Assembly (NCBI GenBank): GCA_032252755.1
Contig: JAVUPY010000059.1
Span: forward strand, 1-64,000
Direction of reading: 5' to 3'
DNA from: Terriglobia bacterium
GTDB lineage: Bacteria; Acidobacteriota; Terriglobia; Terriglobales; Acidobacteriaceae
DNA length: 64,000 nucleotides
Shown here: piece after piece, positions 1-64,000 of the stretch
Layout of the letters: each line of letters begins with the position of its first letter
Position numbering within the stretch: the stretch's first letter is position 1
Made by a program: the position numbers and the translations under genes
Notes under the pieces: generated by a model
Seen by the model: only the letters and a program-made list of their open reading frames with translations
Told to the model about the DNA's origin: nothing
Databases searched by the model: none

Positions 1-137
1 CGGAACTTGATGTTCGGGTTGTGCTTGCCCAATACCTTCGTGATCGCCGCCGTCAACGTCGTCTTGCCATGATCGATGTGACCAATCGTGCCAACGTTTA
101 CGTGCGGCTTGCTGCGGTCAAATTTCTCTTTCGCCAT
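1..137 (-). CDS. tuf: Elongation factor Tu, N-terminal part (cut by window start)
   Basis: The reverse strand from the ATG at 137 encodes the start of EF-Tu, the GTPase that carries aminoacyl-tRNA to the ribosome. About 45 residues are visible, including the start [20 protein letters not shown] and the P-loop GHIDHGKTT. It lies 59 bp after fusA in the same direction, the classical rpsL-rpsG-fusA-tuf order, so it is probably the last gene of the str operon. The remainder lies outside the window. Confidence 0.96.
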
Positions 138-196
138 TGCTCGAGCTCCGTCTTGTTATTTCTTCAGCACCCCGCCCGGTTCCGGACGGCGAAAAT

Positions 197-2290
197 TTAC
201 TTTTTGCCCTGCACCTTCGCCACGATCTCCTCGGCCACAGACCGCGGAGCTTCTTCGTAGTGCGCAAAGTGCATGGAGTAGGTCGCGCGGCCCTGCGTGC
301 TGGACCGCATATTGGTTGCGTAGCCGAACATCTCCGCGAGCGGCACCATCGCCTTGATCACCTGCGATCCGGCGCGATGCTCGATGCCCTCAATGCGGCC
401 GCGGCGGCTGTTCAGGTCGCCGATGATCGTGCCCATGAATTCTTCGGGGACAACCACTTCGACCGACATCACCGGTTCCAGCAGCACCGGGCTGGCCCTG
501 CGGGCTGCCTCCTTGAACGCCATCGATGCGGCGATCTTGAAGGCCATTTCGTTCGAGTCGACTTCGTGATAGCTGCCGTCGTACAGCGTCGCTTTCACGT
601 CGACCATCTCGTAGCCGGCCAGGACTCCGCCTTCCATCGCTTCACGAATGCCCTGCTCCACCGGCTTGATGTATTCCCTCGGCACCGTTCCGCCAACAAT
701 GTCGTTGATGAACTCGTAGCCCTTACCGGCTTCGTTCGGCTCGATGCGGATCTTCACGTGTCCGTACTGGCCCGAACCACCGGTCTGCCGGATGTACTTC
801 CCTTCCGCTTCCGAGTGCTTGCGAATCGTCTCGCGATACGCCACCTGCGGCTTGCCAACGTTCGCCTGGACGTTGAACTCGCGCATCATGCGATCGATGA
901 TGATTTCGAGGTGAAGCTCGCCCATTCCGGCGATGATCGTCTGGCCGCTGTCGGGGTCCGTGCTCACGCGGAACGTCGGGTCTTCCTGCGCCAGTTTGCC
1001 GAGCGCGACGCCCATCTTCTCCTGGTCGCTCTTCGTCTTCGGCTCTACGGCGACCGAAATCACCGGTGCCGGGAACTCGATCGACTCGAGAGTGATCGGG
1101 TGATCTTCGTTGCAGATCGTGTCGCCGGTCGTGACGTTGCGCAGTCCGACGCAGGCGCAGATGTCGCCGGCGTAGATTTCGCTGATCTCTTCGCGCTTGT
1201 TGGCGTGCATCTTCAGCAGGCGGCCGATACGTTCGGTCTTCTGCCTGCCTGAGTTCAGCACGCTGTCGCCGGTCTTCAGGTGCCCCGAGTAAACGCGAAT
1301 GAACGTCAACTGGCCGACGAAAGGATCGGTCATGATCTTGAACGCAAGTGCCGCGAACGGTTCCTTGTCGTCCGAGTGACGAATCACTTCCTGGTCCGGC
1401 TTATCGGGGTTGATACCTGTCACCGGCGGAACATCCAGCGGTGAAGGGAGAAAATCGACAACTGCATCGAGGAGAGGCTGAACACCTTTATTCTTGAAGG
1501 CTGTGCCGCAGATGACCGGGAACAGCTTCAGGCCGATCACGCTCTTTCGCAGCGACTTCTTCAAATCGTCGGCGGCAATCTCTTCGCCCTCGATGAACTT
1601 ATGCATCAGCTCATCGTTGTCATCGTTCTCGACGATCGTTTCCACCAGCAACTGGTGATACTGCTCAGCCTTCTTCTTCAGTTCGGCTGGAATATCTTCC
1701 ACCGAATATTCCGCGCCCATGGTTTCGTCGTGCCAGAAAATTGCTTTCATCTGGAACAGATCGACGACGCCCTTGAACTTGTCTTCCTGGCCTATGGGGA
1801 TCTGGATCGCGACGGGCTTGGCGTTGAGGCGCTTCTTGATGGTATCGATGGCGTGCTCGAAATCGGCGCCCATCTTGTCCATCTTGTTGATAAAACAGAA
1901 ACGCGGAACACCGTATTTATCGGCCTGCCGCCACACGGTTTCAGACTGCGGTTCGACGCCATGCACGGCGTCGAACACCGCGCACGCGCCGTCCAGCACG
2001 CGCAGCGACCGTTCCACCTCGGCGGTGAAGTCGACGTGACCCGGCGTATCGATGATGTTGATGCGAATGTCGCGCCAAACGCAGGTAGTCGCGGCCGACG
2101 TAATCGTAATGCCGCGCTCCTGCTCCTGCGCCATCCAGTCCATCGTCGCCGTGCCTTCGTGCACTTCGCCAATGCGATGCGTGCGGCCGGTGTAGAACAG
2201 AATGCGCTCGGTAGTCGTAGTCTTACCGGCATCGATGTGCGCCATGATGCCGATATTCCTGCAACGCTCTAATGGGACCTGTCTTGGCAA
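197..2290 (-). CDS. fusA: Translation elongation factor G
   Basis: This 697-residue GTPase drives ribosomal translocation and, with RRF, ribosome recycling. The start [16 protein letters not shown] uses a TTG codon, and this N-terminus matches the usual EF-G start. The P-loop [13 protein letters not shown], the switch region [19 protein letters not shown] and [10 protein letters not shown] are all present, followed by domains II to V (domain IV about 480-600). The length is normal. It sits between rpsG and tuf in the str operon. The Shine-Dalgarno sequence before TTG is weak (GGA about 8 nt upstream). Confidence 0.98.
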
Positions 2291-2315
2291 CTTCTTATCC
2301 GTTTCTTCTTCTGTT

Positions 2316-2351
2316 GTGCCCTACCCTTCTCGCGAAGCGAGAGGGTGGGGC
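2316..2351. repeat. Intergenic palindrome, family A (fusA-rpsG gap)
   Basis: An imperfect inverted repeat runs from GTGCCCTACCCTTCTCGCG to GAGAGGGTGGGGC. The same outer arms occur at 2926, 3362, 6716, 14961, 21142 and 52619, which marks a dispersed palindromic family. This copy lies inside the str operon between rpsG and fusA. It could act as a processing or attenuation hairpin, but it has no T-run. Confidence 0.8.
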
Positions 2352-2364
2352 TGTTCCTGACGGC

Positions 2365-2844
<480 letters not shown>

Positions 2845-2925
2845 TCACTCTTCCCGGCCGATCTCGGCCGGTACTCCCACGCGACGCCCTAATGCGCCGG
2901 CGGGCGGTTTGAAATTCGGTGCTTC

Positions 2926-2965
2926 GTGCCCTACCCTTCTCGCGCTTTTGGCGAGAGGGCGGGGC
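2926..2965. repeat. Intergenic palindrome, family A (rpsG-rpsL gap)
   Basis: This is the second family A copy inside the str operon. Arms GTGCCCTACCCTTCTCGCGC and GGCGAGAGGGCGGGGC surround a short T-rich loop. It ends only six bases from the rpsL stop codon. Confidence 0.8.
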
Positions 2966-2970
2966 GTTTT

Positions 2971-3345
2971 TTACGCCTTCGGTCTCTTCGCGCCGTACTT
3001 CGACCGTCCCTGCTTGCGGTTGGCAACGCCAACCGAATCCAGGGTTCCCCGAATCACGTGATAGCGCACGCCCGGCAGGTCCTTCACACGGCCGCCACGA
3101 ATCAGCACGATCGAGTGTTCCTGCAGGTTGTGGCCGACGCCCGGAATGTAGGTCGTCACTTCGATCCCGTTCGTCAAACGAACACGGGCGACCTTGCGCA
3201 ACGCGGAGTTCGGCTTCTTCGGCGTCTGCGTATAAACGCGCGTGCAAACCCCGCGCTTCTGCGGGCAGGCCTGCAGAGCGGGGCTGGCGGTCTTATAACG
3301 CGGCGCCGTACGGCCTTTTCGCACCAACTGGTTAAACGTAGGCAC
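2971..3345 (-). CDS. rpsL: 30S ribosomal protein S12
   Basis: This 124-residue decoding-centre protein is the first gene of the str operon. It starts with GTG ([15 protein letters not shown]) behind a GGAG motif. The decoding loops [17 protein letters not shown] and [17 protein letters not shown] are intact. The lysine in the KPNSA loop is the position where substitutions classically give streptomycin resistance; it is wild type here. Length and C-terminus are normal. Confidence 0.98.
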
Positions 3346-3799
3346 TCTTGCTGCTCCTTTGGTGCCCTACCCTTCTCGCGCGTTTTTGGCGAGAGGGTGG
3401 GGCCTTTGCCATTCGCCGGACACGCACAAACGTCCGGCGCGGGCACATCTCGGGCCCGCATCATTACTTAATCCCTTTTCAGGGGCTGGCAGGACGCACA
3501 GTCATTCCGGGCGAACGATTCCTCCCGGAACCGGGTCTCAGGCCATACTTCCCCTCATGCACATTCGCATCCGGGGAGTTTCATCTCTTGAGTGACCTTA
3601 CGACGGTGGCGCCTCGACCGAAGGCGGGCACTCCGTTTCGCAGTCTTTCGCCTGCATACCCTTCCACGAGAGGAAGGTAGCGCAAGCATGTTTCAGCGAG
3701 GGAACCCTTTTAACGGATACCGAAGTATCCTCGGGCACAACTTCTACAGCTCAGCTAAACCACTACAAGCAAAGCTAAATTGACTCGCAGAACCTACTT
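3346..3799 (-). promoter_or_regulatory. Long 5' leader of the str operon
   Basis: About 450 nt separate the predicted transcription start from rpsL and no supported gene lies in this stretch. It contains a family A palindrome (3362-3403) close to rpsL and a compact hairpin GGATAC-cgaa-GTATCC near 3715-3730. No known ribosomal-protein leader or riboswitch motif was recognised. A regulatory leader is inferred from length and position only. Confidence 0.4.
3362..3403. repeat. Intergenic palindrome, family A (upstream of rpsL)
   Basis: Third successive copy in the str region: GTGCCCTACCCTTCTCGCGC, loop GTTTTT, then GGCGAGAGGGTGGGGC. It lies 17 bases before the rpsL start on the transcribed leader, so its fold could affect initiation. 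Confidence 0.8.
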
Positions 3800-3828
3800 A
3801 ATATAACAACTCGGCCCGGGAGCGTCAA
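3800..3828 (-). promoter_or_regulatory. Sigma70-type promoter of the str operon
   Basis: On the minus strand a -35 box TTGACG (3828-3823) and a -10 box TATATT (3805-3800) are separated by exactly 17 bp. This is the best housekeeping promoter seen in the window and it points at rpsL. Transcription would begin near 3793. Confidence 0.75.
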
Positions 3829-3902
3829 ATAGCAATTCACTCGCCGTATCGCCACGCCTTGAATCATAACCATTTTGTGGGATCAGGACGGGCAAACCGC
3901 CT

Positions 3903-4664
3903 CTAAATCCCCGCAAACCACGCATATCCAGCTTCCGGCGAGGCCGATCCCAGGCCTTTGCCGAACTTTTTGATATCGTCGGTCACCGTCATCTTGGTAA
4001 TAAACTTCACGCTCTTGTAACCAAGCTGGCGCGGCAGCCTCAGTCGCAGTGGCCCGCCGCTCGGCACCGGCAAATCACTGCCATTCATGCCGTACGTGAT
4101 GAAAGTCTGCGGGTGCATCGCATCGGCCATATCAATGCTTTCCCACCAGTCCGGCTGAATGGAGTAGTAAACGACATACTTGGCCTCAGGCCGCGTGCCC
4201 ACCAGATCCAGCAAATGGGAGAGCGGAACCCCGTTCCACTCAGCAATGTAAGACCAGCCCTCTTCGCAAGCCAACTCGGTAATCTGATTTCGCGATGGAT
4301 AACTCTTCAATTGCGCAACTGAGAACGCCTGGGGACGCTCGACCAGGCCATCGACAGAGAGCCTCCAGTCAGCGAATCCTCCCGCCTGTAGTCGCTGGAA
4401 TTCGTCAGGCAGTTTATCGACCGGATCGGCAAACGGACGCTTGGAAATCTTATCGCGCGAGAATTCGCGAGCCATCGAGTGCCTCGTCAGCAACCGCATA
4501 GAAGCGTAAGTCAGGGTCTCTCCGGGACCATAAAGACCGCCATGGTCGGGAGGTACCAGGCCATATTTCTCAGCCAGCCGCGCAGCGACCCCTAGTCCGG
4601 ACACACCAGCGACAGTAGCGACTCCACCTGCGATGAATCTCCTTCGCGAAACATTTTTCTTCAT
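3903..4664 (-). CDS. Tat-exported molybdopterin oxidoreductase, MsrP/sulfite oxidase family
   Basis: The 253-residue product is probably a periplasmic molybdopterin enzyme of the MsrP (YedY)/sulfite-oxidase fold. The ATG at 4664 gives MKKNVSRRRFIAGGVAT, a twin-arginine signal; an upstream in-frame extension overlaps the neighbour and is rejected. ACEEGWSYIAEWNGVPL around residue 150 carries the likely Mo-ligating Cys. PSGGPLRLRLPRQLGYKSVK and a terminal FGKGLGSASPEAGYAWFAGI are typical of the family. It overlaps the upstream cytochrome b gene by four bases, so the two are translationally coupled and the cytochrome probably feeds it electrons. Substrate (protein methionine sulfoxide, sulfite or other) is unknown. 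Confidence 0.85.
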   Translation of the reverse strand: MKKNVSRRRFIAGGVATVAGVSGLGVAARLAEKYGLVPPDHGGLYGPGETLTYASMRLLTRHSMAREFSRDKISKRPFADPVDKLPDEFQRLQAGGFADWRLSVDGLVERPQAFSVAQLKSYPSRNQITELACEEGWSYIAEWNGVPLSHLLDLVGTRPEAKYVVYYSIQPDWWESIDMADAMHPQTFITYGMNGSDLPVPSGGPLRLRLPRQLGYKSVKFITKMTVTDDIKKFGKGLGSASPEAGYAWFAGI

Positions 4665-5440
4665 ACATCCTCCCGAGGTGTCGTTGCTCGGCCCGTGATC
4701 ATGGCGCGCACACGACTCCAGAAGCCGGCGCGCCAGACCATCACAACGTGAATCACCAGGAACATCGCCAGCGACAATGACAGGAGAAAGTGAAGTGTGC
4801 GCGCGGTTTGCCGCCCGCCCAGCAGCGTAACGCTTGTTGGGAACGCGGATACAAACGATGGCGACATCGCCAACCCCGTCCAAATGATCAGTGGGAACAA
4901 AACGAAGACGACGGCGATGTAGGCGATTCGCTGGAGCACGTTGTACGACCATGCTTCCGCCTCGCTCGGCCGCTCGAATCGCAGATGATGCACCACGACC
5001 TGCCGAATGCTCCCCCAGGAAAATTCGCCTTTCTTCGGGAGCAACTCTCTACGAAAGTGTCCGGCGAAAAAGCCAAACAGCAGGTAAACGAAGCCGGTCA
5101 GCACGATTCCCCACGCGCTCTGAAAGTGCAGCGCCCGGCTCCAGCCATTCTGATCCGGCAGAACGTAGGAATACCCGGTCGGCACGTGGCCTCTCGACGA
5201 CGGTATGGGAATTCGAAACAGGGGCGTCGTCAGATCGTTGCCCGTCTCGCCCCAGTAGAACCGCGGGTGCGAGATAACAATCTCCATACCCGTCACAAGC
5301 AGAGCGAGGAAGCACAGTGCGGCGACCCAGTGCGTCACCCGCACCGTCAGCGTATGGCGAGCAACACCGGCAGCATCCGCCGCCTTCTTTTCCATGACGC
5401 GATTTGCGAGTGGCACCTGCGCTTGGCCGGTTGTCGACAT
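4661..5440 (-). CDS. Membrane cytochrome b (cytochrome b561/hydrogenase-type subunit)
   Basis: This 259-residue protein has four hydrophobic helices. Histidines placed for b-heme binding are visible in VRVTHWVAALCF (about residue 37), RALHFQSAWGIVL (about 104) and TLHFLLSLSLAMFLVIHVV (about 216 and 230). That layout fits the prokaryotic cytochrome b561 / Ni-Fe hydrogenase cytochrome b family. Its stop overlaps the start of the molybdopterin enzyme by four bases, so it is the likely quinol-oxidising membrane anchor for that enzyme. It is not the short MsrQ type usually paired with MsrP. Confidence 0.8.
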   Translation of the reverse strand: MSTTGQAQVPLANRVMEKKAADAAGVARHTLTVRVTHWVAALCFLALLVTGMEIVISHPRFYWGETGNDLTTPLFRIPIPSSRGHVPTGYSYVLPDQNGWSRALHFQSAWGIVLTGFVYLLFGFFAGHFRRELLPKKGEFSWGSIRQVVVHHLRFERPSEAEAWSYNVLQRIAYIAVVFVLFPLIIWTGLAMSPSFVSAFPTSVTLLGGRQTARTLHFLLSLSLAMFLVIHVVMVWRAGFWSRVRAMITGRATTPREDV

Positions 5441-5743
5441 GGTCGCCTCTCTATGGTCAAAACCGACACCGCAAGATACTCATGACCCGCCGCCAACGGC
5501 CGATCTTTCATTTCGAACCGAACGAGCATCTCGGGAAACTGTCGAACCCCCGGGCACCCCACGGCCCAGGCAGCGCGAGCATTGTACCCCAGCACCCCTC
5601 AATTTGTTCCGACCTCAAACGCAGTTTCTCTGCAACCGCGAACCGCCCACGTCGAAACCTATCCAGCAACCGCGGATTGTCCATGAGAAGGAGATATCTT
5701 GCCATCTGTCGACGGTGAGAAACGCTCAAAGAAAGTAGCCCAG
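5441..5743. other. Gene-free spacer upstream of the cytochrome b gene
   Basis: About 300 bases hold only short overlapping open frames with no recognisable protein and no Shine-Dalgarno sites. The region should contain the promoter of the cytochrome b/molybdopterin pair, but I could not pick one out with confidence. Confidence 0.4.
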
Positions 5744-5911
5744 CACGTGAGTCTGCGTGAGAACTCGATGTCCGAAGATCGGGTGGAACAAGTTTGCGAT
5801 TCAGGCCGCGGAGCGGCCGTTCCATGTCTAGCCACGGGCTTTTAGCCCGTGGACAAGTGGACAAACGCCTCCAGTCGCGGAGCGACGACTAAGTTCTCAC
5901 ACAGACACGTG
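5744..5911. mobile_element. 168-bp MITE-like element with ~20-bp inverted termini
   Basis: The left end cacgtgagtctgcgtgag (5744 on) and the right end agttctcacacagacacgtg (5892-5911) are imperfect inverted repeats of about 20-22 bp. Between them lie smaller palindromes: GGCCGCGGAGCGGCC, CCACGGGCTTTTAGCCCGTGG and GTCGCGGAGCGAC. There is no coding capacity. The structure resembles a non-autonomous miniature element or a mosaic repeat; no target-site duplication was confirmed. Confidence 0.55.
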
Positions 5912-6005
5912 AGTGCGGGGTCAGCCATCCAGCCGTTTCCTCGAGTCGCGCGACGATAGACGCGGATAGATTACGAGATGCCGATATATCGCAAACAATC
6001 GCGGC

Positions 6006-6350
6006 CTACACGTTCAGAAGCGATTCATCACACCACACATCGGCGTAATCATCTGCAAGCACGAAGCGAGAACCCGGCGGCAGTCCGAGGAAGTCAATCA
6101 CCTGGGGGAGCCGTTGCTCAAGGTGCGACGTATGCAGTGGCGCGAAGAAATCGGGAGACGATGAGTACTCTCCACTCCAGATGAACCAACCATTCGTTGC
6201 GTCCGTTGGTGGGTGTCGCAGACCGTTGATCGGCTTGCGCCCAAGCGTCTCAATCGCGAGTCCGACCTTTGATTCCGGGCTACATGCAACAAACTCGCGC
6301 CCATAACGCGCACACACGGCTCGTTGCTTCTCTTCAGTACTTGAGCTCAT
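6006..6350 (-). CDS. Orphan small protein, possibly Imm33/DUF2185-like
   Basis: A 114-residue soluble protein starts with ATG at 6350. The core NGWFIWSGEYSSSPDFFAPL and the C-terminal LGLPPGSRFVLADDYADVWC look like a compact conserved domain. The pattern recalls stand-alone proteins annotated as Imm33 (DUF2185), a family often found as immunity proteins to polymorphic toxins, but I cannot confirm this without a profile search. No toxin gene is adjacent; its neighbours are repeat-rich spacers on both sides, suggesting an accessory locus. Confidence 0.6.
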   Translation of the reverse strand: MSSSTEEKQRAVCARYGREFVACSPESKVGLAIETLGRKPINGLRHPPTDATNGWFIWSGEYSSSPDFFAPLHTSHLEQRLPQVIDFLGLPPGSRFVLADDYADVWCDESLLNV

Positions 6351-6550
6351 TGCTGCAAGCAGTATCGCAAATGAACTGTTGTTCTGCGATAGTTGGCGCG
6401 ATCAGGCCACCCATCCCATAAATTAACTAAACTGATCCTCAGGCGACATCCATAAGCGACTTATCCCACCATCCCCAAATCACCTAATACTTTCCGCCAC
6501 TTCCATTAATTCTTCCGCTCAATTCCCGTTTTGGGAAAACCTTGTCAAGA
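6351..6550. other. AT-rich gene-free spacer
   Basis: This stretch is clearly more AT-rich than the surrounding genes and contains no supported reading frame. It leads into the promoter-terminator module at 6551-6697. The composition shift suggests acquired or regulatory DNA. Confidence 0.4.
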
Positions 6551-6697
6551 GACATTTTTTGTCATTTTCTCCGTAACTCCATCATTCCACTCGAAATATA
6601 GTTTTCAGAAAAATGTCACACTACCCCCCACCCAACCTGCTATCCTATAAGTAGAGTAGAAGAAACCAAGGCGTCCGCCATCGCGGGCGCCTTTTCC
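6551..6697 (+). promoter_or_regulatory. Putative promoter followed at once by a terminator/attenuator
   Basis: A T-rich tract with GACATTTTTTGTC is followed by a C-run (CTACCCCCCACCC) and TATCCTATAAG at about 6641-6651, a plausible -10 region. Only about 20 nt later comes a strong GC hairpin with a T-run. Transcription from here would yield a very short RNA unless read through to the Cys/His gene at 6960. I associate this arrangement with that gene family in other acidobacteria, from memory only. Confidence 0.45.
6668..6697 (+). terminator. Rho-independent terminator-like hairpin
   Basis: GGCGTCCGC (6670-6678) pairs with GCGGGCGCC (6683-6691) over a four-base loop and is followed by TTTTCC. 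It has the form of an intrinsic terminator on the plus strand yet no gene precedes it, so it probably attenuates transcription from the upstream promoter-like sequence. Confidence 0.65.
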
Positions 6698-6715
6698 GTT
6701 TCAGGGAGAGATCTG

Positions 6716-6760
6716 GGTGCCCCATTCTTCGCGCACGCCTTTCGCGCGAAGGGTGGGGCC
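6716..6760. repeat. Intergenic palindrome, family A
   Basis: GGTGCCCCATTCTTCGCGC is inverted at GCGCGAAGGGTGGGGCC. The outer arms match the copies in the str operon and at 21142. Confidence 0.75.
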
Positions 6761-6833
6761 GTTCTGTAGTTGCGGATTGCGGATGGCGGATTGCGAAAGT
6801 AGTTGCTAGCTAATGGTCAATTGCTTTCCTCGC

Positions 6834-6852
6834 ACCTCGTACCTCGCACCTA
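6834..6852. repeat. Short GTACGAGG-family repeat (single arm)
   Basis: The sequence cgcacctcgtacctcgcacc is one arm of the repeat that forms full hairpins at 17176-17275 and 25443-25507. Only one arm is present here. Confidence 0.5.
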
Positions 6853-6959
6853 CTCCCTTGATTACAAAGCACTTCCTTTTACTCGCCTGAAAACATTGAA
6901 GTTAATCTAATTTCTAGCCTAACCCGCTGATTCCAAAGAATCGGCAGGGGGGAGGGGTC

Positions 6960-7766
6960 ATGCCATCAGTACCACTTTGCCAACACCTCAAGACCAACGG
7001 AAAATCCTGCGGCTCGCCCGCACTCAAGCATCGTCGCTTCTGCTACTTCCACGACGAGTCCCGCAAGCGCCGCCGAGCCTCCGCCAAGCGCGCCAAGGCG
7101 TTCGTCACCCGCTACAACGCCCTCAACATGCCCATCCTCGAGGACGCCAACGCCGTCCAGGTCGGACTCATGGAAACCATAGACGCGCTCATCGACGCCC
7201 GCATCACCGAGCGCCAGGCCGGACTCATCCTCTACGCTCTTCAAACCGCCAGCGCCAACCTCAAACACACGACGTTTGAAACCGACGCCCCCAAACCCGC
7301 CGAACCCTGGGCCGCCGAACTCCTCACCCTCCTCCGCGGCCTCCCCAAGGACGAAGACAAATCCGATGCCGCACCAGACACCTCGTCATCTCGACCGGAG
7401 CACGCGCTAGCGTGCGTAAACACCTTGTCATCTCGACCGGAGCACGCGCCAGCGTGCGTAGTGGAGAGACCTGCATCTCCCTCCGCGTCCTCTGCGTTAA
7501 TCACTCCTTCCGATGGCACGATGGCCCGATCACCCGATGGCACGATCCCCCGCATTCACGCCGCAGCCCTCCAAAAAGTCGAACTCGTCATTCCGAGCGG
7601 AGCCGCGACTGGTCTTTCCGCGTCGCAGTCAATGCGGTCGCGGCGCAGTCGAGGGACCTGCATTTCTCCCGCACACATTTGCACGTCATTCTCCTTCGCG
7701 CCCTCTGCGTCAATCAGTTCTTTCAATGGCACGATGGCCCGATCACCCGATGGCACGATCCCTTAA
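6960..7766 (+). CDS. Cys/His-rich small-protein family with repeat-derived C-terminal extension
   Basis: The first ~140 residues form the recognisable part: MPSVPLCQHLKTNGKSCGSP and FCYFHDESRK give a C7-x9-C17-x10-C28-x2-H31 pattern that looks like a small zinc-binding knuckle. It is followed by a basic KRRRASAKRAKAF segment and a helical region ending near YALQTASANL. I recognise this as a multi-copy acidobacterial family of unknown function. From about residue 141 the frame translates dispersed DNA repeats (SSRPEHA, DGTMARSPDGTIP twice), so the native protein probably ended near there and lost its stop. ATG at 6960 follows GGGGGGAGGGGTC. Nucleic-acid binding is inference. Confidence 0.65.
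   Translation: MPSVPLCQHLKTNGKSCGSPALKHRRFCYFHDESRKRRRASAKRAKAFVTRYNALNMPILEDANAVQVGLMETIDALIDARITERQAGLILYALQTASANLKHTTFETDAPKPAEPWAAELLTLLRGLPKDEDKSDAAPDTSSSRPEHALACVNTLSSRPEHAPACVVERPASPSASSALITPSDGTMARSPDGTIPRIHAAALQKVELVIPSGAATGLSASQSMRSRRSRGTCISPAHICTSFSFAPSASISSFNGTMARSPDGTIP
7427..7762 (+). repeat. Two tandem copies of a composite dispersed repeat
   Basis: Units at 7427-7550 and 7587-7762 share the same order of modules: GTCAT(C/T)(C/T)CGA..GG, then ACCTGCAT, then CCTCTGCGT(T/C)AATCA, then ATGGCACGATGGCCCGATCA with CCCGATGGCACGATCCC. A partial third copy of the first module begins at 7385. They fill the 3' part of the 6960 reading frame. Confidence 0.75.
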
Positions 7767-7853
7767 CTTGCTTAAAACTCCACCCAACCTCTACACTGAT
7801 CCATTCCTTTCCTAGTTCAACCGCGCGGGGGGCACTCCGCGCGGGGAGGATAC

Positions 7854-9902
7854 ATGCGGCGGTTCTCATTCCTGATAGTTTTTGTTTTACCCCTGTTTGC
7901 CCTCATCTTTCCCTCCTGCGGCGGCGGCACGCCCAAAGGCAATGTCGTCGCTTCGGTGACCGTGCCCCTCAATACAATCTCCATGAACAGGGGCGATGTC
8001 GTTACTCTCTCTCCCTCGGCAGCCGATAAGAATGGCACCAGCGTCCTCGCCGATTTCACATATTCCTCCGCCAACACCGCCCTGGTCAGCGTCTCGCCGA
8101 ATGGCGCCATGTGCGCTGGCACATGGGACAGCAAATACATCGTTTGCACCAAGGGCCAGAGCACTGGCAGCACCACCGTTACGATCAGTGCAAGCGGGGT
8201 CTCGACAACCGTCACAGTCTATGTGCATGCCACCGTGGACCGGGTTGAGGTTGATCCCATTGGCGCGGATTGCGTGTCTTCCGCAGGCACCCTGCAATTG
8301 ACGGCAAAAGCCTATACCGACGATCCCACTGCCTGCACCGGCGGCCAGACCCCTTGTGAAGTCCCGTCTGACTCGCTCGGAAACTTCGTCTGGAGCGCGG
8401 ATAACACGTCTGTCGTCACCTTCGACAACAACACCAATATCGGTCTTGCCACCGCCGCCACACCGGGCCTCACGAAGGTTCACGCCAGCATCGCTTCCAA
8501 CACCAGCCCCGGCGTTAACTTCACCACCTGCCCCATCGTTTCCTTGAGCATCGCGACTACGAGCGGCGGGACCGCCCCGTTCAGCCTCGCCAAGGGCGGC
8601 ACGCAGTCCCTGGTCGCCACCGCTATCGATTCCAAGAGCACCACTCTCACGAACATCCCCGTAACTTGGGTGTCGTCGCAGAGCTTCGCGCTTTCCATCG
8701 CCCCCGTGGCCTCTACGCCGCAGACCGCCACTGTCACCGCGAACAATCCGGGTACCGCGAGTTTCCTGGCTACTTGCACTCCGCCAAGCTGTAATGTCGG
8801 ATTGAACCCGATCTACAGCAACTTGATGGTTGGGAGCCTGTCGGGTACATCGAATGACACCCTTTACGTCGCGAGCCGCGACTCGTTGCAACTGGTTCCC
8901 ATCGATCTCGCCAATAACAATTCAGTCGGAACCGCAATCACCCTGGGCCAGAAGCCGAATTCGTTCGTTATGTCGCGCGACGGCAACTTCGGTGCGCTGG
9001 GATCCGATTCCAGCAGCGCCATGTCGCTTACCACTTCGTCGAACACCGTCACTAACCTGAATGTCGCCGGCACCATGTTGGGCTATTCGCCTGACAGTTC
9101 CCTCCTTGCGTTTCAGGCGCCTGACCTCGCCGGAGTCGAACTCCTCGGCTCCTCCAACCTTGTGCTTGCCGCGGAATTGCCGTACGACACCAGCAATACC
9201 AACGTGCGCGTCGGCTTCACCCCCGACTCTCACACCGTGTTCATGACCCAGGGCACCAGCCAGTTCGCATACTGGGATCAATCCACGCAGCCACAGACAC
9301 TGACGCTCAGTGGACCTGCGAACGACGTCAACTTCATGGCGACGGGACACGCCGGCTACCTCGCTGGCGGCGCGCCGGGACAGATCACTGCTCGCGCAAC
9401 CTGCGACCCCACCGCCCAGGTTGACAGTAAACCTGCGTCGAACCCGCAGTTCGTTCGCGCCATACCGGACGGCTCGGGAATGCTGGTGCTGGATCCGCCC
9501 AACATCATCGTGCTCTCGCCGGTCTCAGGCGATAACGCCTGCCCCAGCAACGTCCAGTCCAGCGAAAACTCCTACACCACTGGAGTCTCAAACCCAACCC
9601 AGTTCTTCGTCACGCCGGATAGCTCGAAAGCCTTCATCACCGACGGCAGCAAGACCGTGTACATCTTCAACCTGAGTTCGCACACGACCACACCGGTCAC
9701 ACTCAGTGGAGTCAACGCCACCTTCGAGGCCGCCATCACCCTCGACAGCCAGTTCGCCTACATCGGCGCTGATGACGGCAAAGTGCACAAGATCGATCTG
9801 ACATCCGGCACCGACGTCGGCCAGATCGATCCGGGCCTCAAGCAGACCGACAACACCACCCGCGCTCTGCCACACTTCGTGGAATTAAAACACAAGAAAT
9901 AA
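7854..9902 (+). CDS. Large lipoprotein with Ig-like repeats and a beta-propeller-like C-half
   Basis: This 682-residue protein starts at ATG 7854 behind a perfect GGGGAGGA site. A lipoprotein signal ends FALIFPSC-GGG, with the lipidated Cys at residue 22. The N-terminal half (about 30-320) contains Ig-like Big2-type segments such as VPLNTISMNRGDVVTLSPSA and GTSTVTIS-like strands. The C-terminal half (about 335-680) has repeated blocks of the kind SRDGNFGALGSDSS, TPDSHTVFMTQ and TPDSSKAFITDG, typical of YVTN/WD40-like surface propellers. It is probably exported to the outer membrane or cell surface with a binding role. No partner gene is adjacent. Confidence 0.8.
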   Translation: MRRFSFLIVFVLPLFALIFPSCGGGTPKGNVVASVTVPLNTISMNRGDVVTLSPSAADKNGTSVLADFTYSSANTALVSVSPNGAMCAGTWDSKYIVCTKGQSTGSTTVTISASGVSTTVTVYVHATVDRVEVDPIGADCVSSAGTLQLTAKAYTDDPTACTGGQTPCEVPSDSLGNFVWSADNTSVVTFDNNTNIGLATAATPGLTKVHASIASNTSPGVNFTTCPIVSLSIATTSGGTAPFSLAKGGTQSLVATAIDSKSTTLTNIPVTWVSSQSFALSIAPVASTPQTATVTANNPGTASFLATCTPPSCNVGLNPIYSNLMVGSLSGTSNDTLYVASRDSLQLVPIDLANNNSVGTAITLGQKPNSFVMSRDGNFGALGSDSSSAMSLTTSSNTVTNLNVAGTMLGYSPDSSLLAFQAPDLAGVELLGSSNLVLAAELPYDTSNTNVRVGFTPDSHTVFMTQGTSQFAYWDQSTQPQTLTLSGPANDVNFMATGHAGYLAGGAPGQITARATCDPTAQVDSKPASNPQFVRAIPDGSGMLVLDPPNIIVLSPVSGDNACPSNVQSSENSYTTGVSNPTQFFVTPDSSKAFITDGSKTVYIFNLSSHTTTPVTLSGVNATFEAAITLDSQFAYIGADDGKVHKIDLTSGTDVGQIDPGLKQTDNTTRALPHFVELKHKK

Positions 9903-9931
9903 ATCAGGCGGGTGAATAGCGAAAAAGGTAA

Positions 9932-9956
9932 GCCTCGACTGAAGTCGAGGCTTTTG
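9932..9956. terminator. Bidirectional hairpin terminator
   Basis: AGCCTCGACT and AGTCGAGGCT form a near-perfect 10-bp stem with a GA loop, followed by TTTTG on the plus strand. It separates the convergent lipoprotein gene and nusB. Confidence 0.75.
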
Positions 9957-9984
9957 CCTTTGTGATCCTTCGTGTTCTTCGTGG

Positions 9985-10401
9985 TTAAACCCGCTGTTCC
10001 AGTTCTTTCGCAACGCTGTCTAGCACTCCGTTGATGAACTGGACCGACTCCGGAGACGAGTAGCGCCGAGCAATTTCCAGCGCTTCGTTGATTACGACCG
10101 GACGCGGAGTTTTGGGGAAGCCAACAAATTCCGCCACACCCGCACGAAGAATGTTGCGGTCCACCGTGGCCATCCGATCCATCCGCCAGTGCTGCGCGTG
10201 CTTTTCAATCAGCGAATCGATCTCTTCGCGTCGCTCCATCGCTGTCCGGAACAAATCCTGCGCGAAACCTTTGACCGCATCGTCGAGGTCTTCCCGCTCT
10301 TCCCAGAATGTCTTCTCAACCTGCTCCGAAGATTGCCGCGCCATGTCGGATTGGAACAGCATCTGCAACGCCAGTTCCCGGGATTTCCGCCGCGTGCCCA
10401 T
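9985..10401 (-). CDS. nusB: Transcription antitermination factor NusB
   Basis: This 138-residue all-helical RNA-binding protein joins the rRNA antitermination complex with NusE (S10). The ATG at 10401 gives MGTRRKSRELALQMLFQSDM, the family start, behind AAGGTGAAA. VDRNILRAGVAEF and PRPVVINEALEIARRYSSPESVQFINGVLD are conserved NusB blocks. The longer frame starting at 10506 runs inside ribH and is not used. It lies 8 bp after the lumazine synthase stop, the common ribH-nusB order. Confidence 0.96.
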   Translation of the reverse strand: MGTRRKSRELALQMLFQSDMARQSSEQVEKTFWEEREDLDDAVKGFAQDLFRTAMERREEIDSLIEKHAQHWRMDRMATVDRNILRAGVAEFVGFPKTPRPVVINEALEIARRYSSPESVQFINGVLDSVAKELEQRV

Positions 10402-10409
10402 TTTCACCT

Positions 10410-11276
10410 TCACTGTGCCGGCGCGCTCTTGGCCTGCTTGCGCGACTTCCTTCCCGTTTTCTTCTTCAACACCGCCATCTCGACCGCCGCCAGCGCCGCT
10501 TCCCAACCCTTGTTGCCGGCCTTCAGACCCGCACGATCGATTGCCTGCTCGAGCGTATCGCAGGTAAGCACGCCGAAACCGATCGGCACGCCTGTCTCCT
10601 GCGTCGCCTGCCCAATACCACGAGTGACCTCGTTGGCAATGACTTCGTAGTGCAGCGTATCCCCCCGCAGCAGACAGCCGAGTGTTACGACTGCATTGTA
10701 CTTGCCGGTTTCGGCCAGCGTCCTTGCCGCACCGGGAATCTCGAATGCTCCCGGAACGCGAACGATCTCAATATGCTCGCGCTTCACTCCTGCCTGCTTC
10801 AGCGCGATCAGAGCCCCGGAAAGCAGCCGCTCGGTGATGAACGAGTTGAATCGCGAAACCACCAGCGCAAACTTCATTCCCGCGCCACTCACTTCGGCCT
10901 CGACGTTCTTGTGTCGCCAGTCCTCGTTGTACGAAAACACCGCAAGGTGCCCAAGAGCCAGCGGCAACTCGAGCGTGAACATCCGCGCACCCCAGTCGTG
11001 GTCCGCGATCTCCTCCGCAACCTTGAAGCTGTGCTCTTTCGCGTACTGGTACACGGTATCCGCATTATCGACTTCAATCACCAGGTCGGCATTCGGAAAT
11101 CCTTCCCCCATGCCGATCTCAACGCCCGACTCCGGCGCCTCAAACTTGATGCCCTTGCTCCGCCGCCCATCCCAGGATTCACCAATCGCAAACCCGAGCG
11201 CCCGAAAATACCCATCGAGCACCTTGTAGTCCTCTTCGCGTTTGCAGAAAAACAATCTATGAAATGTCTTGATCAT
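10410..11276 (-). CDS. ribH: VOC-domain / 6,7-dimethyl-8-ribityllumazine synthase fusion
   Basis: The 288-residue frame has two parts. Residues ~130-272 are lumazine synthase, which condenses 5-amino-6-ribitylaminouracil with dihydroxybutanone phosphate in riboflavin synthesis: MKFALVVSRFNSFITERLL, VPGAFEIPGAARTLAETGKYNAVVTLGCLLRGDTLHYE and PIGFGVLTCDTLEQAIDRAG. Residues 1-~122, from MIKTFHRLFFCKREEDYKVL through the alternating beta-strand pattern to HDWGARMFTLELPLALGHL, resemble a glyoxalase/VOC half-barrel. Known RibH proteins begin near the second part. No stop separates them; an internal ATG at MKFALVV would remove the first RibH strand. A basic KKKTGRKSRKQAK tail is present. It is coupled to nusB. 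Confidence 0.85.
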   Translation of the reverse strand: MIKTFHRLFFCKREEDYKVLDGYFRALGFAIGESWDGRRSKGIKFEAPESGVEIGMGEGFPNADLVIEVDNADTVYQYAKEHSFKVAEEIADHDWGARMFTLELPLALGHLAVFSYNEDWRHKNVEAEVSGAGMKFALVVSRFNSFITERLLSGALIALKQAGVKREHIEIVRVPGAFEIPGAARTLAETGKYNAVVTLGCLLRGDTLHYEVIANEVTRGIGQATQETGVPIGFGVLTCDTLEQAIDRAGLKAGNKGWEAALAAVEMAVLKKKTGRKSRKQAKSAPAQ

Positions 11277-11318
11277 TACGAGTCACCGCCGGATGTGCCG
11301 CGCATCTGCCATTCGTGC

Positions 11319-11348
11319 CCCACATCTGCCGCAGTCAGCAGATGTGGG
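11319..11348. repeat. Intergenic palindrome, family B (CCCACATCTGC)
   Basis: CCCACATCTGC (11319-11329) and GCAGATGTGGG (11338-11348) form a perfect 11-bp inverted repeat. The same arms occur at 22309 and 28635. Outer flanks GTGCC echo family A. Confidence 0.85.
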
Positions 11349-11422
11349 CTTGGGATGTGGGTTCAGGCAACTCAATCGTAACAGGTGGGGAAAGATCGAG
11401 CCATCAAATCGAGCCCTGCAGA

Positions 11423-11487
11423 TCGTGCCATCGTGCGATCGAAAATCCGATCTTCAATGGCACGATGGCACGATCGCCCGATGGCAC
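11423..11487. repeat. Intergenic repeat, family C (GGCACGATGG)
   Basis: Inverted and direct copies of TCGTGCCATCGTGCGATCG and CGATGGCACGATGGCACGAT, then CGCCCGATGGCAC, form a hairpin-capable block just after the crotonase stop. Related copies occur at 7513-7550, 7726-7762 and 21078-21116. Confidence 0.7.
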
Positions 11488-11492
11488 ATTTC

Positions 11493-12296
11493 TTACTTTC
11501 CTTTGAACTGTGCGGCTCTCTTCTCAAGGAACGCCTTCGTTCCCTCGTTCTTGTCTTCCGTTGAGCAGCACAGCCCAAACAGCGACGCCTCCAGGAAGAG
11601 GCCTTCCTGCAGCGTCATCTCCATGCCTTTATTCACGGCCTCGATCACGTACTTGCAGGCGAGCGGACCGTTCGCCATGATCTTCGCCGCCAGTGCCTCC
11701 GCGCGCGGAATCAACTCGCCCAGCGGCACTACTTCATTCACCAATCCGATGCGGTAAGCCTCTTGTGCCGTGACCATGTCGCCACTCAACAGGATCTGCT
11801 GCGCGATGCCCTTACCGACAAGCCTCGGCAATCTCTGCGTTCCACCGTATCCGGGAATGATCCCCAGTTTCACTTCGGGCTGTCCGAACTTCGCGTTCTC
11901 GCTAGCCAGGCGCATTGTGCACGCCATCGCCAGTTCGCACCCGCCGCCCAGCGCGAAGCCGTTCACGCACGCAATCACCGGCTTCCCACAGTTCTCGATC
12001 AGGTCGTACACAGCCTGCCCTGCTCGCGCATACTCCGCGCCATCGACCGGACTCAGTGTCGCAAGTTCGTTGATATCGGCTCCGGCGACGAATGCTTTTT
12101 CGCCTTCACCGGTCAGAATCGCCAGTCGTATCTCGTCACTGTCCCGAACCTCGGTAAATGCCGACCGCAACTCCGCAATCGTCGCCCGGTTCAGCGCATT
12201 CAAAACCTTCGGCCGCGACACCGTCACATAAGCAATTCCGTTCTTCTTTTCCAGCTTAAGATTTTCAAACGTAGGAAGATTTGCCGTAGTAGCCAT
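11493..12296 (-). CDS. Enoyl-CoA hydratase/crotonase family
   Basis: The 267-residue product has the crotonase fold. The oxyanion-hole segments GEKAFVAGADINEL and NGFALGGGCELAMAC, plus QPEVKLGIIPGYGGTQRLPR, carry both catalytic glutamates of true enoyl-CoA hydratases. It probably hydrates crotonyl-CoA or a similar short enoyl-CoA. It lies in the same direction as a 3-hydroxyacyl-CoA dehydrogenase and a thiolase, with one small membrane gene between, which points to four-carbon acyl-CoA metabolism (beta-oxidation or butyryl-CoA synthesis). No acyl-CoA dehydrogenase is present. Confidence 0.93.
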   Translation of the reverse strand: MATTANLPTFENLKLEKKNGIAYVTVSRPKVLNALNRATIAELRSAFTEVRDSDEIRLAILTGEGEKAFVAGADINELATLSPVDGAEYARAGQAVYDLIENCGKPVIACVNGFALGGGCELAMACTMRLASENAKFGQPEVKLGIIPGYGGTQRLPRLVGKGIAQQILLSGDMVTAQEAYRIGLVNEVVPLGELIPRAEALAAKIMANGPLACKYVIEAVNKGMEMTLQEGLFLEASLFGLCCSTEDKNEGTKAFLEKRAAQFKGK

Positions 12297-12322
12297 ATTT
12301 CTCCATTAGCAATCAGGAAGGA

Positions 12323-12748
12323 TCACACCGTTTTCTTAAACAAAACCGAGTCGTCCTGCTGAATCGTTTTCCACGACTCCGGACGGCTCAGTAGATGCAG
12401 TAATACGGTCACGAAGAAAAGCAGAGGGCCCACCCACGATCCCCAGCCAACGTCAGTCTGCTTGTATACGAGGGCCCAGTACGAAATTCCGAGGCAGAGA
12501 ACATTTACCACCAGGCCGGCCCACCAACCCCAACGCTCGCGCCGCCACACTCCGATCAGCGGCGCAAGGAAGAAAAACGAAACGGCAATCGCTATGGTCC
12601 CGTGTCTCGCGACAGTCGAGGCCTCACCGAAATCCGCCGACCGTGGAGACCGCGACATCGCAAAGAGGTACATTCCCGACACAAAAAACATCAGAAAGAT
12701 CAGGAACTGCATGAACTCGAGCGCTTTGAAAAGGTAGCGATTCGCCAT
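12323..12748 (-). CDS. Small four-helix membrane protein, unknown function
   Basis: The 141-residue protein has about four hydrophobic segments: FMQFLIFLMFFVSGMYLFAM, TIAIAVSFFFLAPLIGVW, WWAGLVVNVLCLGISYWALV and WVGPLLFFVTVLLHLL. It starts at ATG 12748. It sits between the hydroxyacyl-CoA dehydrogenase and the crotonase on the same strand, but nothing in its sequence links it to CoA metabolism. I do not recognise the family. Confidence 0.75.
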   Translation of the reverse strand: MANRYLFKALEFMQFLIFLMFFVSGMYLFAMSRSPRSADFGEASTVARHGTIAIAVSFFFLAPLIGVWRRERWGWWAGLVVNVLCLGISYWALVYKQTDVGWGSWVGPLLFFVTVLLHLLSRPESWKTIQQDDSVLFKKTV

Positions 12749-12803
12749 TCACGGTCCTCCCGGCTTACAACCGGTCACAGCAACGCCTCGGGGATCACGC
12801 GTA

Positions 12804-13703
12804 TTATGCGCTTTTTCCCTGCAAAGCGGCATCCTGCGGTACCGGCTTCTCAGGATTCGACCAGTCATAGAAGCCCTTGCCGCTCTTCTTGCCGTACCAT
12901 CCTGCCATGACCATCCGCTTCAGCAGCGGCGGTGACGCAAATCGGCGCTCCTTGAACTCGTCGAACATTACGTGCGTGATGTAATACGTCGTGTCCAGTC
13001 CCACGAAGTCCAGCAACGTGAACGGCCCCATCGGATACCCGCAGCCCTTCATCATCGCCAGATCGATATCCGCAATCGACCCCACTCCCTCTTCGTAGGC
13101 CCGCACGGCATCCAGCATATAAGGCACCAGCAGCCGATTCACAATGAACCCGGTCTTATCACTCGTCCGCACCGGCGTCTTGCCTACCTTCGTGCCGAAT
13201 TCATACGCCGCTTCGAACACCGCATTATCGGTCGCAATCGTACGCGCGACTTCCACGAGCGCCATCAGCGGCACCGGATTAAAGAAGTGCAGCCCGACGA
13301 ACCGGTCCGGACGCTTCGTCGCCGTCATCACCTCGGTCACCGAAATCGATGATGTGTTCGTGGCGAAGATCGCATCCTTCTTTACGATGCCGTCCAGTTT
13401 CGCGAACATCTTCTTCTTCTCGTCGATGTTCTCGATGATGGCCTCGATGACAATGTCGCAGTCCGCCAGGTCCTCAATCTTCAGAGTTCCCTTCAACCGG
13501 CCGCGGATCGTCGCCGCAGGTTCTTTTAGCTTGCCCTTCTCTTCGAACTTCGCCAGCGACTTCTCGATCGAGCCGAACCCTTTATCCAGAAACCGCTGCT
13601 CGGCCTCGAGCACCGTGACGTGGAATCCCGCCGTCGCCGAAACCTGCGCAATACCCGACCCCATCAATCCACAACCCACCACGCCAACTTTCTTGATGTC
13701 CAC
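12804..13703 (-). CDS. hbd: 3-hydroxybutyryl-CoA dehydrogenase
   Basis: The 299-residue NAD(P)-dependent enzyme oxidises 3-hydroxyacyl-CoA or reduces acetoacetyl-CoA. A GTG start at 13703 follows the strong site GGAGGAAGC and gives MDIKKVGVVGCGLMGSGIAQ, the Rossmann GxGxxG motif; the upstream ATG is rejected. NTSSISVTEV, GLHFFNPVPLMALVEVARTI (catalytic His/Glu region) and DKTGFIVNRLLVPYMLDAVR are standard. It lies 16 bp after the thiolase, so the two form an operon. Confidence 0.95.
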   Translation of the reverse strand: MDIKKVGVVGCGLMGSGIAQVSATAGFHVTVLEAEQRFLDKGFGSIEKSLAKFEEKGKLKEPAATIRGRLKGTLKIEDLADCDIVIEAIIENIDEKKKMFAKLDGIVKKDAIFATNTSSISVTEVMTATKRPDRFVGLHFFNPVPLMALVEVARTIATDNAVFEAAYEFGTKVGKTPVRTSDKTGFIVNRLLVPYMLDAVRAYEEGVGSIADIDLAMMKGCGYPMGPFTLLDFVGLDTTYYITHVMFDEFKERRFASPPLLKRMVMAGWYGKKSGKGFYDWSNPEKPVPQDAALQGKSA

Positions 13704-13719
13704 GCTTCCTCCGTCGCAG

Positions 13720-14922
13720 TTATGATTTCGAATTCTCCACAATCAACGCAATTCCCTGCCCGCCGCCAATACAAGCGGTAGCCAGCCCAAACTTCCCATT
13801 CCGCCGCTTCAACTCATACAGCAGCGTCAGAACGATTCTCGTCCCCGTCGCTCCCAGCGGATGGCCCAGCGCAATCGCTCCACCGTTCACGTTTACTTTT
13901 TCGCGATCGAGCCCCAACTCTTTTTCCACTGCCAGGTACTGCGCTGCAAACGCTTCGTTGACTTCGATCAGGTCCATGTCCTCGAGTTTCAGTCCAGCTT
14001 TTTTCAGCGCTGTGCGTGAAGCAGGCACCGGACCCGACCCCATGATTCGCGGGTCGACCCCAGCGATGCCCCAGGCGATGATTCGCCCCAAAGGCTTTGC
14101 ACCGTGCTTTTGAGCGTCTTCCACGGGCATCAGCACCACCGCCGCGCCGCCATCCACGATCCCGCTAGCGTTTCCCGCTGTAACCGTGCCGCTCTTACCA
14201 AAGGCCGGGCGCAGCTTTTTCAATTGCTCGATCGTCGTCTCCGGGCGCAAATGGTCATCCTTCTCGAACATCTCTCCCGTCGGTTCGCCGCGCTTGTTGC
14301 GCATGGGAACCGGCGTTATCTCCTCCGCCAACCTGCACGCCTTTTGCGCCTCGCCCGCAAGTTTCTGCGACCGCAGCGCGAACTCATCCATGTGCTCCCG
14401 CGTGATCCCCTGCTGGTCGGCGTACAACTCCGCCGTCTGCGCCATGTACAACCCGCACTGGCTGTCATGCAGTGCCACCATCAGCGAGTCTTCCAACTTG
14501 CCCTCGCCCAACCCGACGCCCCAGCGCATGCCGTGAATCGTGTGCGGCGCCTGAGACATCGATTCCATCCCGCCCGCCAGCACCGTTCGCGCTTCGCCCA
14601 ACTGAATCATCTGCGCGCCCGTGACGATCGACTGGATTCCCGAGCCGCAGATGCGGTTCACCGTCAACGCCGGCGTCTCCACCGGCAACCCCGCCTTGAG
14701 AGCCACGTGACGCGCCCCATACAGCGCGTCGCCCGAGGTCTGCTGCGCGTTCCCGAAAACGGCGTGATCAATCTCCGCCGCGTCCACGCCCGCGCGCTTC
14801 ATCGCTTCCACGCTAGCAATCGCTCCGAGTTCCTGCGCGGTGTAGTCGCGCAGGGCCCCACAATAGCGCCCCATTGGAGTGCGGGCGCCGGCAACAATGG
14901 CGATATCCGAAGGCTGCAACAT
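13720..14922 (-). CDS. Acetyl-CoA acetyltransferase (thiolase)
   Basis: The 400-residue thiolase condenses or cleaves acetoacetyl-CoA. The ATG at 14922 gives MLQPSDIAIVAGARTPMGRY; a longer frame upstream reads through a palindromic repeat and is not used. The nucleophile lies in VNRICGSGIQS, and the C-terminal catalytic parts GGAIALGHPLGATG and ATACIGGGQGIA are intact. It heads the thiolase-hydroxybutyryl-CoA dehydrogenase-crotonase run. Confidence 0.95.
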   Translation of the reverse strand: MLQPSDIAIVAGARTPMGRYCGALRDYTAQELGAIASVEAMKRAGVDAAEIDHAVFGNAQQTSGDALYGARHVALKAGLPVETPALTVNRICGSGIQSIVTGAQMIQLGEARTVLAGGMESMSQAPHTIHGMRWGVGLGEGKLEDSLMVALHDSQCGLYMAQTAELYADQQGITREHMDEFALRSQKLAGEAQKACRLAEEITPVPMRNKRGEPTGEMFEKDDHLRPETTIEQLKKLRPAFGKSGTVTAGNASGIVDGGAAVVLMPVEDAQKHGAKPLGRIIAWGIAGVDPRIMGSGPVPASRTALKKAGLKLEDMDLIEVNEAFAAQYLAVEKELGLDREKVNVNGGAIALGHPLGATGTRIVLTLLYELKRRNGKFGLATACIGGGQGIALIVENSKS

Positions 14923-14960
14923 AAAGACTCTACAAATCGATTCCGAACTGACGCAGGGTT

Positions 14961-14996
14961 GTGCCCTGCCCTTCTCGCGAAGCAAGAGGGTGGGGC
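14961..14996. repeat. Intergenic palindrome, family A
   Basis: GTGCCCTGCCCTTCTCGCGA and AGCAAGAGGGTGGGGC form an imperfect inverted repeat between the divergent thiolase and the small gene at 15103. It nearly duplicates the copy at 2316. Confidence 0.8.
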
Positions 14997-15102
14997 AATC
15001 ATCCCTAAACAAAACTAATGAGTGTATCAGTGCGGAAACTGTGGGTAAACTTGAGCAACTAGCAAACACAACCGCGAATCGGAATAGGAGAGTAGTAAGC
15101 GC

Positions 15103-15375
15103 ATGAGCCGGCTCTTCGAATCATTCGAGTACTTAAACCGAGGGTGGGATGCCAGAGCATTGGAAAACATCTCGCTCCGAAAGGCATTCCTGTTTGTTGT
15201 AGTTTTTCTGTTTGTGCTGGGCATGGCATTCGGAATGACATTGTTTGCTGTCCTTCGCCTGCATCACTTCGATGTGCTACATACGCTTGCTAACCTCGTC
15301 TACCTCTTCATCGCTTATCGCTACGTACGACTTATCTATCGGCGTCTGGGGCAGGAGTCCGCGGCAACCGGCTAA
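15103..15375 (+). CDS. Small two-helix membrane protein, unknown
   Basis: The 90-residue protein has two hydrophobic segments, AFLFVVVFLFVLGMAFGMTL and HTLANLVYLFIAYRYV. An AGGAGAG site precedes the ATG at 15103. It opens away from the thiolase and is followed by a hairpin. No family recognised. Confidence 0.6.
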   Translation: MSRLFESFEYLNRGWDARALENISLRKAFLFVVVFLFVLGMAFGMTLFAVLRLHHFDVLHTLANLVYLFIAYRYVRLIYRRLGQESAATG

Positions 15376-15388
15376 CTCGCATGTAATA

Positions 15389-15414
15389 ACAGCCCCGGTC
15401 ATCGCCGAGGCTGT
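15389..15414. terminator. Weak hairpin between convergent genes
   Basis: ACAGCCccGG and gCCGaGGCTGT pair around TCATC. There is no clear T-run on either strand, so termination is only a suggestion from its position between convergent genes. Confidence 0.4.
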
Positions 15415-15442
15415 CATCCGTCTCCCTGACTTTTGATCCCAA

Positions 15443-16030
15443 TTAGTGCCTTACCTGCCGGTCGTGTTTCTGCCGGTAGATGTGGCGCGAAATCTTGTTC
15501 TGCTGGTGGTTCACTCGTGCCCGCTCGCCCGGCGTTAGAGTTCCACCGTTCGCGTACCGGTCGCGTGCGACTTCGCGGTTGATGTGCTTCTGCTGGTTCT
15601 CCATCCGAGCCGCTTCCGCCGGGGTCAACGAACCGCTCTTGATCCCTTGCCCGATGCGCTCCTGCTGTAGCCGCTGGCGCTGTCCAACTTCACTCTTCGG
15701 ATTTACGTTCTGAAGCTGCGCGGCGTGCTTCTGGTTATAAATCTGTTTTGACAGGTGGCTCTGCTGTTTGCGAACGCGCGCCCGCTCTGCCGCCGTGAAG
15801 GTCCCGTCGGACTTCATGCGGTTCTCTTCGCGATTGATCCGGGTTTCTTTCTTCTCCAAATGTGTGGCTTCACCCGCCGTAAGCGAACCGTTCTCGATAC
15901 CGTTCCCGATGCGCTGCTGCTGGTTATCTTTCCGCTGATTGATCACGGGCGAGGGGGCCTGCGCCATCGCGCCGATGGAAATCGCACTCAAAGCCACCGT
16001 GAAGATGGCACTCTTCCATACAAATTTCAT
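15443..16030 (-). CDS. Secreted basic protein with an internal duplication
   Basis: The 195-residue product starts at ATG 16030 with a cleavable signal, MKFVWKSAIFTVALSAISIG ending near AMAQA. The mature part is two copies of a ~65-residue unit: RIGNGIENGSLTAGEATHLE..RINREENRM..GTFTAAERARV and RIGQGIKSGSLTPAEAARME..HINREVARD..GTLTPGERARV. Both are rich in Gln, Arg and Lys and are predicted helical. It is probably periplasmic. I recognise the RxxxGIxxGxLTxxEA pattern from uncharacterised proteins only; metal or nucleic-acid binding would be speculation. Confidence 0.75.
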   Translation of the reverse strand: MKFVWKSAIFTVALSAISIGAMAQAPSPVINQRKDNQQQRIGNGIENGSLTAGEATHLEKKETRINREENRMKSDGTFTAAERARVRKQQSHLSKQIYNQKHAAQLQNVNPKSEVGQRQRLQQERIGQGIKSGSLTPAEAARMENQQKHINREVARDRYANGGTLTPGERARVNHQQNKISRHIYRQKHDRQVRH

Positions 16031-16285
16031 ATCGTCTCCGTCGTCTCCAGGTCCGTTGAACTGCCGGCCTGCCGCCGTTTCCCGGCGTGTCACCGCAAGC
16101 AAACACGAGTATCCAAGGAAAGTTGCTGGATGAGGAGGTTACTTTCGGGGAGGTTATTTTGGGCATTGGACGCAGACTGCAACTAACCCAGCATCACGCG
16201 TTCTTTAACCCCGGAAGCACGAAGAATTCTGATCAAGAACCTTCGTGTCTTAATGACTTCCTGGTTTTCTTCTTTTTTCCCAGCT

Positions 16286-17167
16286 TTACAGTCCTGTTTC
16301 TATTCGCGATCTGGGATCCAAATAATCCCTCAGCGCATCGCCAATGAAGTTGAACGACAGCACCGCGAGCATCACCGCGATAGCCGGAAAGATGACCAGG
16401 TGCGGCGCGCTGAAAAGGTACGAGCGGCCGTCGTTCAGCATCGACCCCCAACTCGCCGTCGGGGGCGGCACACCCAGCCCCAGGAAGCTCATGGTTGCCT
16501 CCGCGAGCACAGCTCCGGCCATGCCGATCGCGCCTTGCACGATTACCGGTTGCATGATGTTCGGCAGGATGTGTCGCGTAACGATGCGCCAATCGCTCGC
16601 CCCAAGTGCCCGCGCGGCCTCGACATACTCTTTTTCTCGGGCCGCCAACACCTGCGCGCGTACCAGTCGCGCATAGCCCACCCACCCACCAATAATCAGC
16701 GCGAGAATCAGGTTGATCAGACCCGGACCGAGGAATGCCACAAACGCGATCGCCAGCAGGATTCCCGGAAACGACAGGAATGCGTTCATCACGATGACAT
16801 TAACGACCTTGTCGGTATAGCCGCCGTAATACCCTGCCAGCGATCCGATGATCGTTCCCAGCAGCAGCGACCCTGTTACTACGCTGACGCCGACCAGCAT
16901 TGAAATACGCGCGCCGTATATCACCCGCGAAAGGATGTCCCGCCCCAACTCGTCTGTCCCGAACCAGTGATGTGCCGAGGGAGGCTGCAATCGCATCGGC
17001 AGATCGATATGCGCCGGATCCTGCGGCGCAATCCACGGCGCGAAAATCGCAAACACCACGAAGACGCACACCAGCACGAGCCCCGCCGTCGCCAGCGGAT
17101 TGCGCCGCAGCACCTGCACCGTCGGCGCCTGCGCCACGCTCGTAGCCGTCATTGCCGGACTAGCCAT
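16286..17167 (-). CDS. ABC transporter permease, DppC/OppC type
   Basis: This 293-residue inner-membrane permease belongs to the peptide/nickel importer family. The N-terminal anchor NPLATAGLVLVCVFVVFAIF is followed by the OppC-specific GTDELGRDILSRVIYGARIS and the EAA loop EAARALGASDWRIVTRHILP that contacts the ATPase. It pairs with the DppB-type gene at 17269. No ATPase or solute-binding protein is in the window, so the substrate (peptide, nickel, other) cannot be assigned. Confidence 0.93.
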   Translation of the reverse strand: MASPAMTATSVAQAPTVQVLRRNPLATAGLVLVCVFVVFAIFAPWIAPQDPAHIDLPMRLQPPSAHHWFGTDELGRDILSRVIYGARISMLVGVSVVTGSLLLGTIIGSLAGYYGGYTDKVVNVIVMNAFLSFPGILLAIAFVAFLGPGLINLILALIIGGWVGYARLVRAQVLAAREKEYVEAARALGASDWRIVTRHILPNIMQPVIVQGAIGMAGAVLAEATMSFLGLGVPPPTASWGSMLNDGRSYLFSAPHLVIFPAIAVMLAVLSFNFIGDALRDYLDPRSRIETGL

Positions 17168-17175
17168 TTTCAGGT

Positions 17176-17275
17176 TCTAGGTACGAGGTTCGAGGTACGA
17201 GAAAAAGCGATTGGAATCGAAAAAGCTCCGCCTTCGTACCTCGAACCTGGCACTTTGTACCTCGCACCTCACTGC
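17176..17275. repeat. Intergenic hairpin repeat, family D (GTACGAGG)
   Basis: The left arm GGTACGAGGTTCGAGGTACG and the right arm CGTACCTCGAACCTGG with TTGTACCTCGCACCTC flank about 30 bases. It separates the two permease genes and could form a long hairpin within their transcript. Related elements lie at 6834, 25443 and, more loosely, 37969 and 50128. Confidence 0.75.
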
Positions 17276-18192
17276 CTTATCCTCGGATTCAGCACCGAGT
17301 ACATCAAATCCGTCATAAAATTCACGGCCACATACGTCAGCCCGATAAACAGAATGCAGCCTTCTACCAGGAAGTAATCGCGACTGGAAATTGCCGAGAT
17401 CGTCATCCGTCCAATACCCGGCCAACTGAAAATCGTTTCCGTGACGATTGCTCCCGCCAGTAGCGCACCGAACTGGAGGCCTAGCACGGTAACAATCGGA
17501 ATCATGGCGTTGCGCAGCGCGTGCCTGTAGACGACCACGTTCTCCGAAAGTCCTTTAGCGCGCGCAGTGCGAATGTAATCCTGGCCGAGTTCTTCCAGCA
17601 TTGAGGTGCGTACCATGCGCGTCAGGATAGCCGCCAGCGCCCCGCCCATCGTGATCGCGGGGAGAACGAGATGTTCCAGTGAACCGCTGCCCGAAACCGG
17701 CAGCCACCCCAACTTGATCGCGAAAAACAAGATAAGGATCGGCCCCAGAGCGAAGTTCGGGAACGAAAGGCCGAGCAGGCTGACAAAACTCAGTGTTCGA
17801 TCTTCCCATGTATTCCGTCGCAGCGCGGAGCGTACTCCCGCCGGAATCGAAATCACAATCGCCACGAGCAGCGCCGCCAATGTCAGTTGGATGGTCGCCG
17901 GATAAGCCTGCAGGATGATCTTCGTTACGCTCTGGTTGAACCGTATCGACGTCCCGAGGTTCCCATGCAGAACGCCCACCCAGTAATGCACGTACTGCTG
18001 CCCCAGCGGAACATCCAGCCCGTACGCGTGCCGCGCCGCCTGTAAATCCGCCGCCGACACATTTTCCCCGAGCATCTGCAGGATGGGATCGCCGGGCACG
18101 AGATGAATGAGAAAGAACACCACACTCACGACCAGCCAGATGACCGGGATCATGTACAGCAGTCGGGATGCAATGCGGCGGAGGAGAAGCAT
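17269..18192 (-). CDS. ABC transporter permease, DppB/OppB type
   Basis: The 307-residue membrane protein opens MLLLRRIASRLLYMIPVIWL and has FFLIHLVPGDPILQMLG, the usual DppB N-terminus. The EAA loop is DYIRTARAKGLSENVVVYRHALRNAMIPI, and the end SVLNPRIR is standard. It is transcribed just before the DppC-type gene and presumably forms a heterodimeric channel with it. Confidence 0.94.
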   Translation of the reverse strand: MLLLRRIASRLLYMIPVIWLVVSVVFFLIHLVPGDPILQMLGENVSAADLQAARHAYGLDVPLGQQYVHYWVGVLHGNLGTSIRFNQSVTKIILQAYPATIQLTLAALLVAIVISIPAGVRSALRRNTWEDRTLSFVSLLGLSFPNFALGPILILFFAIKLGWLPVSGSGSLEHLVLPAITMGGALAAILTRMVRTSMLEELGQDYIRTARAKGLSENVVVYRHALRNAMIPIVTVLGLQFGALLAGAIVTETIFSWPGIGRMTISAISSRDYFLVEGCILFIGLTYVAVNFMTDLMYSVLNPRIRQ

Positions 18193-18613
18193 TCAGCAGT
18201 CAGCGCTCGGCGTTGAAGGCCATTTCAGTTTGCCTGGAAAGGCACGGTCTCACCCATGGCGTCGAAAAAAGATCGATGCAGTGGCTTAGACCGTTGTTTC
18301 TCCCGACCTATCCGGCGATTTATAAGATGGACCTTCAGCATTCACGCTGTTGTCAGTTCTACATCAGTTCCGGGGAAAATCGGAGAGCTTGTTTTGATAA
18401 CAGTTTGAAAGTACCGCCCACAAAGGATTCAAATTCAAAAATATCAGAGAGCTAATGCTTTCAGCATCTTAGCAATCGGGCGGTGAACATCTGGCGCGCG
18501 TCGTTGCGATTCGGGCCAGACGGGCTTTCCGAAAATGGACTGTTCTGGCACTCGTGCTTCGATAACACGGCGTAAACGCTCGAATCTTGTGCTATGGACG
18601 GCGTGCTGCGACC
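18193..18613. other. Gene-free spacer upstream of dppB-type gene
   Basis: About 420 bases with no supported gene. A 74-residue minus frame here has no Shine-Dalgarno site and overlaps the end of the TauE gene. No tRNA or repeat family was seen. Confidence 0.4.
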
Positions 18614-19357
18614 TCAGTGGTGGATCAGGAAGAATAGGCCGAGGAAGGTAAGCACCATGCCATACCACCGTTCCAACCGGGCGGCGCGGGTTCTGACTGC
18701 GAGGGCGGCACCGGCGTATGCAAACGGAATGCTCCCGAGGGCGACCAGTCCTGCAACGCTCCAGGAGATGTGTCCAAGGTACCAGTGGACGGCAGTACCG
18801 GGGATGGACAGGGCGGCGGAGACAAGTAGCGAACAGGCAAAAGCGGTTTTCAGAGGAAGTTTGAGGACGCGGTTGTAAAGCGGCGCAAGGAGCAATCCGC
18901 CGGAGTTGGCGAGCAGTCCGGAGATAAACCCGACGAAGATGGCGATGGTTGCAGTGGTGAACCGACGATGAGAAATGCCGTTATTCACGTCGGTTTTCAG
19001 GCGGAAGAAAAAAGAAATTCCGAAAACGAGGATGAGAATTGCGGTGAGAATGAGCAGAGGTTCTTCGCCGGTTTTCTGAGACAGAAATGCGCCGACGATT
19101 GTAGCGGGTACCCCGACGAGCACGCCCCAGGTGACGATTTCCCAATCGACAAATTGTCTGCGCATGTACGCGATGGCAGCGATCAGCGTGGAGGGAAGAG
19201 TCGCCGGAAGAGGCGAAGCGACAGCGGTGTAACCGGGCAGCCCGATCCACTTCAAGAGTGGAGTGGCGACGGCACTTCCGCCTTTACCGAAGAGTCCGCC
19301 AAGAAAACCGATGAGAACACCAACGGCGAAGGTGGCGCCGTGCTGTGGAATGAGCAT
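18614..19357 (-). CDS. TauE/SafE family sulfite/organosulfonate exporter-like protein
   Basis: The 247-residue membrane protein has about eight hydrophobic segments arranged as a pseudo-repeat. GVLIGFLGGLFGKGGSAVAT and GFISGLLANSGGLLLAPLYN are the two diagnostic motifs of the TauE/SafE fold. Members are linked to export of sulfite, sulfonates or related anions, but most lack a proven substrate. It stands alone here. Confidence 0.88.
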   Translation of the reverse strand: MLIPQHGATFAVGVLIGFLGGLFGKGGSAVATPLLKWIGLPGYTAVASPLPATLPSTLIAAIAYMRRQFVDWEIVTWGVLVGVPATIVGAFLSQKTGEEPLLILTAILILVFGISFFFRLKTDVNNGISHRRFTTATIAIFVGFISGLLANSGGLLLAPLYNRVLKLPLKTAFACSLLVSAALSIPGTAVHWYLGHISWSVAGLVALGSIPFAYAGAALAVRTRAARLERWYGMVLTFLGLFFLIHH

Positions 19358-19502
19358 TCGGGCTGGTCGATCCTTAAGCTTGCAGCAGAAGTAGAGTAAC
19401 AGAAGGAAACGGGATATTTGATGCGCGAAGGTGGTTAGACGGTGCGGTCGCTAATTAAGTATCTCGTCTGAAGTAATCTGGATTCACATCCCTAGCTGGC
19501 GA

Positions 19503-19892
19503 CTAACGCGGTTCTGCAAAGATCAGGTAAAAGACCAGTGCGACTCCGAACATGGTGGTGGCGACGGAGACGAGCAGGATCAGTTTGCCGGAGCTTGCGA
19601 AGGTGCCGTGCGTGAGTCTGTGCTCGATTCGTTTATAGCGTGCGAGCGCGGCGATCATCAGTATGACGCCGAGGAGAATGGCGCCGCAGCCGAACCAAAG
19701 TGACATTCCGGTTGTCTTGATGTCGCTGCCTTGGACGGCGCCGAACTGGCGGAGCGCAAGGCCGAAGCGTGCCAGGGCGAATCCGAAGACAATGACGCCA
19801 ATGGCTGTGCGAACCCAGGCGAGAAACGTACGCTCGTTTGCGAGATGGTCACGAGCACTTTGTGTGGATTCTGCCGGTGGCGATGCGGACAA
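19503..19892 (-). CDS. DUF202 (YidH-type) membrane protein
   Basis: The 129-residue product is read from a TTG at 19892, preceded by GAGAGAGAGG; the longer upstream frame has no better start. It carries the DUF202 signature DHLANERTFLAWVRTAIGVI and three helices (IGVIVFGFALARFGLAL, LWFGCGAILLGVILMIAALA, LILLVSVATTMFGVALVFYL). The family is widespread and of unknown function. Confidence 0.85.
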   Translation of the reverse strand: MSASPPAESTQSARDHLANERTFLAWVRTAIGVIVFGFALARFGLALRQFGAVQGSDIKTTGMSLWFGCGAILLGVILMIAALARYKRIEHRLTHGTFASSGKLILLVSVATTMFGVALVFYLIFAEPR

Positions 19893-20119
19893 GGTACCTC
19901 TCTCTCCAGCAAAACGTTCGCGAATATACGAAACCGAGAATGAACGGAACGTTGCATGGAGGGGCCACGAAAGAGAGTCACACGATTGAGCTCTTGGGTT
20001 CGCGCGTAAACGTACGCCAGGGATTCGTTGGTGAATTTTCCCGGGCGGAAAAGGTCCTTCGACGCACATGTAATCGCTGCGCGATCACCTGCTGCGTTCA
20101 GGAGGACAGTCTTGAGTTG

Positions 20120-20971
20120 TTATTCGCCGTTAGCGGCCGGGACTGCAGCGCCGTTGGGTTCCCACTGCGGCTGTTCGAAGACGACGCCGACGTCGCTGCC
20201 CTTTGTGGCTTGCAGGAGTTGGGCGGCATAGGCACGGTTGGCGACGATTTCGAGGTAGCCCATGCTGCCCCAGACGGCGAAAATTTCTCCGGCGGCGCCT
20301 TCGGCGAAGGTGTTGCGCACGCGTTTCACCTCGCCGCGGCCGATCATGATTTTGAAGTCTGGTGGAAGCTCCTGCGTCAGTTGCGGCAGGTCTTCCTGGC
20401 GGATGTTGGTGACGAGGTTGCCGAACTTATCGACCTTGAGGATGACGCCTTTCAGGGTGCGGTCGTTGATTCGTTTGACCTTGGGCGACGCGAAGCGGAC
20501 ATAATCGGTGATTTCGTCGCCGAACTTGGCGGCTTCGACACCTTTGCTGAGCCAGCCGGCGGTGGCGGCGAAGACGTCGCGGCCATGGAAGGTGCGGCTG
20601 GTGGGCTGCAAGAAATAGTGCTCGGCGGTGATGTGGCGCACGGAGATGCGTTCTTCGCGCTCGTAGACGAGGGAGAGCACGCCGTTGTCAGGCGCGATGA
20701 ACATGTGTTTTTCAGTGGTGACGAGAATGGGGCGGCGGGCGGTGCCGACGCCGGGATCGACGATGACCATGTGAATGGAGTTCGCCGGGAAGTAACGATA
20801 CGCGTGCGCGATGGTCAACGCACCGTCAAGAACGTCAAACGACTGCACCGAGTTGCAGATGTCGTGGATCTGCGCGTGGGGGTTGATGGTGAGGATAACT
20901 CCACGCATCGTTCCCACGAAATGATCGCTGGTGCCGAAGTCGGTGGTGAAGGTGACAAGGCGTTGGGACAA
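20120..20971 (-). CDS. SAM hydroxide adenosyltransferase (DUF62 / fluorinase fold)
   Basis: This 283-residue protein belongs to the DUF62 family, which splits S-adenosylmethionine into adenosine and methionine using hydroxide and shares its fold with fluorinase and chlorinase. The TTG start at 20971, behind CCGGAGAAAG, gives MSQRLVTFTTDFGTSDHFVG. HMVIVDPGVGTARRPILV, FIAPDNGVLS, FHGRDVFAATAGWLS and VDKFGNLVTNI are family motifs. The short 23-residue insertion of true fluorinase is not evident, so halogenation is unlikely. Confidence 0.88.
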   Translation of the reverse strand: MSQRLVTFTTDFGTSDHFVGTMRGVILTINPHAQIHDICNSVQSFDVLDGALTIAHAYRYFPANSIHMVIVDPGVGTARRPILVTTEKHMFIAPDNGVLSLVYEREERISVRHITAEHYFLQPTSRTFHGRDVFAATAGWLSKGVEAAKFGDEITDYVRFASPKVKRINDRTLKGVILKVDKFGNLVTNIRQEDLPQLTQELPPDFKIMIGRGEVKRVRNTFAEGAAGEIFAVWGSMGYLEIVANRAYAAQLLQATKGSDVGVVFEQPQWEPNGAAVPAANGE

Positions 20972-21077
20972 AACTTTCTCCGGAGTTAGGGGATGAGGGG
21001 AAGGTATCGCGGGGAGAAAGGGGAGTCAAGTTACGAACGAACCGAAGAACTTGAAGAGCGGGAGAACCGGACTAATC

Positions 21078-21116
21078 GAGCCATCAGGTCATCGTGCCAT
21101 CGAAAAACAAATGGCA
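21078..21116. repeat. Intergenic repeat, family C
   Basis: Sequence GAGCCATCAGGTCATCGTGC followed by CATCGAAAAACAAATGGCAC is a degenerate member of the GGCACGATGG family, placed just downstream of a family A palindrome position. Confidence 0.5.
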
Positions 21117-21141
21117 CTTCGCACCGTCGCAGGACAGGAAA

Positions 21142-21184
21142 GCCCCACCCTTCGCGCAAAACGCGCGCGAAGAATGGGGCACCC
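21142..21184. repeat. Intergenic palindrome, family A
   Basis: GCCCCACCCTTCGCGC and GCGCGCGAAGAATGGGGC form an inverted repeat right after the stop of the DUF4097 gene (minus strand). It is the mirror orientation of the copy at 6716. Confidence 0.75.
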
Positions 21185-21188
21185 ACTG

Positions 21189-22115
21189 TTATCGCAGCTC
21201 GATATTGCCGGAGCTGGTATGGAGTTCGACGAGCGGGCCGCCGCCGTTTACTTTGCCGCGCATGCGGTGTTTATCCGTAGTGCCGCCGTTCATGGTGATT
21301 TGGCGGTTGATGCGGAGGTCGCCCGAGCCAGTCTGGGCGGCGAGGTCGAAGCGCGCCGTCTGGGGCAGCTGAATTCGGACGTCCCCGGAGCCGGTTTCCA
21401 TGTTCCAGTCAGATGTGACGTCGCCGTCAGCAGTAACGTTGCCGCTGCCAGTGTGAATGCGCAGGCCGCCCTTCACGTTGCGGGCGGTCACGTCGCCCGA
21501 GCCGGTGCCGAGACGGACGGTGCCGGGACCGGTCATCGCCAGCGTGATGTTGCCGCTTCCGGTCTGGCCACTCACGTTGCCGTCGATGCCTTCGAGGATG
21601 ACGTCGCCGCTACCGGTGTTGGCGCGGACGTCGCCGTCATTCTGCGAGACCTTCACGTTGCCGGAGCCGGTGCTGACGGTGAGCATCGACTTGAGGCTCT
21701 CGATCATTACGTCGCCGGAGCCGGAACTAGCTTTGAGCGTGGTCTCGTGCGGCACCCAGACTTCAAAGTCGATGGAGATGTTGCGGCGAAGGTCAGGGTC
21801 GTCGATGCGGCCGATATGGACGATGTTGCCGGTCTGCTGGATGGGCGGATTGGCCTCGATGCGCTTTACGCGGTCCATCACGTCGCTGACGCCGAACAAC
21901 CAGCTGTGGTTGGCGTGAATGTGTCCGACGACGCGGATAGAAGCATTGTCGCCCTGGTGGACGGAGATGTTGCCGGAGCCGGTGGAGACATCGACCTGAG
22001 GAATGCCGGTGACTTTGAGCGTACGCTCGAAACGGCCCTCTTCGCTGGCGAAGGCCAGAGTGGTGAGGAGGAAAAATGCGGCGAGCGCAGGGAGAAGGAG
22101 ATGCTTGTTTCGCAT
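21189..22115 (-). CDS. DUF4097 family secreted beta-repeat protein
   Basis: The 308-residue protein has a signal peptide, MRNKHLLLPALAAFFLLTTL ending near AFAS. The mature part consists of about ten short beta repeats with the recurring TGSGNITVH / GSGDVxxxx pattern, as in DUF4097 putative adhesin-like beta-helices. It is exported, with no enzymatic motif. The strongly periodic DNA (GTxGCCGGAGCCGGT-like units) comes from this coding repeat. It lies downstream of the MacA-like gene across a mosaic repeat region. Confidence 0.85.
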   Translation of the reverse strand: MRNKHLLLPALAAFFLLTTLAFASEEGRFERTLKVTGIPQVDVSTGSGNISVHQGDNASIRVVGHIHANHSWLFGVSDVMDRVKRIEANPPIQQTGNIVHIGRIDDPDLRRNISIDFEVWVPHETTLKASSGSGDVMIESLKSMLTVSTGSGNVKVSQNDGDVRANTGSGDVILEGIDGNVSGQTGSGNITLAMTGPGTVRLGTGSGDVTARNVKGGLRIHTGSGNVTADGDVTSDWNMETGSGDVRIQLPQTARFDLAAQTGSGDLRINRQITMNGGTTDKHRMRGKVNGGGPLVELHTSSGNIELR

Positions 22116-22361
22116 GTCGAAAAACCTCAGGGGCTAAAGCCCCAACTTTCCGATGTTTTAATTGCAGGCCAAAAAGCCTGCGCCACCCAGATCTGCATCT
22201 GGAACCGGTACGGCTGAAGCCGTGCCTCTTCAACGCGAATCAGTGAGCGGCGCGACTGAAGTCGACCCTGATACAACCACAGCCGACTTAAGCGCGGCCT
22301 GATACGAACCCACATCTGCCAACCGCGGCAGATGTGGGGCACGGGGACCTTGCGACATTAA
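22116..22361. repeat. Mosaic of short palindromes with a family B copy
   Basis: The 246-base spacer is a run of small inverted repeats: GGGGCTAAAGCCCC, GCAGGCCAAAAAGCCTGC, CAGATCTGCATCTG, CGGCTGAAGCCG, CGACTGAAGTCG, and a family B hairpin CCCACATCTGC/GCAGATGTGGGG at 22309-22339. Almost every base belongs to one of them. No gene is present. Confidence 0.75.
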
Positions 22362-23570
22362 CTACTGGAGAACCACCTGCTGGCCTTCTTTCAGGCCGGC
22401 GAGGATTTCGGTTTTCGCGCCGTTCGAGATTCCGACCTGGACCGCGACTTTATCTTTGCCGTCCTTGCCCTTCGGGTCGGGGACTTCGACGGAGGCTTTC
22501 TTGTCGCGGTCGTAGATGATCGCGCCTTCGGGGACCATCAGCACGTTCTTGTGCTCTTCGAGGATGATCTCGGCGTTGGCGGTCATTGCGGCCTTCAGTT
22601 CGCCGCCGGGATTGTTGATCGAGACGCGAACTTCGAACGTGGTTACGTTATCTTTCTCGACGCCCATGGGCGAGATCTTCGTGACCTTGCCGTAGAAGGT
22701 TTTGTCCTTGAAGGACTCGACCTTGATGCGCGCGGGCTGTCCGAGATAGACCTTGCCGATGTCGCTCTCGTCGACCTTGCCTTTTACGTAGACCTCGTTG
22801 GTGTCGCCGAGGGTCATGACGAGGGTGGCGGAGGAGCCGAGGACCAGAATGGAGCTGACAGCGTCACCGACCTCGACGTCACGTGAGAGGACGATTCCGT
22901 CGATGGGGGCGACGATGGTCGTGTAGCTCAACTGCTCGCGAAGCTGGGCGAGGTTGGCGCGCTGGCGCTGCACGTCGGCGGAGGCCTGCGCGACCTTGGC
23001 CTTATTCACGGCTAGCAAGGCTCGAGCAACGTTTTGTTTGTTGACGGCGAGGTCGTATGCCTTCTGAGCGTTGTCGAGATCGGCCTGGCTGACAACGCCG
23101 TCCTTTGCCATCTGCACCGCACGTTCATAGGCGCGCTTCAGCATCGGGATATCGGGGCCTTCGGCGTCAACCTGGGAACGCTTGAGTTCGGCTTGCGCGG
23201 CGGTCAGGTTGGCCTCCGAGGACTGCAGTTGGGCTTCGCTGGCGCGAACGTTCGCTTCGATCTCTTCACGGTCGAGTTCGGCGAGGATCTGGCCGGCTTT
23301 TACCTTGTCGCCGGCGTCGACGTAGAGCTTCTTGACGATGCCGCTGGCCTTGGACTTGATTTCGACCTTGGTGATGGGCTCGACTTTGCCGGTAGCGACG
23401 ACGCTCTTGGCGAGGTCGCCCTTTTCAACCTTGGCGAGCTTGCTGGGCTCGATCTTGGTGCCGCCGCTCTTGGCGGCAACGAGAACTCCAGCCAGGACAA
23501 CAACCAATACGAGTGCGCCGCCAATGATCCACCACTTACGCGTCTTCTTCTTTCCGTTTCCGTTCGCCAC
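22362..23570 (-). CDS. HlyD/MacA-type periplasmic adaptor protein
   Basis: The GTG at 23570, behind TTGAGGAGA, starts a 402-residue membrane-fusion protein. One N-terminal helix WWIIGGALVLVVVLAGVLVA anchors it. A lipoyl half (KVEIKSKASGIVKKLYVDAGDKVKAGQILAELD) and its partner (YTTIVAPIDGIVLSRDVEVG) flank a long coiled-coil hairpin at about 110-215, followed by beta-barrel domains. This is the MacA/RND adaptor layout. MacB-type ABC and TolC partners are not in the window. Confidence 0.9.
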   Translation of the reverse strand: MANGNGKKKTRKWWIIGGALVLVVVLAGVLVAAKSGGTKIEPSKLAKVEKGDLAKSVVATGKVEPITKVEIKSKASGIVKKLYVDAGDKVKAGQILAELDREEIEANVRASEAQLQSSEANLTAAQAELKRSQVDAEGPDIPMLKRAYERAVQMAKDGVVSQADLDNAQKAYDLAVNKQNVARALLAVNKAKVAQASADVQRQRANLAQLREQLSYTTIVAPIDGIVLSRDVEVGDAVSSILVLGSSATLVMTLGDTNEVYVKGKVDESDIGKVYLGQPARIKVESFKDKTFYGKVTKISPMGVEKDNVTTFEVRVSINNPGGELKAAMTANAEIILEEHKNVLMVPEGAIIYDRDKKASVEVPDPKGKDGKDKVAVQVGISNGAKTEILAGLKEGQQVVLQ

Positions 23571-23817
23571 GGCTGTTCTCCTCAACTGAACCGGGCCTGC
23601 TGGGCCCTATCACTCTTTACGCAAGTACCTGTCGGCTGGTTCCGTTATTCGGTGGAAAATCTTGTGCGAGCATTTACGCACATTGCCTTAGACCGGGGGC
23701 GAGGGAAAAGGAAAGCAGGGCGCGTAGATGTAGGGCACGGGGGAAAAGACGGAAGGAATATGTGGGAATCGGGATTGCGGGATACGGAGTTGCGACATCC
23801 TGTAGAATTTTCGCAGC

Positions 23818-25173
23818 ATGGTTATGTATGTGCTGCTCCGGCTGATTGCCGTCATTCTGCTGGTGGCGCTGAATGCGTTCTTTGTGGCGGCGGAATTTGC
23901 GCTGGTCAGCGTTCGTTCGACGCGGATTGAGCAGTTGATTGCGGCCAAGCGGATCGGCGCAAGAACGGTCCAGAGACTCCACAACAATCTGGATTCCGTT
24001 CTCAATGGGGTACAGTTCGGAATCACCATAGCCAGCCTGGCTCTTGGCTGGGTGGGTGAAGCTGCTCTGGCTCACGTGCTGGAACCGGGGCTGCAGGGTA
24101 TTCCTTACGCTGGCCTTTATGCGCATGGAATCGCGATTTTCGTCGCCTTTGGATCGATAACCTACCTTCACGTCATCCTGGGAGAGGTTGTTCCCAAGTC
24201 CATAGCCCTCCAAAAAGCTGAAAGGGTTGCGCTGACGGTAGCGGGGCCGATGGACGTGTTCATGACTATCGCGAGCCCGGCGTTGGCGATCATGAACCGG
24301 TCATCGCATCTTGTGTTGCGGCTGTTTGGCACACGCGAGGTGCGAGAGGGCGGGGTACACTCGGCGGAAGAACTGAAACTGATTGTTACCGCAAGCGGCC
24401 GCACAGGCGCGATTCCAAAGCTGCAGGAAGACATGATGCTGCACGCGCTGGACATGGAAACCATAACGGTGCGGGAAATCATGGTGCCTCGGCCGGACAT
24501 TTTTTCTCTGCCCGGCGACATGACCCTGGATGAGGCCTATCAGCGCGTCGTCGACGAACAGCATTCGCGGGTGCCGGTGTACGACCCGGAGCGAGGGCCG
24601 GAGCACATCATCGGCGTACTGTATGCGAAAGACCTGATGCGGTGGATGCAGCGGCAGGTCATTCAGCACGAGACGGGAATAACACCGACGACGAGCCTGC
24701 GGGTGCGGCACATCATGCGCGAGGTCCTGGTGGTCCCGGAGACGAAAACGTTGCCGGATGTGCTGGGTGAGTTCAAGCGGAGGAAGCGGCACCTGGCTGT
24801 GGTGGTCGATGAGTTCGGGTCGACGGCTGGTGTAGTGACCGTTGAAGATGTACTCGAACAACTGGTGGGCGAGATCGAGGACGAGTTCGATACGGCACCG
24901 GAGGTGTTGCGGCCGGGAGCGACGGCAATGGTTCTCGACGGAGCAACGAATATTCGGGACCTCGAAAGCCAACACCAGTTGCGACTGCCGCGCGACGAAG
25001 GGTTCGAGACTCTGGCGGGATTCGTGCTGTCACGTCTGCAAAGGATTCCGAATCCGGGAGACAAATTGGAATACGAGGGACGGCGATACACGGTGCTTGA
25101 TATGCAGGGGCATCGGATTGGGAACGTGAAGATCGAGCAAGTAGAGAAGGAGCCCGTGGCGCTTAGCCAATAG
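23818..25173 (+). CDS. CNNM/CorC-type transporter with CBS pair (hemolysin C family)
   Basis: The 451-residue protein has an N-terminal CNNM (DUF21) membrane domain (MYVLLRLIAVILLVALNAFF to about residue 200), then two CBS domains (VREIMVPRPDIFSLPGD to VEDVLEQLVGEIEDEFD) and a C-terminal CorC/HlyC domain. Relatives act in magnesium or cobalt efflux and homeostasis; the hemolysin label is historical. A second, shorter paralogue lies at 39003. It is monocistronic, facing a small minus gene. Confidence 0.92.
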   Translation: MVMYVLLRLIAVILLVALNAFFVAAEFALVSVRSTRIEQLIAAKRIGARTVQRLHNNLDSVLNGVQFGITIASLALGWVGEAALAHVLEPGLQGIPYAGLYAHGIAIFVAFGSITYLHVILGEVVPKSIALQKAERVALTVAGPMDVFMTIASPALAIMNRSSHLVLRLFGTREVREGGVHSAEELKLIVTASGRTGAIPKLQEDMMLHALDMETITVREIMVPRPDIFSLPGDMTLDEAYQRVVDEQHSRVPVYDPERGPEHIIGVLYAKDLMRWMQRQVIQHETGITPTTSLRVRHIMREVLVVPETKTLPDVLGEFKRRKRHLAVVVDEFGSTAGVVTVEDVLEQLVGEIEDEFDTAPEVLRPGATAMVLDGATNIRDLESQHQLRLPRDEGFETLAGFVLSRLQRIPNPGDKLEYEGRRYTVLDMQGHRIGNVKIEQVEKEPVALSQ

Positions 25174-25192
25174 CGACATCGCGGGTACCTTC

Positions 25193-25429
25193 TTACCAGG
25201 GATTCTTCGGCTTCACCCTCGCGTACTGTTCCATATCAGCAGTCCAGTGAAGGAACCGCAGCAGCGGAATCTTCTCGCGCCACAGGAAGGAAACGAACTC
25301 CAGGAATCCAACCTTATGCATTTTCACTCCCGTGTAGGTCTCCAGGCGCCAGCGCAGGTATGGACTCCGCCATGGCGCGAGGTGATGCCCGCGAGTAGCG
25401 TTCCACAGGAACCGGAAGGTGTAGCGCAT
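25193..25429 (-). CDS. Small conserved-looking basic/aromatic protein, unknown
   Basis: This 78-residue frame (MRYTFRFLWNATRGHHLAPW ... ARVKPKNPW) is rich in Trp, Arg and Phe. Its codon use matches neighbouring genes and it ends 19 bases after the CorC-like stop. It shares its strand with pilR but a family D hairpin separates them. I believe similar short proteins occur in other acidobacteria but cannot name a family. Confidence 0.6.
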   Translation of the reverse strand: MRYTFRFLWNATRGHHLAPWRSPYLRWRLETYTGVKMHKVGFLEFVSFLWREKIPLLRFLHWTADMEQYARVKPKNPW

Positions 25430-25442
25430 GAGGAAAGTATAA

Positions 25443-25507
25443 GGTACGAGGTGCGAGGTACGAGGCGAATACTGCTCAGGCTGATCCTCGCACCTCGAAC
25501 AGGTACC
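25443..25507. repeat. Intergenic hairpin repeat, family D
   Basis: GGTACGAGGTGCGAGGTACG and CCTCGCACCTCGAACAGG with a final GGTACC form a long imperfect stem-loop between pilR and the 78-residue gene. It could serve as a transcription end for the pil run although it lacks a T-run. Confidence 0.75.
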
Positions 25508-25513
25508 TAAAGC

Positions 25514-26899
25514 CTACAGATCGTACTTCTTCATCAAATGCCGGAAGCTGCGATAGCTGAGTCGCAGCACTTCCGCCGCCTTGGTCTGGACCCCGTTGGA
25601 ACGCCGCAGAGCCGATTGCAGCAGAGAACGTTCGATATCAGCAATGTAGCGCTCCAGATCGATCCCGTCCGGCGGCAACGCAATACCCGGCGCGCCGCCA
25701 TTACCCGCCGCTGCCGCTGCGGCCCTTGCCTTTGGGCGATCCCCGGGAAGTTCGACGTGGAGTACCTCGGTCTGCTCCATTGCAACCGCTCGTTCGATCG
25801 TGTTTTCCAGAACGCGGACATTGCCGGGCCAGTCATAACCCTTCAGGACCTGCATGGATTCGGGAGCGATTTCGCGGACTCGCTTGCCCATTTGTCCCGC
25901 ATATTTTTTCAGGAAATGATTCGCCAGGAGCGTGATGTCATCTTCGCGCTCGCGCAGCGGAGGTACACGCAGCGGAATCACGCTGAGCCGATAGAAAAGG
26001 TCTTCCCGGAACGCGCCTTCGGCGACCAGATGATCAAGATCCTTGTTGCTGGCCGCAACCACGCGAACGTCAACCGGAGTCTCCTGCAAACCACCAACTG
26101 CGCGGACCGTTCGTTCCTGCAGTACTCGCAGTAGCTTGACCTGCATCGAGAGCGACATCTCGCTGATTTCGTCGAGGAAGATTGTGCCCTCATTCGCCAT
26201 CTCGAACAGGCCGCGCTTGTTCTGATTCGCGCCCGTAAAAGCACCTTTTACGTAGCCGAACAGTTCACTCTCGAGCAGCGTTTCGGGGAAAGCGCCGCAA
26301 TTGATGCTGACGAACGAATTGCCCGCTCGCGGCGAGCAGGCATGAACGGCGCGCGCAACAAGCTCTTTACCCGTTCCGCTCTCGCCGAGGATCAGGATCG
26401 TGCTGGTCGTGGATGAAACGGTTCGGATAGTGTCCTTTAGCTTCTCGATCGCGGGGCTTTCGCCGATGATGTTGTCGAGCGAATTGCGGGCCGAAGCGTC
26501 TCGCACAAGCGCCGCATTCTGCAGTCGCATCGACTGCCGTTCCAGAGCGAGTTGCACGGCGGCGCGAACGTCGCCCGGAAGGCCCGCGCCGGACTTCCGG
26601 ACGTAATGGAACGCTCCGGCGTTCAGAGCCTGGATCGAAGTATCCGCGTCGTCAACGGCGGTGATCATGATGACGAGCGTGTCCGGCGAAACGCGTCGGG
26701 TATGATGCAGCACATCCATGCCGTTCACGTCGGGCATCCTAATGTCGGTGACGACGACGTCATAGAGCGCGTTATCGATTTTGCTGATGGCCTGTTGGCC
26801 GGAATTGACCGTTTCGACGTGATGCCCGTCGCCACGCAGCATGATCTCCAGCATGGTGCAGATCGAGCGCTCGTCGTCACAGACCAGAATGTTCCCCAT
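25514..26899 (-). CDS. pilR: Sigma54-dependent response regulator, PilR-like
   Basis: The 461-residue NtrC-family activator has a receiver domain (MGNILVCDDERSICTMLE, phosphoacceptor Asp in VVTDIRMPDVNG), an AAA+ domain (Walker A GESGTGKE, sigma54 loop GAFTGA intact, FLDEISEMSLSMQ, arginine-finger region) and a Fis-type HTH (QTKAAEVLRLSYRSFRHLM). The Gly/Ala-rich linker before the HTH is unusually long. It follows a PilS-like kinase by 12 bp and sits at the end of a pilus block, so control of pilus genes from sigma54 promoters is inferred. Confidence 0.92.
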   Translation of the reverse strand: MGNILVCDDERSICTMLEIMLRGDGHHVETVNSGQQAISKIDNALYDVVVTDIRMPDVNGMDVLHHTRRVSPDTLVIMITAVDDADTSIQALNAGAFHYVRKSGAGLPGDVRAAVQLALERQSMRLQNAALVRDASARNSLDNIIGESPAIEKLKDTIRTVSSTTSTILILGESGTGKELVARAVHACSPRAGNSFVSINCGAFPETLLESELFGYVKGAFTGANQNKRGLFEMANEGTIFLDEISEMSLSMQVKLLRVLQERTVRAVGGLQETPVDVRVVAASNKDLDHLVAEGAFREDLFYRLSVIPLRVPPLREREDDITLLANHFLKKYAGQMGKRVREIAPESMQVLKGYDWPGNVRVLENTIERAVAMEQTEVLHVELPGDRPKARAAAAAAGNGGAPGIALPPDGIDLERYIADIERSLLQSALRRSNGVQTKAAEVLRLSYRSFRHLMKKYDL

Positions 26900-26911
26900 A
26901 GACCCTTTTCC

Positions 26912-28588
26912 TTAGTTGCCCGCGCGTACGAGTCCGTCGGCCTTCGCGCGTGCTTCGATGGCGTTTTCAGCGCGGGAGAACCGCAACAGGATTTCGGTTC
27001 CCTTCCCTTGTCCGGACTTCACTTCGATATCCGCATCGTGCGCCTGCACGATCTGATACACAATCGCCAAACCTAAACCTGTTCCGCCCTCGAACTCCGA
27101 CTGAAACGGCTCAAAGATCTTTTCCAGGTGACGGTGCGAAATGCCGATCCCGGTGTCTCTGAAACTGACGCGCCACCCGTCGCCATCTTCGCTTACGGTG
27201 ACGGTCAGCACGCCGCCGCTCGGCATTGCGCGCAGCCCGTTATCAGCAATGTTCCAGAAGACTTGTTTCAGCTTGTCGATGTCGCCGTAAGCCCACGCGT
27301 GCTCGACGTTGAATACGCGCCTGATTTCGATTTCTTTGTTGTGGGTTTCCGGGCGCCAGGGCATCGGCACTGGTGGACGATTCTCCAGCAACGTCAAAGT
27401 GTCTTGCAGAAGTGCGACCAGATCGACAACCCGCATCTGGAATTTCTTCTCGCGCGAGTAATCGAGGAAATCGGTGATGATCGCGTTCAGGCGGTCGGAC
27501 TCGCGAGTCACGATTTCGACAAGTTTGCGCTGATCATCACTGAGAGTAGCAATACCCGAAAGCACCTTAACGGAGCCAGCGATTGATGACAGTGGGTTGC
27601 GGATCTCATGCGCAATGCCGGCCGCGAGTCGCCCGACGGCGGCGAGACGGTCGCGCATGCGGATTTCCTGCTCGAGACGCCGGATCTCGGTCAGGTCATC
27701 GAAAGTGTAGACCTGCCCAACGAGACCGCGGCCAGCAAGCCGCAGACCGGCAACCGTGACGGCGAAAGTTTTCTCTTCACCACCGGTCGCAATGGCGCGG
27801 ACCTCGCGTCGCCAGAAGCCGCTCGTCTCGCTGGGAAGTGGATCGATGAAGAGTTCCTGAACCTGCCGTCCCTGCACTGTCTCCGGATTCAAACCCAGCA
27901 ACCCGCAACCGGCGGGATTGATCAGCTTGACGTGTCCTTCGAGGTCGGTTGTGATCACGCCGCCGCTGATGGAATTGACGATATTGGCCTGCAATACCTG
28001 GAGGTCTTCGAGGGCGTCCTGCTTGTTGCGGAGTTCAACCCCAACCTGTCGCAGTCGGTTGGAGAGCCGGCCAGCGAGATAGGCGACGACAACGTACGCA
28101 AACAGGTTGATAAAGATGACCGCTTGTAGCGACTTTAGATCAGGCTTACTGGCGGAGAACGAAGGGATGAGTTCGAAGAACGAAAGTTCGAGAATTGCGC
28201 CGAAGAATATAAACGACAAGGCGGCCGTCAGATACGCCCATGACTGCGAGAGCAGGATACTGGCGAGAATGATGACGAGGGGAAACAGAAAATTAAAAGA
28301 GGTATCGATGCCGCCGGTGACATAAACAACCGCTGTGGCGAAAGCGAGGTCCGTGAGAACCTGAGCGCGTGCCTGGGTGGCAACATTGCGCCCAGATCGC
28401 AGCCAAACCATGTAGATGGCTGAGGCTACATACCAGGCGATAATGACGGCGATGAAAAGGGACTTGCTGACGCTGGTAGCGGTAAGCGTCGTGATCGCCA
28501 GTTCAATGGCGAGAAGAAACGTAATGATAATGACGCGGACTTTTACCAGCCATTCCAGCCAAGTCCGCTCATTGAATGTCGTTGCCAT
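26912..28588 (-). CDS. pilS: Membrane sensor histidine kinase, PilS-like
   Basis: The 558-residue kinase has about six N-terminal helices (VRVIIITFLLAIELAITTLT to about residue 190), a PAS domain (IVNSISGGVITTDLEGHVK), a HisKA segment with phosphorylated His in AAGIAHEIRNPLSSIAGS, and an HATPase domain (N-box IADNGLRAM, G-boxes DTGIGIS and GTGLGLAI). ATG 28588 is preferred to a GTG nine bases upstream. The helix number, PAS layout and pilC/pilT/pilB neighbours identify it as PilS, partner of the adjacent regulator. Confidence 0.9.
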   Translation of the reverse strand: MATTFNERTWLEWLVKVRVIIITFLLAIELAITTLTATSVSKSLFIAVIIAWYVASAIYMVWLRSGRNVATQARAQVLTDLAFATAVVYVTGGIDTSFNFLFPLVIILASILLSQSWAYLTAALSFIFFGAILELSFFELIPSFSASKPDLKSLQAVIFINLFAYVVVAYLAGRLSNRLRQVGVELRNKQDALEDLQVLQANIVNSISGGVITTDLEGHVKLINPAGCGLLGLNPETVQGRQVQELFIDPLPSETSGFWRREVRAIATGGEEKTFAVTVAGLRLAGRGLVGQVYTFDDLTEIRRLEQEIRMRDRLAAVGRLAAGIAHEIRNPLSSIAGSVKVLSGIATLSDDQRKLVEIVTRESDRLNAIITDFLDYSREKKFQMRVVDLVALLQDTLTLLENRPPVPMPWRPETHNKEIEIRRVFNVEHAWAYGDIDKLKQVFWNIADNGLRAMPSGGVLTVTVSEDGDGWRVSFRDTGIGISHRHLEKIFEPFQSEFEGGTGLGLAIVYQIVQAHDADIEVKSGQGKGTEILLRFSRAENAIEARAKADGLVRAGN

Positions 28589-28634
28589 CGCTACCACGTT
28601 TCAGAACCGAGCCTGGGAAAACTCAGCCTGTCAA

Positions 28635-28667
28635 GACCCACATCTGCGAAAGGCGCAGATGTGGGTC
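28635..28667. repeat. Intergenic palindrome, family B
   Basis: GACCCACATCTGCG and GCGCAGATGTGGGTC form a nearly perfect 13-bp stem in the pilC-pilS gap. It may modulate read-through from pilC to pilS. Confidence 0.85.
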
Positions 28668-28688
28668 ACCAAAGATTGCTGCAGCGCT

Positions 28689-29900
28689 CTAGCCGCCGGC
28701 CAGTTTCGAGATCATCGAGAACAGCGGCATGTACAACGAAATTACGATGCCGCCGACAGCGACGCCGAGGAAACCGATCATGATCGGTTCCAACAGGGTC
28801 AGCATGTCTTTCGTCGCTGCATCGACTTCGTCTTCGTAGAAGTCGGCGATCTTTTGCAGCATTGCATCCATCGCGCCGGTAGCTTCGCCGACACCGATCA
28901 TCTGCGTCACCATGTTTGGGAACACGCCACTCTCTTTCAGCGGGTCGACGATAGTGCGGCCTTCTTCGATGGCCTTTCGCACCTTCATCAGGGCCTCTTC
29001 GACAACCGCGTTGCCAGATGTTCGAGCGGTAATCGAGAGTCCTTCGAGGATCGGAACACCCGAAGTAATCAGGGTACCGAGAGTACGCGTAAAGCGTGCG
29101 ACGGCGATCTTTCTGAGAAGAATGCCGAATACCGGCATCTTCAGCATGATGCGGTCGATGGTGAGTTTGCCCTGCGGGCTTTTGCGAATCTGCTTGATGG
29201 CAAAGAAGAACCCGACAACGCTGCCCAGCATGAGCCACCAGAACCGTCCGATGAAGTTCGACAGGCCGATCACGATTTGGGTGGGTGTCGGGAGCGCGAC
29301 GCCCAATCCGACGAAGAGGTTGGCGAAGATCGGTACCACGAACTTGAGCAACGCGCCCACGATCAACACAGCCAATGAAATGACAGAGACGGGGTAGATG
29401 AGCGCCGACTTGATGGCCGATCTCAGTTTCACGGCTTTTTCAACGTAGGAGGAGATGCGCTGCAGAATAGTGTCAAGAATACCGCCGGTTTCACCGGCTT
29501 CGATCATGTTGGTCGTAAGGTCATCGAAGACCTTGGGGTATTCCCGCATGGCGTTGGCGAGGGTTGCGCCACCTTCCACCTTCCCTCGCACACCGTTGAG
29601 GCACTTCTGAAAAGCCTGGTGCTCCTGGTTGGCGGCCAGAATTTCGAGGCACTGCACGAGAGGCAGTCCGGCATCGATCATGACCGAGAACTGGCGGAAG
29701 AAGATGGCCAGGTCTTTCGTCGGCACCTTGCCGGAGCCGAATGTCGGAAGCGCGAATTCCTTGCCTTTTTCCTTGATCGTGCTCGGGGTCACGCGTTCGC
29801 GCCGAAGGTTCGCTGCCAGAACCTGCTTATTCTGAGCGACGCGTTCGCCTGAAACCTTCTCTCCGGCAGAGTTCGTACCCGTGAATGTAAATACCGGCAT
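28689..29900 (-). CDS. pilC: Type IV pilus inner-membrane platform protein PilC
   Basis: The 403-residue GspF-family protein anchors the pilus motor. Two homologous cytoplasmic domains are visible: FFRQFSVMIDAGLPLVQCLE and FTRTLGTLITSGVPILEGLS, each followed by the GETGGILDTIL / GEATGAMDAML motif, with three membrane helices. ATG 29900 follows GGGAGG. It lies after pilT in the pil operon. Confidence 0.96.
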   Translation of the reverse strand: MPVFTFTGTNSAGEKVSGERVAQNKQVLAANLRRERVTPSTIKEKGKEFALPTFGSGKVPTKDLAIFFRQFSVMIDAGLPLVQCLEILAANQEHQAFQKCLNGVRGKVEGGATLANAMREYPKVFDDLTTNMIEAGETGGILDTILQRISSYVEKAVKLRSAIKSALIYPVSVISLAVLIVGALLKFVVPIFANLFVGLGVALPTPTQIVIGLSNFIGRFWWLMLGSVVGFFFAIKQIRKSPQGKLTIDRIMLKMPVFGILLRKIAVARFTRTLGTLITSGVPILEGLSITARTSGNAVVEEALMKVRKAIEEGRTIVDPLKESGVFPNMVTQMIGVGEATGAMDAMLQKIADFYEDEVDAATKDMLTLLEPIMIGFLGVAVGGIVISLYMPLFSMISKLAGG

Positions 29901-29952
29901 TCTGAACCTCCCTCAAATGGGGCCTTACGGCGGACGCAGGCCGCCGTTCCGT

Positions 29953-31059
29953 CTACCTGCGGGTCGCCACCGCGGGACCGCGATTCAAGCCTTGTCCGCG
30001 GTTGATCATGTCCTGCAATTCGTCCGGCATGGATGAGCGCTGCATAGCTGTTTCCAGTGTGATCTGTTTCTGGAAATACAACGTTGCGAGCGACTGGTTG
30101 AATGTCTGCATCCCGTACTTGTCCTGGCCCGACTGCATCGCTGAATAGATCTGGTGAATCTTGTCTTCACGAATCAGGTTTCGGACTGCGGGATTCGGCA
30201 CCAATATCTCCATACACATTGCCCGACCCTGACCACCGATCTTGGGCAGCAGGGCTTGACACATGATGCCTTCCAGCACCAGCGACAACTGGGCGCGAAT
30301 CTGCGGCTGCTGGTGCGACGGAAAGACATCGATGATGCGATTGATGGTGGAGGCGGCGGAGTTCGTGTGCAAGGTACCGAAAGTGAGGTGACCCGTCTCG
30401 GCAATTCGGAGGGCGGATTCAATCGTCTCCAAATCGCGCATTTCGCCGATGAGGACCACGTCGGGGTCCTCGCGAAGTGCGGCGCGAAGGGCGTTGGAGA
30501 AGCCCTTGGTATCGGAGTGCACCTCGCGCTGGTTCACCAGGCAACTCTTGTGCTGGTGGACGAACTCGATGGGGTCCTCGATAGTGATGATGTGGTCATG
30601 CCGCTCGGAGTTGATCTTGTCGATCATTGCGGCGAGTGTCGTCGATTTACCGGAGCCCGTGGGGCCAGTGACCAGGATCAGGCCGCGCGGCTTGTCACAA
30701 AGCTTGGAAACGATCGGCGGCAGGTTCAACTGGTTGAACGACTTGATTTCAAAAGGAATCACGCGGAACACGGCGGCGCAGGCGCCGCGCTGATTGAAGA
30801 CGTTGGCACGAAAACGCGCCAGGCCCTTCAACCCGAACGAGAAGTCCAGTTCAAGATCTTCCTCGAAGCGGTGCTTCTGAGCATCGGTCATCACCGAGTA
30901 CGCCAACTGCTTGGTTTCCGCCGGGTTCAGTGGCGGCAGGTCCAATGGCTGGAGATGTCCATGCACGCGTACCTGCGGCGGAGAATTCGTGGTGATGTGG
31001 AGATCGCTTCCATTCATCTCCAGCATTCGTTTCAACAAGTCACTCAGCGTTACTGGCAT
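29953..31059 (-). CDS. pilT: Type IV pilus retraction ATPase PilT
   Basis: The 368-residue hexameric ATPase depolymerises pili and powers twitching. It has GSDLHITTNSPPQVRVHG at the N-terminus, Walker A VTGPTGSGKSTTLAAMI, the Asp box TIEDPIEFVH, LREDPDVVLIGEMRDLETIE and the AIRNLIRE-type retraction motif as AVRNLIREDK. Length is typical. It follows pilB by 24 bp. Confidence 0.97.
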   Translation of the reverse strand: MPVTLSDLLKRMLEMNGSDLHITTNSPPQVRVHGHLQPLDLPPLNPAETKQLAYSVMTDAQKHRFEEDLELDFSFGLKGLARFRANVFNQRGACAAVFRVIPFEIKSFNQLNLPPIVSKLCDKPRGLILVTGPTGSGKSTTLAAMIDKINSERHDHIITIEDPIEFVHQHKSCLVNQREVHSDTKGFSNALRAALREDPDVVLIGEMRDLETIESALRIAETGHLTFGTLHTNSAASTINRIIDVFPSHQQPQIRAQLSLVLEGIMCQALLPKIGGQGRAMCMEILVPNPAVRNLIREDKIHQIYSAMQSGQDKYGMQTFNQSLATLYFQKQITLETAMQRSSMPDELQDMINRGQGLNRGPAVATRR

Positions 31060-31083
31060 GATTTCCTCGTACAGAAGTTCCGT

Positions 31084-32793
31084 TTAGTGAATCGTTTCTC
31101 TGGCTACTTCTTCGAGCGTGGTCACTCCAGCCGCAGCCTTGATGAGACCGGAGCGGCGCAGCGTAATCATCCCGTGCTCGATCGCCTTCTTCTTCAATTC
31201 CGTTGCCGACGCGCCCACAAGAATGAGTTCGCGGATGTCGTCGTCGACTTCCATAACTTCATACAAGCCCGCACGGCCCTTATATCCGGTGTTATTGCAA
31301 TTGCTGCAACCGTGGCCCTTGAATACGTTGACCTGCTTGGATTCCTCGGGCGTAAAGCCGGCCTCGATCAGTGCCTGCGTGGGCAGGTCGACCTTGTCCT
31401 TGCATTCGGCGCAGATTCGGCGAACCAGGCGCTGCGCGACAATGAGGTGAACCGATGTCGCCACCAGGAACGGCTCGATGCCCATGTTCATCAGCCGGCT
31501 TATCGTCTCCGGCGCGCCGTTGGTATGCAGCGTGGAAAGCACCAGGTGTCCGGTGAGCGCGGCCTTAATCGCGATTTCAGCGGTTTCAAAGTCGCGGATC
31601 TCGCCGACGAGAATGATGTTCGGGTCCTGTCGGAGGAACGATCGCAGCGCAGCCGCGAAGTTCAGGCCGATCTGCTCCTTCATTTGCACCTGGTTGACGC
31701 CGCCCAACTGGAATTCCACCGGGTCTTCGGCGGTCATGATGTTCGTGTCAGGTTTATTGAGTAGCGAGATCGCCGAGTAGAGCGTGTTCGTTTTGCCGGA
31801 CCCCGTCGGACCCGTGACCAGCACCATGCCGTAAGGCTTCAGAATCGCGCGCTGGAATTTCTCGAGGGACTCGGGCTCAAAACCGAGTTTGGTCATGTCG
31901 AGGCGTAGATTCTCTTTGTCAAGCAAGCGGAGAACGACTTTTTCGCCCCACAGTGTCGGCAGGGTGCTGACGCGGTAGTCGAGTTGCTTGCGCTTGCCCC
32001 CGATGTGGACCTTCAGCATAATTCGGCCATCCTGCGGAAGGCGCTTTTCGCTGATGTCCAGCTTGGCCATGATCTTGACGCGCGAGGTGATGGCGTCCTT
32101 CAGCTTCATGGGCGGGGTGATGATCGTCGACAACATGCCATCGATGCGGAACCGGACGCGATACTCCTTCTCGTAGGGCTCCATGTGAATGTCGCTGGCG
32201 CCCTTTTTCACGGCCTCGGTCAGGATCTGGTTTACTAGTTTGACAATGGGGGCCTCGTCGGCGGCTCTCTCGAGGTCGGCGAGATCCATGTCGCCTTCCT
32301 CTTCCTGCAGTTCGACGTCCGCTTCGCCCTCGAGCGAGGCCATTACCTCTTCCAGCTTTTCCTCTTCAACGCTGTTGTAGGCTTTTTCGATGCCATCCAT
32401 GATGGCGGTCTCGGAGGCCACCACGGGCTCGATGTTGAAACCCGTCATGAACTTGATATCGTCCATGGCGAAGACGTTGGTGGGATCGACCATGGCGATG
32501 GTGAGGGAAGCGCCGACGCGACTTAAAGGCAGGATCTGGTAGCGTTTTGCGGTTTCGAACGGGACAAGTTTGACGACGGCCTGATCGATTTCAAAATAGG
32601 AAAGGTTGATTGCAGGAACGCCATATTGCCGGGATAGAAAGTTGGTGACATCTTCTTCGGTCAGAAAACCGAGTTTCACAAGGGCCGATCCCAGACGGGA
32701 CCCGTTGTCCCGTTGAGCCTTCAAGGCCTGTTCCAACTGCTGCTGGGAGATGACCTTCTCTTTAACCAGAAGATCACCTAGCCGTTGCGACAT
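31084..32793 (-). CDS. pilB: Type IV pilus assembly ATPase PilB
   Basis: The 569-residue assembly ATPase starts at ATG 32793 (MSQRLGDLLVKEKVISQQQL); the longer frame is not supported by the family. A MshEN/GspE-N domain (about 1-150) is followed by a GASDIHMEPYEKEYRVRFRI region, Walker A VTGPTGSGKTNTLYSAI, MTAEDPVEFQLGGVNQVQ and the zinc-binding tetracysteine set CAEC ... CSNC in the C-terminal part. It heads the minus-strand pilB-pilT-pilC-pilS-pilR block. The major pilin is outside the window. Confidence 0.97.
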   Translation of the reverse strand: MSQRLGDLLVKEKVISQQQLEQALKAQRDNGSRLGSALVKLGFLTEEDVTNFLSRQYGVPAINLSYFEIDQAVVKLVPFETAKRYQILPLSRVGASLTIAMVDPTNVFAMDDIKFMTGFNIEPVVASETAIMDGIEKAYNSVEEEKLEEVMASLEGEADVELQEEEGDMDLADLERAADEAPIVKLVNQILTEAVKKGASDIHMEPYEKEYRVRFRIDGMLSTIITPPMKLKDAITSRVKIMAKLDISEKRLPQDGRIMLKVHIGGKRKQLDYRVSTLPTLWGEKVVLRLLDKENLRLDMTKLGFEPESLEKFQRAILKPYGMVLVTGPTGSGKTNTLYSAISLLNKPDTNIMTAEDPVEFQLGGVNQVQMKEQIGLNFAAALRSFLRQDPNIILVGEIRDFETAEIAIKAALTGHLVLSTLHTNGAPETISRLMNMGIEPFLVATSVHLIVAQRLVRRICAECKDKVDLPTQALIEAGFTPEESKQVNVFKGHGCSNCNNTGYKGRAGLYEVMEVDDDIRELILVGASATELKKKAIEHGMITLRRSGLIKAAAGVTTLEEVARETIH

Positions 32794-33060
32794 TTCCTGC
32801 TCCCTTGATGTTGAATCCGAATCCCCGCTGCGCGCCGAAAAGCTGCCAGAAGGTACAATTCTCCGGCTGCGCAAATCACCATGCGACAATGACTTACAGC
32901 AAATTCAGACACACGGGTGCGGGTGAGGCCCAGCGTATGTTCTGTGACATAAATTGTCAATCGAGAATAGTTTCCGAGTTAGTAACTAAAGAACTACAGA
33001 CTCAGGTAAGGTGGACGGCGTAGAAAAAGTAGGTAATAGGCGGCCTGGCACGGTCGAAAC

Positions 33061-33906
33061 TTGGATCAGAACCGACAAATCCGCTCCTATCTCGAGACTC
33101 TCAGGAAAGCCTGGGGGCCGCAACACTGGTGGCCAGCAGAGTCGCCGTTCGAGGTCATTGCCGGGGCGATCCTGACCCAGAACACGGCCTGGACCAATGT
33201 CGAGAGGGCACTCGGGAACCTGCGTGCCTCGCGGCTGCTGACCATCGAGGGAATTCGGAATATACCGTTGGCGGACCTGGAAAGACTGGTCCAACCCGCG
33301 GGATTCTTTCGGCAGAAGGCGGCGCGCCTGAAGGGCTTTGTAGTGTTCCTCGATGAACGGTATGGGGGAGCGCTGGAGCGGATGTTTGCGCAACCCACAC
33401 ACGAGTTTAGAGCCGAGTTGCTCGGCCTCAACGGCATTGGGCCGGAGACGGCGGACTCGATCCTGCTGTACGCAGGCCAGCACGAGGTCTTTGTCGTCGA
33501 TGCGTATACGCGGCGGGTCTTCGAGCGGCATGGACTCGTTGAGGCGGATGCGAAATACGATGAGATTCGCGAGATGATCGAGCACGAGTTGCGAAGACAT
33601 GTTCGCCCATCGGCTGCGGTCGGCAATGCTCGGTGCTCCCCCCCGGTGGAACCTGGGCCCGGTCCCGCGGAAGAAACACCAATACCGACCGTCCACCTGC
33701 CATCGAAGATGTCCGAAGCACCCCGGACTGAACTGGCACAGGACTACAACGAATTCCATGCGCTAATCGTGCAAGTGGGGAAGCACTACTGCCAGAGCCG
33801 CACGGCGAAGTGCGAGGAGTGCCCGTTGAGGGTGTACCTGAATGGCAAAACGAATAACAGGAGTCAAGAAGCGAATCGAAAACTCAAGACGTCCAGACGC
33901 AAGTAG
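33061..33906 (+). CDS. Endonuclease III-like DNA glycosylase lacking one FeS cysteine
   Basis: The 281-residue frame from TTG 33061 holds an HhH-GPD fold: FEVIAGAILTQNTAWTNVER, HhH LNGIGPETADSILL, and GPD aspartate in VFVVDAYTRRV. The EndoIII catalytic Lys position is Glu (GPET), which fits a monofunctional glycosylase rather than a lyase. The usual C-x6-C-x2-C-x5-C cluster is reduced to three cysteines (HYCQSRTAKCEECPLRVYL). About 45 Pro-rich residues are inserted before it. The TTG start has no clear Shine-Dalgarno site. Confidence 0.82.
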   Translation: MDQNRQIRSYLETLRKAWGPQHWWPAESPFEVIAGAILTQNTAWTNVERALGNLRASRLLTIEGIRNIPLADLERLVQPAGFFRQKAARLKGFVVFLDERYGGALERMFAQPTHEFRAELLGLNGIGPETADSILLYAGQHEVFVVDAYTRRVFERHGLVEADAKYDEIREMIEHELRRHVRPSAAVGNARCSPPVEPGPGPAEETPIPTVHLPSKMSEAPRTELAQDYNEFHALIVQVGKHYCQSRTAKCEECPLRVYLNGKTNNRSQEANRKLKTSRRK

Positions 33907-34048
33907 AAGGTTCAGCCAGGTGTATTCTTGCGCCGTACCGTGAACCTGCGCCTGCAGATTTGTCATTTTCTCCTTTGCAGTTCTGCCGTTCGCTTATAAT
34001 TTCCGCATCTCCCCCAAGATTTGGCGCGTCCACTCAGGTGTAAACGGC

Positions 34049-36283
34049 TTGCCTTCGGAGTCGCCAACCCGTAATGACCGACGCCCGCGGCGGGCTACCC
34101 TGGTTTTACTAGGGCTCGTGATCTTCATTCTCTTTGGGACGATCTTCTCGCAGGCAGCCTTCAATCTCACTTTTTTGAGGCCAGACACCAGTGAGCAAAC
34201 GCTGGTGTTTGCGGCGCTGTCCGCGATCATTTTCCTGTTGCTGGTTGGGTTGAGCTTCGTCCTGGCGCGGAACCTGATCAAGCTTTACCTGGACCGCCAA
34301 AACGTGAAGCAGGGATCCAAGTTCCGCACCAAGATGGTGCTGGGTGCGCTGTTCCTGTCATTCGGGCCGGTCATTGCGATGTTCCTGTTCTCTTACGGGC
34401 TGATGAACCGGTCCATCGATAAGTGGTTCTCGCGTCCTGCGGAAGAGGTTCGCGCACACACCGAGAGTGTAACGAAGCTGCTGAGCGATTACGCCGGAAG
34501 CAACGCCCAGGCAGAAGCTGAGGCTATTGCGGCTTCGCCCGAAGCCGCACGCGCTTACAAGACCGGAAACTTCGGATCGATGCTGGAGGAGTTCCGCCGC
34601 CGTGAACTCACGTTGCAAGGCGGATTCGCGATCGCGCTGATTGACGATCGTGCGGAGGCAACTTACCAGGCTCCGGATTCATGGTATCTGCTGAAGGGCA
34701 AGCTACCGCTGGACGCGCTCGAGAATAAGAGCCCTCTGAATATTTCGATCGACGGCAAGGATTACATGCTGGCGGGAAGCCGCATCGGTGGAAATGGACG
34801 CGTGCTTGTGGCAATGCCCCTCCCCGCGAAGTACTCATCGACGCTGCGCGAACTCGAGCAGAGCGAGCACAAGTACGCAGCACTGCGCAGTGAACAGAAG
34901 CTGATTCGGCAAACCTACCTCCTGGTGTTGCTGCTGCTGACGGTCATCGTGCTGTTTGCGGCAACGTGGTTTGCGCTCTACCTTTCGAAGATGGTCATCC
35001 GGCCGGTATCGGCGCTGGAAGAGGCGACTCAGAAGATCAGTTCAGGGAAACTCGATTACCGGGTTGAGGTCGCGGCCGGCGATGAACTGGCGGAACTAGT
35101 TGCTAGTTTCAACCGGATGGCAGCGGAACTGGAGTCGAACCGAACACAAATCGAGGCGAGTTCTCATGAACTCGAAGACCGGCGCCGCTACATGGAAACC
35201 ATTCTTGAGAGTATTCCCACGGGCGTGGTCTCGCTCGATCCCGGCGGCAACATCACGCACGTGAATACGGCCTTCCGCCGTATGTTTCACCTGGAGAACG
35301 GCGATCCGATACGGAAAGACCTTCTACGTGAGCGTCTTGGTATGGAAGCGGCGCTGGACCTGCGGAGGCTGCTGCGTAAGGCCGACCGCATGGGAACGAC
35401 ACAGACACAGCTCGAAATCCCCAACGGCGCAACCAGCATGAAAGTCGGCATCACGGTTGCGTCGATGAACCTTCGCGTGACGGGGCACGAATCGCGGCTC
35501 GGTTACGTCGTGGTGTTTGAAGACCTGTCGGAGCTGTTGCAGGCACAACGGCAGGCAGCGTGGCGGGAGGTCGCGCGACGCATCGCACACGAAATCAAGA
35601 ATCCACTCACGCCTATTCAACTCTCCGCCGAACGCATTCGCCGCCACCTGGATCGCGGCACGCCGGACGATCAATCGCTAGCGGTGATTCATGGGTGCGC
35701 GGAGACAATCGCGGGCGCCGTAGAAACGGTTCGCAAGCTGGTGGATGAGTTCTCTACCCTGGCGCGCTTCCCGCAATCGAAGCCGCAACCATCCGACCTT
35801 AACGCAATCGTGGAATCGGCGCTGGGAATGTTCGACGGCCGCCTAAACAATTTGCGTGTGCAGAAGGTGTTGTCCGGCGATCTGCCGCCTGTGATGGCTG
35901 ACCCGGAGGCGATCAAGCGTGTGGTCGCTAACCTGGTCGACAACGCCGCGGAAGCGATGCAGGACTCCATGCTTCGCGAACTGACGATTTCGACCTCGTT
36001 GCTCGGCGGCCGCGAAGCCGTCGAGTTGGTCATTGCCGATACCGGACAGGGGCTCACGCCAGAGATCAAAGAACGCCTGTTCCTTCCCTACTTCTCCACA
36101 AAGAGCCGCGGCACCGGCCTCGGACTCTCTATCGTTGCGCGAATAATCGAGGATCACCATGGCAGCATCCGGGCGGAAGAGAACAAACCGGTGGGGGCTC
36201 GATTCATCGTCGAATTGCCAATCGCAGCGGAAGCAGAACGAACCGTCCTTCCGAATGATGTGATTCGGGAAGCCGGAGACTGA
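34049..36283 (+). CDS. NtrY-like membrane sensor histidine kinase
   Basis: The 744-residue kinase begins at a TTG behind CAGGTG. It has three N-terminal helices and an extracytoplasmic domain up to a further helix (LVLLLLTVIVLFAATWFALYL, about 290), then HAMP (YLSKMVIRPVSALEEAT), PAS (ILESIPTGVVSLDPGGNITH), HisKA (WREVARRIAHEIKNPLTPIQ) and HATPase (VDNAAEAMQD, ADTGQGLTPE, GTGLGLSI). That order is NtrY's. A sigma54-type regulator lies 290 bp downstream and is the likely partner. Confidence 0.9.
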   Translation: MPSESPTRNDRRPRRATLVLLGLVIFILFGTIFSQAAFNLTFLRPDTSEQTLVFAALSAIIFLLLVGLSFVLARNLIKLYLDRQNVKQGSKFRTKMVLGALFLSFGPVIAMFLFSYGLMNRSIDKWFSRPAEEVRAHTESVTKLLSDYAGSNAQAEAEAIAASPEAARAYKTGNFGSMLEEFRRRELTLQGGFAIALIDDRAEATYQAPDSWYLLKGKLPLDALENKSPLNISIDGKDYMLAGSRIGGNGRVLVAMPLPAKYSSTLRELEQSEHKYAALRSEQKLIRQTYLLVLLLLTVIVLFAATWFALYLSKMVIRPVSALEEATQKISSGKLDYRVEVAAGDELAELVASFNRMAAELESNRTQIEASSHELEDRRRYMETILESIPTGVVSLDPGGNITHVNTAFRRMFHLENGDPIRKDLLRERLGMEAALDLRRLLRKADRMGTTQTQLEIPNGATSMKVGITVASMNLRVTGHESRLGYVVVFEDLSELLQAQRQAAWREVARRIAHEIKNPLTPIQLSAERIRRHLDRGTPDDQSLAVIHGCAETIAGAVETVRKLVDEFSTLARFPQSKPQPSDLNAIVESALGMFDGRLNNLRVQKVLSGDLPPVMADPEAIKRVVANLVDNAAEAMQDSMLRELTISTSLLGGREAVELVIADTGQGLTPEIKERLFLPYFSTKSRGTGLGLSIVARIIEDHHGSIRAEENKPVGARFIVELPIAAEAERTVLPNDVIREAGD

Positions 36284-36320
36284 TCCCTCAAATCCCAACG
36301 AATTCAGGGGACAGCTGTCT

Positions 36321-36503
36321 ATGCGGTTACTGGTTGACGAGAAGGGTCTCGTGAGTGATGTCCTGCTCGTTCGCTCGCTGGAACCGAACCTGAATTACAA
36401 CGGCGCTGTAGCGGTCCGCAGTTGGCGTTTTCAACCGGCAACTTTTCAGGGGAAACTCATTCCTGCCGCTTTACACGTCGAAGTCAATTTTCGCCTGTAC
36501 TGA
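36321..36503 (+). CDS. Orphan TonB C-terminal-like domain (possibly a remnant)
   Basis: The 60-residue frame MRLLVDEKGLVSDVLLVRSL ... AVRSWRFQPATFQGKLIPAA ... VEVNFRLY matches the C-terminal domain of energy-transducing TonB proteins, which touches outer-membrane receptors. The frame is open upstream (EFRGQLS) and overlaps the kinase end, but there is no membrane anchor or Pro-rich linker. It may be a fragment, or a small standalone domain with an unusual start. It lies between the sensor kinase and its regulator. Confidence 0.55.
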   Translation: MRLLVDEKGLVSDVLLVRSLEPNLNYNGAVAVRSWRFQPATFQGKLIPAALHVEVNFRLY

Positions 36504-36572
36504 TCCGCAGCGAAGCCAGCCCGCAGCATGGGTGTCCAAAAAGCCACACTTCCTGTTAAATTAGACACATCC

Positions 36573-37925
36573 ATGTATCACATTCTGGTGGTTGATGACG
36601 AGATCGGCATTCGCCAGTCACTGAGCGGCGTACTTGAAGACGACGGTTACAAGGCCTCCGCCGCCGAGAGCGCTGAAGAATGCCTGGAACTTCTGCGTAA
36701 AACCCACTACGACGTGGTGTTACTCGACATCTGGCTGCCCGGGATCGACGGGCTCGAGGCGCTGGAGAAGATCAAGGACTTCGACGATCCGCCCGAGGTG
36801 GTCATGATCTCCGGCCACGGGTCAATCGAGTCTGCCGTGCGTGCTACCAAACTGGGCGCCTACGATTTTCTCGAAAAGCCCCTGTCGATCGACAAGACAT
36901 TAATCGTCGTAAAGAACGCCGCCGAGGCTCGCCGCCTGCGTTCCGAGAACAATGAACTAAAGCGCCAGATGCTCTCGAAGAGCGTAATCGTCGGCGACAG
37001 CGTCCCCATGAAAGCCCTGCGCCAGCAGATCGGCCTGATGGCGCCAACCAACGCGCGTGTGCTCATCTATGGCGAGTCAGGCACCGGCAAAGAACTCGTG
37101 GCGCGGGCCATCCACGCGCAGAGCTTGCGCAAGGATGAAATGTTCGTCGAGGTAAACTGTGCCGCCATCCCCGAGGACCTGATCGAGAGTGAACTGTTTG
37201 GCCACCGTCGGGGCGCTTTTCCCGGGGCCAACAGCGACAAGGATGGAAAATTCCAGAAAGGTGACGGCGGCTCACTGTTCCTCGACGAAGTGGGCGACAT
37301 GAGTTTGAAGACGCAGTCGAAGGTGCTGCGTACCCTGGACGAGGGGCGATTCATTCCGGTTGGGCTGGAAGAACCGATCACGGTTGATGCCCGAGTAATT
37401 GCAGCGACGAACAAAGACCTGGAAGACGAGATTTCAAAGGGCAATTTCCGCGAAGATCTTTTTTATCGTCTGAACGTAGTTCCCTTCTTTGTGCCGGCGT
37501 TACGGGAGCGCAAGGAAGACATCCCTCAACTGGTGCGCTATTTCCTGAAGGACATTTCAGCGGCGTACAGCAGGCGAGGCAAAGAGATCACCGACGACGC
37601 CGTGGACACGCTGATGCGCTACTCGTGGCCAGGCAATGTGCGCGAGCTTCGCAACGTCATCGAGCGCGTGGTCATCATGAACCCAACCGTGCACAAGATC
37701 GACCGCAAGCACCTGCCGCCGCTGGTCTATCGCGACGGCTCGCGACGGGCGCTGGGCGAGTTCTCGACGCTGCACCAGGCGAGAGCGGCGTATGAACGCG
37801 ATTACATTCTGAAAAAACTCGACGAGAACCACGGCAACGTCAGTCGGACGGCAGAGGTACTGGGACTCGAACGAAGCCACATGTATCGGAAGATGAAAGC
37901 CTTGGGGATTGCGGTGAAGGAGTGA
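36573..37925 (+). CDS. NtrC/NtrX-family regulator with GAFPGA in place of GAFTGA
   Basis: From ATG 36573 (MYHILVVDDEIGIRQ) the product is 450 residues; an in-frame ATG at 36528 would add 15. It has a receiver with Asp52 (LLDIWLPGID), an AAA+ domain with Walker A YGESGTGKE and FLDEVGDMSLKTQ, and a Fis HTH (NVSRTAEVLGLERSHMYRKM). The sigma54-contact loop reads GAFPGA (37212-37229), Pro217 replacing the key Thr. It is the presumptive partner of the NtrY-like kinase. Confidence 0.9.
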   Translation: MYHILVVDDEIGIRQSLSGVLEDDGYKASAAESAEECLELLRKTHYDVVLLDIWLPGIDGLEALEKIKDFDDPPEVVMISGHGSIESAVRATKLGAYDFLEKPLSIDKTLIVVKNAAEARRLRSENNELKRQMLSKSVIVGDSVPMKALRQQIGLMAPTNARVLIYGESGTGKELVARAIHAQSLRKDEMFVEVNCAAIPEDLIESELFGHRRGAFPGANSDKDGKFQKGDGGSLFLDEVGDMSLKTQSKVLRTLDEGRFIPVGLEEPITVDARVIAATNKDLEDEISKGNFREDLFYRLNVVPFFVPALRERKEDIPQLVRYFLKDISAAYSRRGKEITDDAVDTLMRYSWPGNVRELRNVIERVVIMNPTVHKIDRKHLPPLVYRDGSRRALGEFSTLHQARAAYERDYILKKLDENHGNVSRTAEVLGLERSHMYRKMKALGIAVKE

Positions 37926-37968
37926 CGCTGAGTAGAAACTCTGGAGCCGATGATTCTGTACTTGGTAT

Positions 37969-37993
37969 TGGTACTCGGTGCTCGGTACTCGGC
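37969..37993. repeat. Short TACTCGG direct repeats (family D-like)
   Basis: GGTATTGGTACTCGGTGCTC followed by GGTACTCGG is built of near-identical short units, reminiscent of family D arms, in the gap between the convergent regulator and era genes. No second arm is seen. Confidence 0.4.
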
Positions 37994-37998
37994 CCGCG

Positions 37999-38937
37999 TT
38001 ACTTGGTAGTATTTCTCGTTAGTCCTTCCAACTGCCTCCGCCAATCCATTGTCTCTTCGACTGCCCTCGCCGATCCGCGCCAGCCTTCGCGCACTTTGAC
38101 AAACAGTTCGAGAAAGACTTTCTTGGCCAGGAATCTTTCGATCTCCAGGCGGGCGCGGGTACCTATGTGCTTGAGCATGGCGCCCTGTTTGCCGATGATG
38201 ATGCCCTTCTGACCCTCGCGCTCGACGCAGATGGCGGCGGCAATCTTCACCAGCTTCGGCGTGTCTTCAAATTGTTCGACGATGACTCCGGTTGCGTAGG
38301 GAACTTCCTCCTTCGTATTGATCAGTATTTGCTCGCGAATAAGTTCAGCGACAACGAAGCGCTCGGGTTGATCGGTGACCTGTTCTTCCGAAAAATACTT
38401 CGGCCCTTCTGGGAGCGCGTTCACGACTGAGGTCAGCAGGGCGTCGAGGCCCTGCTTCTTTTCCGCAGAAATTGGAATCACCTCATCGAAACTGTGCAAT
38501 TTCGAATACTGCTCGATCATCGGCAGCAGCTTGCCTTTCTCGATCAGGTCGATTTTGTTCAGGACGAGGAATGTTTTCGTGTTCGTGCGCTTCACCAGTT
38601 CGAGAACGAATTCGTCGCCGGTGCCGAATCTCTGCGAGACATCGATCATCAGGAGCAGAAGATCGCAGCCGACCAGCGCGTCCTCCACTTCCTTCATCAT
38701 GCGCTTGTTCAGGGCGTCGGTTGGCTTGTGAACGCCGGGAGTATCGACGAAAACGATCTGACCCGGCTGACGTCTTCCCTGTTTTTTCACGTTGACGATG
38801 CCGGTGATGCGGTTACGCGTCGTTTGCGGCTTATGCGTGACGATGGCAAGTTTTTCGCCAACGACGGCATTGAGCAGCGTCGACTTGCCCGCGTTAGGGC
38901 GACCGATGATGGAGACGAAGCCGGATCGAAAGGACAT
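37999..38937 (-). CDS. era: GTPase Era
   Basis: The 312-residue GTPase binds 16S rRNA and assists 30S maturation. The ATG at 38937 gives MSFRSGFVSIIGRPNAGKST; a 90-residue upstream extension is not conserved. G motifs are GRPNAGKS, DTPGVHKP and NKID, and a C-terminal KH domain contains GQKGIIIGKQGAMLKHIG. It ends the phoH-ybeY-CorC-era run. Confidence 0.97.
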   Translation of the reverse strand: MSFRSGFVSIIGRPNAGKSTLLNAVVGEKLAIVTHKPQTTRNRITGIVNVKKQGRRQPGQIVFVDTPGVHKPTDALNKRMMKEVEDALVGCDLLLLMIDVSQRFGTGDEFVLELVKRTNTKTFLVLNKIDLIEKGKLLPMIEQYSKLHSFDEVIPISAEKKQGLDALLTSVVNALPEGPKYFSEEQVTDQPERFVVAELIREQILINTKEEVPYATGVIVEQFEDTPKLVKIAAAICVEREGQKGIIIGKQGAMLKHIGTRARLEIERFLAKKVFLELFVKVREGWRGSARAVEETMDWRRQLEGLTRNTTK

Positions 38938-39002
38938 AAGAGGCGTTTTCCCACATTTCTTAAAGACGGTAGATATGGGGCGCGGAGACTCCAAGAAAGA
39001 TA

Positions 39003-40301
39003 TTATCGCGTCTCGTGCTGGCCTGGGGGATTTGGCGGCTGATGCACAGCTTCCGGGTCTGTAACCGAGATGCGGATGCGCTCGACGCGTCTCTGCGTCG
39101 ACTGGAGGACTTCGAAACGCAGGCCCTCGATTTCGACTACTTCGCCCGGCGAGGGGATGTGTCCGGCGAACTCGGTAACAAGACCGCCAACCGTCGTCGC
39201 CTCCCAATCACCGCGGCGCACGCCAAAGAGTTTATCCAGCCGATCCACATCCACCCTGCCATTTACGATGTAAGACTGATCCTTTTCGCGCACTACGTCG
39301 CGCGCTTCGTCCTCGTCGCGCAGTTCGCCAACAATTTCTTCGACCAGGTCCTCAATCGTGACCAGGCCCGCCACTCCGCCGTATTCGTCTATAACGACGG
39401 CCATGCGGACGTTCTCGCGCTGCATCTCGCGGAGCAATTCGCCGCCGCGCTTGGTTTCCGGAACGAAGTGCACCTCGCGAGACATCAGTTCACCGACGCG
39501 GCGGGTGTGGGCCTCGGTATCGGGCACCTGCAATACATCATGGGAAAAAATGATACCGACGATGTTGTCGATGGAGTTTTCGTATACGGGAATCCGGCTG
39601 TAGCCGTGGTCGCGCAAAAGGTCGGTGAATTCCGCAATGGTAGTTTCGGCCGGCACGGCGATGATATTCGGACGCGGTGTCATCACCTCTCGCACCATCT
39701 TGTCGCCGAACTCAATGACGGAGTGGATAAGGTCTCGATCGCTCTCTTCGATGATGCCCTCGTCCTGACCAGCCTCGATAAGAGCATCGACGGCTTCGGA
39801 CGGATGCTCGGGCTGCTCATCGGCATGCTCGCGGGTGAGCGAGACTACCGATTGCAGAAAGCCGAGAACCAGGGTCAGCGGCATGCAAAGGTAGATCAGC
39901 ACCATGAGCAACGGGACAAATTTCCCGAGCCACTGGCCACGCGTACGTGCGAAAAGAACGTAGGGGATGAATCGCTGGAAGATCAGGATGACAACGATCA
40001 TCAGCACGGCGGTTTCGCCGAGTTCAGGCAGTTGCCAGCGGCCGTAGGTGCGTTCGATGCCGTAGGCAACGAGCAATGTCTGGGCGGTGATCGTAATCTG
40101 TTCGAGCACCGCCATCGACAGCGATGCGCGCTGGCGGCTGACTTTCAGGCGGGGTTCAGTATGCTGCTCGAAGTACTCGATGTTCTCCTGGAACTCGCGC
40201 GAGAGGAACTTGCCGGCCTCGGTGTAGATGCGAGAGGTGTACGCCACCAGCATTAGAACGAAGAGCAGAACGATGAAAATGCCAATGATCGCGCCTGTCA
40301 T
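39003..40301 (-). CDS. CNNM/CorC-type CBS-domain membrane protein
   Basis: The 432-residue protein has an N-terminal membrane region (helices near 5-25, 90-110 and 130-150), two CBS domains (VREVMTPRPNIIAVPAET to VTIEDLVEEIVGEL) and a CorC-type C-terminal domain (GGLVTEFAGHIPSPGEVVEI). The ATG overlaps the ybeY stop by four bases, so translation is coupled. It is likely involved in divalent cation homeostasis. The final Pro/His tail is not conserved. Confidence 0.9.
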   Translation of the reverse strand: MTGAIIGIFIVLLFVLMLVAYTSRIYTEAGKFLSREFQENIEYFEQHTEPRLKVSRQRASLSMAVLEQITITAQTLLVAYGIERTYGRWQLPELGETAVLMIVVILIFQRFIPYVLFARTRGQWLGKFVPLLMVLIYLCMPLTLVLGFLQSVVSLTREHADEQPEHPSEAVDALIEAGQDEGIIEESDRDLIHSVIEFGDKMVREVMTPRPNIIAVPAETTIAEFTDLLRDHGYSRIPVYENSIDNIVGIIFSHDVLQVPDTEAHTRRVGELMSREVHFVPETKRGGELLREMQRENVRMAVVIDEYGGVAGLVTIEDLVEEIVGELRDEDEARDVVREKDQSYIVNGRVDVDRLDKLFGVRRGDWEATTVGGLVTEFAGHIPSPGEVVEIEGLRFEVLQSTQRRVERIRISVTDPEAVHQPPNPPGQHETR

Positions 40302-40771
40302 TTCCGTTCGCCTCTCCTCGGGCTGTACGTCCCAGTTCCATTCACGCGTTCGATCAACCCCAGGGGCAATTGCAACTGCCGTCGCAGGCGTGCTTCTTTA
40401 CGCGCCATCTCGCCGTTGTCAGTCTCGTGATCGAAGCCGGCGAGGTGAAGTATCCCGTGAAGAACGAGAATTTTCAATTCGGTGAGCGTTCCGTGGCCGA
40501 GTTCCCGGCCGTTAGCGCGGGCAATATCGGCGGAGATCGCAATGTCTCCGGCGATGCCGCCGGCCTCGGACGGGAAGGAAATTACGTCGGTTGGCTTGTT
40601 CTTGTTGCGGAACTCGCGGTTGAGCTTCCGTATCTCGCGATTTCCCGTCACCAGCACCGTGAGTTCGCCGCGCAGCTTTGCAGCCCTTTGTGCTTGCGCA
40701 GCAAAGCGCGTGAGGGCGGTGGCGCTAACGTCTTTCACAGGTTTTCTCAGGATGACCAATTTCGTATTCAT
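40298..40771 (-). CDS. ybeY: Endoribonuclease YbeY (rRNA maturation factor)
   Basis: The 157-residue metalloprotein acts in 16S rRNA 3'-end processing and ribosome quality control. The zinc site HGILHLAGFDHE carries all three histidines, and FRNKNKPTDVISFP is the other signature. The ATG at 40771 (MNTKLVILRK) is preferred to one 30 bases upstream. It sits between phoH and the CorC-like gene as in many bacteria. Confidence 0.95.
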   Translation of the reverse strand: MNTKLVILRKPVKDVSATALTRFAAQAQRAAKLRGELTVLVTGNREIRKLNREFRNKNKPTDVISFPSEAGGIAGDIAISADIARANGRELGHGTLTELKILVLHGILHLAGFDHETDNGEMARKEARLRRQLQLPLGLIERVNGTGTYSPRRGERK

Positions 40772-40825
40772 AAGCAAAAGGAGGGCAACCGATACGGCCA
40801 CCCTCCCTCGCCTTGAGTTCCTATT

Positions 40826-41911
<1,086 letters not shown>

Positions 41912-42243
41912 TCAGAGTTGGGCGTCACCCCTTTGCGCCCCCTGGGCGCGTGGACTTTCCCCGGAGTTCCTCTGGTCCGGAGACGAAATTAAGTTGGCAG
42001 CACGATTGGTACGGCGGGTCGGAGTCGAACGGATTGTGAGAGTTCGTCGCGTCGAACGCTCCCATCGAGGCTGAGAGTAGCCCGATTTTCGGAACGGAGT
42101 CAACTGAAAGCGAAACCAAATCCTGAACTGGCCCCCAACTGAGTACCCCGCCCCGATTACGGCCCGGGGAATTCCCGGGTACTCCAGTTGTTTAGATGGC
42201 AAAACCGGCAACAAGGAAGCGAAAAAGCAGAGAAGCCGTTCCA
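41912..42243. other. Gene-free spacer with a large palindrome
   Basis: The divergent spacer between phoH and rpsT holds no supported gene. At 42136-42190 CAACTGAGTACCC is inverted as GGGTACTCCAGTTG around a GC-rich core with GGCCCGGGG. It could be an extended hairpin or a binding site; no family was recognised. Confidence 0.5.
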
Positions 42244-42273
42244 TTGCCAGAACTCTCATCTTTCCAGTAGAAT
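42244..42273 (+). promoter_or_regulatory. Putative sigma70 promoter of rpsT
   Basis: TTGCCA (42244-42249) and TAGAAT (42268-42273) are separated by 18 bp and lie about 55 bases before the rpsT ATG. Both boxes are two mismatches or fewer from consensus. Confidence 0.55.
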
Positions 42274-42326
42274 AGATGTTTCGGCACTACTCCAGAGATC
42301 TTCTCTAGAAGGACAGAACCTCAGTT

Positions 42327-42599
42327 ATGGCTAATCATTTCTCGGCGCTGAAGCGCGCCCGGCAGACGGAAAAGAAAACCACGGTGAACCGTGCCAGCAG
42401 CTCCCGCCTGCGCACTCAGCTGCGCAAGCTCCGTACCGCACTGACCTCGAGCGACCAGTCGCAGACACAGACTGTCTACCGCGAAACCGTTTCTCTCATC
42501 GACCAGAGCGTCAAGAAGGGCGTCATTCACAAGAACACCGGGTCGCGCTATAAATCCCGTCTTGCCGCGCGCGTGAAGGCGGCTGCAACCGCGAAGTAA
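42327..42599 (+). CDS. rpsT: 30S ribosomal protein S20
   Basis: The 90-residue basic helical protein binds 16S rRNA early in assembly. [20 protein letters not shown] and [20 protein letters not shown] are the family start and end. It is preceded by GAAGGACAGAACC and a promoter-like sequence, and followed by its own terminator, so it is monocistronic. Confidence 0.97.
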
Positions 42600-42622
42600 A
42601 ATCGAGTTCCCGATTTCTCCAA

Positions 42623-42648
42623 CGACAGGTCTCGCGGCCTGTCGTTTT
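42623..42648 (+). terminator. Intrinsic terminator after rpsT
   Basis: CGACAGG and CCTGTCG form a stem around TCTCGCGG, directly followed by TTTTGCTTT, 24 bases after the rpsT stop. Confidence 0.85.
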
Positions 42649-42833
42649 GCTTTCGGAGTCAATTCGGAGTAGGATTTGCGAATTTTCCGAGTCGTTCGCC
42701 CGGTCGCCGCACCACCGAGAAACGAGCGCTCGAATTCGACCAGCAATTGTCACGTCTTGTAATTTTAGGCATCTTGGATCCGCTGTTCGGAATCGTCTTA
42801 GCTACAATCACCGTTCTTGAAAGGGGACTCGCC

Positions 42834-43907
42834 ATGCATCGACCCCGGCTCATTACCTTGCTGGTTGTTGCTATGCTTACTACCGCTGCACTCGGACAGA
42901 CAAGACGTCCGCCCTCTGGTAATCCCGGTGGCTCCAATCCCGGGAACGCTCCCAACAATCCGACCAGACCCACGATGGACATCCCCGGCATGTCTACGAC
43001 GCCACGCGTGGTTCGGTTGGAGGTGCAGCTCACAAGCGATGGTGCGCGGCCCCTCCCGGTGCAGGCCCTTGTGCAGGTCAGCGAAATGAGTGGTGGGATA
43101 GTCCAGGAGAACTACACCGACATGGATGGAAGGGTGACCATGTCCATTCCGCCTGGCAATAGCTACGAGATCCGGGTGAGCGGCCCGGGGATTGAAACCA
43201 CGCAGCAGGAATTCGAACTCTTTCAAGGGGAAAGCTTCCATCACCAGCCGGTCACGGTGAAACTGACCGCTGACGCGAAAGCCAATTTGCCGGGCGGGAT
43301 GGTTTCTGCCTCTATGCTGAATGTGCCCGTGAAGGCCCGTCGCGAGTACGACAAAGGTATGCAGTTGATGCAGAAGCAGAAGTGGGCCGATGCAAAGAAA
43401 CACATGGAGAAAGCGACCCAGGAGTATCCGAATTTTGATTGGGCATTCAACAACATTGGTGTGATCGACATGCGCCTCAACGACGTGCCCGGTGCACGCC
43501 AGGCATTTACGCGTGCAGTCGCCCTCAACCATAAGAACGCGGACGCCGAGCGGAATCTCGCCCGTCTCAAACTCCAGGACAACGACTATGAGGGCGCCAA
43601 GACTTTGCTGAAGGAATCCCTGGCTGTAAAACCCGATGATCCGAACGCGTTAGGGCTCCTGTCCTTCGCCGAACTGAAAACGAACGAACCCGATCAGGCA
43701 CTCGCAGATGCGGAAAAGGTGCACCGCGACGGGCATGACACCTTTCCACTGGCGCATTTGGTCGCTGGGACTGTTCTGGAGTCTAAGGGCAATCTGCCCG
43801 GGGCGCGGAAAGAGTACGAAAGTTATCTGAAGGAAGCACCAGATACTCCGCAAGCGAAGGCGGCGAAGGATGGACTGGCGCGAATCGAGGCGCAGGCGAA
43901 GAAGTGA
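42834..43907 (+). CDS. Secreted TPR protein with a carboxypeptidase-regulatory-like domain
   Basis: The 357-residue product starts at ATG 42834 behind GAAAGGGGA with the signal MHRPRLITLLVVAMLTTAAL ending near GQT. After a Pro/Gly/Asn-rich segment comes a beta-sandwich (VRLEVQLTSDGARPLPVQAL ... YTDMDGRVTMSIPPGNSYEI), then at least four TPR units from about residue 180 (KGMQLMQKQKWADAKKHMEK, WAFNNIGVIDMRLNDVPGAR, ADAERNLARLKLQDNDYEGA). It is probably periplasmic or outer-membrane associated with a scaffolding role. Its neighbours do not reveal the partner. Confidence 0.82.
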   Translation: MHRPRLITLLVVAMLTTAALGQTRRPPSGNPGGSNPGNAPNNPTRPTMDIPGMSTTPRVVRLEVQLTSDGARPLPVQALVQVSEMSGGIVQENYTDMDGRVTMSIPPGNSYEIRVSGPGIETTQQEFELFQGESFHHQPVTVKLTADAKANLPGGMVSASMLNVPVKARREYDKGMQLMQKQKWADAKKHMEKATQEYPNFDWAFNNIGVIDMRLNDVPGARQAFTRAVALNHKNADAERNLARLKLQDNDYEGAKTLLKESLAVKPDDPNALGLLSFAELKTNEPDQALADAEKVHRDGHDTFPLAHLVAGTVLESKGNLPGARKEYESYLKEAPDTPQAKAAKDGLARIEAQAKK

Positions 43908-43940
43908 GAATTCCTGGGGCAGAATGCAGGGAATTAGATG

Positions 43941-45065
43941 CTACACTGGCAATTCTTCCTGTCGCCAACCCACCTCGGCCGCTTTCGGTTCGCGGCAAAG
44001 GTCCAACACCAGGTTTTCCAGCACCATCCGTTTGCTCGGCGGATTCGAGCGCAATCCCAAGTCGGCCTTCGCTATGAGGCGTATGGCACGCGTCAGCTCG
44101 CGGCGAGATTTATAGCGGCGTGCCTGACGGATCACGTCTTCGGCGGCAAAGGGTGGCACCCGGAATCCCTGCCACAGAACCTGCCACAGCGCGCGCGAGT
44201 CACGAACGTTGCGTTCACTGATAACGAGCATCTGGCGGAAGGTTTTGGCCAGCATGTAGAGGTGCCCGATCGCGGCGTCTTCGCCGTCGCTGGTGGAGAG
44301 CACGGCGTCAAGTACTTCGAGAGCGCGCGTTCGGTTCTTGGCGCTGATCGCGTCGGTTAATTCGTAGAGCGTACGCTGCTTTGCCGCGAGCACCATGGTT
44401 TCGACATCGCCCAAGGTGATGCGCTTCTTTTCGCCAACATACAGGATCAGCTTCTCCAATTCATTGGAGATCATCATCATGTCGCCGCCGAGCGAATCCA
44501 CCATTTCGTGGGCCGCATCGGGATCAACCTTCACACCATCGGCGGAAGCGGATTCCGTAATCCAGCGTGTCGCCTCGCCCTCGTCCACGCGAGCGAACTC
44601 GATGACCTGGCAGTGCTCCCCAAGAGTCTCGCGGATGCGCTCGTAGCGATCCTTGTCCTGCAATTCCATGCGACGGAGGTCCGCGGGAATGCTGATATGG
44701 TCGGCGATAAAGACGATGAGCGCATCGGGATTGGGGCGCTCGAAGTATGCCTCAATGGCGGCGAACTCCGCGTCGTGCTTGCCACGGCCGTACAGGGCTT
44801 TAACGCCGCGAATGAAGAAAACCTGGAAGGGCGCCATCAGCGATGGGGTTCGTGCGCGATCGAGGATCTCCGTGATCTCCGTCTGGTCGAGATCGAACTC
44901 GTAGAAGCTGAACTCGCGCATTCCGGCGGGGATAAGGTGAGCGAGGACGGCGTCCCGGCAGCGCTTGCGAAAAAAAGCTTCATCTCCCAGGAACACGTAC
45001 CCGGCCGCCAATTTCCGCTTTTCCACCGCGTCGACGAACTTGTCGGTTGACGCAAATGCCCGCAC
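43941..45065 (-). CDS. holA: DNA polymerase III delta subunit
   Basis: The 374-residue clamp-loader subunit opens the beta clamp. Features are YVFLGDEAFFRKRCRDAVLA near the N-terminus, the FSFYEFDLDQTEITEILDRA region, and helical C-terminal LRQMLVISER / DVIRQARRYKSRRELTRAIR blocks. It follows lptE by 33 bp, the common lptE-holA order. The ATP-binding motifs are degenerate as expected for delta. Confidence 0.92.
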   Translation of the reverse strand: MRAFASTDKFVDAVEKRKLAAGYVFLGDEAFFRKRCRDAVLAHLIPAGMREFSFYEFDLDQTEITEILDRARTPSLMAPFQVFFIRGVKALYGRGKHDAEFAAIEAYFERPNPDALIVFIADHISIPADLRRMELQDKDRYERIRETLGEHCQVIEFARVDEGEATRWITESASADGVKVDPDAAHEMVDSLGGDMMMISNELEKLILYVGEKKRITLGDVETMVLAAKQRTLYELTDAISAKNRTRALEVLDAVLSTSDGEDAAIGHLYMLAKTFRQMLVISERNVRDSRALWQVLWQGFRVPPFAAEDVIRQARRYKSRRELTRAIRLIAKADLGLRSNPPSKRMVLENLVLDLCREPKAAEVGWRQEELPV

Positions 45066-45098
45066 TTCGTGTCCTTTTGTGTCCTTCGTAGTCAGGTT

Positions 45099-45647
45099 CT
45101 AGTACATCTCCAGCACATTCGAAACCAGCGTGCGCGCGAAATCCTTGGCAAGGCGCTGTTCCGCAGGGCCCTGCTCCTCGAAGAACGACGACAATTCGCG
45201 CGAGACCTGGTACTGCTCGCGATACGTGTAATTCGAGTTTTCGTAGAGAATTCGACCGTCTTTCGCGGTCAGAACCACCCTCATGTTCACTGTAACCAGA
45301 CCCGATGATGCCCGTCCGGTATTCGAGTCGTAGGTCAGCGGCGCCAGTTGCGTTCCGGTGACCCATCCCCGTAAAACCGCGTCCGCACCGTTTGGATCGC
45401 TGACAATGCGGTAATGTGTGCGCGTGTTGAATTCGCGAACCACGGCTTCGGTAAGGATGGTCTCGATCCTGTATGTCTGCGTTTGATTCACGAATGCCGG
45501 AATCGCGAGCGTTTTGACGTAGGTTGGGATTTTTACCGCTTTACCCGCCGTGTGGTACCCGCAACTGGAAGTAACGATCGCGATCGAAATCAGTATTGTA
45601 CTCGCAACCACGAACCCGTATTTTGTGCTTCCAATTCGTCGGTTCAC
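45099..45647 (-). CDS. lptE: LPS-assembly lipoprotein LptE
   Basis: The 182-residue lipoprotein forms the plug of the LptD outer-membrane LPS translocon. The lipobox VTSSC-GYH follows a signal helix (VVASTILISIAIVTSSC). AGKAVKIPTYVKTLAIPAF and TILTEAVVREFNTRTHYRIV are typical LptE segments. Position just before holA supports the call. It implies LPS-bearing diderm envelope. Confidence 0.9.
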   Translation of the reverse strand: MNRRIGSTKYGFVVASTILISIAIVTSSCGYHTAGKAVKIPTYVKTLAIPAFVNQTQTYRIETILTEAVVREFNTRTHYRIVSDPNGADAVLRGWVTGTQLAPLTYDSNTGRASSGLVTVNMRVVLTAKDGRILYENSNYTYREQYQVSRELSSFFEEQGPAEQRLAKDFARTLVSNVLEMY

Positions 45648-45670
45648 CCGATCACCCGATCTACAGTTGC

Positions 45671-46729
45671 CTATTGCACTTGCCCGCGGGGACGAGTCGC
45701 GACCATCTCTTCCGCGCAGTTGACCGCCATAGTCGCAAGCACGCGAAGGTTATCGGCCGCGGCCCACAGCCAGAAACCGGTATCGCGCTGCACGTCGGGA
45801 CGCACGGAAACGAGAATGTCCTCCGCACCGGCAACATTCACGTTGCTGGGCTCCTCGTCTTGCGAATGCGTGATCTGGACGTGCTCGCCGCTCAGCGCCG
45901 CCTGCAACTCGTTCTGATCGAACCGCGACGCGAGGTCAATGTATATGGAAAACGTATGCGCATGAAAGACCGGTGCGTGCAACAGCATCAAGGATGGCAA
46001 CGGCAGTTTCCCGTTTGTGATGCGCGAGTAGTGGTTCAGTATGCGCAGCTCGGTCGCACGCATGGACGGCTTGATGTTCTCGCCGTAACCGCTGCCGAGA
46101 TTGAACGCCACCTGTGTTCCAAACACGTTCATCGGCATCTGCTGAAAGGAGAGCAGGTTTACGGTCTGATCGTGCAGCTCGTCCATACCGCGCTTGCCAT
46201 ACTCTGACGCGGGCTCGCAGACAGTCGCAATGATGCTGCGAATCTCGCGCACCTTCTGCACGCGCGCGAATAATACCGCCAGCACGGCGGCGGCCGGATG
46301 TGCGACGACCACCGGCGCAGTCTCTAATTCGACCTTTTGCCGAACTCCAAGTTCACGTTCTACCAGAGGCGCACGCAGGATCGCACCATTCTCCCCGTCT
46401 AACGCATAACTGAGATCGATGATTTCACTGCCGGCATCGCGCGCCAGCCGCCACGTCTTCGCCGTGTAAGCCTCATCTGAGCAACAAAAGGTAAAGTCTA
46501 TGTCTTCGAGGTGCTCCGGTGTCACCTGCTGGATGAAGGTCGGCTCGTCTCCGACCGCCTCGACTTGTCCCAGCGATTCCTCGTCGTCGAGGAGTTTTAC
46601 GTCATCGGATGGGAAACTGCGCTCCGAAAGTACGTCCTTCACTTCTTTGCCCTTGAGCGACGCGGCGCCCACCACTGCGACGTGGAAAAGGCCGCTCCAA
46701 GACTCTCCGGATTTTCCGGTGCGTGTCAT
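45671..46729 (-). CDS. Aspartate-semialdehyde dehydrogenase homologue lacking the catalytic Cys
   Basis: The 352-residue product (ATG 46729) has the ASADH plan: Rossmann start HVAVVGAASLKGKEVKDVL, CCSDEAYTAKTWRLARDAGS, IIDLSYALDG, and a substrate-domain His in HAPVFHAHTFS. Where true ASADHs have the nucleophile NCST, this one reads VVAHPAAAVLA (His144-Ala148), so it cannot form the thioester. This resembles the Usg-type paralogues of ASADH. It lies between pssA and lptE in a lipid/LPS run, suggesting a non-lysine-pathway role. Function unknown. Confidence 0.85.
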   Translation of the reverse strand: MTRTGKSGESWSGLFHVAVVGAASLKGKEVKDVLSERSFPSDDVKLLDDEESLGQVEAVGDEPTFIQQVTPEHLEDIDFTFCCSDEAYTAKTWRLARDAGSEIIDLSYALDGENGAILRAPLVERELGVRQKVELETAPVVVAHPAAAVLAVLFARVQKVREIRSIIATVCEPASEYGKRGMDELHDQTVNLLSFQQMPMNVFGTQVAFNLGSGYGENIKPSMRATELRILNHYSRITNGKLPLPSLMLLHAPVFHAHTFSIYIDLASRFDQNELQAALSGEHVQITHSQDEEPSNVNVAGAEDILVSVRPDVQRDTGFWLWAAADNLRVLATMAVNCAEEMVATRPRGQVQ

Positions 46730-46794
46730 TCGATCAAATTGCCTCGTTCTCAGCCTAACAGATGATTCCCTGGCCAGCACCGTGAACTACGATT

Positions 46795-47658
46795 CTACGC
46801 GTGCGGCGATTCCGCGGGCGCGTTGGGCTGTCCGCCGCGGCGAACTTCAAAGGCAAGGCGCGCAATGATGCCGGAAAACAGGTAAAGCAACGCCAGGGCA
46901 ATCAGAACATAGCGCGACCACACCCATATGAGCGCAATCAACAGCCCAATGACAATAATCAGCCGGAAAGGATGGCGGCTGCGGAAATCGATGCTCTTCG
47001 CGCTCCAGAACCGCCATGTGCTTACCTCCAGAAACCCAAGCATGAAGACAAACGTCATCCATACAGGAGCCAGCCACCAGACCGTAATTGGCGACCCCAG
47101 AGCGAAATGAACCGTTGCGGCAATGCATCCTGCGCCGGCCGGAATTGGCATCCCGACAAAATATTTCCGGCCCGGACGCCCTGGGTTCTTTGGCTGAGGG
47201 TTCAGGGTGATGTTGAACCGCGCCAGTCGCGATGCGCCGGCAGCGAGGAAAAGGAAGCAAATGAGCGCCCCAAACTGCAGCAGGTTATGACGAAGGTCGG
47301 GGTTGAGATCAAACGGCAGCTGATGGAATCCCCAGAAGTAGGCGAGAGCCGCCGGCGCTACACCAAAAGTGACTACATCGGCGAGCGAATCCAATTCTTT
47401 GCCGAAATCACTGGAAGTATTCGTCAGCCGCGCAATAGTGCCATCCAAGCCGTCAAAGAGAACCGCAAAACCAATCGCGATTGCGGCGAAATTAAAGTGC
47501 TGTGGTTCGGCGACGTTTCCCTGTACCGCCTGCAAGATTGCATAAAAACCTGCGCCCAGGTTCCCCATGGTAAAGGCCGAGGGCAGCAGGTACATCCCTT
47601 TGCGGTGTCGGCGCGGCTTCTGGTCGGTGGCACGACGATTGAGGGCCCCGTTCATCAA
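46795..47658 (-). CDS. pssA: CDP-diacylglycerol-serine O-phosphatidyltransferase
   Basis: The 287-residue membrane enzyme makes phosphatidylserine from CDP-diacylglycerol and serine. The CDP-alcohol phosphotransferase motif is [20 protein letters not shown] followed by [15 protein letters not shown]. About eight helices follow [20 protein letters not shown]. It overlaps psd by four bases, so the two steps to phosphatidylethanolamine are coupled. N-terminal basic segment [14 protein letters not shown] is cytoplasmic. Confidence 0.95.
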
Positions 47659-48317
47659 TATCTCTCCGGTGTCGTTGCGTGGGGCGCTGGAACACTGCCG
47701 CCCGCCACAGGTAGCACTGCCAGCACACTCGAACCACCCTTAACGTGATCTCCAATCTTTACCGAAACCTGTGCCTCGGCGGAAAACAGAACATCGCAGC
47801 GTGAGCCGAACTTGATCATGCCAACCCGCTGCCCGCGAGCCACGCGGTCCCCAACCTTGTAGTTGAAGACGATGCGGCGGGCGATCAGGCCGGCAATCTG
47901 CTTGAAGACGACTACCTCGCCGTTGTCCCCGATCACCGTGCAGATGCTCTGCTCGTTTAACTCCGCCGAATCCGGCCCCATCGCATTTCGATATTGGCCG
48001 TGCTTATAGGCAAAATCCGTAATCACTCCGCCGATGGGCGAGCGATTCACGTGGACATTAAATACGTTCAGGAAAATGCTGATGCGGGTTCGGGACTGAC
48101 CATTCAGTTGAATCGTCGAAACGTCAGTTACTTTGCCGTCTGCGCAGGAGACGATCGCCCCCGGGCCGACCGGAATCATCCGCTCAGGATCGCGGAAGAA
48201 CCAGAGGCAGAAAATCCCCAGGAGCACTGGGATAAATGCCAGAGGCCAAGCCACCCAGCCCACAACGACAGCAGCAGCCAGACAGCCGAGCGCGTAGAAG
48301 TAGCCGTCTCGAACCAT
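47655..48317 (-). CDS. psd: Phosphatidylserine decarboxylase (short type)
   Basis: The 220-residue proenzyme converts phosphatidylserine to phosphatidylethanolamine. Two N-terminal helices precede [12 protein letters not shown], the conserved [16 protein letters not shown] block, and the self-cleavage site in [13 protein letters not shown], where cleavage at Gly-Ser creates the pyruvoyl group. The short length and KFGSR site are those of the Psd-A subfamily. It is first in the psd-pssA pair. Confidence 0.95.
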
Positions 48318-48396
48318 GGATTGCTCAGATTATATCGAACGCTAGAGCCAGACACCTGAATTCCTGACGGTGCGGCGTACTGACCCGGAAATCAAA

Positions 48397-48420
48397 CGCC
48401 CCGGCGGCAATTCCGGGGCG
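48397..48420 (-). terminator. Terminator after the DUF465 gene
   Basis: CGCCCCGG and CCGGGGCG form a strong stem. On the minus strand it is followed by TTTGATTT, so it would end transcription coming from the 48519 gene before psd. Confidence 0.7.
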
Positions 48421-48518
48421 ATTGTACTCGAAATCGGTTATTTTCAGTTACATCCGCAAGGGTTCCGCAGGCACAGACCTGCTCCTTGCAGGGGCGCAAA
48501 TGCCTCTTCCAAGCCCGA

Positions 48519-48746
48519 TTAGGCTACGGCCGTCGTTCGACGAGCTTGCTGTTCCAGGTGCTCCATCTGGTCTTTCAATCTAAGTTTCAGCTTTTTAAGT
48601 CGGATCTCTTCGAGCTTTTCGTCTTCGGAGAGGTACTTCTTGGAGGTGAGGGAATCAAGACGCTGGGCGTACTGTGCATGTTCCTGGACCAACTGGCGAA
48701 ATTCATCGCTCGTGGCCAGGAGATGGTCGCGTACTGGAGTAACCAT
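48519..48746 (-). CDS. DUF465 (YdcH-type) small coiled-coil protein
   Basis: The 75-residue helical protein MVTPVRDHLLATSDEFRQLV ... HAQYAQRLDSLTSKKYLSED ... LRLKDQMEHL has the DUF465 pattern of a short antiparallel coiled coil. The ATG follows GGAGGTCAACTGG. Family members are common and mostly uncharacterised. Confidence 0.85.
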   Translation of the reverse strand: MVTPVRDHLLATSDEFRQLVQEHAQYAQRLDSLTSKKYLSEDEKLEEIRLKKLKLRLKDQMEHLEQQARRTTAVA

Positions 48747-48805
48747 CCAGTTGACCTCCTAGGTCGCAATTGTGAAAAAGAAATTACACCCCCGGCAGAG
48801 GTGGG

Positions 48806-49273
48806 TCAACCCCTTTCGCGAGCAGCCGTAACAAGATTCTTCTTGTAGAGAATTGCATCCTCGGATGGGTTGTGATAGTACCCCGGACGCAAGCCGACCT
48901 GCTGGAATCCCCAGTTCTCATAAAGACACCGCGCAGCATGGTTTGAGACGCGAACTTCGAGGTAGACACTCTCCGCCGCAGCTTTGCGTAATTCGCCGAG
49001 CAACGTCGCCAGTAGGTGAGCAGCATATCGTTTTCGGCGCGACGGAATGGAAACCGCAATATTCTCCAACTCCCATTCGCGGGCTATCTCCGCCGCAACC
49101 GCAAAACCCATCACTTCTCCGCTCTCCTCAAGAACCAGCACAACTCGTATGGGAGGTGACTCGGTCAGGGCCCGTTCATACTGGCTGACAGTCCAGTGAC
49201 CGGCCGAGTCGGACTCATGGGAAATCGCGATCAAGCGCGGAATGTCACGGACCGTAGCTCGGCGGATCCTCAC
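48806..49273 (-). CDS. rimI: Ribosomal-protein S18 alanine N-acetyltransferase-like GNAT
   Basis: The 155-residue GNAT enzyme starts with GTG (MRIRRATVRDIPRLIAISHE). The acetyl-CoA loop VSIPSRRKRYAAHLLATLLG and YLEVRVSNHAARCLYENWGF match RimI, which acetylates the N-terminus of S18. Its neighbour tsaB, upstream in the same direction, is the usual genomic partner of rimI. Substrate is inferred from that context. Confidence 0.85.
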   Translation of the reverse strand: MRIRRATVRDIPRLIAISHESDSAGHWTVSQYERALTESPPIRVVLVLEESGEVMGFAVAAEIAREWELENIAVSIPSRRKRYAAHLLATLLGELRKAAAESVYLEVRVSNHAARCLYENWGFQQVGLRPGYYHNPSEDAILYKKNLVTAARERG

Positions 49274-49417
49274 AGAAACAAGTTAGAAGGTGGACGACAT
49301 AACTTCAACTTAGAACCCAAAAATCTTCGCGGGTCAACCCGCATTAAAAACACGAGCAGAGGGGAGCGGGATGAAACTCAAGTTCGTTGGCTTTTTGGAA
49401 TCCGCGCGAATCCGCGG

Positions 49418-50122
49418 TCAGCTTTTGTTCTCAATGCCCAGCTTCGGCGCCGAGAATAACTCAGCGTCGGAGCGACGGATGTAGTTCGCATCCAGGGTCT
49501 CGATCGAGACTATCTCACCCGCAAAGTACTTGCACAAACCGAACTGCGCGTACAGATCGGCCTTGGGCCTGGAAATGTGTTCTGCAGGTAGACCTGCCCG
49601 CTGGATGCTTTCTTCAACCGTGAAATCCGGCGTGTAAGTGACTGGAACCGGGTGTCGTGCATTCAGCCACTTGAGGAAATCGGGGACGGGAGTGAGCGCC
49701 TCATTGAGGTTCTTGATTGAGTTCGGATTCGCGCCTTCGTATTCGCCAACGTAGACCTCGTTCCGCTGTGCATCGAGCGCTGCAAAAACAATGCCCTGCC
49801 TCTTAGCCGTAAATGCAATTGCTTCCAGAACGCTGATCGCAACCACCGGAACTTGCATGACATCGGAAAGTGCCTTGACGGTACTGATGCCGACACGCAG
49901 CCCGGTGAACGATCCCGGCCCCGAAGCGACTACCAGCAATCCGATTTCGGACTTCCGTTTGCCGGTTTTCGCGAGAGCGTGTGACAGAGTGGGGATCAAC
50001 TGCGCGGAGTACGTTCCGCCGGCGATTGGCGCAAGGTGGAGCACCTCGAACGAGCACTTGTCGCCTTCCGCCAGCGCGAGGCTTCCTTCCCGTCCCGAAG
50101 TGTCGATGGCGCAGATGAGCAT
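49418..50122 (-). CDS. tsaB: tRNA t6A biosynthesis protein TsaB
   Basis: The 234-residue ASKHA-fold protein starts at ATG 50122 (MLICAIDTSGREGSLALAEG). ASGPGSFTGLRVGISTVKAL is the family signature. It supports TsaD in making threonylcarbamoyladenosine at tRNA position 37. A longer frame upstream enters a repeat and is not used. rimI follows it by 144 bases. Confidence 0.93.
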   Translation of the reverse strand: MLICAIDTSGREGSLALAEGDKCSFEVLHLAPIAGGTYSAQLIPTLSHALAKTGKRKSEIGLLVVASGPGSFTGLRVGISTVKALSDVMQVPVVAISVLEAIAFTAKRQGIVFAALDAQRNEVYVGEYEGANPNSIKNLNEALTPVPDFLKWLNARHPVPVTYTPDFTVEESIQRAGLPAEHISRPKADLYAQFGLCKYFAGEIVSIETLDANYIRRSDAELFSAPKLGIENKS

Positions 50123-50127
50123 AGGGT

Positions 50128-50198
50128 GCAAGATCCAAGGCACAAGGTCCAAGAAAAGGCGCTGTTTCTTGCACCTTATAGCTTGTGCCTTGCACCTC
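50128..50198. repeat. Hairpin of short direct repeats (family D-like)
   Basis: GTGCAAGATCCAAGGCACAA with GGTCCAAG is mirrored by TTGCACCTTATAGCTTGTGC and CTTGCACCTCC around GGCGCTG. The long imperfect stem fills the gap between meaB and tsaB. Confidence 0.65.
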
Positions 50199-51158
50199 CT
50201 ATTTCCCGTTGAACTTCCCAATGATCTCGTCGATCAGCGTATACGGATCGCGCTTGTGTTCGGCGACATCGGCCGCATAGCGCTGCGCGTCATCATCTGA
50301 CAGCTGCTGCCGTAACACCCGTTCCAGCAATTCGTCGCGGAGCATGGCAATCAACCGGTTGCGCCAGTTCTCCATCCGGCGCTTTCGGCCCAGTTCAGTG
50401 CTGTCGAGAAACTTCTCGTATATATCGATCGCCTTCGCCAGTTCCGGCACGCCGGTTCCATCGCTTGCAATTGTCTTTACCACGGGAGGGGTCCAGTTGT
50501 CGCTACGTGGGTGCGCCAGCGACTGCATGGCACGGATCTCGCGCTCTACCCGGTCGGCTCCATCACGGTCGGCCTTGTTGATCACGAAAATGTCTGCAAT
50601 CTCCATGATGCCGGCTTTGATCGACTGCACATCGTCACCCATGCCGGGCACGAGAATGACCATGGTGACATCGGCAAGCCGCACGATATCGATCTCGTCC
50701 TGGCCGACGCCCACGGTTTCGATCATCACGAGGTCGCGGCCGCTGGCATCAAGAACAGTTGCAATGTCGGCAGTCGTATGCGACAGGCCACCCAGAGCAC
50801 CGCGTGTTGCCATGCTGCGAATGAAGATTCCCGGATCGGCATGATGCGACGACATGCGAATGCGGTCACCGAGAATAGCACCACCAGAGAAAGGACTGGT
50901 CGGATCGACGGCGACGATGCCAACCGTTTTACCCTGCTTGCGGTACTCTCGTGCCAGCGCGTCTACCAGCGTGCTTTTACCTGCCCCCGGCGAGCCCGTA
51001 ACGCCCAGAACACGCGCACGGCCACTATGCTCGAACAAACCCTTCAGCAGATCGTGCGAACACTCATCGCGATTCTCTACGGCGGTTATGGCGCGCGCCA
51101 GGGCACGCGGATTTCCAGCACGTATCTGCTCAATCCAGGATTGCATAGCGGAGTTCAC
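50199..51158 (-). CDS. meaB: MeaB/ArgK-type GTPase (methylmalonyl-CoA mutase chaperone)
   Basis: The 319-residue G3E-family GTPase protects or reloads B12-dependent acyl-CoA mutases. Walker A GVTGSPGAGKSTLVDALARE, GIVAVDPTSPFSGGAILGDR, ETVGVGQDEIDI and FVINKADRDGADR are diagnostic. GTG at 51158 behind CAGGA is used; an ATG four codons later is possible. No mutase gene lies in the window. Confidence 0.93.
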   Translation of the reverse strand: MNSAMQSWIEQIRAGNPRALARAITAVENRDECSHDLLKGLFEHSGRARVLGVTGSPGAGKSTLVDALAREYRKQGKTVGIVAVDPTSPFSGGAILGDRIRMSSHHADPGIFIRSMATRGALGGLSHTTADIATVLDASGRDLVMIETVGVGQDEIDIVRLADVTMVILVPGMGDDVQSIKAGIMEIADIFVINKADRDGADRVEREIRAMQSLAHPRSDNWTPPVVKTIASDGTGVPELAKAIDIYEKFLDSTELGRKRRMENWRNRLIAMLRDELLERVLRQQLSDDDAQRYAADVAEHKRDPYTLIDEIIGKFNGK

Positions 51159-51298
51159 GATTGTCCTGAAAACTCTTCAGTGTAGCAGCCGAGGCGAGGA
51201 CGGCAAATCTTTAGATGTCCCGCGCCCCGTGAGGCTCATCCTCGGATTTCCAAACAAAGGAACCCAGGATCCACCGGTTCCGCAGCGAGCTCAGCGCC

Positions 51299-52576
51299 TC
51301 AGCGTTGATCTCTATTCAGGTGCGAGTACTTCTGCGCGCGCTCCAGCAGCATCGTTCTTTCACGTTCGTTGCGCGCGAGGGACGCAGCGCGTTCGATTTC
51401 ACCGCGGCCTTCCTCTATCCGTCCCAGCTTCACCAGGAAGTCGCCGCGAACGGCCGGCAGAAGATGATATTTCTGCAACGCCGGCTCGGACGCCAATTTA
51501 TCGACGACGTCCAGACCCGCTTGCGGGCCGAATGCCATTCCTACAGCGACTGCGCGGTTCAACTCAATTACCGGAGAGGGCACAATTTGTGCAAGGTCTT
51601 CATAGAGACTCGCGATTTGCTTCCAATCAGTCTCGTCGGCGCTGCGAGCTCGTGCATGGCAAGCCGCAATCGCCGCCTGCAGCGCATAAGGACCACGCTG
51701 GCCGCCAAGGTCTTCAGCTCGCTGCAGCGCAGACAATCCGCGACGTATCAGAAGCTGATCCCATTGCGCGCGGTTCTGGTCTCCAAGCAAAATCGGCTCG
51801 CCGTTTGGCCCGGTGCGTGCCCGCGCCCTTGAAGCCTGGATTTCCATGAGAGCAACCAAACCATGCACTTCGGACTCCCGCGGCTCCAACTGGGCCAGCA
51901 GCCGCCCAATGCGCATCGCCTCTTCGCATAATGCAGGTCGCATCCAGTCGTCACCCGCGGTCGCCGCATAGCCCTCGTTGAAGATCAAGTAAATCACTTC
52001 AAGAACCGAATCCAACCGCTCGACGAGATCCCTTCCGCGGGGAACTTCAAATGGAATTTTCTTCTCGGAAATTGTCCGCTTCGCTCGAACAATGCGTTGC
52101 GCAATCGTGGTTTCGGGCGCGAGGAAGGCGCGGGCAATTTCGTCGGTGGTCAGGCCGCCTAGCATGCGCAAGGTCAGCGCGACTCGAGCCTCCGGGGAGA
52201 GCGCGGGATGGCAGGCGGTGAAGAAAAGCCGCAGGATATCGTCGCCGATGTCGTCATCCATCGCAGCCTCAATTTCGAGCGCAGCCCTCTCTTGCCGCTC
52301 TTCCAACTCACGGCCGATCTCTACATGCTTTTGCTCTGTGCGGGTTTGGCGGCGAAAAAGATCGATCGCGCGATTCTTTCCGGCTTGCATCAGCCATGCG
52401 CCAGGATTATCCGGGATTCCCGTCTTTGGCCATTGTTGCAGCGCCGCCACCAGGGCATCCTGTGCCAGATCCTCAGCAACCGCCACGTCGCGAACCATGC
52501 GCGCCAGTCCGGCGATCAGTTTTGGAGCTTCCATCTTCCAGACGGCATCAATCGCGCGATGGACATCAGTAGTCAT
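51299..52576 (-). CDS. ECF sigma factor with C-terminal TPR-like extension (ECF42 type)
   Basis: The 425-residue protein has sigma2 (DLAQDALVAALQQWPKTGIP ... RNRAIDLFRRQTR) and sigma4 (RVALTLRMLGGLTTDEIARA, ETTIAQRIVRAKRTI) regions in residues 1-185. A ~235-residue helical extension (LIFNEGYAATAGDDWMRPAL ... RLLAQLEPRESEVHGLVALM) follows, the plan of ECF42 sigma factors. Those are typically encoded with DGPF/YCII proteins, and two such genes lie directly upstream in the same direction. No anti-sigma gene is visible. Confidence 0.92.
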   Translation of the reverse strand: MTTDVHRAIDAVWKMEAPKLIAGLARMVRDVAVAEDLAQDALVAALQQWPKTGIPDNPGAWLMQAGKNRAIDLFRRQTRTEQKHVEIGRELEERQERAALEIEAAMDDDIGDDILRLFFTACHPALSPEARVALTLRMLGGLTTDEIARAFLAPETTIAQRIVRAKRTISEKKIPFEVPRGRDLVERLDSVLEVIYLIFNEGYAATAGDDWMRPALCEEAMRIGRLLAQLEPRESEVHGLVALMEIQASRARARTGPNGEPILLGDQNRAQWDQLLIRRGLSALQRAEDLGGQRGPYALQAAIAACHARARSADETDWKQIASLYEDLAQIVPSPVIELNRAVAVGMAFGPQAGLDVVDKLASEPALQKYHLLPAVRGDFLVKLGRIEEGRGEIERAASLARNERERTMLLERAQKYSHLNRDQR

Positions 52577-52618
52577 CTGCTACTGATCACACCAAATTTG
52601 CGGGGCGATGGCAAATCA

Positions 52619-52661
52619 TGCCCCACCCTCAGCCCTGGTAATCGGCTATTAGGGTGGGGTA
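52619..52661. repeat. Intergenic palindrome, family A
   Basis: TGCCCCACCCTCAGCC is mirrored by GGCTATTAGGGTGGGGTA, between the YCII gene and the sigma factor. The inner part differs from other copies while the outer arms are kept. Confidence 0.7.
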
Positions 52662-52669
52662 GTCCGCCC

Positions 52670-53044
52670 TCAGGATGCCAACGCTTCTTTCGCCTGCTCC
52701 ATGCACTCACCGGCTTCATGGAGTTGTCGAATCTCGCATTCGCCGTCTCCGGCAAGGCTCAGGAAGTGTTTCGTCAACTCGATCGCCTCCTCGCGTGAGT
52801 TAGCTTTCAGAATGGCGAAGCCACCTACCAGTTCCCTCGCCTCGGTGAACGGTCCGTCGGTCGCAGTAATCTTTCCATTCGTGCGACGAACGCGTGCGCC
52901 CAGTGCGCTCGGCAGACACCCCTCGGTGGCGATCAGCCAGCCCTCACGGAATCCCTGCTCTGCCAGTTTGCCCATGGTTGCCATCTCCTCCGCCGTGGGC
53001 GGAGTATTGCTTTCCACATGTTTGTAGATACTCAGGAACCGCAT
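52670..53044 (-). CDS. YCII/DGPF-domain protein (second copy)
   Basis: This 124-residue protein (MRFLSIYKHVESNTPPTAEE) has a YCII-type fold with the signature TATDGPFTEARELVGGFAILKA. It lies between the first YCII protein and the ECF42-like sigma factor, all in one direction. The biochemical role of DGPF proteins is not settled; they are expected targets or partners of ECF42. Confidence 0.9.
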   Translation of the reverse strand: MRFLSIYKHVESNTPPTAEEMATMGKLAEQGFREGWLIATEGCLPSALGARVRRTNGKITATDGPFTEARELVGGFAILKANSREEAIELTKHFLSLAGDGECEIRQLHEAGECMEQAKEALAS

Positions 53045-53078
53045 GACTACTCTCCTATCGAATCTAAGATGTTCTTCG

Positions 53079-53507
53079 TTATCGGGACTCGTAGTTCTTT
53101 CTTACTTCTTGCCGTATCCGGTGTTTCCGTTCGACTTCTTCCGGTGGCAGGTTTTTTGCGAATTCTTCGGTTTCGAAGACCCGGCGAATTTCCACTTCTG
53201 CTCCGCCATCGAATGGAGCTTTCTTCAGCCACTCCACCGCTTCTTCCATGGAGCGTACCTGCCACAGCCAGAAGCCGGCGACCAGTTCCTTGGCCTCCGC
53301 GAACGGCCCGTCGAGGACTGTCCGCTTCGGACCCTCAAACCGTACCCGCTTGCCTTTCGACGATGCCTGCAGCCCCTCCATCGCCAACAACACCCCGGCC
53401 TTCAATAGTTGCTCGTTGAATTTGCCCATCTCGGTCAGAATCTTCGCGTCAGGCAAAATCCCTGCCTCCGATTCCTTGCTCGCCTTCACCATCACCATGA
53501 CTCGCAT
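53079..53507 (-). CDS. YCII/DGPF-domain protein (first copy)
   Basis: The 142-residue product from ATG 53507 (MRVMVMVKASKESEAGILPD) follows AGGAGAGAAG. TVLDGPFAEAKELVAGFWLWQV is the DGPF motif, and the C-terminal EVEIRRVFETEEFAKNLPPE is also family-like. It is the first gene of the YCII-YCII-sigma run; a promoter recognised by the sigma factor may lie in front, but I could not identify it. Confidence 0.9.
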   Translation of the reverse strand: MRVMVMVKASKESEAGILPDAKILTEMGKFNEQLLKAGVLLAMEGLQASSKGKRVRFEGPKRTVLDGPFAEAKELVAGFWLWQVRSMEEAVEWLKKAPFDGGAEVEIRRVFETEEFAKNLPPEEVERKHRIRQEVRKNYESR

Positions 53508-53690
53508 CTTCTCTCTCCTTGGTTCGCAGATTTGATCTCTATTTTCAGCCTGACCTCGCTCGGCTTTCATTAGGACGTCGAACGACGGGGGCGCGAATCG
53601 ACAGCCAAAAAGAAAAATAGACGCCTGACAGAGGACTCTGCGTAACCGCTTGAATCGCATTCGGATAGCAGAAGAAAGCTGGAAATCAGT

Positions 53691-54193
53691 TCAAAGAAGC
53701 AGCGCCGTCTTCCGGAGCAGTCGCCAGCGGCTGCTGGATTTAGACGCCCTCATCGATTTCAACAATGCCACTAGCAACACGAGTGGGACCAGATTCAGGC
53801 CAAACCCCCAGGGAGAGCTCTTGCTAAAACTGACAGTGAAGCGACTTCCAAGGAACATCTCGTAACCAAAATACATTCCACCACTGTTCGATTGAGGAGC
53901 ACCCATGCCGATCATGAGCGTAAGTCCGGCAGTAAAGCGATAGAGCAGTAGGGGGGAAGAGATCCAGGGAATTTGTACTGCCAATGCACCGATCAGAGGG
54001 CCAGTGCAAGCTGGATCATCCACGAATATCAAACCACTGACCGTCACGTATGCGTAAAGCAAGAGAAAAACGATGCTTCCGCGACATGCAGCACGCTTGG
54101 ACCAGACTCAAAGAAAGGCAATATAAGAACAAACCCCAGGAATCCGCCACCGACGGTGAGAGTCACCAAAGTCAAACGGAGCCAAGCCTTCAC
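53691..54193 (-). pseudogene. Frameshifted small membrane protein
   Basis: Two overlapping minus frames join into one membrane protein. The first, from GTG 54193 behind GGAGG, reads KAWLRLTLVTLTVGGGFLGF ... HVAEASFFSCFTHT and stops. The second begins in another frame with LLLYAYVTVSGLIFVDDPAC and runs to 53691. Adding one base in the run of five T (plus-strand A, 54066-54070) restores EASFFLLLYAYVTV, a continuous helix, for a ~167-residue protein with about four helices. This may be a real mutation, a slippage site or a sequencing error. Confidence 0.6.
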
Positions 54194-54264
54194 TCTGAAG
54201 CATCCTCCGTGCCGGAGAGCATTCAATTCGGATAAGATCGTCGCGGCACTGGACTGTAACATAC

Positions 54265-55143
54265 ATGAAGGTTTTTCTCATCGACGGGACCTACGAACTC
54301 TTTCGGCATTACTTCGCCCTCCCCTCAAGTACTGACGTTAGGGGCCAAGAGATTGCCGCCACCCGCGGCGTGCTCACCTCGGTGCTGTCGCTCATCGAGA
54401 GCGGTGCCACCCATATTGGCGTCGCGACGGATCATGTGGTCGAGTCCTTCCGCAACGAACTCTATGACGGATACAAGACCAGCGAGGGCGTCCCGGAAGA
54501 ACTGCTCTCACAATTTCCGATTGTCGAGGAGATGCTGACCGCCATGGGGGTAAGGGTCTGGCCGGAAACTTACTTCGAAGCCGACGACGCTCTGGCCGCT
54601 GCCGCCGTTAAAGCAGCACAGGATCCACGCGTGGAACAGGTTCTCATCTGCACACCCGACAAAGATCTCGCCCAGTGTGTCTCCGGAACGCGCATCGTCC
54701 AACTTGATCGTCGCCGCAATATCCTGCGTGATGAAGCGGGTGTCCTCGAAAAGTTCGGGGTGAAACCCGCATCTATCCCCGACTATTTGGCAGTTGTCGG
54801 TGACACCGCCGACGGCTACCCCGGCCTGCGCGGCTGGGGCGAAAAGGCCGCGGGAGCAGTTTTTTCACACTACCCTCACCTGGAAGATGTCCCTAAAGAC
54901 TGGCAGAAGTGGAATCCGGTGATCCGCAAAGCCCGACCGCTTTCGGAAACACTGCTCAGCAACTGGGACGACGCACTGCTCTTTCGTACATTGGCGACAT
55001 TGCGATTCGACGTGCCCGTATTCGATTCCATTGACGAGGTTCGGTGGAAGGGGCCGGGCAGAGACTTCGAGGCATGCTGTCGCAAGCTAAATGCAAATGC
55101 TCTGCTGGAGAAAGCGGTGAGGCTTGCGAGGGCAGCATTATGA
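54265..55143 (+). CDS. 5'-3' exonuclease / flap endonuclease family protein
   Basis: The 292-residue protein corresponds to the stand-alone 5' nuclease domain of DNA polymerase I. MKVFLIDGTYELFRHYFALP, TDHVVESFRNELYDGYKTSEG, FEADDALAAAAVKAA and ICTPDKDLAQCV carry metal-binding acidic residues, and AVVGDTADGYPGLRGWGEKAA is the helix-hairpin-helix metal site. It probably removes flaps or primers. It overlaps the next small gene by four bases. Confidence 0.88.
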   Translation: MKVFLIDGTYELFRHYFALPSSTDVRGQEIAATRGVLTSVLSLIESGATHIGVATDHVVESFRNELYDGYKTSEGVPEELLSQFPIVEEMLTAMGVRVWPETYFEADDALAAAAVKAAQDPRVEQVLICTPDKDLAQCVSGTRIVQLDRRRNILRDEAGVLEKFGVKPASIPDYLAVVGDTADGYPGLRGWGEKAAGAVFSHYPHLEDVPKDWQKWNPVIRKARPLSETLLSNWDDALLFRTLATLRFDVPVFDSIDEVRWKGPGRDFEACCRKLNANALLEKAVRLARAAL

Positions 55144-55382
55144 AAGTAGTCGCAGCTTTGATCGCAGCCATGGCCACTTTCCTGGCGACGCTTGTGCTGA
55201 TACCCGGCGCCCTCATCATTCCCGCGTCAGCCCACGCCGAACCTGGAACGACGGTTGGGTGGGATCCCATCTCATTCTTTCACCACATGGGATGGATGGT
55301 GCTGATGGCTGCTGCGGCCATTTCGATACTTATATTCTTTCTTGTCTATCGACACCTTTCGCAGGACGTGCGTGAGACCTAG
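55140..55382 (+). CDS. Small two-helix membrane protein coupled to the exonuclease
   Basis: The 80-residue product begins at the ATGA overlap with the exonuclease stop. Two helices are visible, VVAALIAAMATFLATLVLIP and MVLMAAAAISILIFFLVYRH, separated by EPGTTVGWDPISFFHHMG. No family recognised; the coupling suggests co-expression but not a shared function. Confidence 0.65.
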   Translation: MKVVAALIAAMATFLATLVLIPGALIIPASAHAEPGTTVGWDPISFFHHMGWMVLMAAAAISILIFFLVYRHLSQDVRET

Positions 55383-55430
55383 CTTCAATCGGCGGATTCG
55401 ATTTCGCTTTCGTCCTCGTACAATCAAACG

Positions 55431-56162
55431 ATGGAAGATCTCAACAACCGTGTAGCCCTCGTCACCGGAGCCAGCCGTGGTATCGGCGCAGGAATAGCTA
55501 TTGCCCTGACCCGCGCCGGCGTTCACGTCGCCGTGAACTATCGCGAGCGCGCCGATGCCGCGAAAGCCGTCTGCGCCGAAATCAAGAGTTTGGGGCGGAA
55601 GGCACTTGCCATCCAGGCGGACGTATCTCGCACAGAAGACGTGAACCGCATGGTTGCCGCAGTTGAGGCAAATCTCGGCCCCATCGACATCCTCGTGAAC
55701 AACGCCGGAATCGCCATTCCGCGCAAATTGGAAGAGATCACCGAGGCGGAATGGGATCTCATCCTCACCGTCAACCTGAAATCTGTATTCCTCGTGACAC
55801 AAGCTGTAATCGGTGGCATGCGCAGCCGAAAGTGGGGCCGGATTATCAATCTCTCATCGGTCGCCGCGCAGACCGGCGGTGCCGTGGGGCCCCATTACGC
55901 GGCGTCGAAGGCCGGAATTATCGGCCTGACCCACTCCTGCGCGAAGGCGTACGTGCGCGACGGGATCACCGTGAATGCCATTGCACCGGCCCTGATCGAA
56001 ACCGACATGGTGACCAGCAACCTGAACGCAAAACCCGACCTGATTCCCATGGGGCACTTCGGCACGGTCGATGACGTCGCCTCGATTGCAGTGATGCTCG
56101 CGAGCAACGGCTACATCACTGGACAAATGATCTCCGTGAATGGCGGATGGTATATGTCGTAA
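55431..56162 (+). CDS. Short-chain dehydrogenase, FabG-like 3-oxoacyl-ACP reductase
   Basis: The 243-residue SDR has the NADPH motif TGASRGIGAG, NNAGIA, catalytic Ser in IINLSSVAAQTG, Tyr-Lys in HYAASKAGIIG, and a C-terminal ITGQMISVNGGWYMS typical of FabG. It starts at ATG 55431. It may serve fatty acid synthesis or another carbonyl reduction; it is not next to other fab genes. Confidence 0.88.
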   Translation: MEDLNNRVALVTGASRGIGAGIAIALTRAGVHVAVNYRERADAAKAVCAEIKSLGRKALAIQADVSRTEDVNRMVAAVEANLGPIDILVNNAGIAIPRKLEEITEAEWDLILTVNLKSVFLVTQAVIGGMRSRKWGRIINLSSVAAQTGGAVGPHYAASKAGIIGLTHSCAKAYVRDGITVNAIAPALIETDMVTSNLNAKPDLIPMGHFGTVDDVASIAVMLASNGYITGQMISVNGGWYMS

Positions 56163-56171
56163 GGTGGCGGT

Positions 56172-56552
56172 TCAGTCTCTGCCCCGAAACTGGATGATTT
56201 TCCGGCGTTCTTTCTTCGTCGGCCGGCGTTCCGGCGATGGCGCGAATTCCGCATTCGCCCTACGCAACTCGGCTGCTTTCAACCGAGCTTCGTGTCCCGC
56301 TTCGGTTTCCTTGTAGAGCCGCTGTGCAATTGCCGCGGGACCGCGGATTTCGCTGAGTTGCAGAACATCCAGTTCAAACTCTCCGCTCTCGGTTGTCACG
56401 CGCAACCGGTCGCCCACACGGACCTCGCGCGCGGGCTTGGCCTCGTGCCCATTCGAGAATACGCGGCCGAGTTCGCACGCCCGCTTCGCCAGCGCCCTCG
56501 TTTTGAAAAATCGCGCAGCCCATAGCCAGATGTCCATGCGCAGACCGGTCAT
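56172..56552 (-). CDS. S4-domain RNA-binding protein, Hsp15-like
   Basis: The 126-residue protein contains an S4 domain at residues 5-60 (MDIWLWAARFFKTRALAKRA, GRVFSNGHEAKPAREVRVGD) and a basic C-terminal tail PERRPTKKERRKIIQFRGRD. This is the layout of Hsp15 (HslR), which rescues stalled 50S-peptidyl-tRNA complexes. A start five codons downstream is also possible. It converges with the SDR gene. Confidence 0.88.
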   Translation of the reverse strand: MTGLRMDIWLWAARFFKTRALAKRACELGRVFSNGHEAKPAREVRVGDRLRVTTESGEFELDVLQLSEIRGPAAIAQRLYKETEAGHEARLKAAELRRANAEFAPSPERRPTKKERRKIIQFRGRD

Positions 56553-56587
56553 CTGGTCATCTTACCGGATCAATGCGCAGGTCTCAC

Positions 56588-56791
56588 TTACTCCCGAACG
56601 TCCCGTTGAACGCGTTCGAACTCCGATATTAACGCGCGGCTTACTTCCGGCGAGGATCGCTCTCCACGAGCAACACGGCTTACGTACGAACGGTCGACCT
56701 TCAGCCGGGACGCCACCCGGCTGTAGAGGCCGCAGAAAGAATCGATCCATCGTTGAATACGTGTGAGTTTTTGCTGTTCTGATCGCTTCAT
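56588..56791 (-). CDS. Small HTH-type protein, unknown target
   Basis: The 67-residue product from ATG 56791 (MKRSEQQKLTRIQRWIDSFC) contains a compact helix-turn-helix: GLYSRVASRLKVDRSYVSRV followed by ARGERSSPEVSRAL. The pattern resembles a minimal XRE-type DNA-binding domain. I recall similar short proteins in acidobacteria. Target unknown. Confidence 0.65.
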   Translation of the reverse strand: MKRSEQQKLTRIQRWIDSFCGLYSRVASRLKVDRSYVSRVARGERSSPEVSRALISEFERVQRDVRE

Positions 56792-56888
56792 TACTTTGTC
56801 CCGCTTTGTCCGATGCGGACAACGAGACGCCACGTTGCTGGTGAATCGAGTGCTCCGGTCGGATTGCGCTGCGTCCTCAACCCTGCAG

Positions 56889-57689
56889 CTACGGAACTTT
56901 GAAATCGAACGTATCCGTATCGACGGCCGTTTGCGAGCCGACCCTGCCGCTCACCATCACCTTGAGAAGATTGCTACCGGGACGCAACGGCAAACGTACG
57001 GCCTCGGCTGTTCCAGGCTCGGGATGGAAAAGTTTGGTGACATCCGAGTTATTCAGTTGGGCTCGGAATGTTGACGGGTGTACGGTCGGCCCGTAAACAA
57101 TGATCGGTTCGTAATCTTTGGTTCGCGGCGGCAACCGCGGAGAGGCGGAACTCGGTCGCCCCCAGGTCAGCAAATCATCCGCGGCTCCTGAGGCCTGCGA
57201 GCCGGTGAAATTGCCGCGCAAGCTGTCTGCCGCCGGGTCTGGGGCACACTCAAAGTCATAGACCTGTAGTTCGCCAGTGCTGATCGGCAGGTCCGAATAA
57301 CGGCGACCCTCGAGATGCCCGCCAGTTTGATCCGACCAGTAGATACCGTAGTTCCCACCCTGGGCTGCCACAATGGCCAGCCTGTACTCGCCCGGGACTG
57401 GATTCTCGACCTCAATTTGCCGGAAACATGGCTTTCCCGGCTGCGCCGAGTTTTTTGCGGTCGAACAATTCTCGCTCGGGATGGAGCGTGGAATCTGGCT
57501 GGTTTCGAGCCCAAACCGGTCGAATCCGGCGCTTCGCCCGTCGGGATCGGTAAGGATGAAACGCACGTCCGAATGCACTCCTATTCGGAGCACGCGTTCC
57601 TGTTTTACTGCTGGAGTGTTTTGTCCAGTTGCAAACGTTGCGAGTAACAACAAGATTGGAATAACTAACTTCCCTGATCCGTTCGACAC
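56889..57689 (-). CDS. Secreted protein of unknown function
   Basis: The 266-residue product has a signal peptide (KLVIPILLLLATFATGQN) and no recognised domain. Beta-rich segments RVLRIGVHSDVRFILTDPDG and VENPVPGEYRLAIVAAQGG suggest sandwich modules of the kind found in exported binding proteins; NGYIYWSD-like NYGIYWSDQTGG is notable. Four Cys residues could form disulfides. The start is GTG without a strong ribosome site. Confidence 0.65.
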   Translation of the reverse strand: MSNGSGKLVIPILLLLATFATGQNTPAVKQERVLRIGVHSDVRFILTDPDGRSAGFDRFGLETSQIPRSIPSENCSTAKNSAQPGKPCFRQIEVENPVPGEYRLAIVAAQGGNYGIYWSDQTGGHLEGRRYSDLPISTGELQVYDFECAPDPAADSLRGNFTGSQASGAADDLLTWGRPSSASPRLPPRTKDYEPIIVYGPTVHPSTFRAQLNNSDVTKLFHPEPGTAEAVRLPLRPGSNLLKVMVSGRVGSQTAVDTDTFDFKVP

Positions 57690-57891
57690 GATGTGTTGGA
57701 TGCACGGCGGAACGTCTTTTCTGCCGCGGTTTAGTCATGCCGCGGTAAGCTACGGCTGCTTTACCGATCCTGCGTTGCGCACTTTTTTACAACGGATTAC
57801 AGGATTCGACCTATATATCCAGAGCTGAATTTCCTGTAAATTCCCCCGGAACAAAAAAACAAGGGCATACCTGTCCCCCGGAGTATGTAAC

Positions 57892-58866
57892 TTGCGACAT
57901 CTAGAATTGCTTTGCCTGCTCTGTGTCTTTTCTGCCTTCGGTTTTGCGCAGATCAGCGTTTCCTCCCCATCAACCTCAACCGTTTCCTCTCCCACAAAAT
58001 TCTCTGCCTACGCAAAATCCGCATACGGCGTGTCCATCACTGAATTCAAGCTCTACATTGACAACACAGAAAAATACCGCACCTCTTCCAGCAGCATGAG
58101 CACATCCTTAAGCCTTTCAGGCGGCAAACATAATGTCGTATTCCAGGCATGGGACTCGAAGGGCTACGTTTACAAGAAACAGCTGTACATCAATGTTTCG
58201 ACAACATCGTCCTCGACCAGCACAAACACCTATTGGAATATCGACCAGATGACAGGATGGGAGAGCTGCGATTCCTGCGCGGGATCGGGCGGCTCCGGCC
58301 CAAGTGCTCCCTACAGCATGACGCAGTTCATCTCCAGCCCCTCGATGGACGGCAAGTCCGCCCGGTTCTGGCTTGGCGGCTCGACACCCTACTCGCAGGC
58401 ACTATGGTGGAAACACCTGACCGCCCAATCAGGTGCGCATCATTTCATCTACGATTTGTACTTCTATTTGAAGAACTCGTCGGCGCCCCAGGCGCTCGAG
58501 TTTGACGTGAACCAGTCGGCCAACGGACACCACTTCATCTTCGGGACGCAATGCGACATCCGGAAATCTAAACAATGGGATGTGTGGGATGACATTTACC
58601 AAAAGTTCATTCCAACCGGGATCGCATGCTATGCGCCGACCGCTTACAAGTGGCACCACCTCATCCTCGAGTTCTATCGCAGCACCGACAACCGCACGCA
58701 CTTCATCGCCGTGACACTTGACGGTGCGAAGCATTACATCAGCAAGAGCTACGCTACGCGCTCAACCAGCGCCAGTTCCCTCTCGACGGCGTTCCAAATG
58801 GACGGGAACTATCTCGAGACGGATTACTCAACCTGGCTGGACAAAATCAAGCTGACGTACTGGTAA
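57892..58866 (+). CDS. Secreted Ig-like plus lectin/jelly-roll-like protein
   Basis: The 324-residue protein starts at TTG 57892 behind CCCCGGAG; the signal is MRHLELLCLLCVFSAFGFAQ. Residues ~20-105 form a bacterial Ig-like domain (ISVSSPSTSTVSSPTKFSAY ... HNVVFQAWDSKGYVYKKQLY). After a Ser/Thr linker, residues ~115-324 (NIDQMTGWESCDSCAGSGG ... YDLYFYLKNSS ... FDVNQSANGHHFIFGTQCDI ... EFYRSTDN) look like a beta-sandwich carbohydrate-binding or lyase-like module. It is probably cell-surface or secreted. The spacer in front carries two CCCCCGGA copies. Confidence 0.7.
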   Translation: MRHLELLCLLCVFSAFGFAQISVSSPSTSTVSSPTKFSAYAKSAYGVSITEFKLYIDNTEKYRTSSSSMSTSLSLSGGKHNVVFQAWDSKGYVYKKQLYINVSTTSSSTSTNTYWNIDQMTGWESCDSCAGSGGSGPSAPYSMTQFISSPSMDGKSARFWLGGSTPYSQALWWKHLTAQSGAHHFIYDLYFYLKNSSAPQALEFDVNQSANGHHFIFGTQCDIRKSKQWDVWDDIYQKFIPTGIACYAPTAYKWHHLILEFYRSTDNRTHFIAVTLDGAKHYISKSYATRSTSASSLSTAFQMDGNYLETDYSTWLDKIKLTYW

Positions 58867-58892
58867 ACTCCCGGCGGGGCCGCAAAAACAGA

Positions 58893-58914
58893 GGGCATCG
58901 CGTTTGCGATGCCC
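58893..58914. terminator. Bidirectional hairpin terminator
   Basis: GGGCATCGC and GCGATGCCC form a perfect 9-bp stem with a GTTT loop between convergent genes; an A-run lies on its left side. Confidence 0.7.
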
Positions 58915-58944
58915 TGCTCTGCTTCTGCGGTAAACTGCCGAGGA

Positions 58945-59418
58945 TCAATCCGGCTCCACAAACATCATCTCCCGAGTTCGGCGAAAACCCAGCTTTTCAT
59001 AAACTTGCTTCCCTTCATCCGACGCGTGCAGCGTCATCACTCGAATTTCCCTTCGGCGGGCCTCTGCCATGACGGTCTCCATCAGCCCACGCGCGATCCC
59101 CTTCCGCCGATGCTCTGGTTCGGTCCAGACATTCAAAATGTAGCCACGGACAGGCCCAAGATCACGCAGGTTCGGCGGCCACTCCATCAGCAACATTCCT
59201 GCGTTCGCGACCGGGACGTGAGCTGCGGTCTCGACCACCCAGCCGATGTAAATTCCGCGCCGAATGGCATCGGCAACCCACACGGTGAACGCCTCGACCA
59301 CGCGCTGCATGCGCTGGTCATCTGGCTTCCCCATTGAAAGAAACATTCGCCGCCGCATCTCGGCCAGCACCGGCGCGTCGTCGGGGGTTGCCAGACGGGT
59401 TGTGTGTGGGGGCTCCAT
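58945..59418 (-). CDS. GNAT family N-acetyltransferase
   Basis: The 157-residue enzyme (ATG 59418, MEPPHTTRLATPDDAPVLAE) has the GNAT core: MLLMEWPPNLRDLGPVRGYI, the acetyl-CoA loop EPEHRRKGIARGLMETVMAE and VMTLHASDEGKQVYEKLGF. Substrate unknown. It is divergent from the VKOR gene. Confidence 0.88.
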   Translation of the reverse strand: MEPPHTTRLATPDDAPVLAEMRRRMFLSMGKPDDQRMQRVVEAFTVWVADAIRRGIYIGWVVETAAHVPVANAGMLLMEWPPNLRDLGPVRGYILNVWTEPEHRRKGIARGLMETVMAEARRREIRVMTLHASDEGKQVYEKLGFRRTREMMFVEPD

Positions 59419-59500
59419 GCGAACCGATAATACCAAGGTGCACCCGCACCAAAGCGCCTTCCATCTCGCTTTGCGACAGAGATCCCGTTACAATTCCGCC

Positions 59501-59920
59501 ATGCGCTACGTCTTCATACTTCTCGCTGTTTTTGGGATCGTCGTGTCGTCGCTCGCACTGCGCGAGCACTATCGCGAAGGAGTTTCGCCGTGCAGCATCA
59601 ATGACAAGTGGGATTGCGGCATTGTCAACAAGAGCCCGTTCGCGATGATCGGCAAGGTTCCGGTCGCGGTGATAGGGATTGCGGGCTATCTGCTGCTGGG
59701 AGTACTCGGGGCTATCCGCCGGTACGGATTGCTGCTGGCAGCGGCGCTGATCGGGCTTGGCTTCTCTCTCTACCTCACGCACATTGAGGCAAGCATTCTG
59801 GGGGTGTGGTGTATCTACTGCGTGATGTCGCTGGGAACGATCTCGTTTATCACGCTTCTGGCGATCGTGACCGTGCTCGTCTGCAAAATGCGGGAGAAGA
59901 AGACCGTTCCAGCACAATAA
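59501..59920 (+). CDS. Vitamin K epoxide reductase (VKOR) family membrane protein
   Basis: The 139-residue four-helix protein carries the VKOR redox pairs: loop cysteines 31 and 39 (SPCSINDKWDCG) and the membrane C104-IY-C107 motif. It would reoxidise a periplasmic thiol oxidase by passing electrons to quinone. The longer upstream frame overlaps the GNAT gene and lacks a ribosome site. No fused thioredoxin domain is present, so a separate DsbA-like partner is expected elsewhere. Confidence 0.9.
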   Translation: MRYVFILLAVFGIVVSSLALREHYREGVSPCSINDKWDCGIVNKSPFAMIGKVPVAVIGIAGYLLLGVLGAIRRYGLLLAAALIGLGFSLYLTHIEASILGVWCIYCVMSLGTISFITLLAIVTVLVCKMREKKTVPAQ

Positions 59921-59948
59921 ACCGATGACCGATTGCTGAGTAATTCTG

Positions 59949-60347
59949 ATGCCAACCGACCGCCAGGAACCCGCTTACCTCTATTCCGAAGAAGACGCCG
60001 CCCGGAAGAGCGCCATCGCGCGTGAGTTTGTTGCCACCCGCAAGCGGCTCAATGCCAACGTTGACGCCGCCGACAACTACCTCGTCAAGCGCGTCTACAA
60101 CATCGACCACAACACCTATCTAGAAGGTGCCATTCCGGCCAAGTACAAGGAATTGATGGGGCTCGTCGTCTCCGCCGGGCTGCGCTGCGACGACTGCATC
60201 AGCTATCACATCATCCAGTGCTGGCGGCTGGGCGCCTCCCGGGCCGAACAGGAAGAAGCGCTAAACGTAGCCCTGGTCGTCGGGGGAACCATTGTTATCC
60301 CGCATCTACGGCGGGGGTACGCGCTTCTCACCGAGCTATATAGCTGA
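59949..60347 (+). CDS. Carboxymuconolactone decarboxylase / AhpD-like protein
   Basis: The 132-residue protein has the AhpD-type active site GLRCDDCISYH (C80, C83, H87) and helical flanks (YKELMGLVVSAGL, AEQEEALNVALVVGGTIVI). Such proteins act as thiol peroxidases or electron donors to AhpC. It lies 28 bp after the VKOR gene, so the two thiol-redox genes may be co-transcribed. Confidence 0.88.
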   Translation: MPTDRQEPAYLYSEEDAARKSAIAREFVATRKRLNANVDAADNYLVKRVYNIDHNTYLEGAIPAKYKELMGLVVSAGLRCDDCISYHIIQCWRLGASRAEQEEALNVALVVGGTIVIPHLRRGYALLTELYS

Positions 60348-60357
60348 CTGCAATGCG

Positions 60358-60427
60358 AACCACCAGGACACTAAGGAACACGAAGCATAGGACCTTACCT
60401 TAGTGCGCCTTGGCGCCCTCAGTGGTT
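60358..60427. repeat. Hairpin repeat, family E (CTTAGTG / AACCAC)
   Basis: AACCACCAGGACACTAAGG is mirrored by CCTTAGTGCGCC and CTCAGTGGTT. Words like CTTCGTGT and GTGGTTA recur in intergenic DNA near 9967, 16243 and 45069. Confidence 0.6.
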
Positions 60428-60519
60428 ATCTTTCTTCGCATTGCCACCGGTTCTCTCTTCTGGGATACTTTGCGCAACTCCCTGACAGCTTCGTCCGTAT
60501 ATCTGGGAGAGGAGGCGCA

Positions 60520-61068
60520 ATGTTAATTGGCCTTTTGGTAGTCGTCGTTGTGCTCGTGCTCATCGTAGCCGGGATGTACAACGGCCTGGTGCAGCTCCGG
60601 GTACGCGCAGATTCCGCGTGGTCGGACATCGATGTCCAGCTCAAGCGACGTCATGACCTCATTCCCAACCTGGTGGAAACAGTGAAGGGTTATGCGGCGC
60701 ACGAAAAAGGAACTTTCGAAAACGTAGCCAAGTTCCGTTCTGCCGCTATGGCCGCCACCACACCAGAACAACGTGGCCAGGCCGAGGGCATGCTGACCCA
60801 GGCTCTCCGCGGGTTGCTGGCGGTTGCGGAAGCCTACCCGCAGTTGCAGGCTTCGACGCAGTTCCAGTCCCTGCAAAATTCGCTCAGCCAACTGGAAGAT
60901 GCGATTCAGAACTCGCGCCGGTACTACAATGCCGTGGTCCGCGATCTGAATACGAAAATCCAATCGTTCCCGACGAACATCATCGCGGGGATGTTCAACT
61001 TCCAGCAGAAACAGTTTTTCGAGATCAGCGAACCGACTGATCGCAATGTGCCGGCGGTGAAGTTCTAG
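60520..61068 (+). CDS. LemA family protein
   Basis: The 182-residue protein starts at ATG 60520 behind GAGAGGAGG. One N-terminal helix (LIGLLVVVVVLVLIVAGMYN) anchors a coiled-coil rod with the LemA signature QLRVRADSAWSDIDVQLKRR HDLIPNLVETVKGYA. LemA proteins commonly accompany TPM/DUF2207 membrane proteins, and the DUF2207 gene begins two bases after the stop. Confidence 0.93.
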   Translation: MLIGLLVVVVVLVLIVAGMYNGLVQLRVRADSAWSDIDVQLKRRHDLIPNLVETVKGYAAHEKGTFENVAKFRSAAMAATTPEQRGQAEGMLTQALRGLLAVAEAYPQLQASTQFQSLQNSLSQLEDAIQNSRRYYNAVVRDLNTKIQSFPTNIIAGMFNFQQKQFFEISEPTDRNVPAVKF

Positions 61069-61070
61069 AT

Positions 61071-62834
61071 ATGCGGAAAAACTCCACTTTGCGGGGGCGC
61101 GCCATTGTGTGCGCCCTCTTCTTTCTCCTGGTCTTCGCTGCGCTGCCTGCTTCCGCTCAGCACAGCTGGCGCGTCTCGAACTTCGACACCAACATCGCGG
61201 TGATGAAGAATGGGACGATGTTGGTCACCGAGCACATTTCGCTCGTGTTCATCGGTGAGTGGCACGGCATCCATCGCACGCTGCCCATCCAGTATCCCGG
61301 CCCGCACGGCACCAACTACACCCTCTTTCTGAATGTACGGTCGGTTACTGATGGGAGCGGTCACCCGCTGAAATACGACAGCTCCATCCACGGTGCCTAC
61401 CGCGATCTCAAGATCTATATACCCGGCGCCGTCGATACCTCGGGCGAGGTCGACATCCAGTACGAAGTGCTGAATGGCGTCCGCTTCTTCAACGATTACG
61501 ATGAACTCTACTGGAACGTAACCGGCAACGATTGGGGGGTGCCGATCGATCATGCGTCGGCCTTCGTCTTGTTCCCCGACAAGGCTGGCGGACAGCTTCG
61601 CGCGCAGGCGTTCACCGGGTTCTACGGTTCGCACGCAAAGGAAGCGACCGCCCAGGTTAACCGCAACCAGGTAAGTTTCGAGACAACAAACCCTCTTTCG
61701 ATGCGCGAAGGCCTGACCATCGACGTTTACATTCCCAAGGGCATTCTCGACGAGCCCAGCGCGTTCACTCGAGCTGGCTGGTTTATTCGCAGCAACAGCA
61801 TCGTTCTACTGCCGGTTTTTGCTTTTCTCGTGATGTTCACGATGTGGTGGTACAAGGGTCGCGATCCGCAGTCAGGCCTTTCGGTCGCGCCCATGTATGA
61901 TCCGCCCAAGGACATGTCGCCGGCTGAAGTCGGTTCGCTCATCGATGATTCCGTCGATCCGCGCGACGTTACCTCCACCATCGTCGATCTCGCTGTCCGT
62001 GGCTATATCCACATCGAGGAGAAACAAGAAAAGGTTCTCTTGTTCAAGAACACAGACTACATTTTCCGGCTCCTCAAGCCGCGCAACGAATGGAAGGACT
62101 TGCGTGCCCATGAGCAATCCATGCTGGACAATATGTTCTCCGGAACGGACGTCATCCACCTTTCCGACCTGAAGAACCGGTTCTACCTTGCGTTACCGGG
62201 AGTGAAGAAGAGCATCCTCATCGAACTCAAGCAGAAGGGCATGTACATGGTCGATCCCGATTCGGCGAACGCGTACCGCTTCCTGGCGGTGCTGATTATC
62301 GCGGCGCCTTTTGTGCTGCTGCAGGTGACCGGCCAGGCACAGTTCTTTCTGGCTCCCTTGGTGGCAATCGTTTCCATCATTCTCGCGTTGGCCATCGTGG
62401 TCATCATCGGCAGACTCATGACCGCCAAAACTCTGCGTGGTGTGCGTACAGTTGTGGAAATCCAGGGCTTCCGTGAGTTCATGAATCGCGTTGAGGGCGA
62501 CCGCCTGCGGACAATGCCGCCCGACACCTTCGAGAAGTTCCTGCCCTATGCAATGGCACTCGGAGTAGAGAAGCACTGGGCCCATGCTTTCCAGGGCATC
62601 GTCCAGAACCCACCCACCTGGTACACCGGGCCGTATGGATACCCGGGCGGCTACTTCAACCCCATCTTCTTCACCAGCAACATGAATTCGCTCACGAGTT
62701 CCACCTATGAGGCTTTCGCTGCTGCTCCCCGCGCCAGCTCGACCGGATCCGGTTGGGGCGGAGGTGGTGGCGGATTCTCCGGCGGAGGCTTCTCCGGCGG
62801 AGGCTTCGGCGGTGGCGGGGGATCGGCTTTCTAG
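61071..62834 (+). CDS. DUF2207 membrane protein with Gly-rich C-terminus
   Basis: The 587-residue protein has a signal (MRKNSTLRGRAIVCALFFLL to ASAQ), a large extracytoplasmic DUF2207 beta domain (about 30-240: ISLVFIGEWHGIHRTLPIQY, VDIQYEVLNGVRFFNDYDEL), a helix near 245, a cytoplasmic wHTH-like part (VGSLIDDSVDPRDVTSTIVD), two further helices near 410-450, and a GGGGGFSGGGFSGGGFGGGG end. It forms an operon with lemA, two bases upstream. Role unknown, possibly envelope stress. Confidence 0.9.
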   Translation: MRKNSTLRGRAIVCALFFLLVFAALPASAQHSWRVSNFDTNIAVMKNGTMLVTEHISLVFIGEWHGIHRTLPIQYPGPHGTNYTLFLNVRSVTDGSGHPLKYDSSIHGAYRDLKIYIPGAVDTSGEVDIQYEVLNGVRFFNDYDELYWNVTGNDWGVPIDHASAFVLFPDKAGGQLRAQAFTGFYGSHAKEATAQVNRNQVSFETTNPLSMREGLTIDVYIPKGILDEPSAFTRAGWFIRSNSIVLLPVFAFLVMFTMWWYKGRDPQSGLSVAPMYDPPKDMSPAEVGSLIDDSVDPRDVTSTIVDLAVRGYIHIEEKQEKVLLFKNTDYIFRLLKPRNEWKDLRAHEQSMLDNMFSGTDVIHLSDLKNRFYLALPGVKKSILIELKQKGMYMVDPDSANAYRFLAVLIIAAPFVLLQVTGQAQFFLAPLVAIVSIILALAIVVIIGRLMTAKTLRGVRTVVEIQGFREFMNRVEGDRLRTMPPDTFEKFLPYAMALGVEKHWAHAFQGIVQNPPTWYTGPYGYPGGYFNPIFFTSNMNSLTSSTYEAFAAAPRASSTGSGWGGGGGGFSGGGFSGGGFGGGGGSAF

Positions 62835-62847
62835 CACCCGGCAAAGC

Positions 62848-62891
62848 GAGAGTACCTTCTCAGTTTTGATCTGCACTGAGTAGGTACTCTC
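62848..62891. terminator. Long hairpin after the lemA-DUF2207 pair
   Basis: GAGAGTACCTTCTCAG and CTGAGTAGGTACTCTC form a 16-base imperfect stem around TTTTGATCTGCA, ending the operon before the small-membrane-protein cluster. Confidence 0.65.
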
Positions 62892-63015
62892 TCAGCGATC
62901 ACGCTTCTCTCTTCGGCAATTCTGCTGTGCTCCATTCTGCACACCTTCGCTGTCAACATCCCCCTGAAATTTCACATCCTAATCAGTGTTTGCCCCTGAA
63001 GCGCCGGAGGTCTTT

Positions 63016-63492
63016 ATGGCAGATCCATTACGGAAACCGCTGGAACCGAGTTGCGAAGTCGAACCGCCTGGCACTCTGCCCGGAACTTCACCTCTCGCCG
63101 ACGAACTCGAAGCTCGCCGCATGAAGCGGGAACAAGAACGCCCCTTGGTGAACGCAGCCGAGAGTGTTGGCAGCACAGTCGGAAGCGCGATTGGCGCGAT
63201 TCGGAACACAGTTCACTCCGGCATCAAACTGGTGAAGAAACACTCGTCGGACACGAGCTCTTCGTTCGAGGATCTGTCGGATTCGGTTCGCGACCGTGCT
63301 GACGAAGTGACGCGCCAAACTCGGCTGCGCGCACAGCAGTGGACCAGTGCAGCCCAGCGGCGAGTCCGGACAGTCCGCACCCGGGTGCATGAGTTTTCGG
63401 AACAGCGCCCTGCTCAATTTGTTCTCGCCATCGGCGGGATAGCGATGATTGCCGGGTTAATTCTAAGGCTATGGAGGTCAAATCGTGACTAA
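63016..63492 (+). CDS. Membrane-anchored helical protein (YtxH/DUF883-like)
   Basis: The 158-residue product from ATG 63016 (MADPLRKPLE) follows CCGGAGGTC. It has a Pro-rich start, an amphipathic helical middle (VNAAESVGSTVGSAIGAI, VRDRADEVTRQTRLRAQQW) and one C-terminal helix (FVLAIGGIAMIAGLILRLW). The arrangement recalls DUF883/YtxH stress-associated proteins, though I cannot confirm the family. It overlaps the next gene by eight bases. Confidence 0.7.
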   Translation: MADPLRKPLEPSCEVEPPGTLPGTSPLADELEARRMKREQERPLVNAAESVGSTVGSAIGAIRNTVHSGIKLVKKHSSDTSSSFEDLSDSVRDRADEVTRQTRLRAQQWTSAAQRRVRTVRTRVHEFSEQRPAQFVLAIGGIAMIAGLILRLWRSNRD

Positions 63493-63907
63493 CGGAACTA
63501 TGAATAACGGCCGTTCCGTGGCCGAGGTCATGCACGAATTCCGAGAAGACCTTAAGGACTTCGCAACCACGCGCATACAGATGCTGCGCAACGAGATCAA
63601 CGAGAAGATCGGCGCCTGGAAAGTCGGCCTGCCGGCCATGATTATCGGACTTGTCCTGCTCGGGACGGCGTATCTGCTGTTCACCGCAGGTCTGGTAGTC
63701 GCCATTGCGCTCGCATTCTCCGGCCAGCCTTGGGGTTTCGCGGTGTCCTTCGGTATTGTGATGATCGTTTACGGACTCGCCGGCGGACTGCTGTTCTTCT
63801 ATGGCTGGAACACTGTTAAAGCAGGGGGATTTGCGCCCGAAAAGACGATGCGTATCCTCAAACAAGATCAGGTCTGGCTGAAAACGGAAGCGAGGACACA
63901 ATTATGA
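63485..63907 (+). CDS. Phage holin family (superfamily III-like) membrane protein
   Basis: The 140-residue protein starts with GTG behind GGAGGTC. It has a helical N-terminus (FREDLKDFATTRIQMLRNEI) and two helical hairpin helices (LPAMIIGLVLLGTAYLLFTA, FAVSFGIVMIVYGLAGGLLF). This matches the holin-superfamily III type found in non-phage operons with small membrane proteins. No phage genes are nearby. Confidence 0.8.
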   Translation: MTNGTMNNGRSVAEVMHEFREDLKDFATTRIQMLRNEINEKIGAWKVGLPAMIIGLVLLGTAYLLFTAGLVVAIALAFSGQPWGFAVSFGIVMIVYGLAGGLLFFYGWNTVKAGGFAPEKTMRILKQDQVWLKTEARTQL

Positions 63908-64000
63908 CCAGCGGTTTACCAACTGAAATCCTGGAACAACGCGCCGCAGACGAGCGACGCCGGCTGCACGACTCCGTTGCCGAGTTGCGGCTCACCATGA
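63904..64000 (+). CDS. DUF3618-like protein, N-terminal part (cut by window end)
   Basis: The ATG overlaps the preceding stop (ATGA). The visible part, MTSGLPTEILEQRAADERRR followed by LHDSVAELRLTM, resembles DUF3618, a helical protein family often placed after holin-type genes in such clusters. The rest lies beyond the window. Confidence 0.7.
   Translation, partial: MTSGLPTEILEQRAADERRRLHDSVAELRLTM

Follow-up and report, generated by a model that had tools for sequence, protein, structure and literature searches.

A dispersed leader with promoter-like region, hairpin and repeat units in one acidobacterial family, a few copies of which precede a gene for a zinc-knuckle-like protein

The leader and the Cys/His reading frame of the window

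The DNA analysed here (the window) is a stretch of 64,000 nt of contig JAVUPY010000059.1, and positions 6527-6959 of it are one copy of a recurrent leader that precedes a Cys/His open reading frame (ORF). The leader opens with a conserved promoter region, which is followed by a GC hairpin, repeat units and a G-run, and then by the ORF (Table 1). The latter occupies 6960-7766 and encodes 268 amino acids, of which only the first ~122-125 align with relatives; on reading, the part from about 7380 onwards consists of dispersed repeat phrases of its own genome. The hairpin is made of the arms AAGGCGTCCGC and GCGGGCGCCTT around the loop CATC, with a T-rich tail after it. A second palindrome lies at 6717-6762, between the hairpin and the repeat block, and belongs to a phrase type common among the copies.

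Table 1. Features of the leader and the Cys/His ORF in the window, together with Y1_Tnp genes of the same genome that lie near a right-end copy of the element
Feature	Position	Strand	Basis and remarks
AT-rich promoter region of the type A leader	6527..6656	+	79% identical to the hand-made type A query; putative promoter function
TTGTCAAG motif in the promoter region	6542-6549	+	Position checked in the sequence
-10-like TATCCT	6641-6646	+	22 nt before the hairpin; position checked in the sequence
Early intrinsic-terminator-like hairpin and T-rich tail	6668..6697 (stem-loop 6668-6693)	+	Sequence, terminator scan, recurrence, stem covariation
Repeat-unit block, e.g., TAACCCGCTGATTCCAAAG, ending in the G-run	6867..6957	+	By reading; homologous blocks before the ATG in other genomes, also without the gene
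G-run GGGGGGAGGGG	6947-6957	+	End of the repeat block, directly before the ATG
Conserved part of the Cys/His protein	6960..7325	+	Seven clear paralogs, alignment, predicted structure (four helices)
Unconserved rest of the ORF	7326..7766	+	Outside the region aligned by relatives
Y1_Tnp genes 0.9-3.8 kb from a right-end copy (window's genome, G000)	C88:42515, C70:135065, C42:54586, C10:82107

The first-pass annotation of this DNA had placed a hairpin about 20 nt past a plausible -10 box, with no gene between the two, a Cys/His gene ~260 nt further downstream and AT-rich DNA unlike its surroundings upstream. All of this holds: TATCCT and the hairpin are separated by 22 nt, no ORF of at least 60 aa is listed between 6351 and 6959, the Cys/His ORF starts at 6960, and the GC content of 6527-6660 is 39.6% against 57.6% for the window, which puts it among the lowest 0.1% of 134-nt stretches. 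The repeat block and G-run directly before the ATG (6867-6957) are a feature absent from that annotation; the G-run GGGGGGAGGGG may be a ribosome-binding site.

Taken by itself, the hairpin of the window is not beyond chance; terminator-like sites in the stretch number 5, compared to 3.0 +/- 1.5 in shuffles, and a scan with the sigma-70 consensus does not pick the window promoter, its single match being inside the Cys/His ORF. It is recurrence that makes the module real, since the type A query that defines its promoter region matches 12 further copies in the genome, and the hairpin returns at the same spacing with changed, complementary stems.

The gene family and the dispersed copies of its leader

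The protein had been associated in the first pass with a multi-copy acidobacterial family, and such a family is indeed found. In the genome of the window (G000, 96 contigs) there are eight clear copies of the gene, that of the window included, the other seven being 35-54% identical to the window protein over the matched part. Within a sample of 297 genomes of the phylum, the gene occurs in 23 (its own genome included), 22 of which belong to the family of the window, and the single carrier outside this family is one match with an E of 5.5e-9. The five public database matches of the protein are likewise Acidobacteria or Terriglobia. A phage or plasmid gene was considered and rejected, as no homolog of the window protein was found in the plasmid and phage collections and none was confirmed in viral contigs.

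The knuckle residues of the window protein are C7, H9, C17, C28 and H31, after which comes a helical part; these residues, together with S19 and P20, are invariant in 29 aligned members. The predicted structure consists of the knuckle and four helices (mean pLDDT 88.6, pTM 0.49), for which Foldseek returned no match at E <= 0.001 against solved structures (best 0.41), and the best match of a sequence search in PDB had an E of only 0.36. Two Pfam families, DUF5763 (PF19067) and zf-primase (PF09329), share with it a Cys/His knuckle of ~37 residues but leave the helical part outside the match, with scores below their cut-offs: 19.9 and 21.6 bits for the first (gathering 26.3), to which 7 of the 29 family members match at E <= 1, and 15.9 and 17.4 bits for the second (gathering 28.8), to which 21 of the 29 match weakly (best E 6.7e-4). 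No curated Pfam match accounts for the Cys/His protein, in which no catalytic domain is recognisable and which looks like a nucleic-acid-binding zinc knuckle. A different small ORF (MSGRTRWTGG...), with no PHROGs match, comes directly after a hairpin-less type A leader elsewhere in the genome (L099/L059, G000:C51:69033 onward); its tail, PEPWVEELLTALRALP, is similar to AEPWAAELLTLLRGLP in the window protein.

The leader is far from confined to the gene. The type A query finds 14 matches in G000 at E <= 1e-9, which correspond to 13 copies including that of the window (one copy is interrupted and counted as two halves), and only 5 of these 13 stand at a Cys/His gene. The type B query matches 14 copies along its whole length, of which 3 stand next to a Cys/His gene, and parts of six others. 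On reading the copies, five leader types (A-E) can be told apart, with a promoter-like box and a GC hairpin in most copies of types A-D and no hairpin in type E, and the same kind of right end in all five. A sequence-only model of this right end (the repeat block) has at least 56 matches in G000, a few of which are second-strand matches of the same site, at least 26 in G021, which belongs to another genus, at least 6 in G006 and at least one each in G004, G018 and G024. As RNA, the right end in the window's genome gives a consensus energy of only -1.03 kcal/mol, with one of nine pairs changed on both sides; therefore it is sequence, not RNA structure, that is conserved there.

In the window, as in many copies of the gene from other genomes, the repeat block stands before the ATG; in six copies of G000 (L002-L007) the right end is instead the 3' end of the ORF. 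At two loci, L158 and L161, the two blocks follow one another without an intervening gene, which suggests an ancestral order of leader, repeats, gene and repeats. An integron-like attC site was also considered, as some units read GCCTAAC, but other copies break this pattern.

Several copies have themselves received insertions. A type A leader is split by 3.2 kb in L093 (~7818-11037; G000:C42), where the inserted DNA has a transposase-like ORF, presumably IS1595-like, and other ORFs. An insertion sequence that may be IS481-like immediately follows a GTCCGATAAC-type motif within two elements of G000, L117 and L053, and is also found downstream of the right end in L165.

Hairpin pairing and co-occurrence of leader and gene

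In 42 of the 48 copies with a matching promoter pattern, the hairpin is found at a near-constant distance, two of these hairpins (L111 and L121) being counted by eye; the exceptions are L006, L007, L049, L051, L058 and L148, and two further loci, L001 (read directly) and L152, are outside the promoter pattern. Such a hairpin at that place occurs in 96 of 4000 random control windows of the same loci. The sequence of the stem differs between types and genera and its pairing is kept: in 20 distinct stems (from 30 hairpin rows, one of which, L144, is a base short and was included) 170 of 180 cells are paired. This fraction, 0.944, compares to a mean of 0.61 and a maximum of 0.733 over 1000 shuffles of the arms, so that the covariance analysis suggested in the first pass comes out in favor of a stem maintained by changes on both sides.

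The module was to be refuted if hairpin and C-run were not conserved beside other copies of the gene; this outcome did not occur, and the module is conserved there, though not at every gene leader. In its own genome the GC hairpin is present in 6 of 8 gene leaders, the remaining two (L006 and L007) having a longer palindrome instead; it is also found at gene leaders of G015 and G017 (L044 and L025), and in a related genus, g34, each of the 18 gene leaders analysed (without L201 and L203, near-copies of L200 and L202) folds at the hairpin place with -14 kcal/mol or better. The C-run, on the other hand, is only loosely kept among copies, and several leaders elsewhere have no clear GC hairpin but have the repeats and the G-run, examples read in other genomes being the gene leaders L019, L027, L033, L034, L038 and L042. 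One sequence motif tried, found at 14 of 49 gene copies and in 93 of 2800 control windows, was too strict.

Gene-less leaders of g34 reach -13 kcal/mol in only 11 of 19 cases, in contrast to the gene leaders of that genus (p 0.003). These 19, which exclude the near-copies L243, L252 and L256, comprise 16 drawn from the best-scoring matches of the promoter model (30 loci) and three from the L207 locus. Since -13 kcal/mol is reached by 59% of random 60-mers, little weight attaches to energy alone, and only the contrast between gene-bearing and gene-less leaders is used here; the hairpin therefore tends to accompany the gene, as expected of an attenuator. The anatomy of an attenuator is there, with a GC stem-loop and T-run between promoter and ORF and conserved pairing, the exceptions being in other genera, and it is plausible that the early hairpin acts as an attenuator or as the source of a very short RNA.

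Gene-less copies of the leader co-occur with the gene. The promoter-only model (R2), 94 nt long and built from the g34 promoter, finds at least 26-69 copies each in G126, G192, G184, G261 and G245, and none in G097, G143 and G231, species of g34 without a detected gene, where weak copies may be missed. Over g34, g36 and g38, copies (at least 2-69, all copy counts per genome being lower bounds) are present in 15 of 15 gene-positive and in 0 of 6 gene-negative genomes (Fisher p 1.8e-5), with G224 and G134 scored as gene-positive on partial protein matches; this p value and that of the hairpin contrast overstate independence because the genomes are related. The same holds without the five genomes that seeded the model (10 of 10 versus 0 of 6). 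In a wider set, matches at E <= 0.01 occur in 12 of 21 gene-positive and 2 of 15 gene-negative genomes (G005 and G022, both weak), and nothing is found in the other 9 of the 21, zeros that may hide weak copies. The right-end model behaves alike, with matches in 6 of 13 gene-positive and 0 of 28 gene-negative genomes. Even in the absence of the gene the architecture is tightly spaced, all 19 gene-less copies studied having the G-run 134-177 nt downstream of the -10, as opposed to 23.6% of control windows.

Comparison of loci among relatives shows how leader and gene may part. At L207 of G184 promoter, hairpin, repeats, G-run and gene are all present, whereas the same place in G126, G192 and G261, with flanks 82-92% identical, has kept promoter, repeats and G-run but has no Cys/His gene and no evident hairpin. 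The leader has therefore either outlived the gene or been there before it. Sister species of g34 share other gene loci too, and likewise the gene-less copies that were compared; G277 has two copies, 87% identical, of a ~1-kb unit made up of the leader and most of the ORF. One shared site (L239/L249) differs in that only its flanks can be aligned (at 90-91%), not the element itself. Among the loci compared, neither new insertions nor empty sites or target duplications were detected, and two candidate differences between G126 and G192 both turned out to be in aligned regions. Two other repeats lie near these elements: one of ~100 bp with many copies per genome in g34 (L207, 1926-2023 and 3466-3566), and one of ~200 bp that matches itself in both orientations (L206, 3299-3505, with similar stretches in L205 and L208) near several gene loci of the genus.

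What the element could be

The best reading of the above is that this part of the window is a copy, with ORF, of an element interspersed in the genomes of one acidobacterial family; in a few copies the element is the leader of a zinc-knuckle gene. Judged from its sequence, the element consists of a putative promoter (TTGTCAAG ... -10), an early intrinsic-terminator-like hairpin ~22-30 nt past the -10, repeat units and a G-run; this anatomy, its conservation and the co-occurrence of gene-less copies with the gene are what the data show. Transcription would start near 6653 and most transcripts would stop near 6697, after ~45 nt, read-through past the hairpin giving the Cys/His mRNA, whose G-run would serve ribosome binding; with such an early stop and a read-through mRNA the gene would be attenuated, as had been proposed. 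The Cys/His protein could then bind the repeats, in DNA or in the leader RNA, and feed back both on its own leader and on the copies without the gene; the latter would need it in trans in the manner of non-autonomous derivatives of a master copy. That we are dealing with an attenuated zinc-finger gene whose leader doubles as an interspersed repeat family dependent on the gene product seems to us an evenly balanced proposition. Less probable, and put forward tentatively, is a two-part system in which a non-enzymatic zinc-knuckle protein has its own gene under the same leader as dozens of promoter-terminator-repeat elements, these being maintained or copied in trans with host machinery.

We favor seeing the dispersed copies as non-autonomous mobile derivatives rather than as a maintained network of sites. 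In such a functional network, which would be no parasite, the gene-less copies would be selected, fixed sites, either giving tiny terminated RNAs or serving as zinc-finger DNA sites in chromosome organisation or regulation. Their presence at shared loci in sister species, the persistence of promoter, repeats and G-run without the gene at one locus in three species and the tight G-run spacing of the gene-less copies all speak for it, but against it stand the loss of the hairpin in many gene-less g34 copies (8 of 19 are above -13 kcal/mol), a copy number ranging from at least 2 to at least 69 in that genus, and an orientation that, on reading g34 copies without the gene, is about as often into the next gene as away from it. 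On these grounds we regard such a network as possible yet rather unlikely.

The derivatives need not depend on the Cys/His protein if the element is an ordinary repeat of the MITE or REP kind, mobilised by a transposase unrelated to it, and the gene a passenger captured behind one copy. We consider this improbable, in spite of the fairly sharp ends, the internal-deletion forms and the location of 4 of the 6 Y1_Tnp genes of G000 within 4 kb of a right-end copy (Table 1). Y1_Tnp (PF01797), the one family covered by the transposase search, went undetected in G261, G134 and G073 (at least 69, 40 and 11 copies) and was found in G097, G143 and G231, where no copies were; the copies are tracked by the Cys/His gene instead of by Y1_Tnp, and no target-site duplication was seen in those read. 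A RAYT was accordingly rejected as the mobiliser, Y1_Tnp presence not following that of the element. As for a chance hairpin, e.g., the terminator of an adjacent gene, that happens to lie next to an ordinary small gene, the lack of a clear excess of terminator-like sites in the stretch would be in line with it; recurrence, spacing, compensatory changes and co-occurrence are not, and chance is rejected by the first and third of these as a most improbable account.

In bacterial repeat families with a known cognate protein, this protein is usually a transposase. Here, the one protein observed to follow the repeats resembles a nucleic-acid-binding zinc knuckle, and its own gene has the repeat as leader. 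The element is a case in which one can test how a gene without enzymatic product might sustain tens of copies of its own control region, and it explains an intergenic feature that recurs in abundant, little-studied soil bacteria.

Among known systems, the closest in kind are those of interspersed repeats with an associated gene, such as REP/BIME repeats with RAYT (Y1) transposases (PMC2817692, in the part available). As far as the excerpts of this work and of PMC3733652 go, the resemblance lies in many gene-less interspersed copies, a low-copy gene tied to the same repeat and loci shared among relatives; REPs, however, are palindromes of 20-40 bp (PMC3733652), whereas the units described here are ~270-600 bp long with promoter, terminator and repeats. 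The protein, moreover, has no Y1 domain, and Y1_Tnp genes do not track the elements. MITEs and other non-autonomous IS derivatives also have short, dispersed, gene-less copies beside a few with a gene, but there is no recognisable transposase here, families other than Y1_Tnp being judged from the copies read, in which none was noticed as part of the element; by reading, the ends show at most a very short inverted match, CCCA/TGGG, in types B and D. With transcription attenuators the leader shares a terminator between promoter and ORF, 22-30 nt past the -10, and differs from them in that no leader peptide or alternative antiterminator was identified and that the leader itself is dispersed without its gene.

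The class would be that of interspersed repeats with a cognate protein gene, and a categorically new system may be involved. The first-pass annotation had called the module a candidate undescribed dispersed system; dispersed it is, and a literature search at the level of listings (DUF5763, acidobacterial dispersed repeats and related terms) returned no description of the element, nor was any mention of DUF5763 found in the library searched. Rfam has no match in the window and none at E <= 0.5 in 18 g34 loci. Its best match in 15 loci of the window's genome, Acido-Lenti-1 with 31.9 bits (cut-off 37), is at L114 1805-1848, inside a gene-less element.
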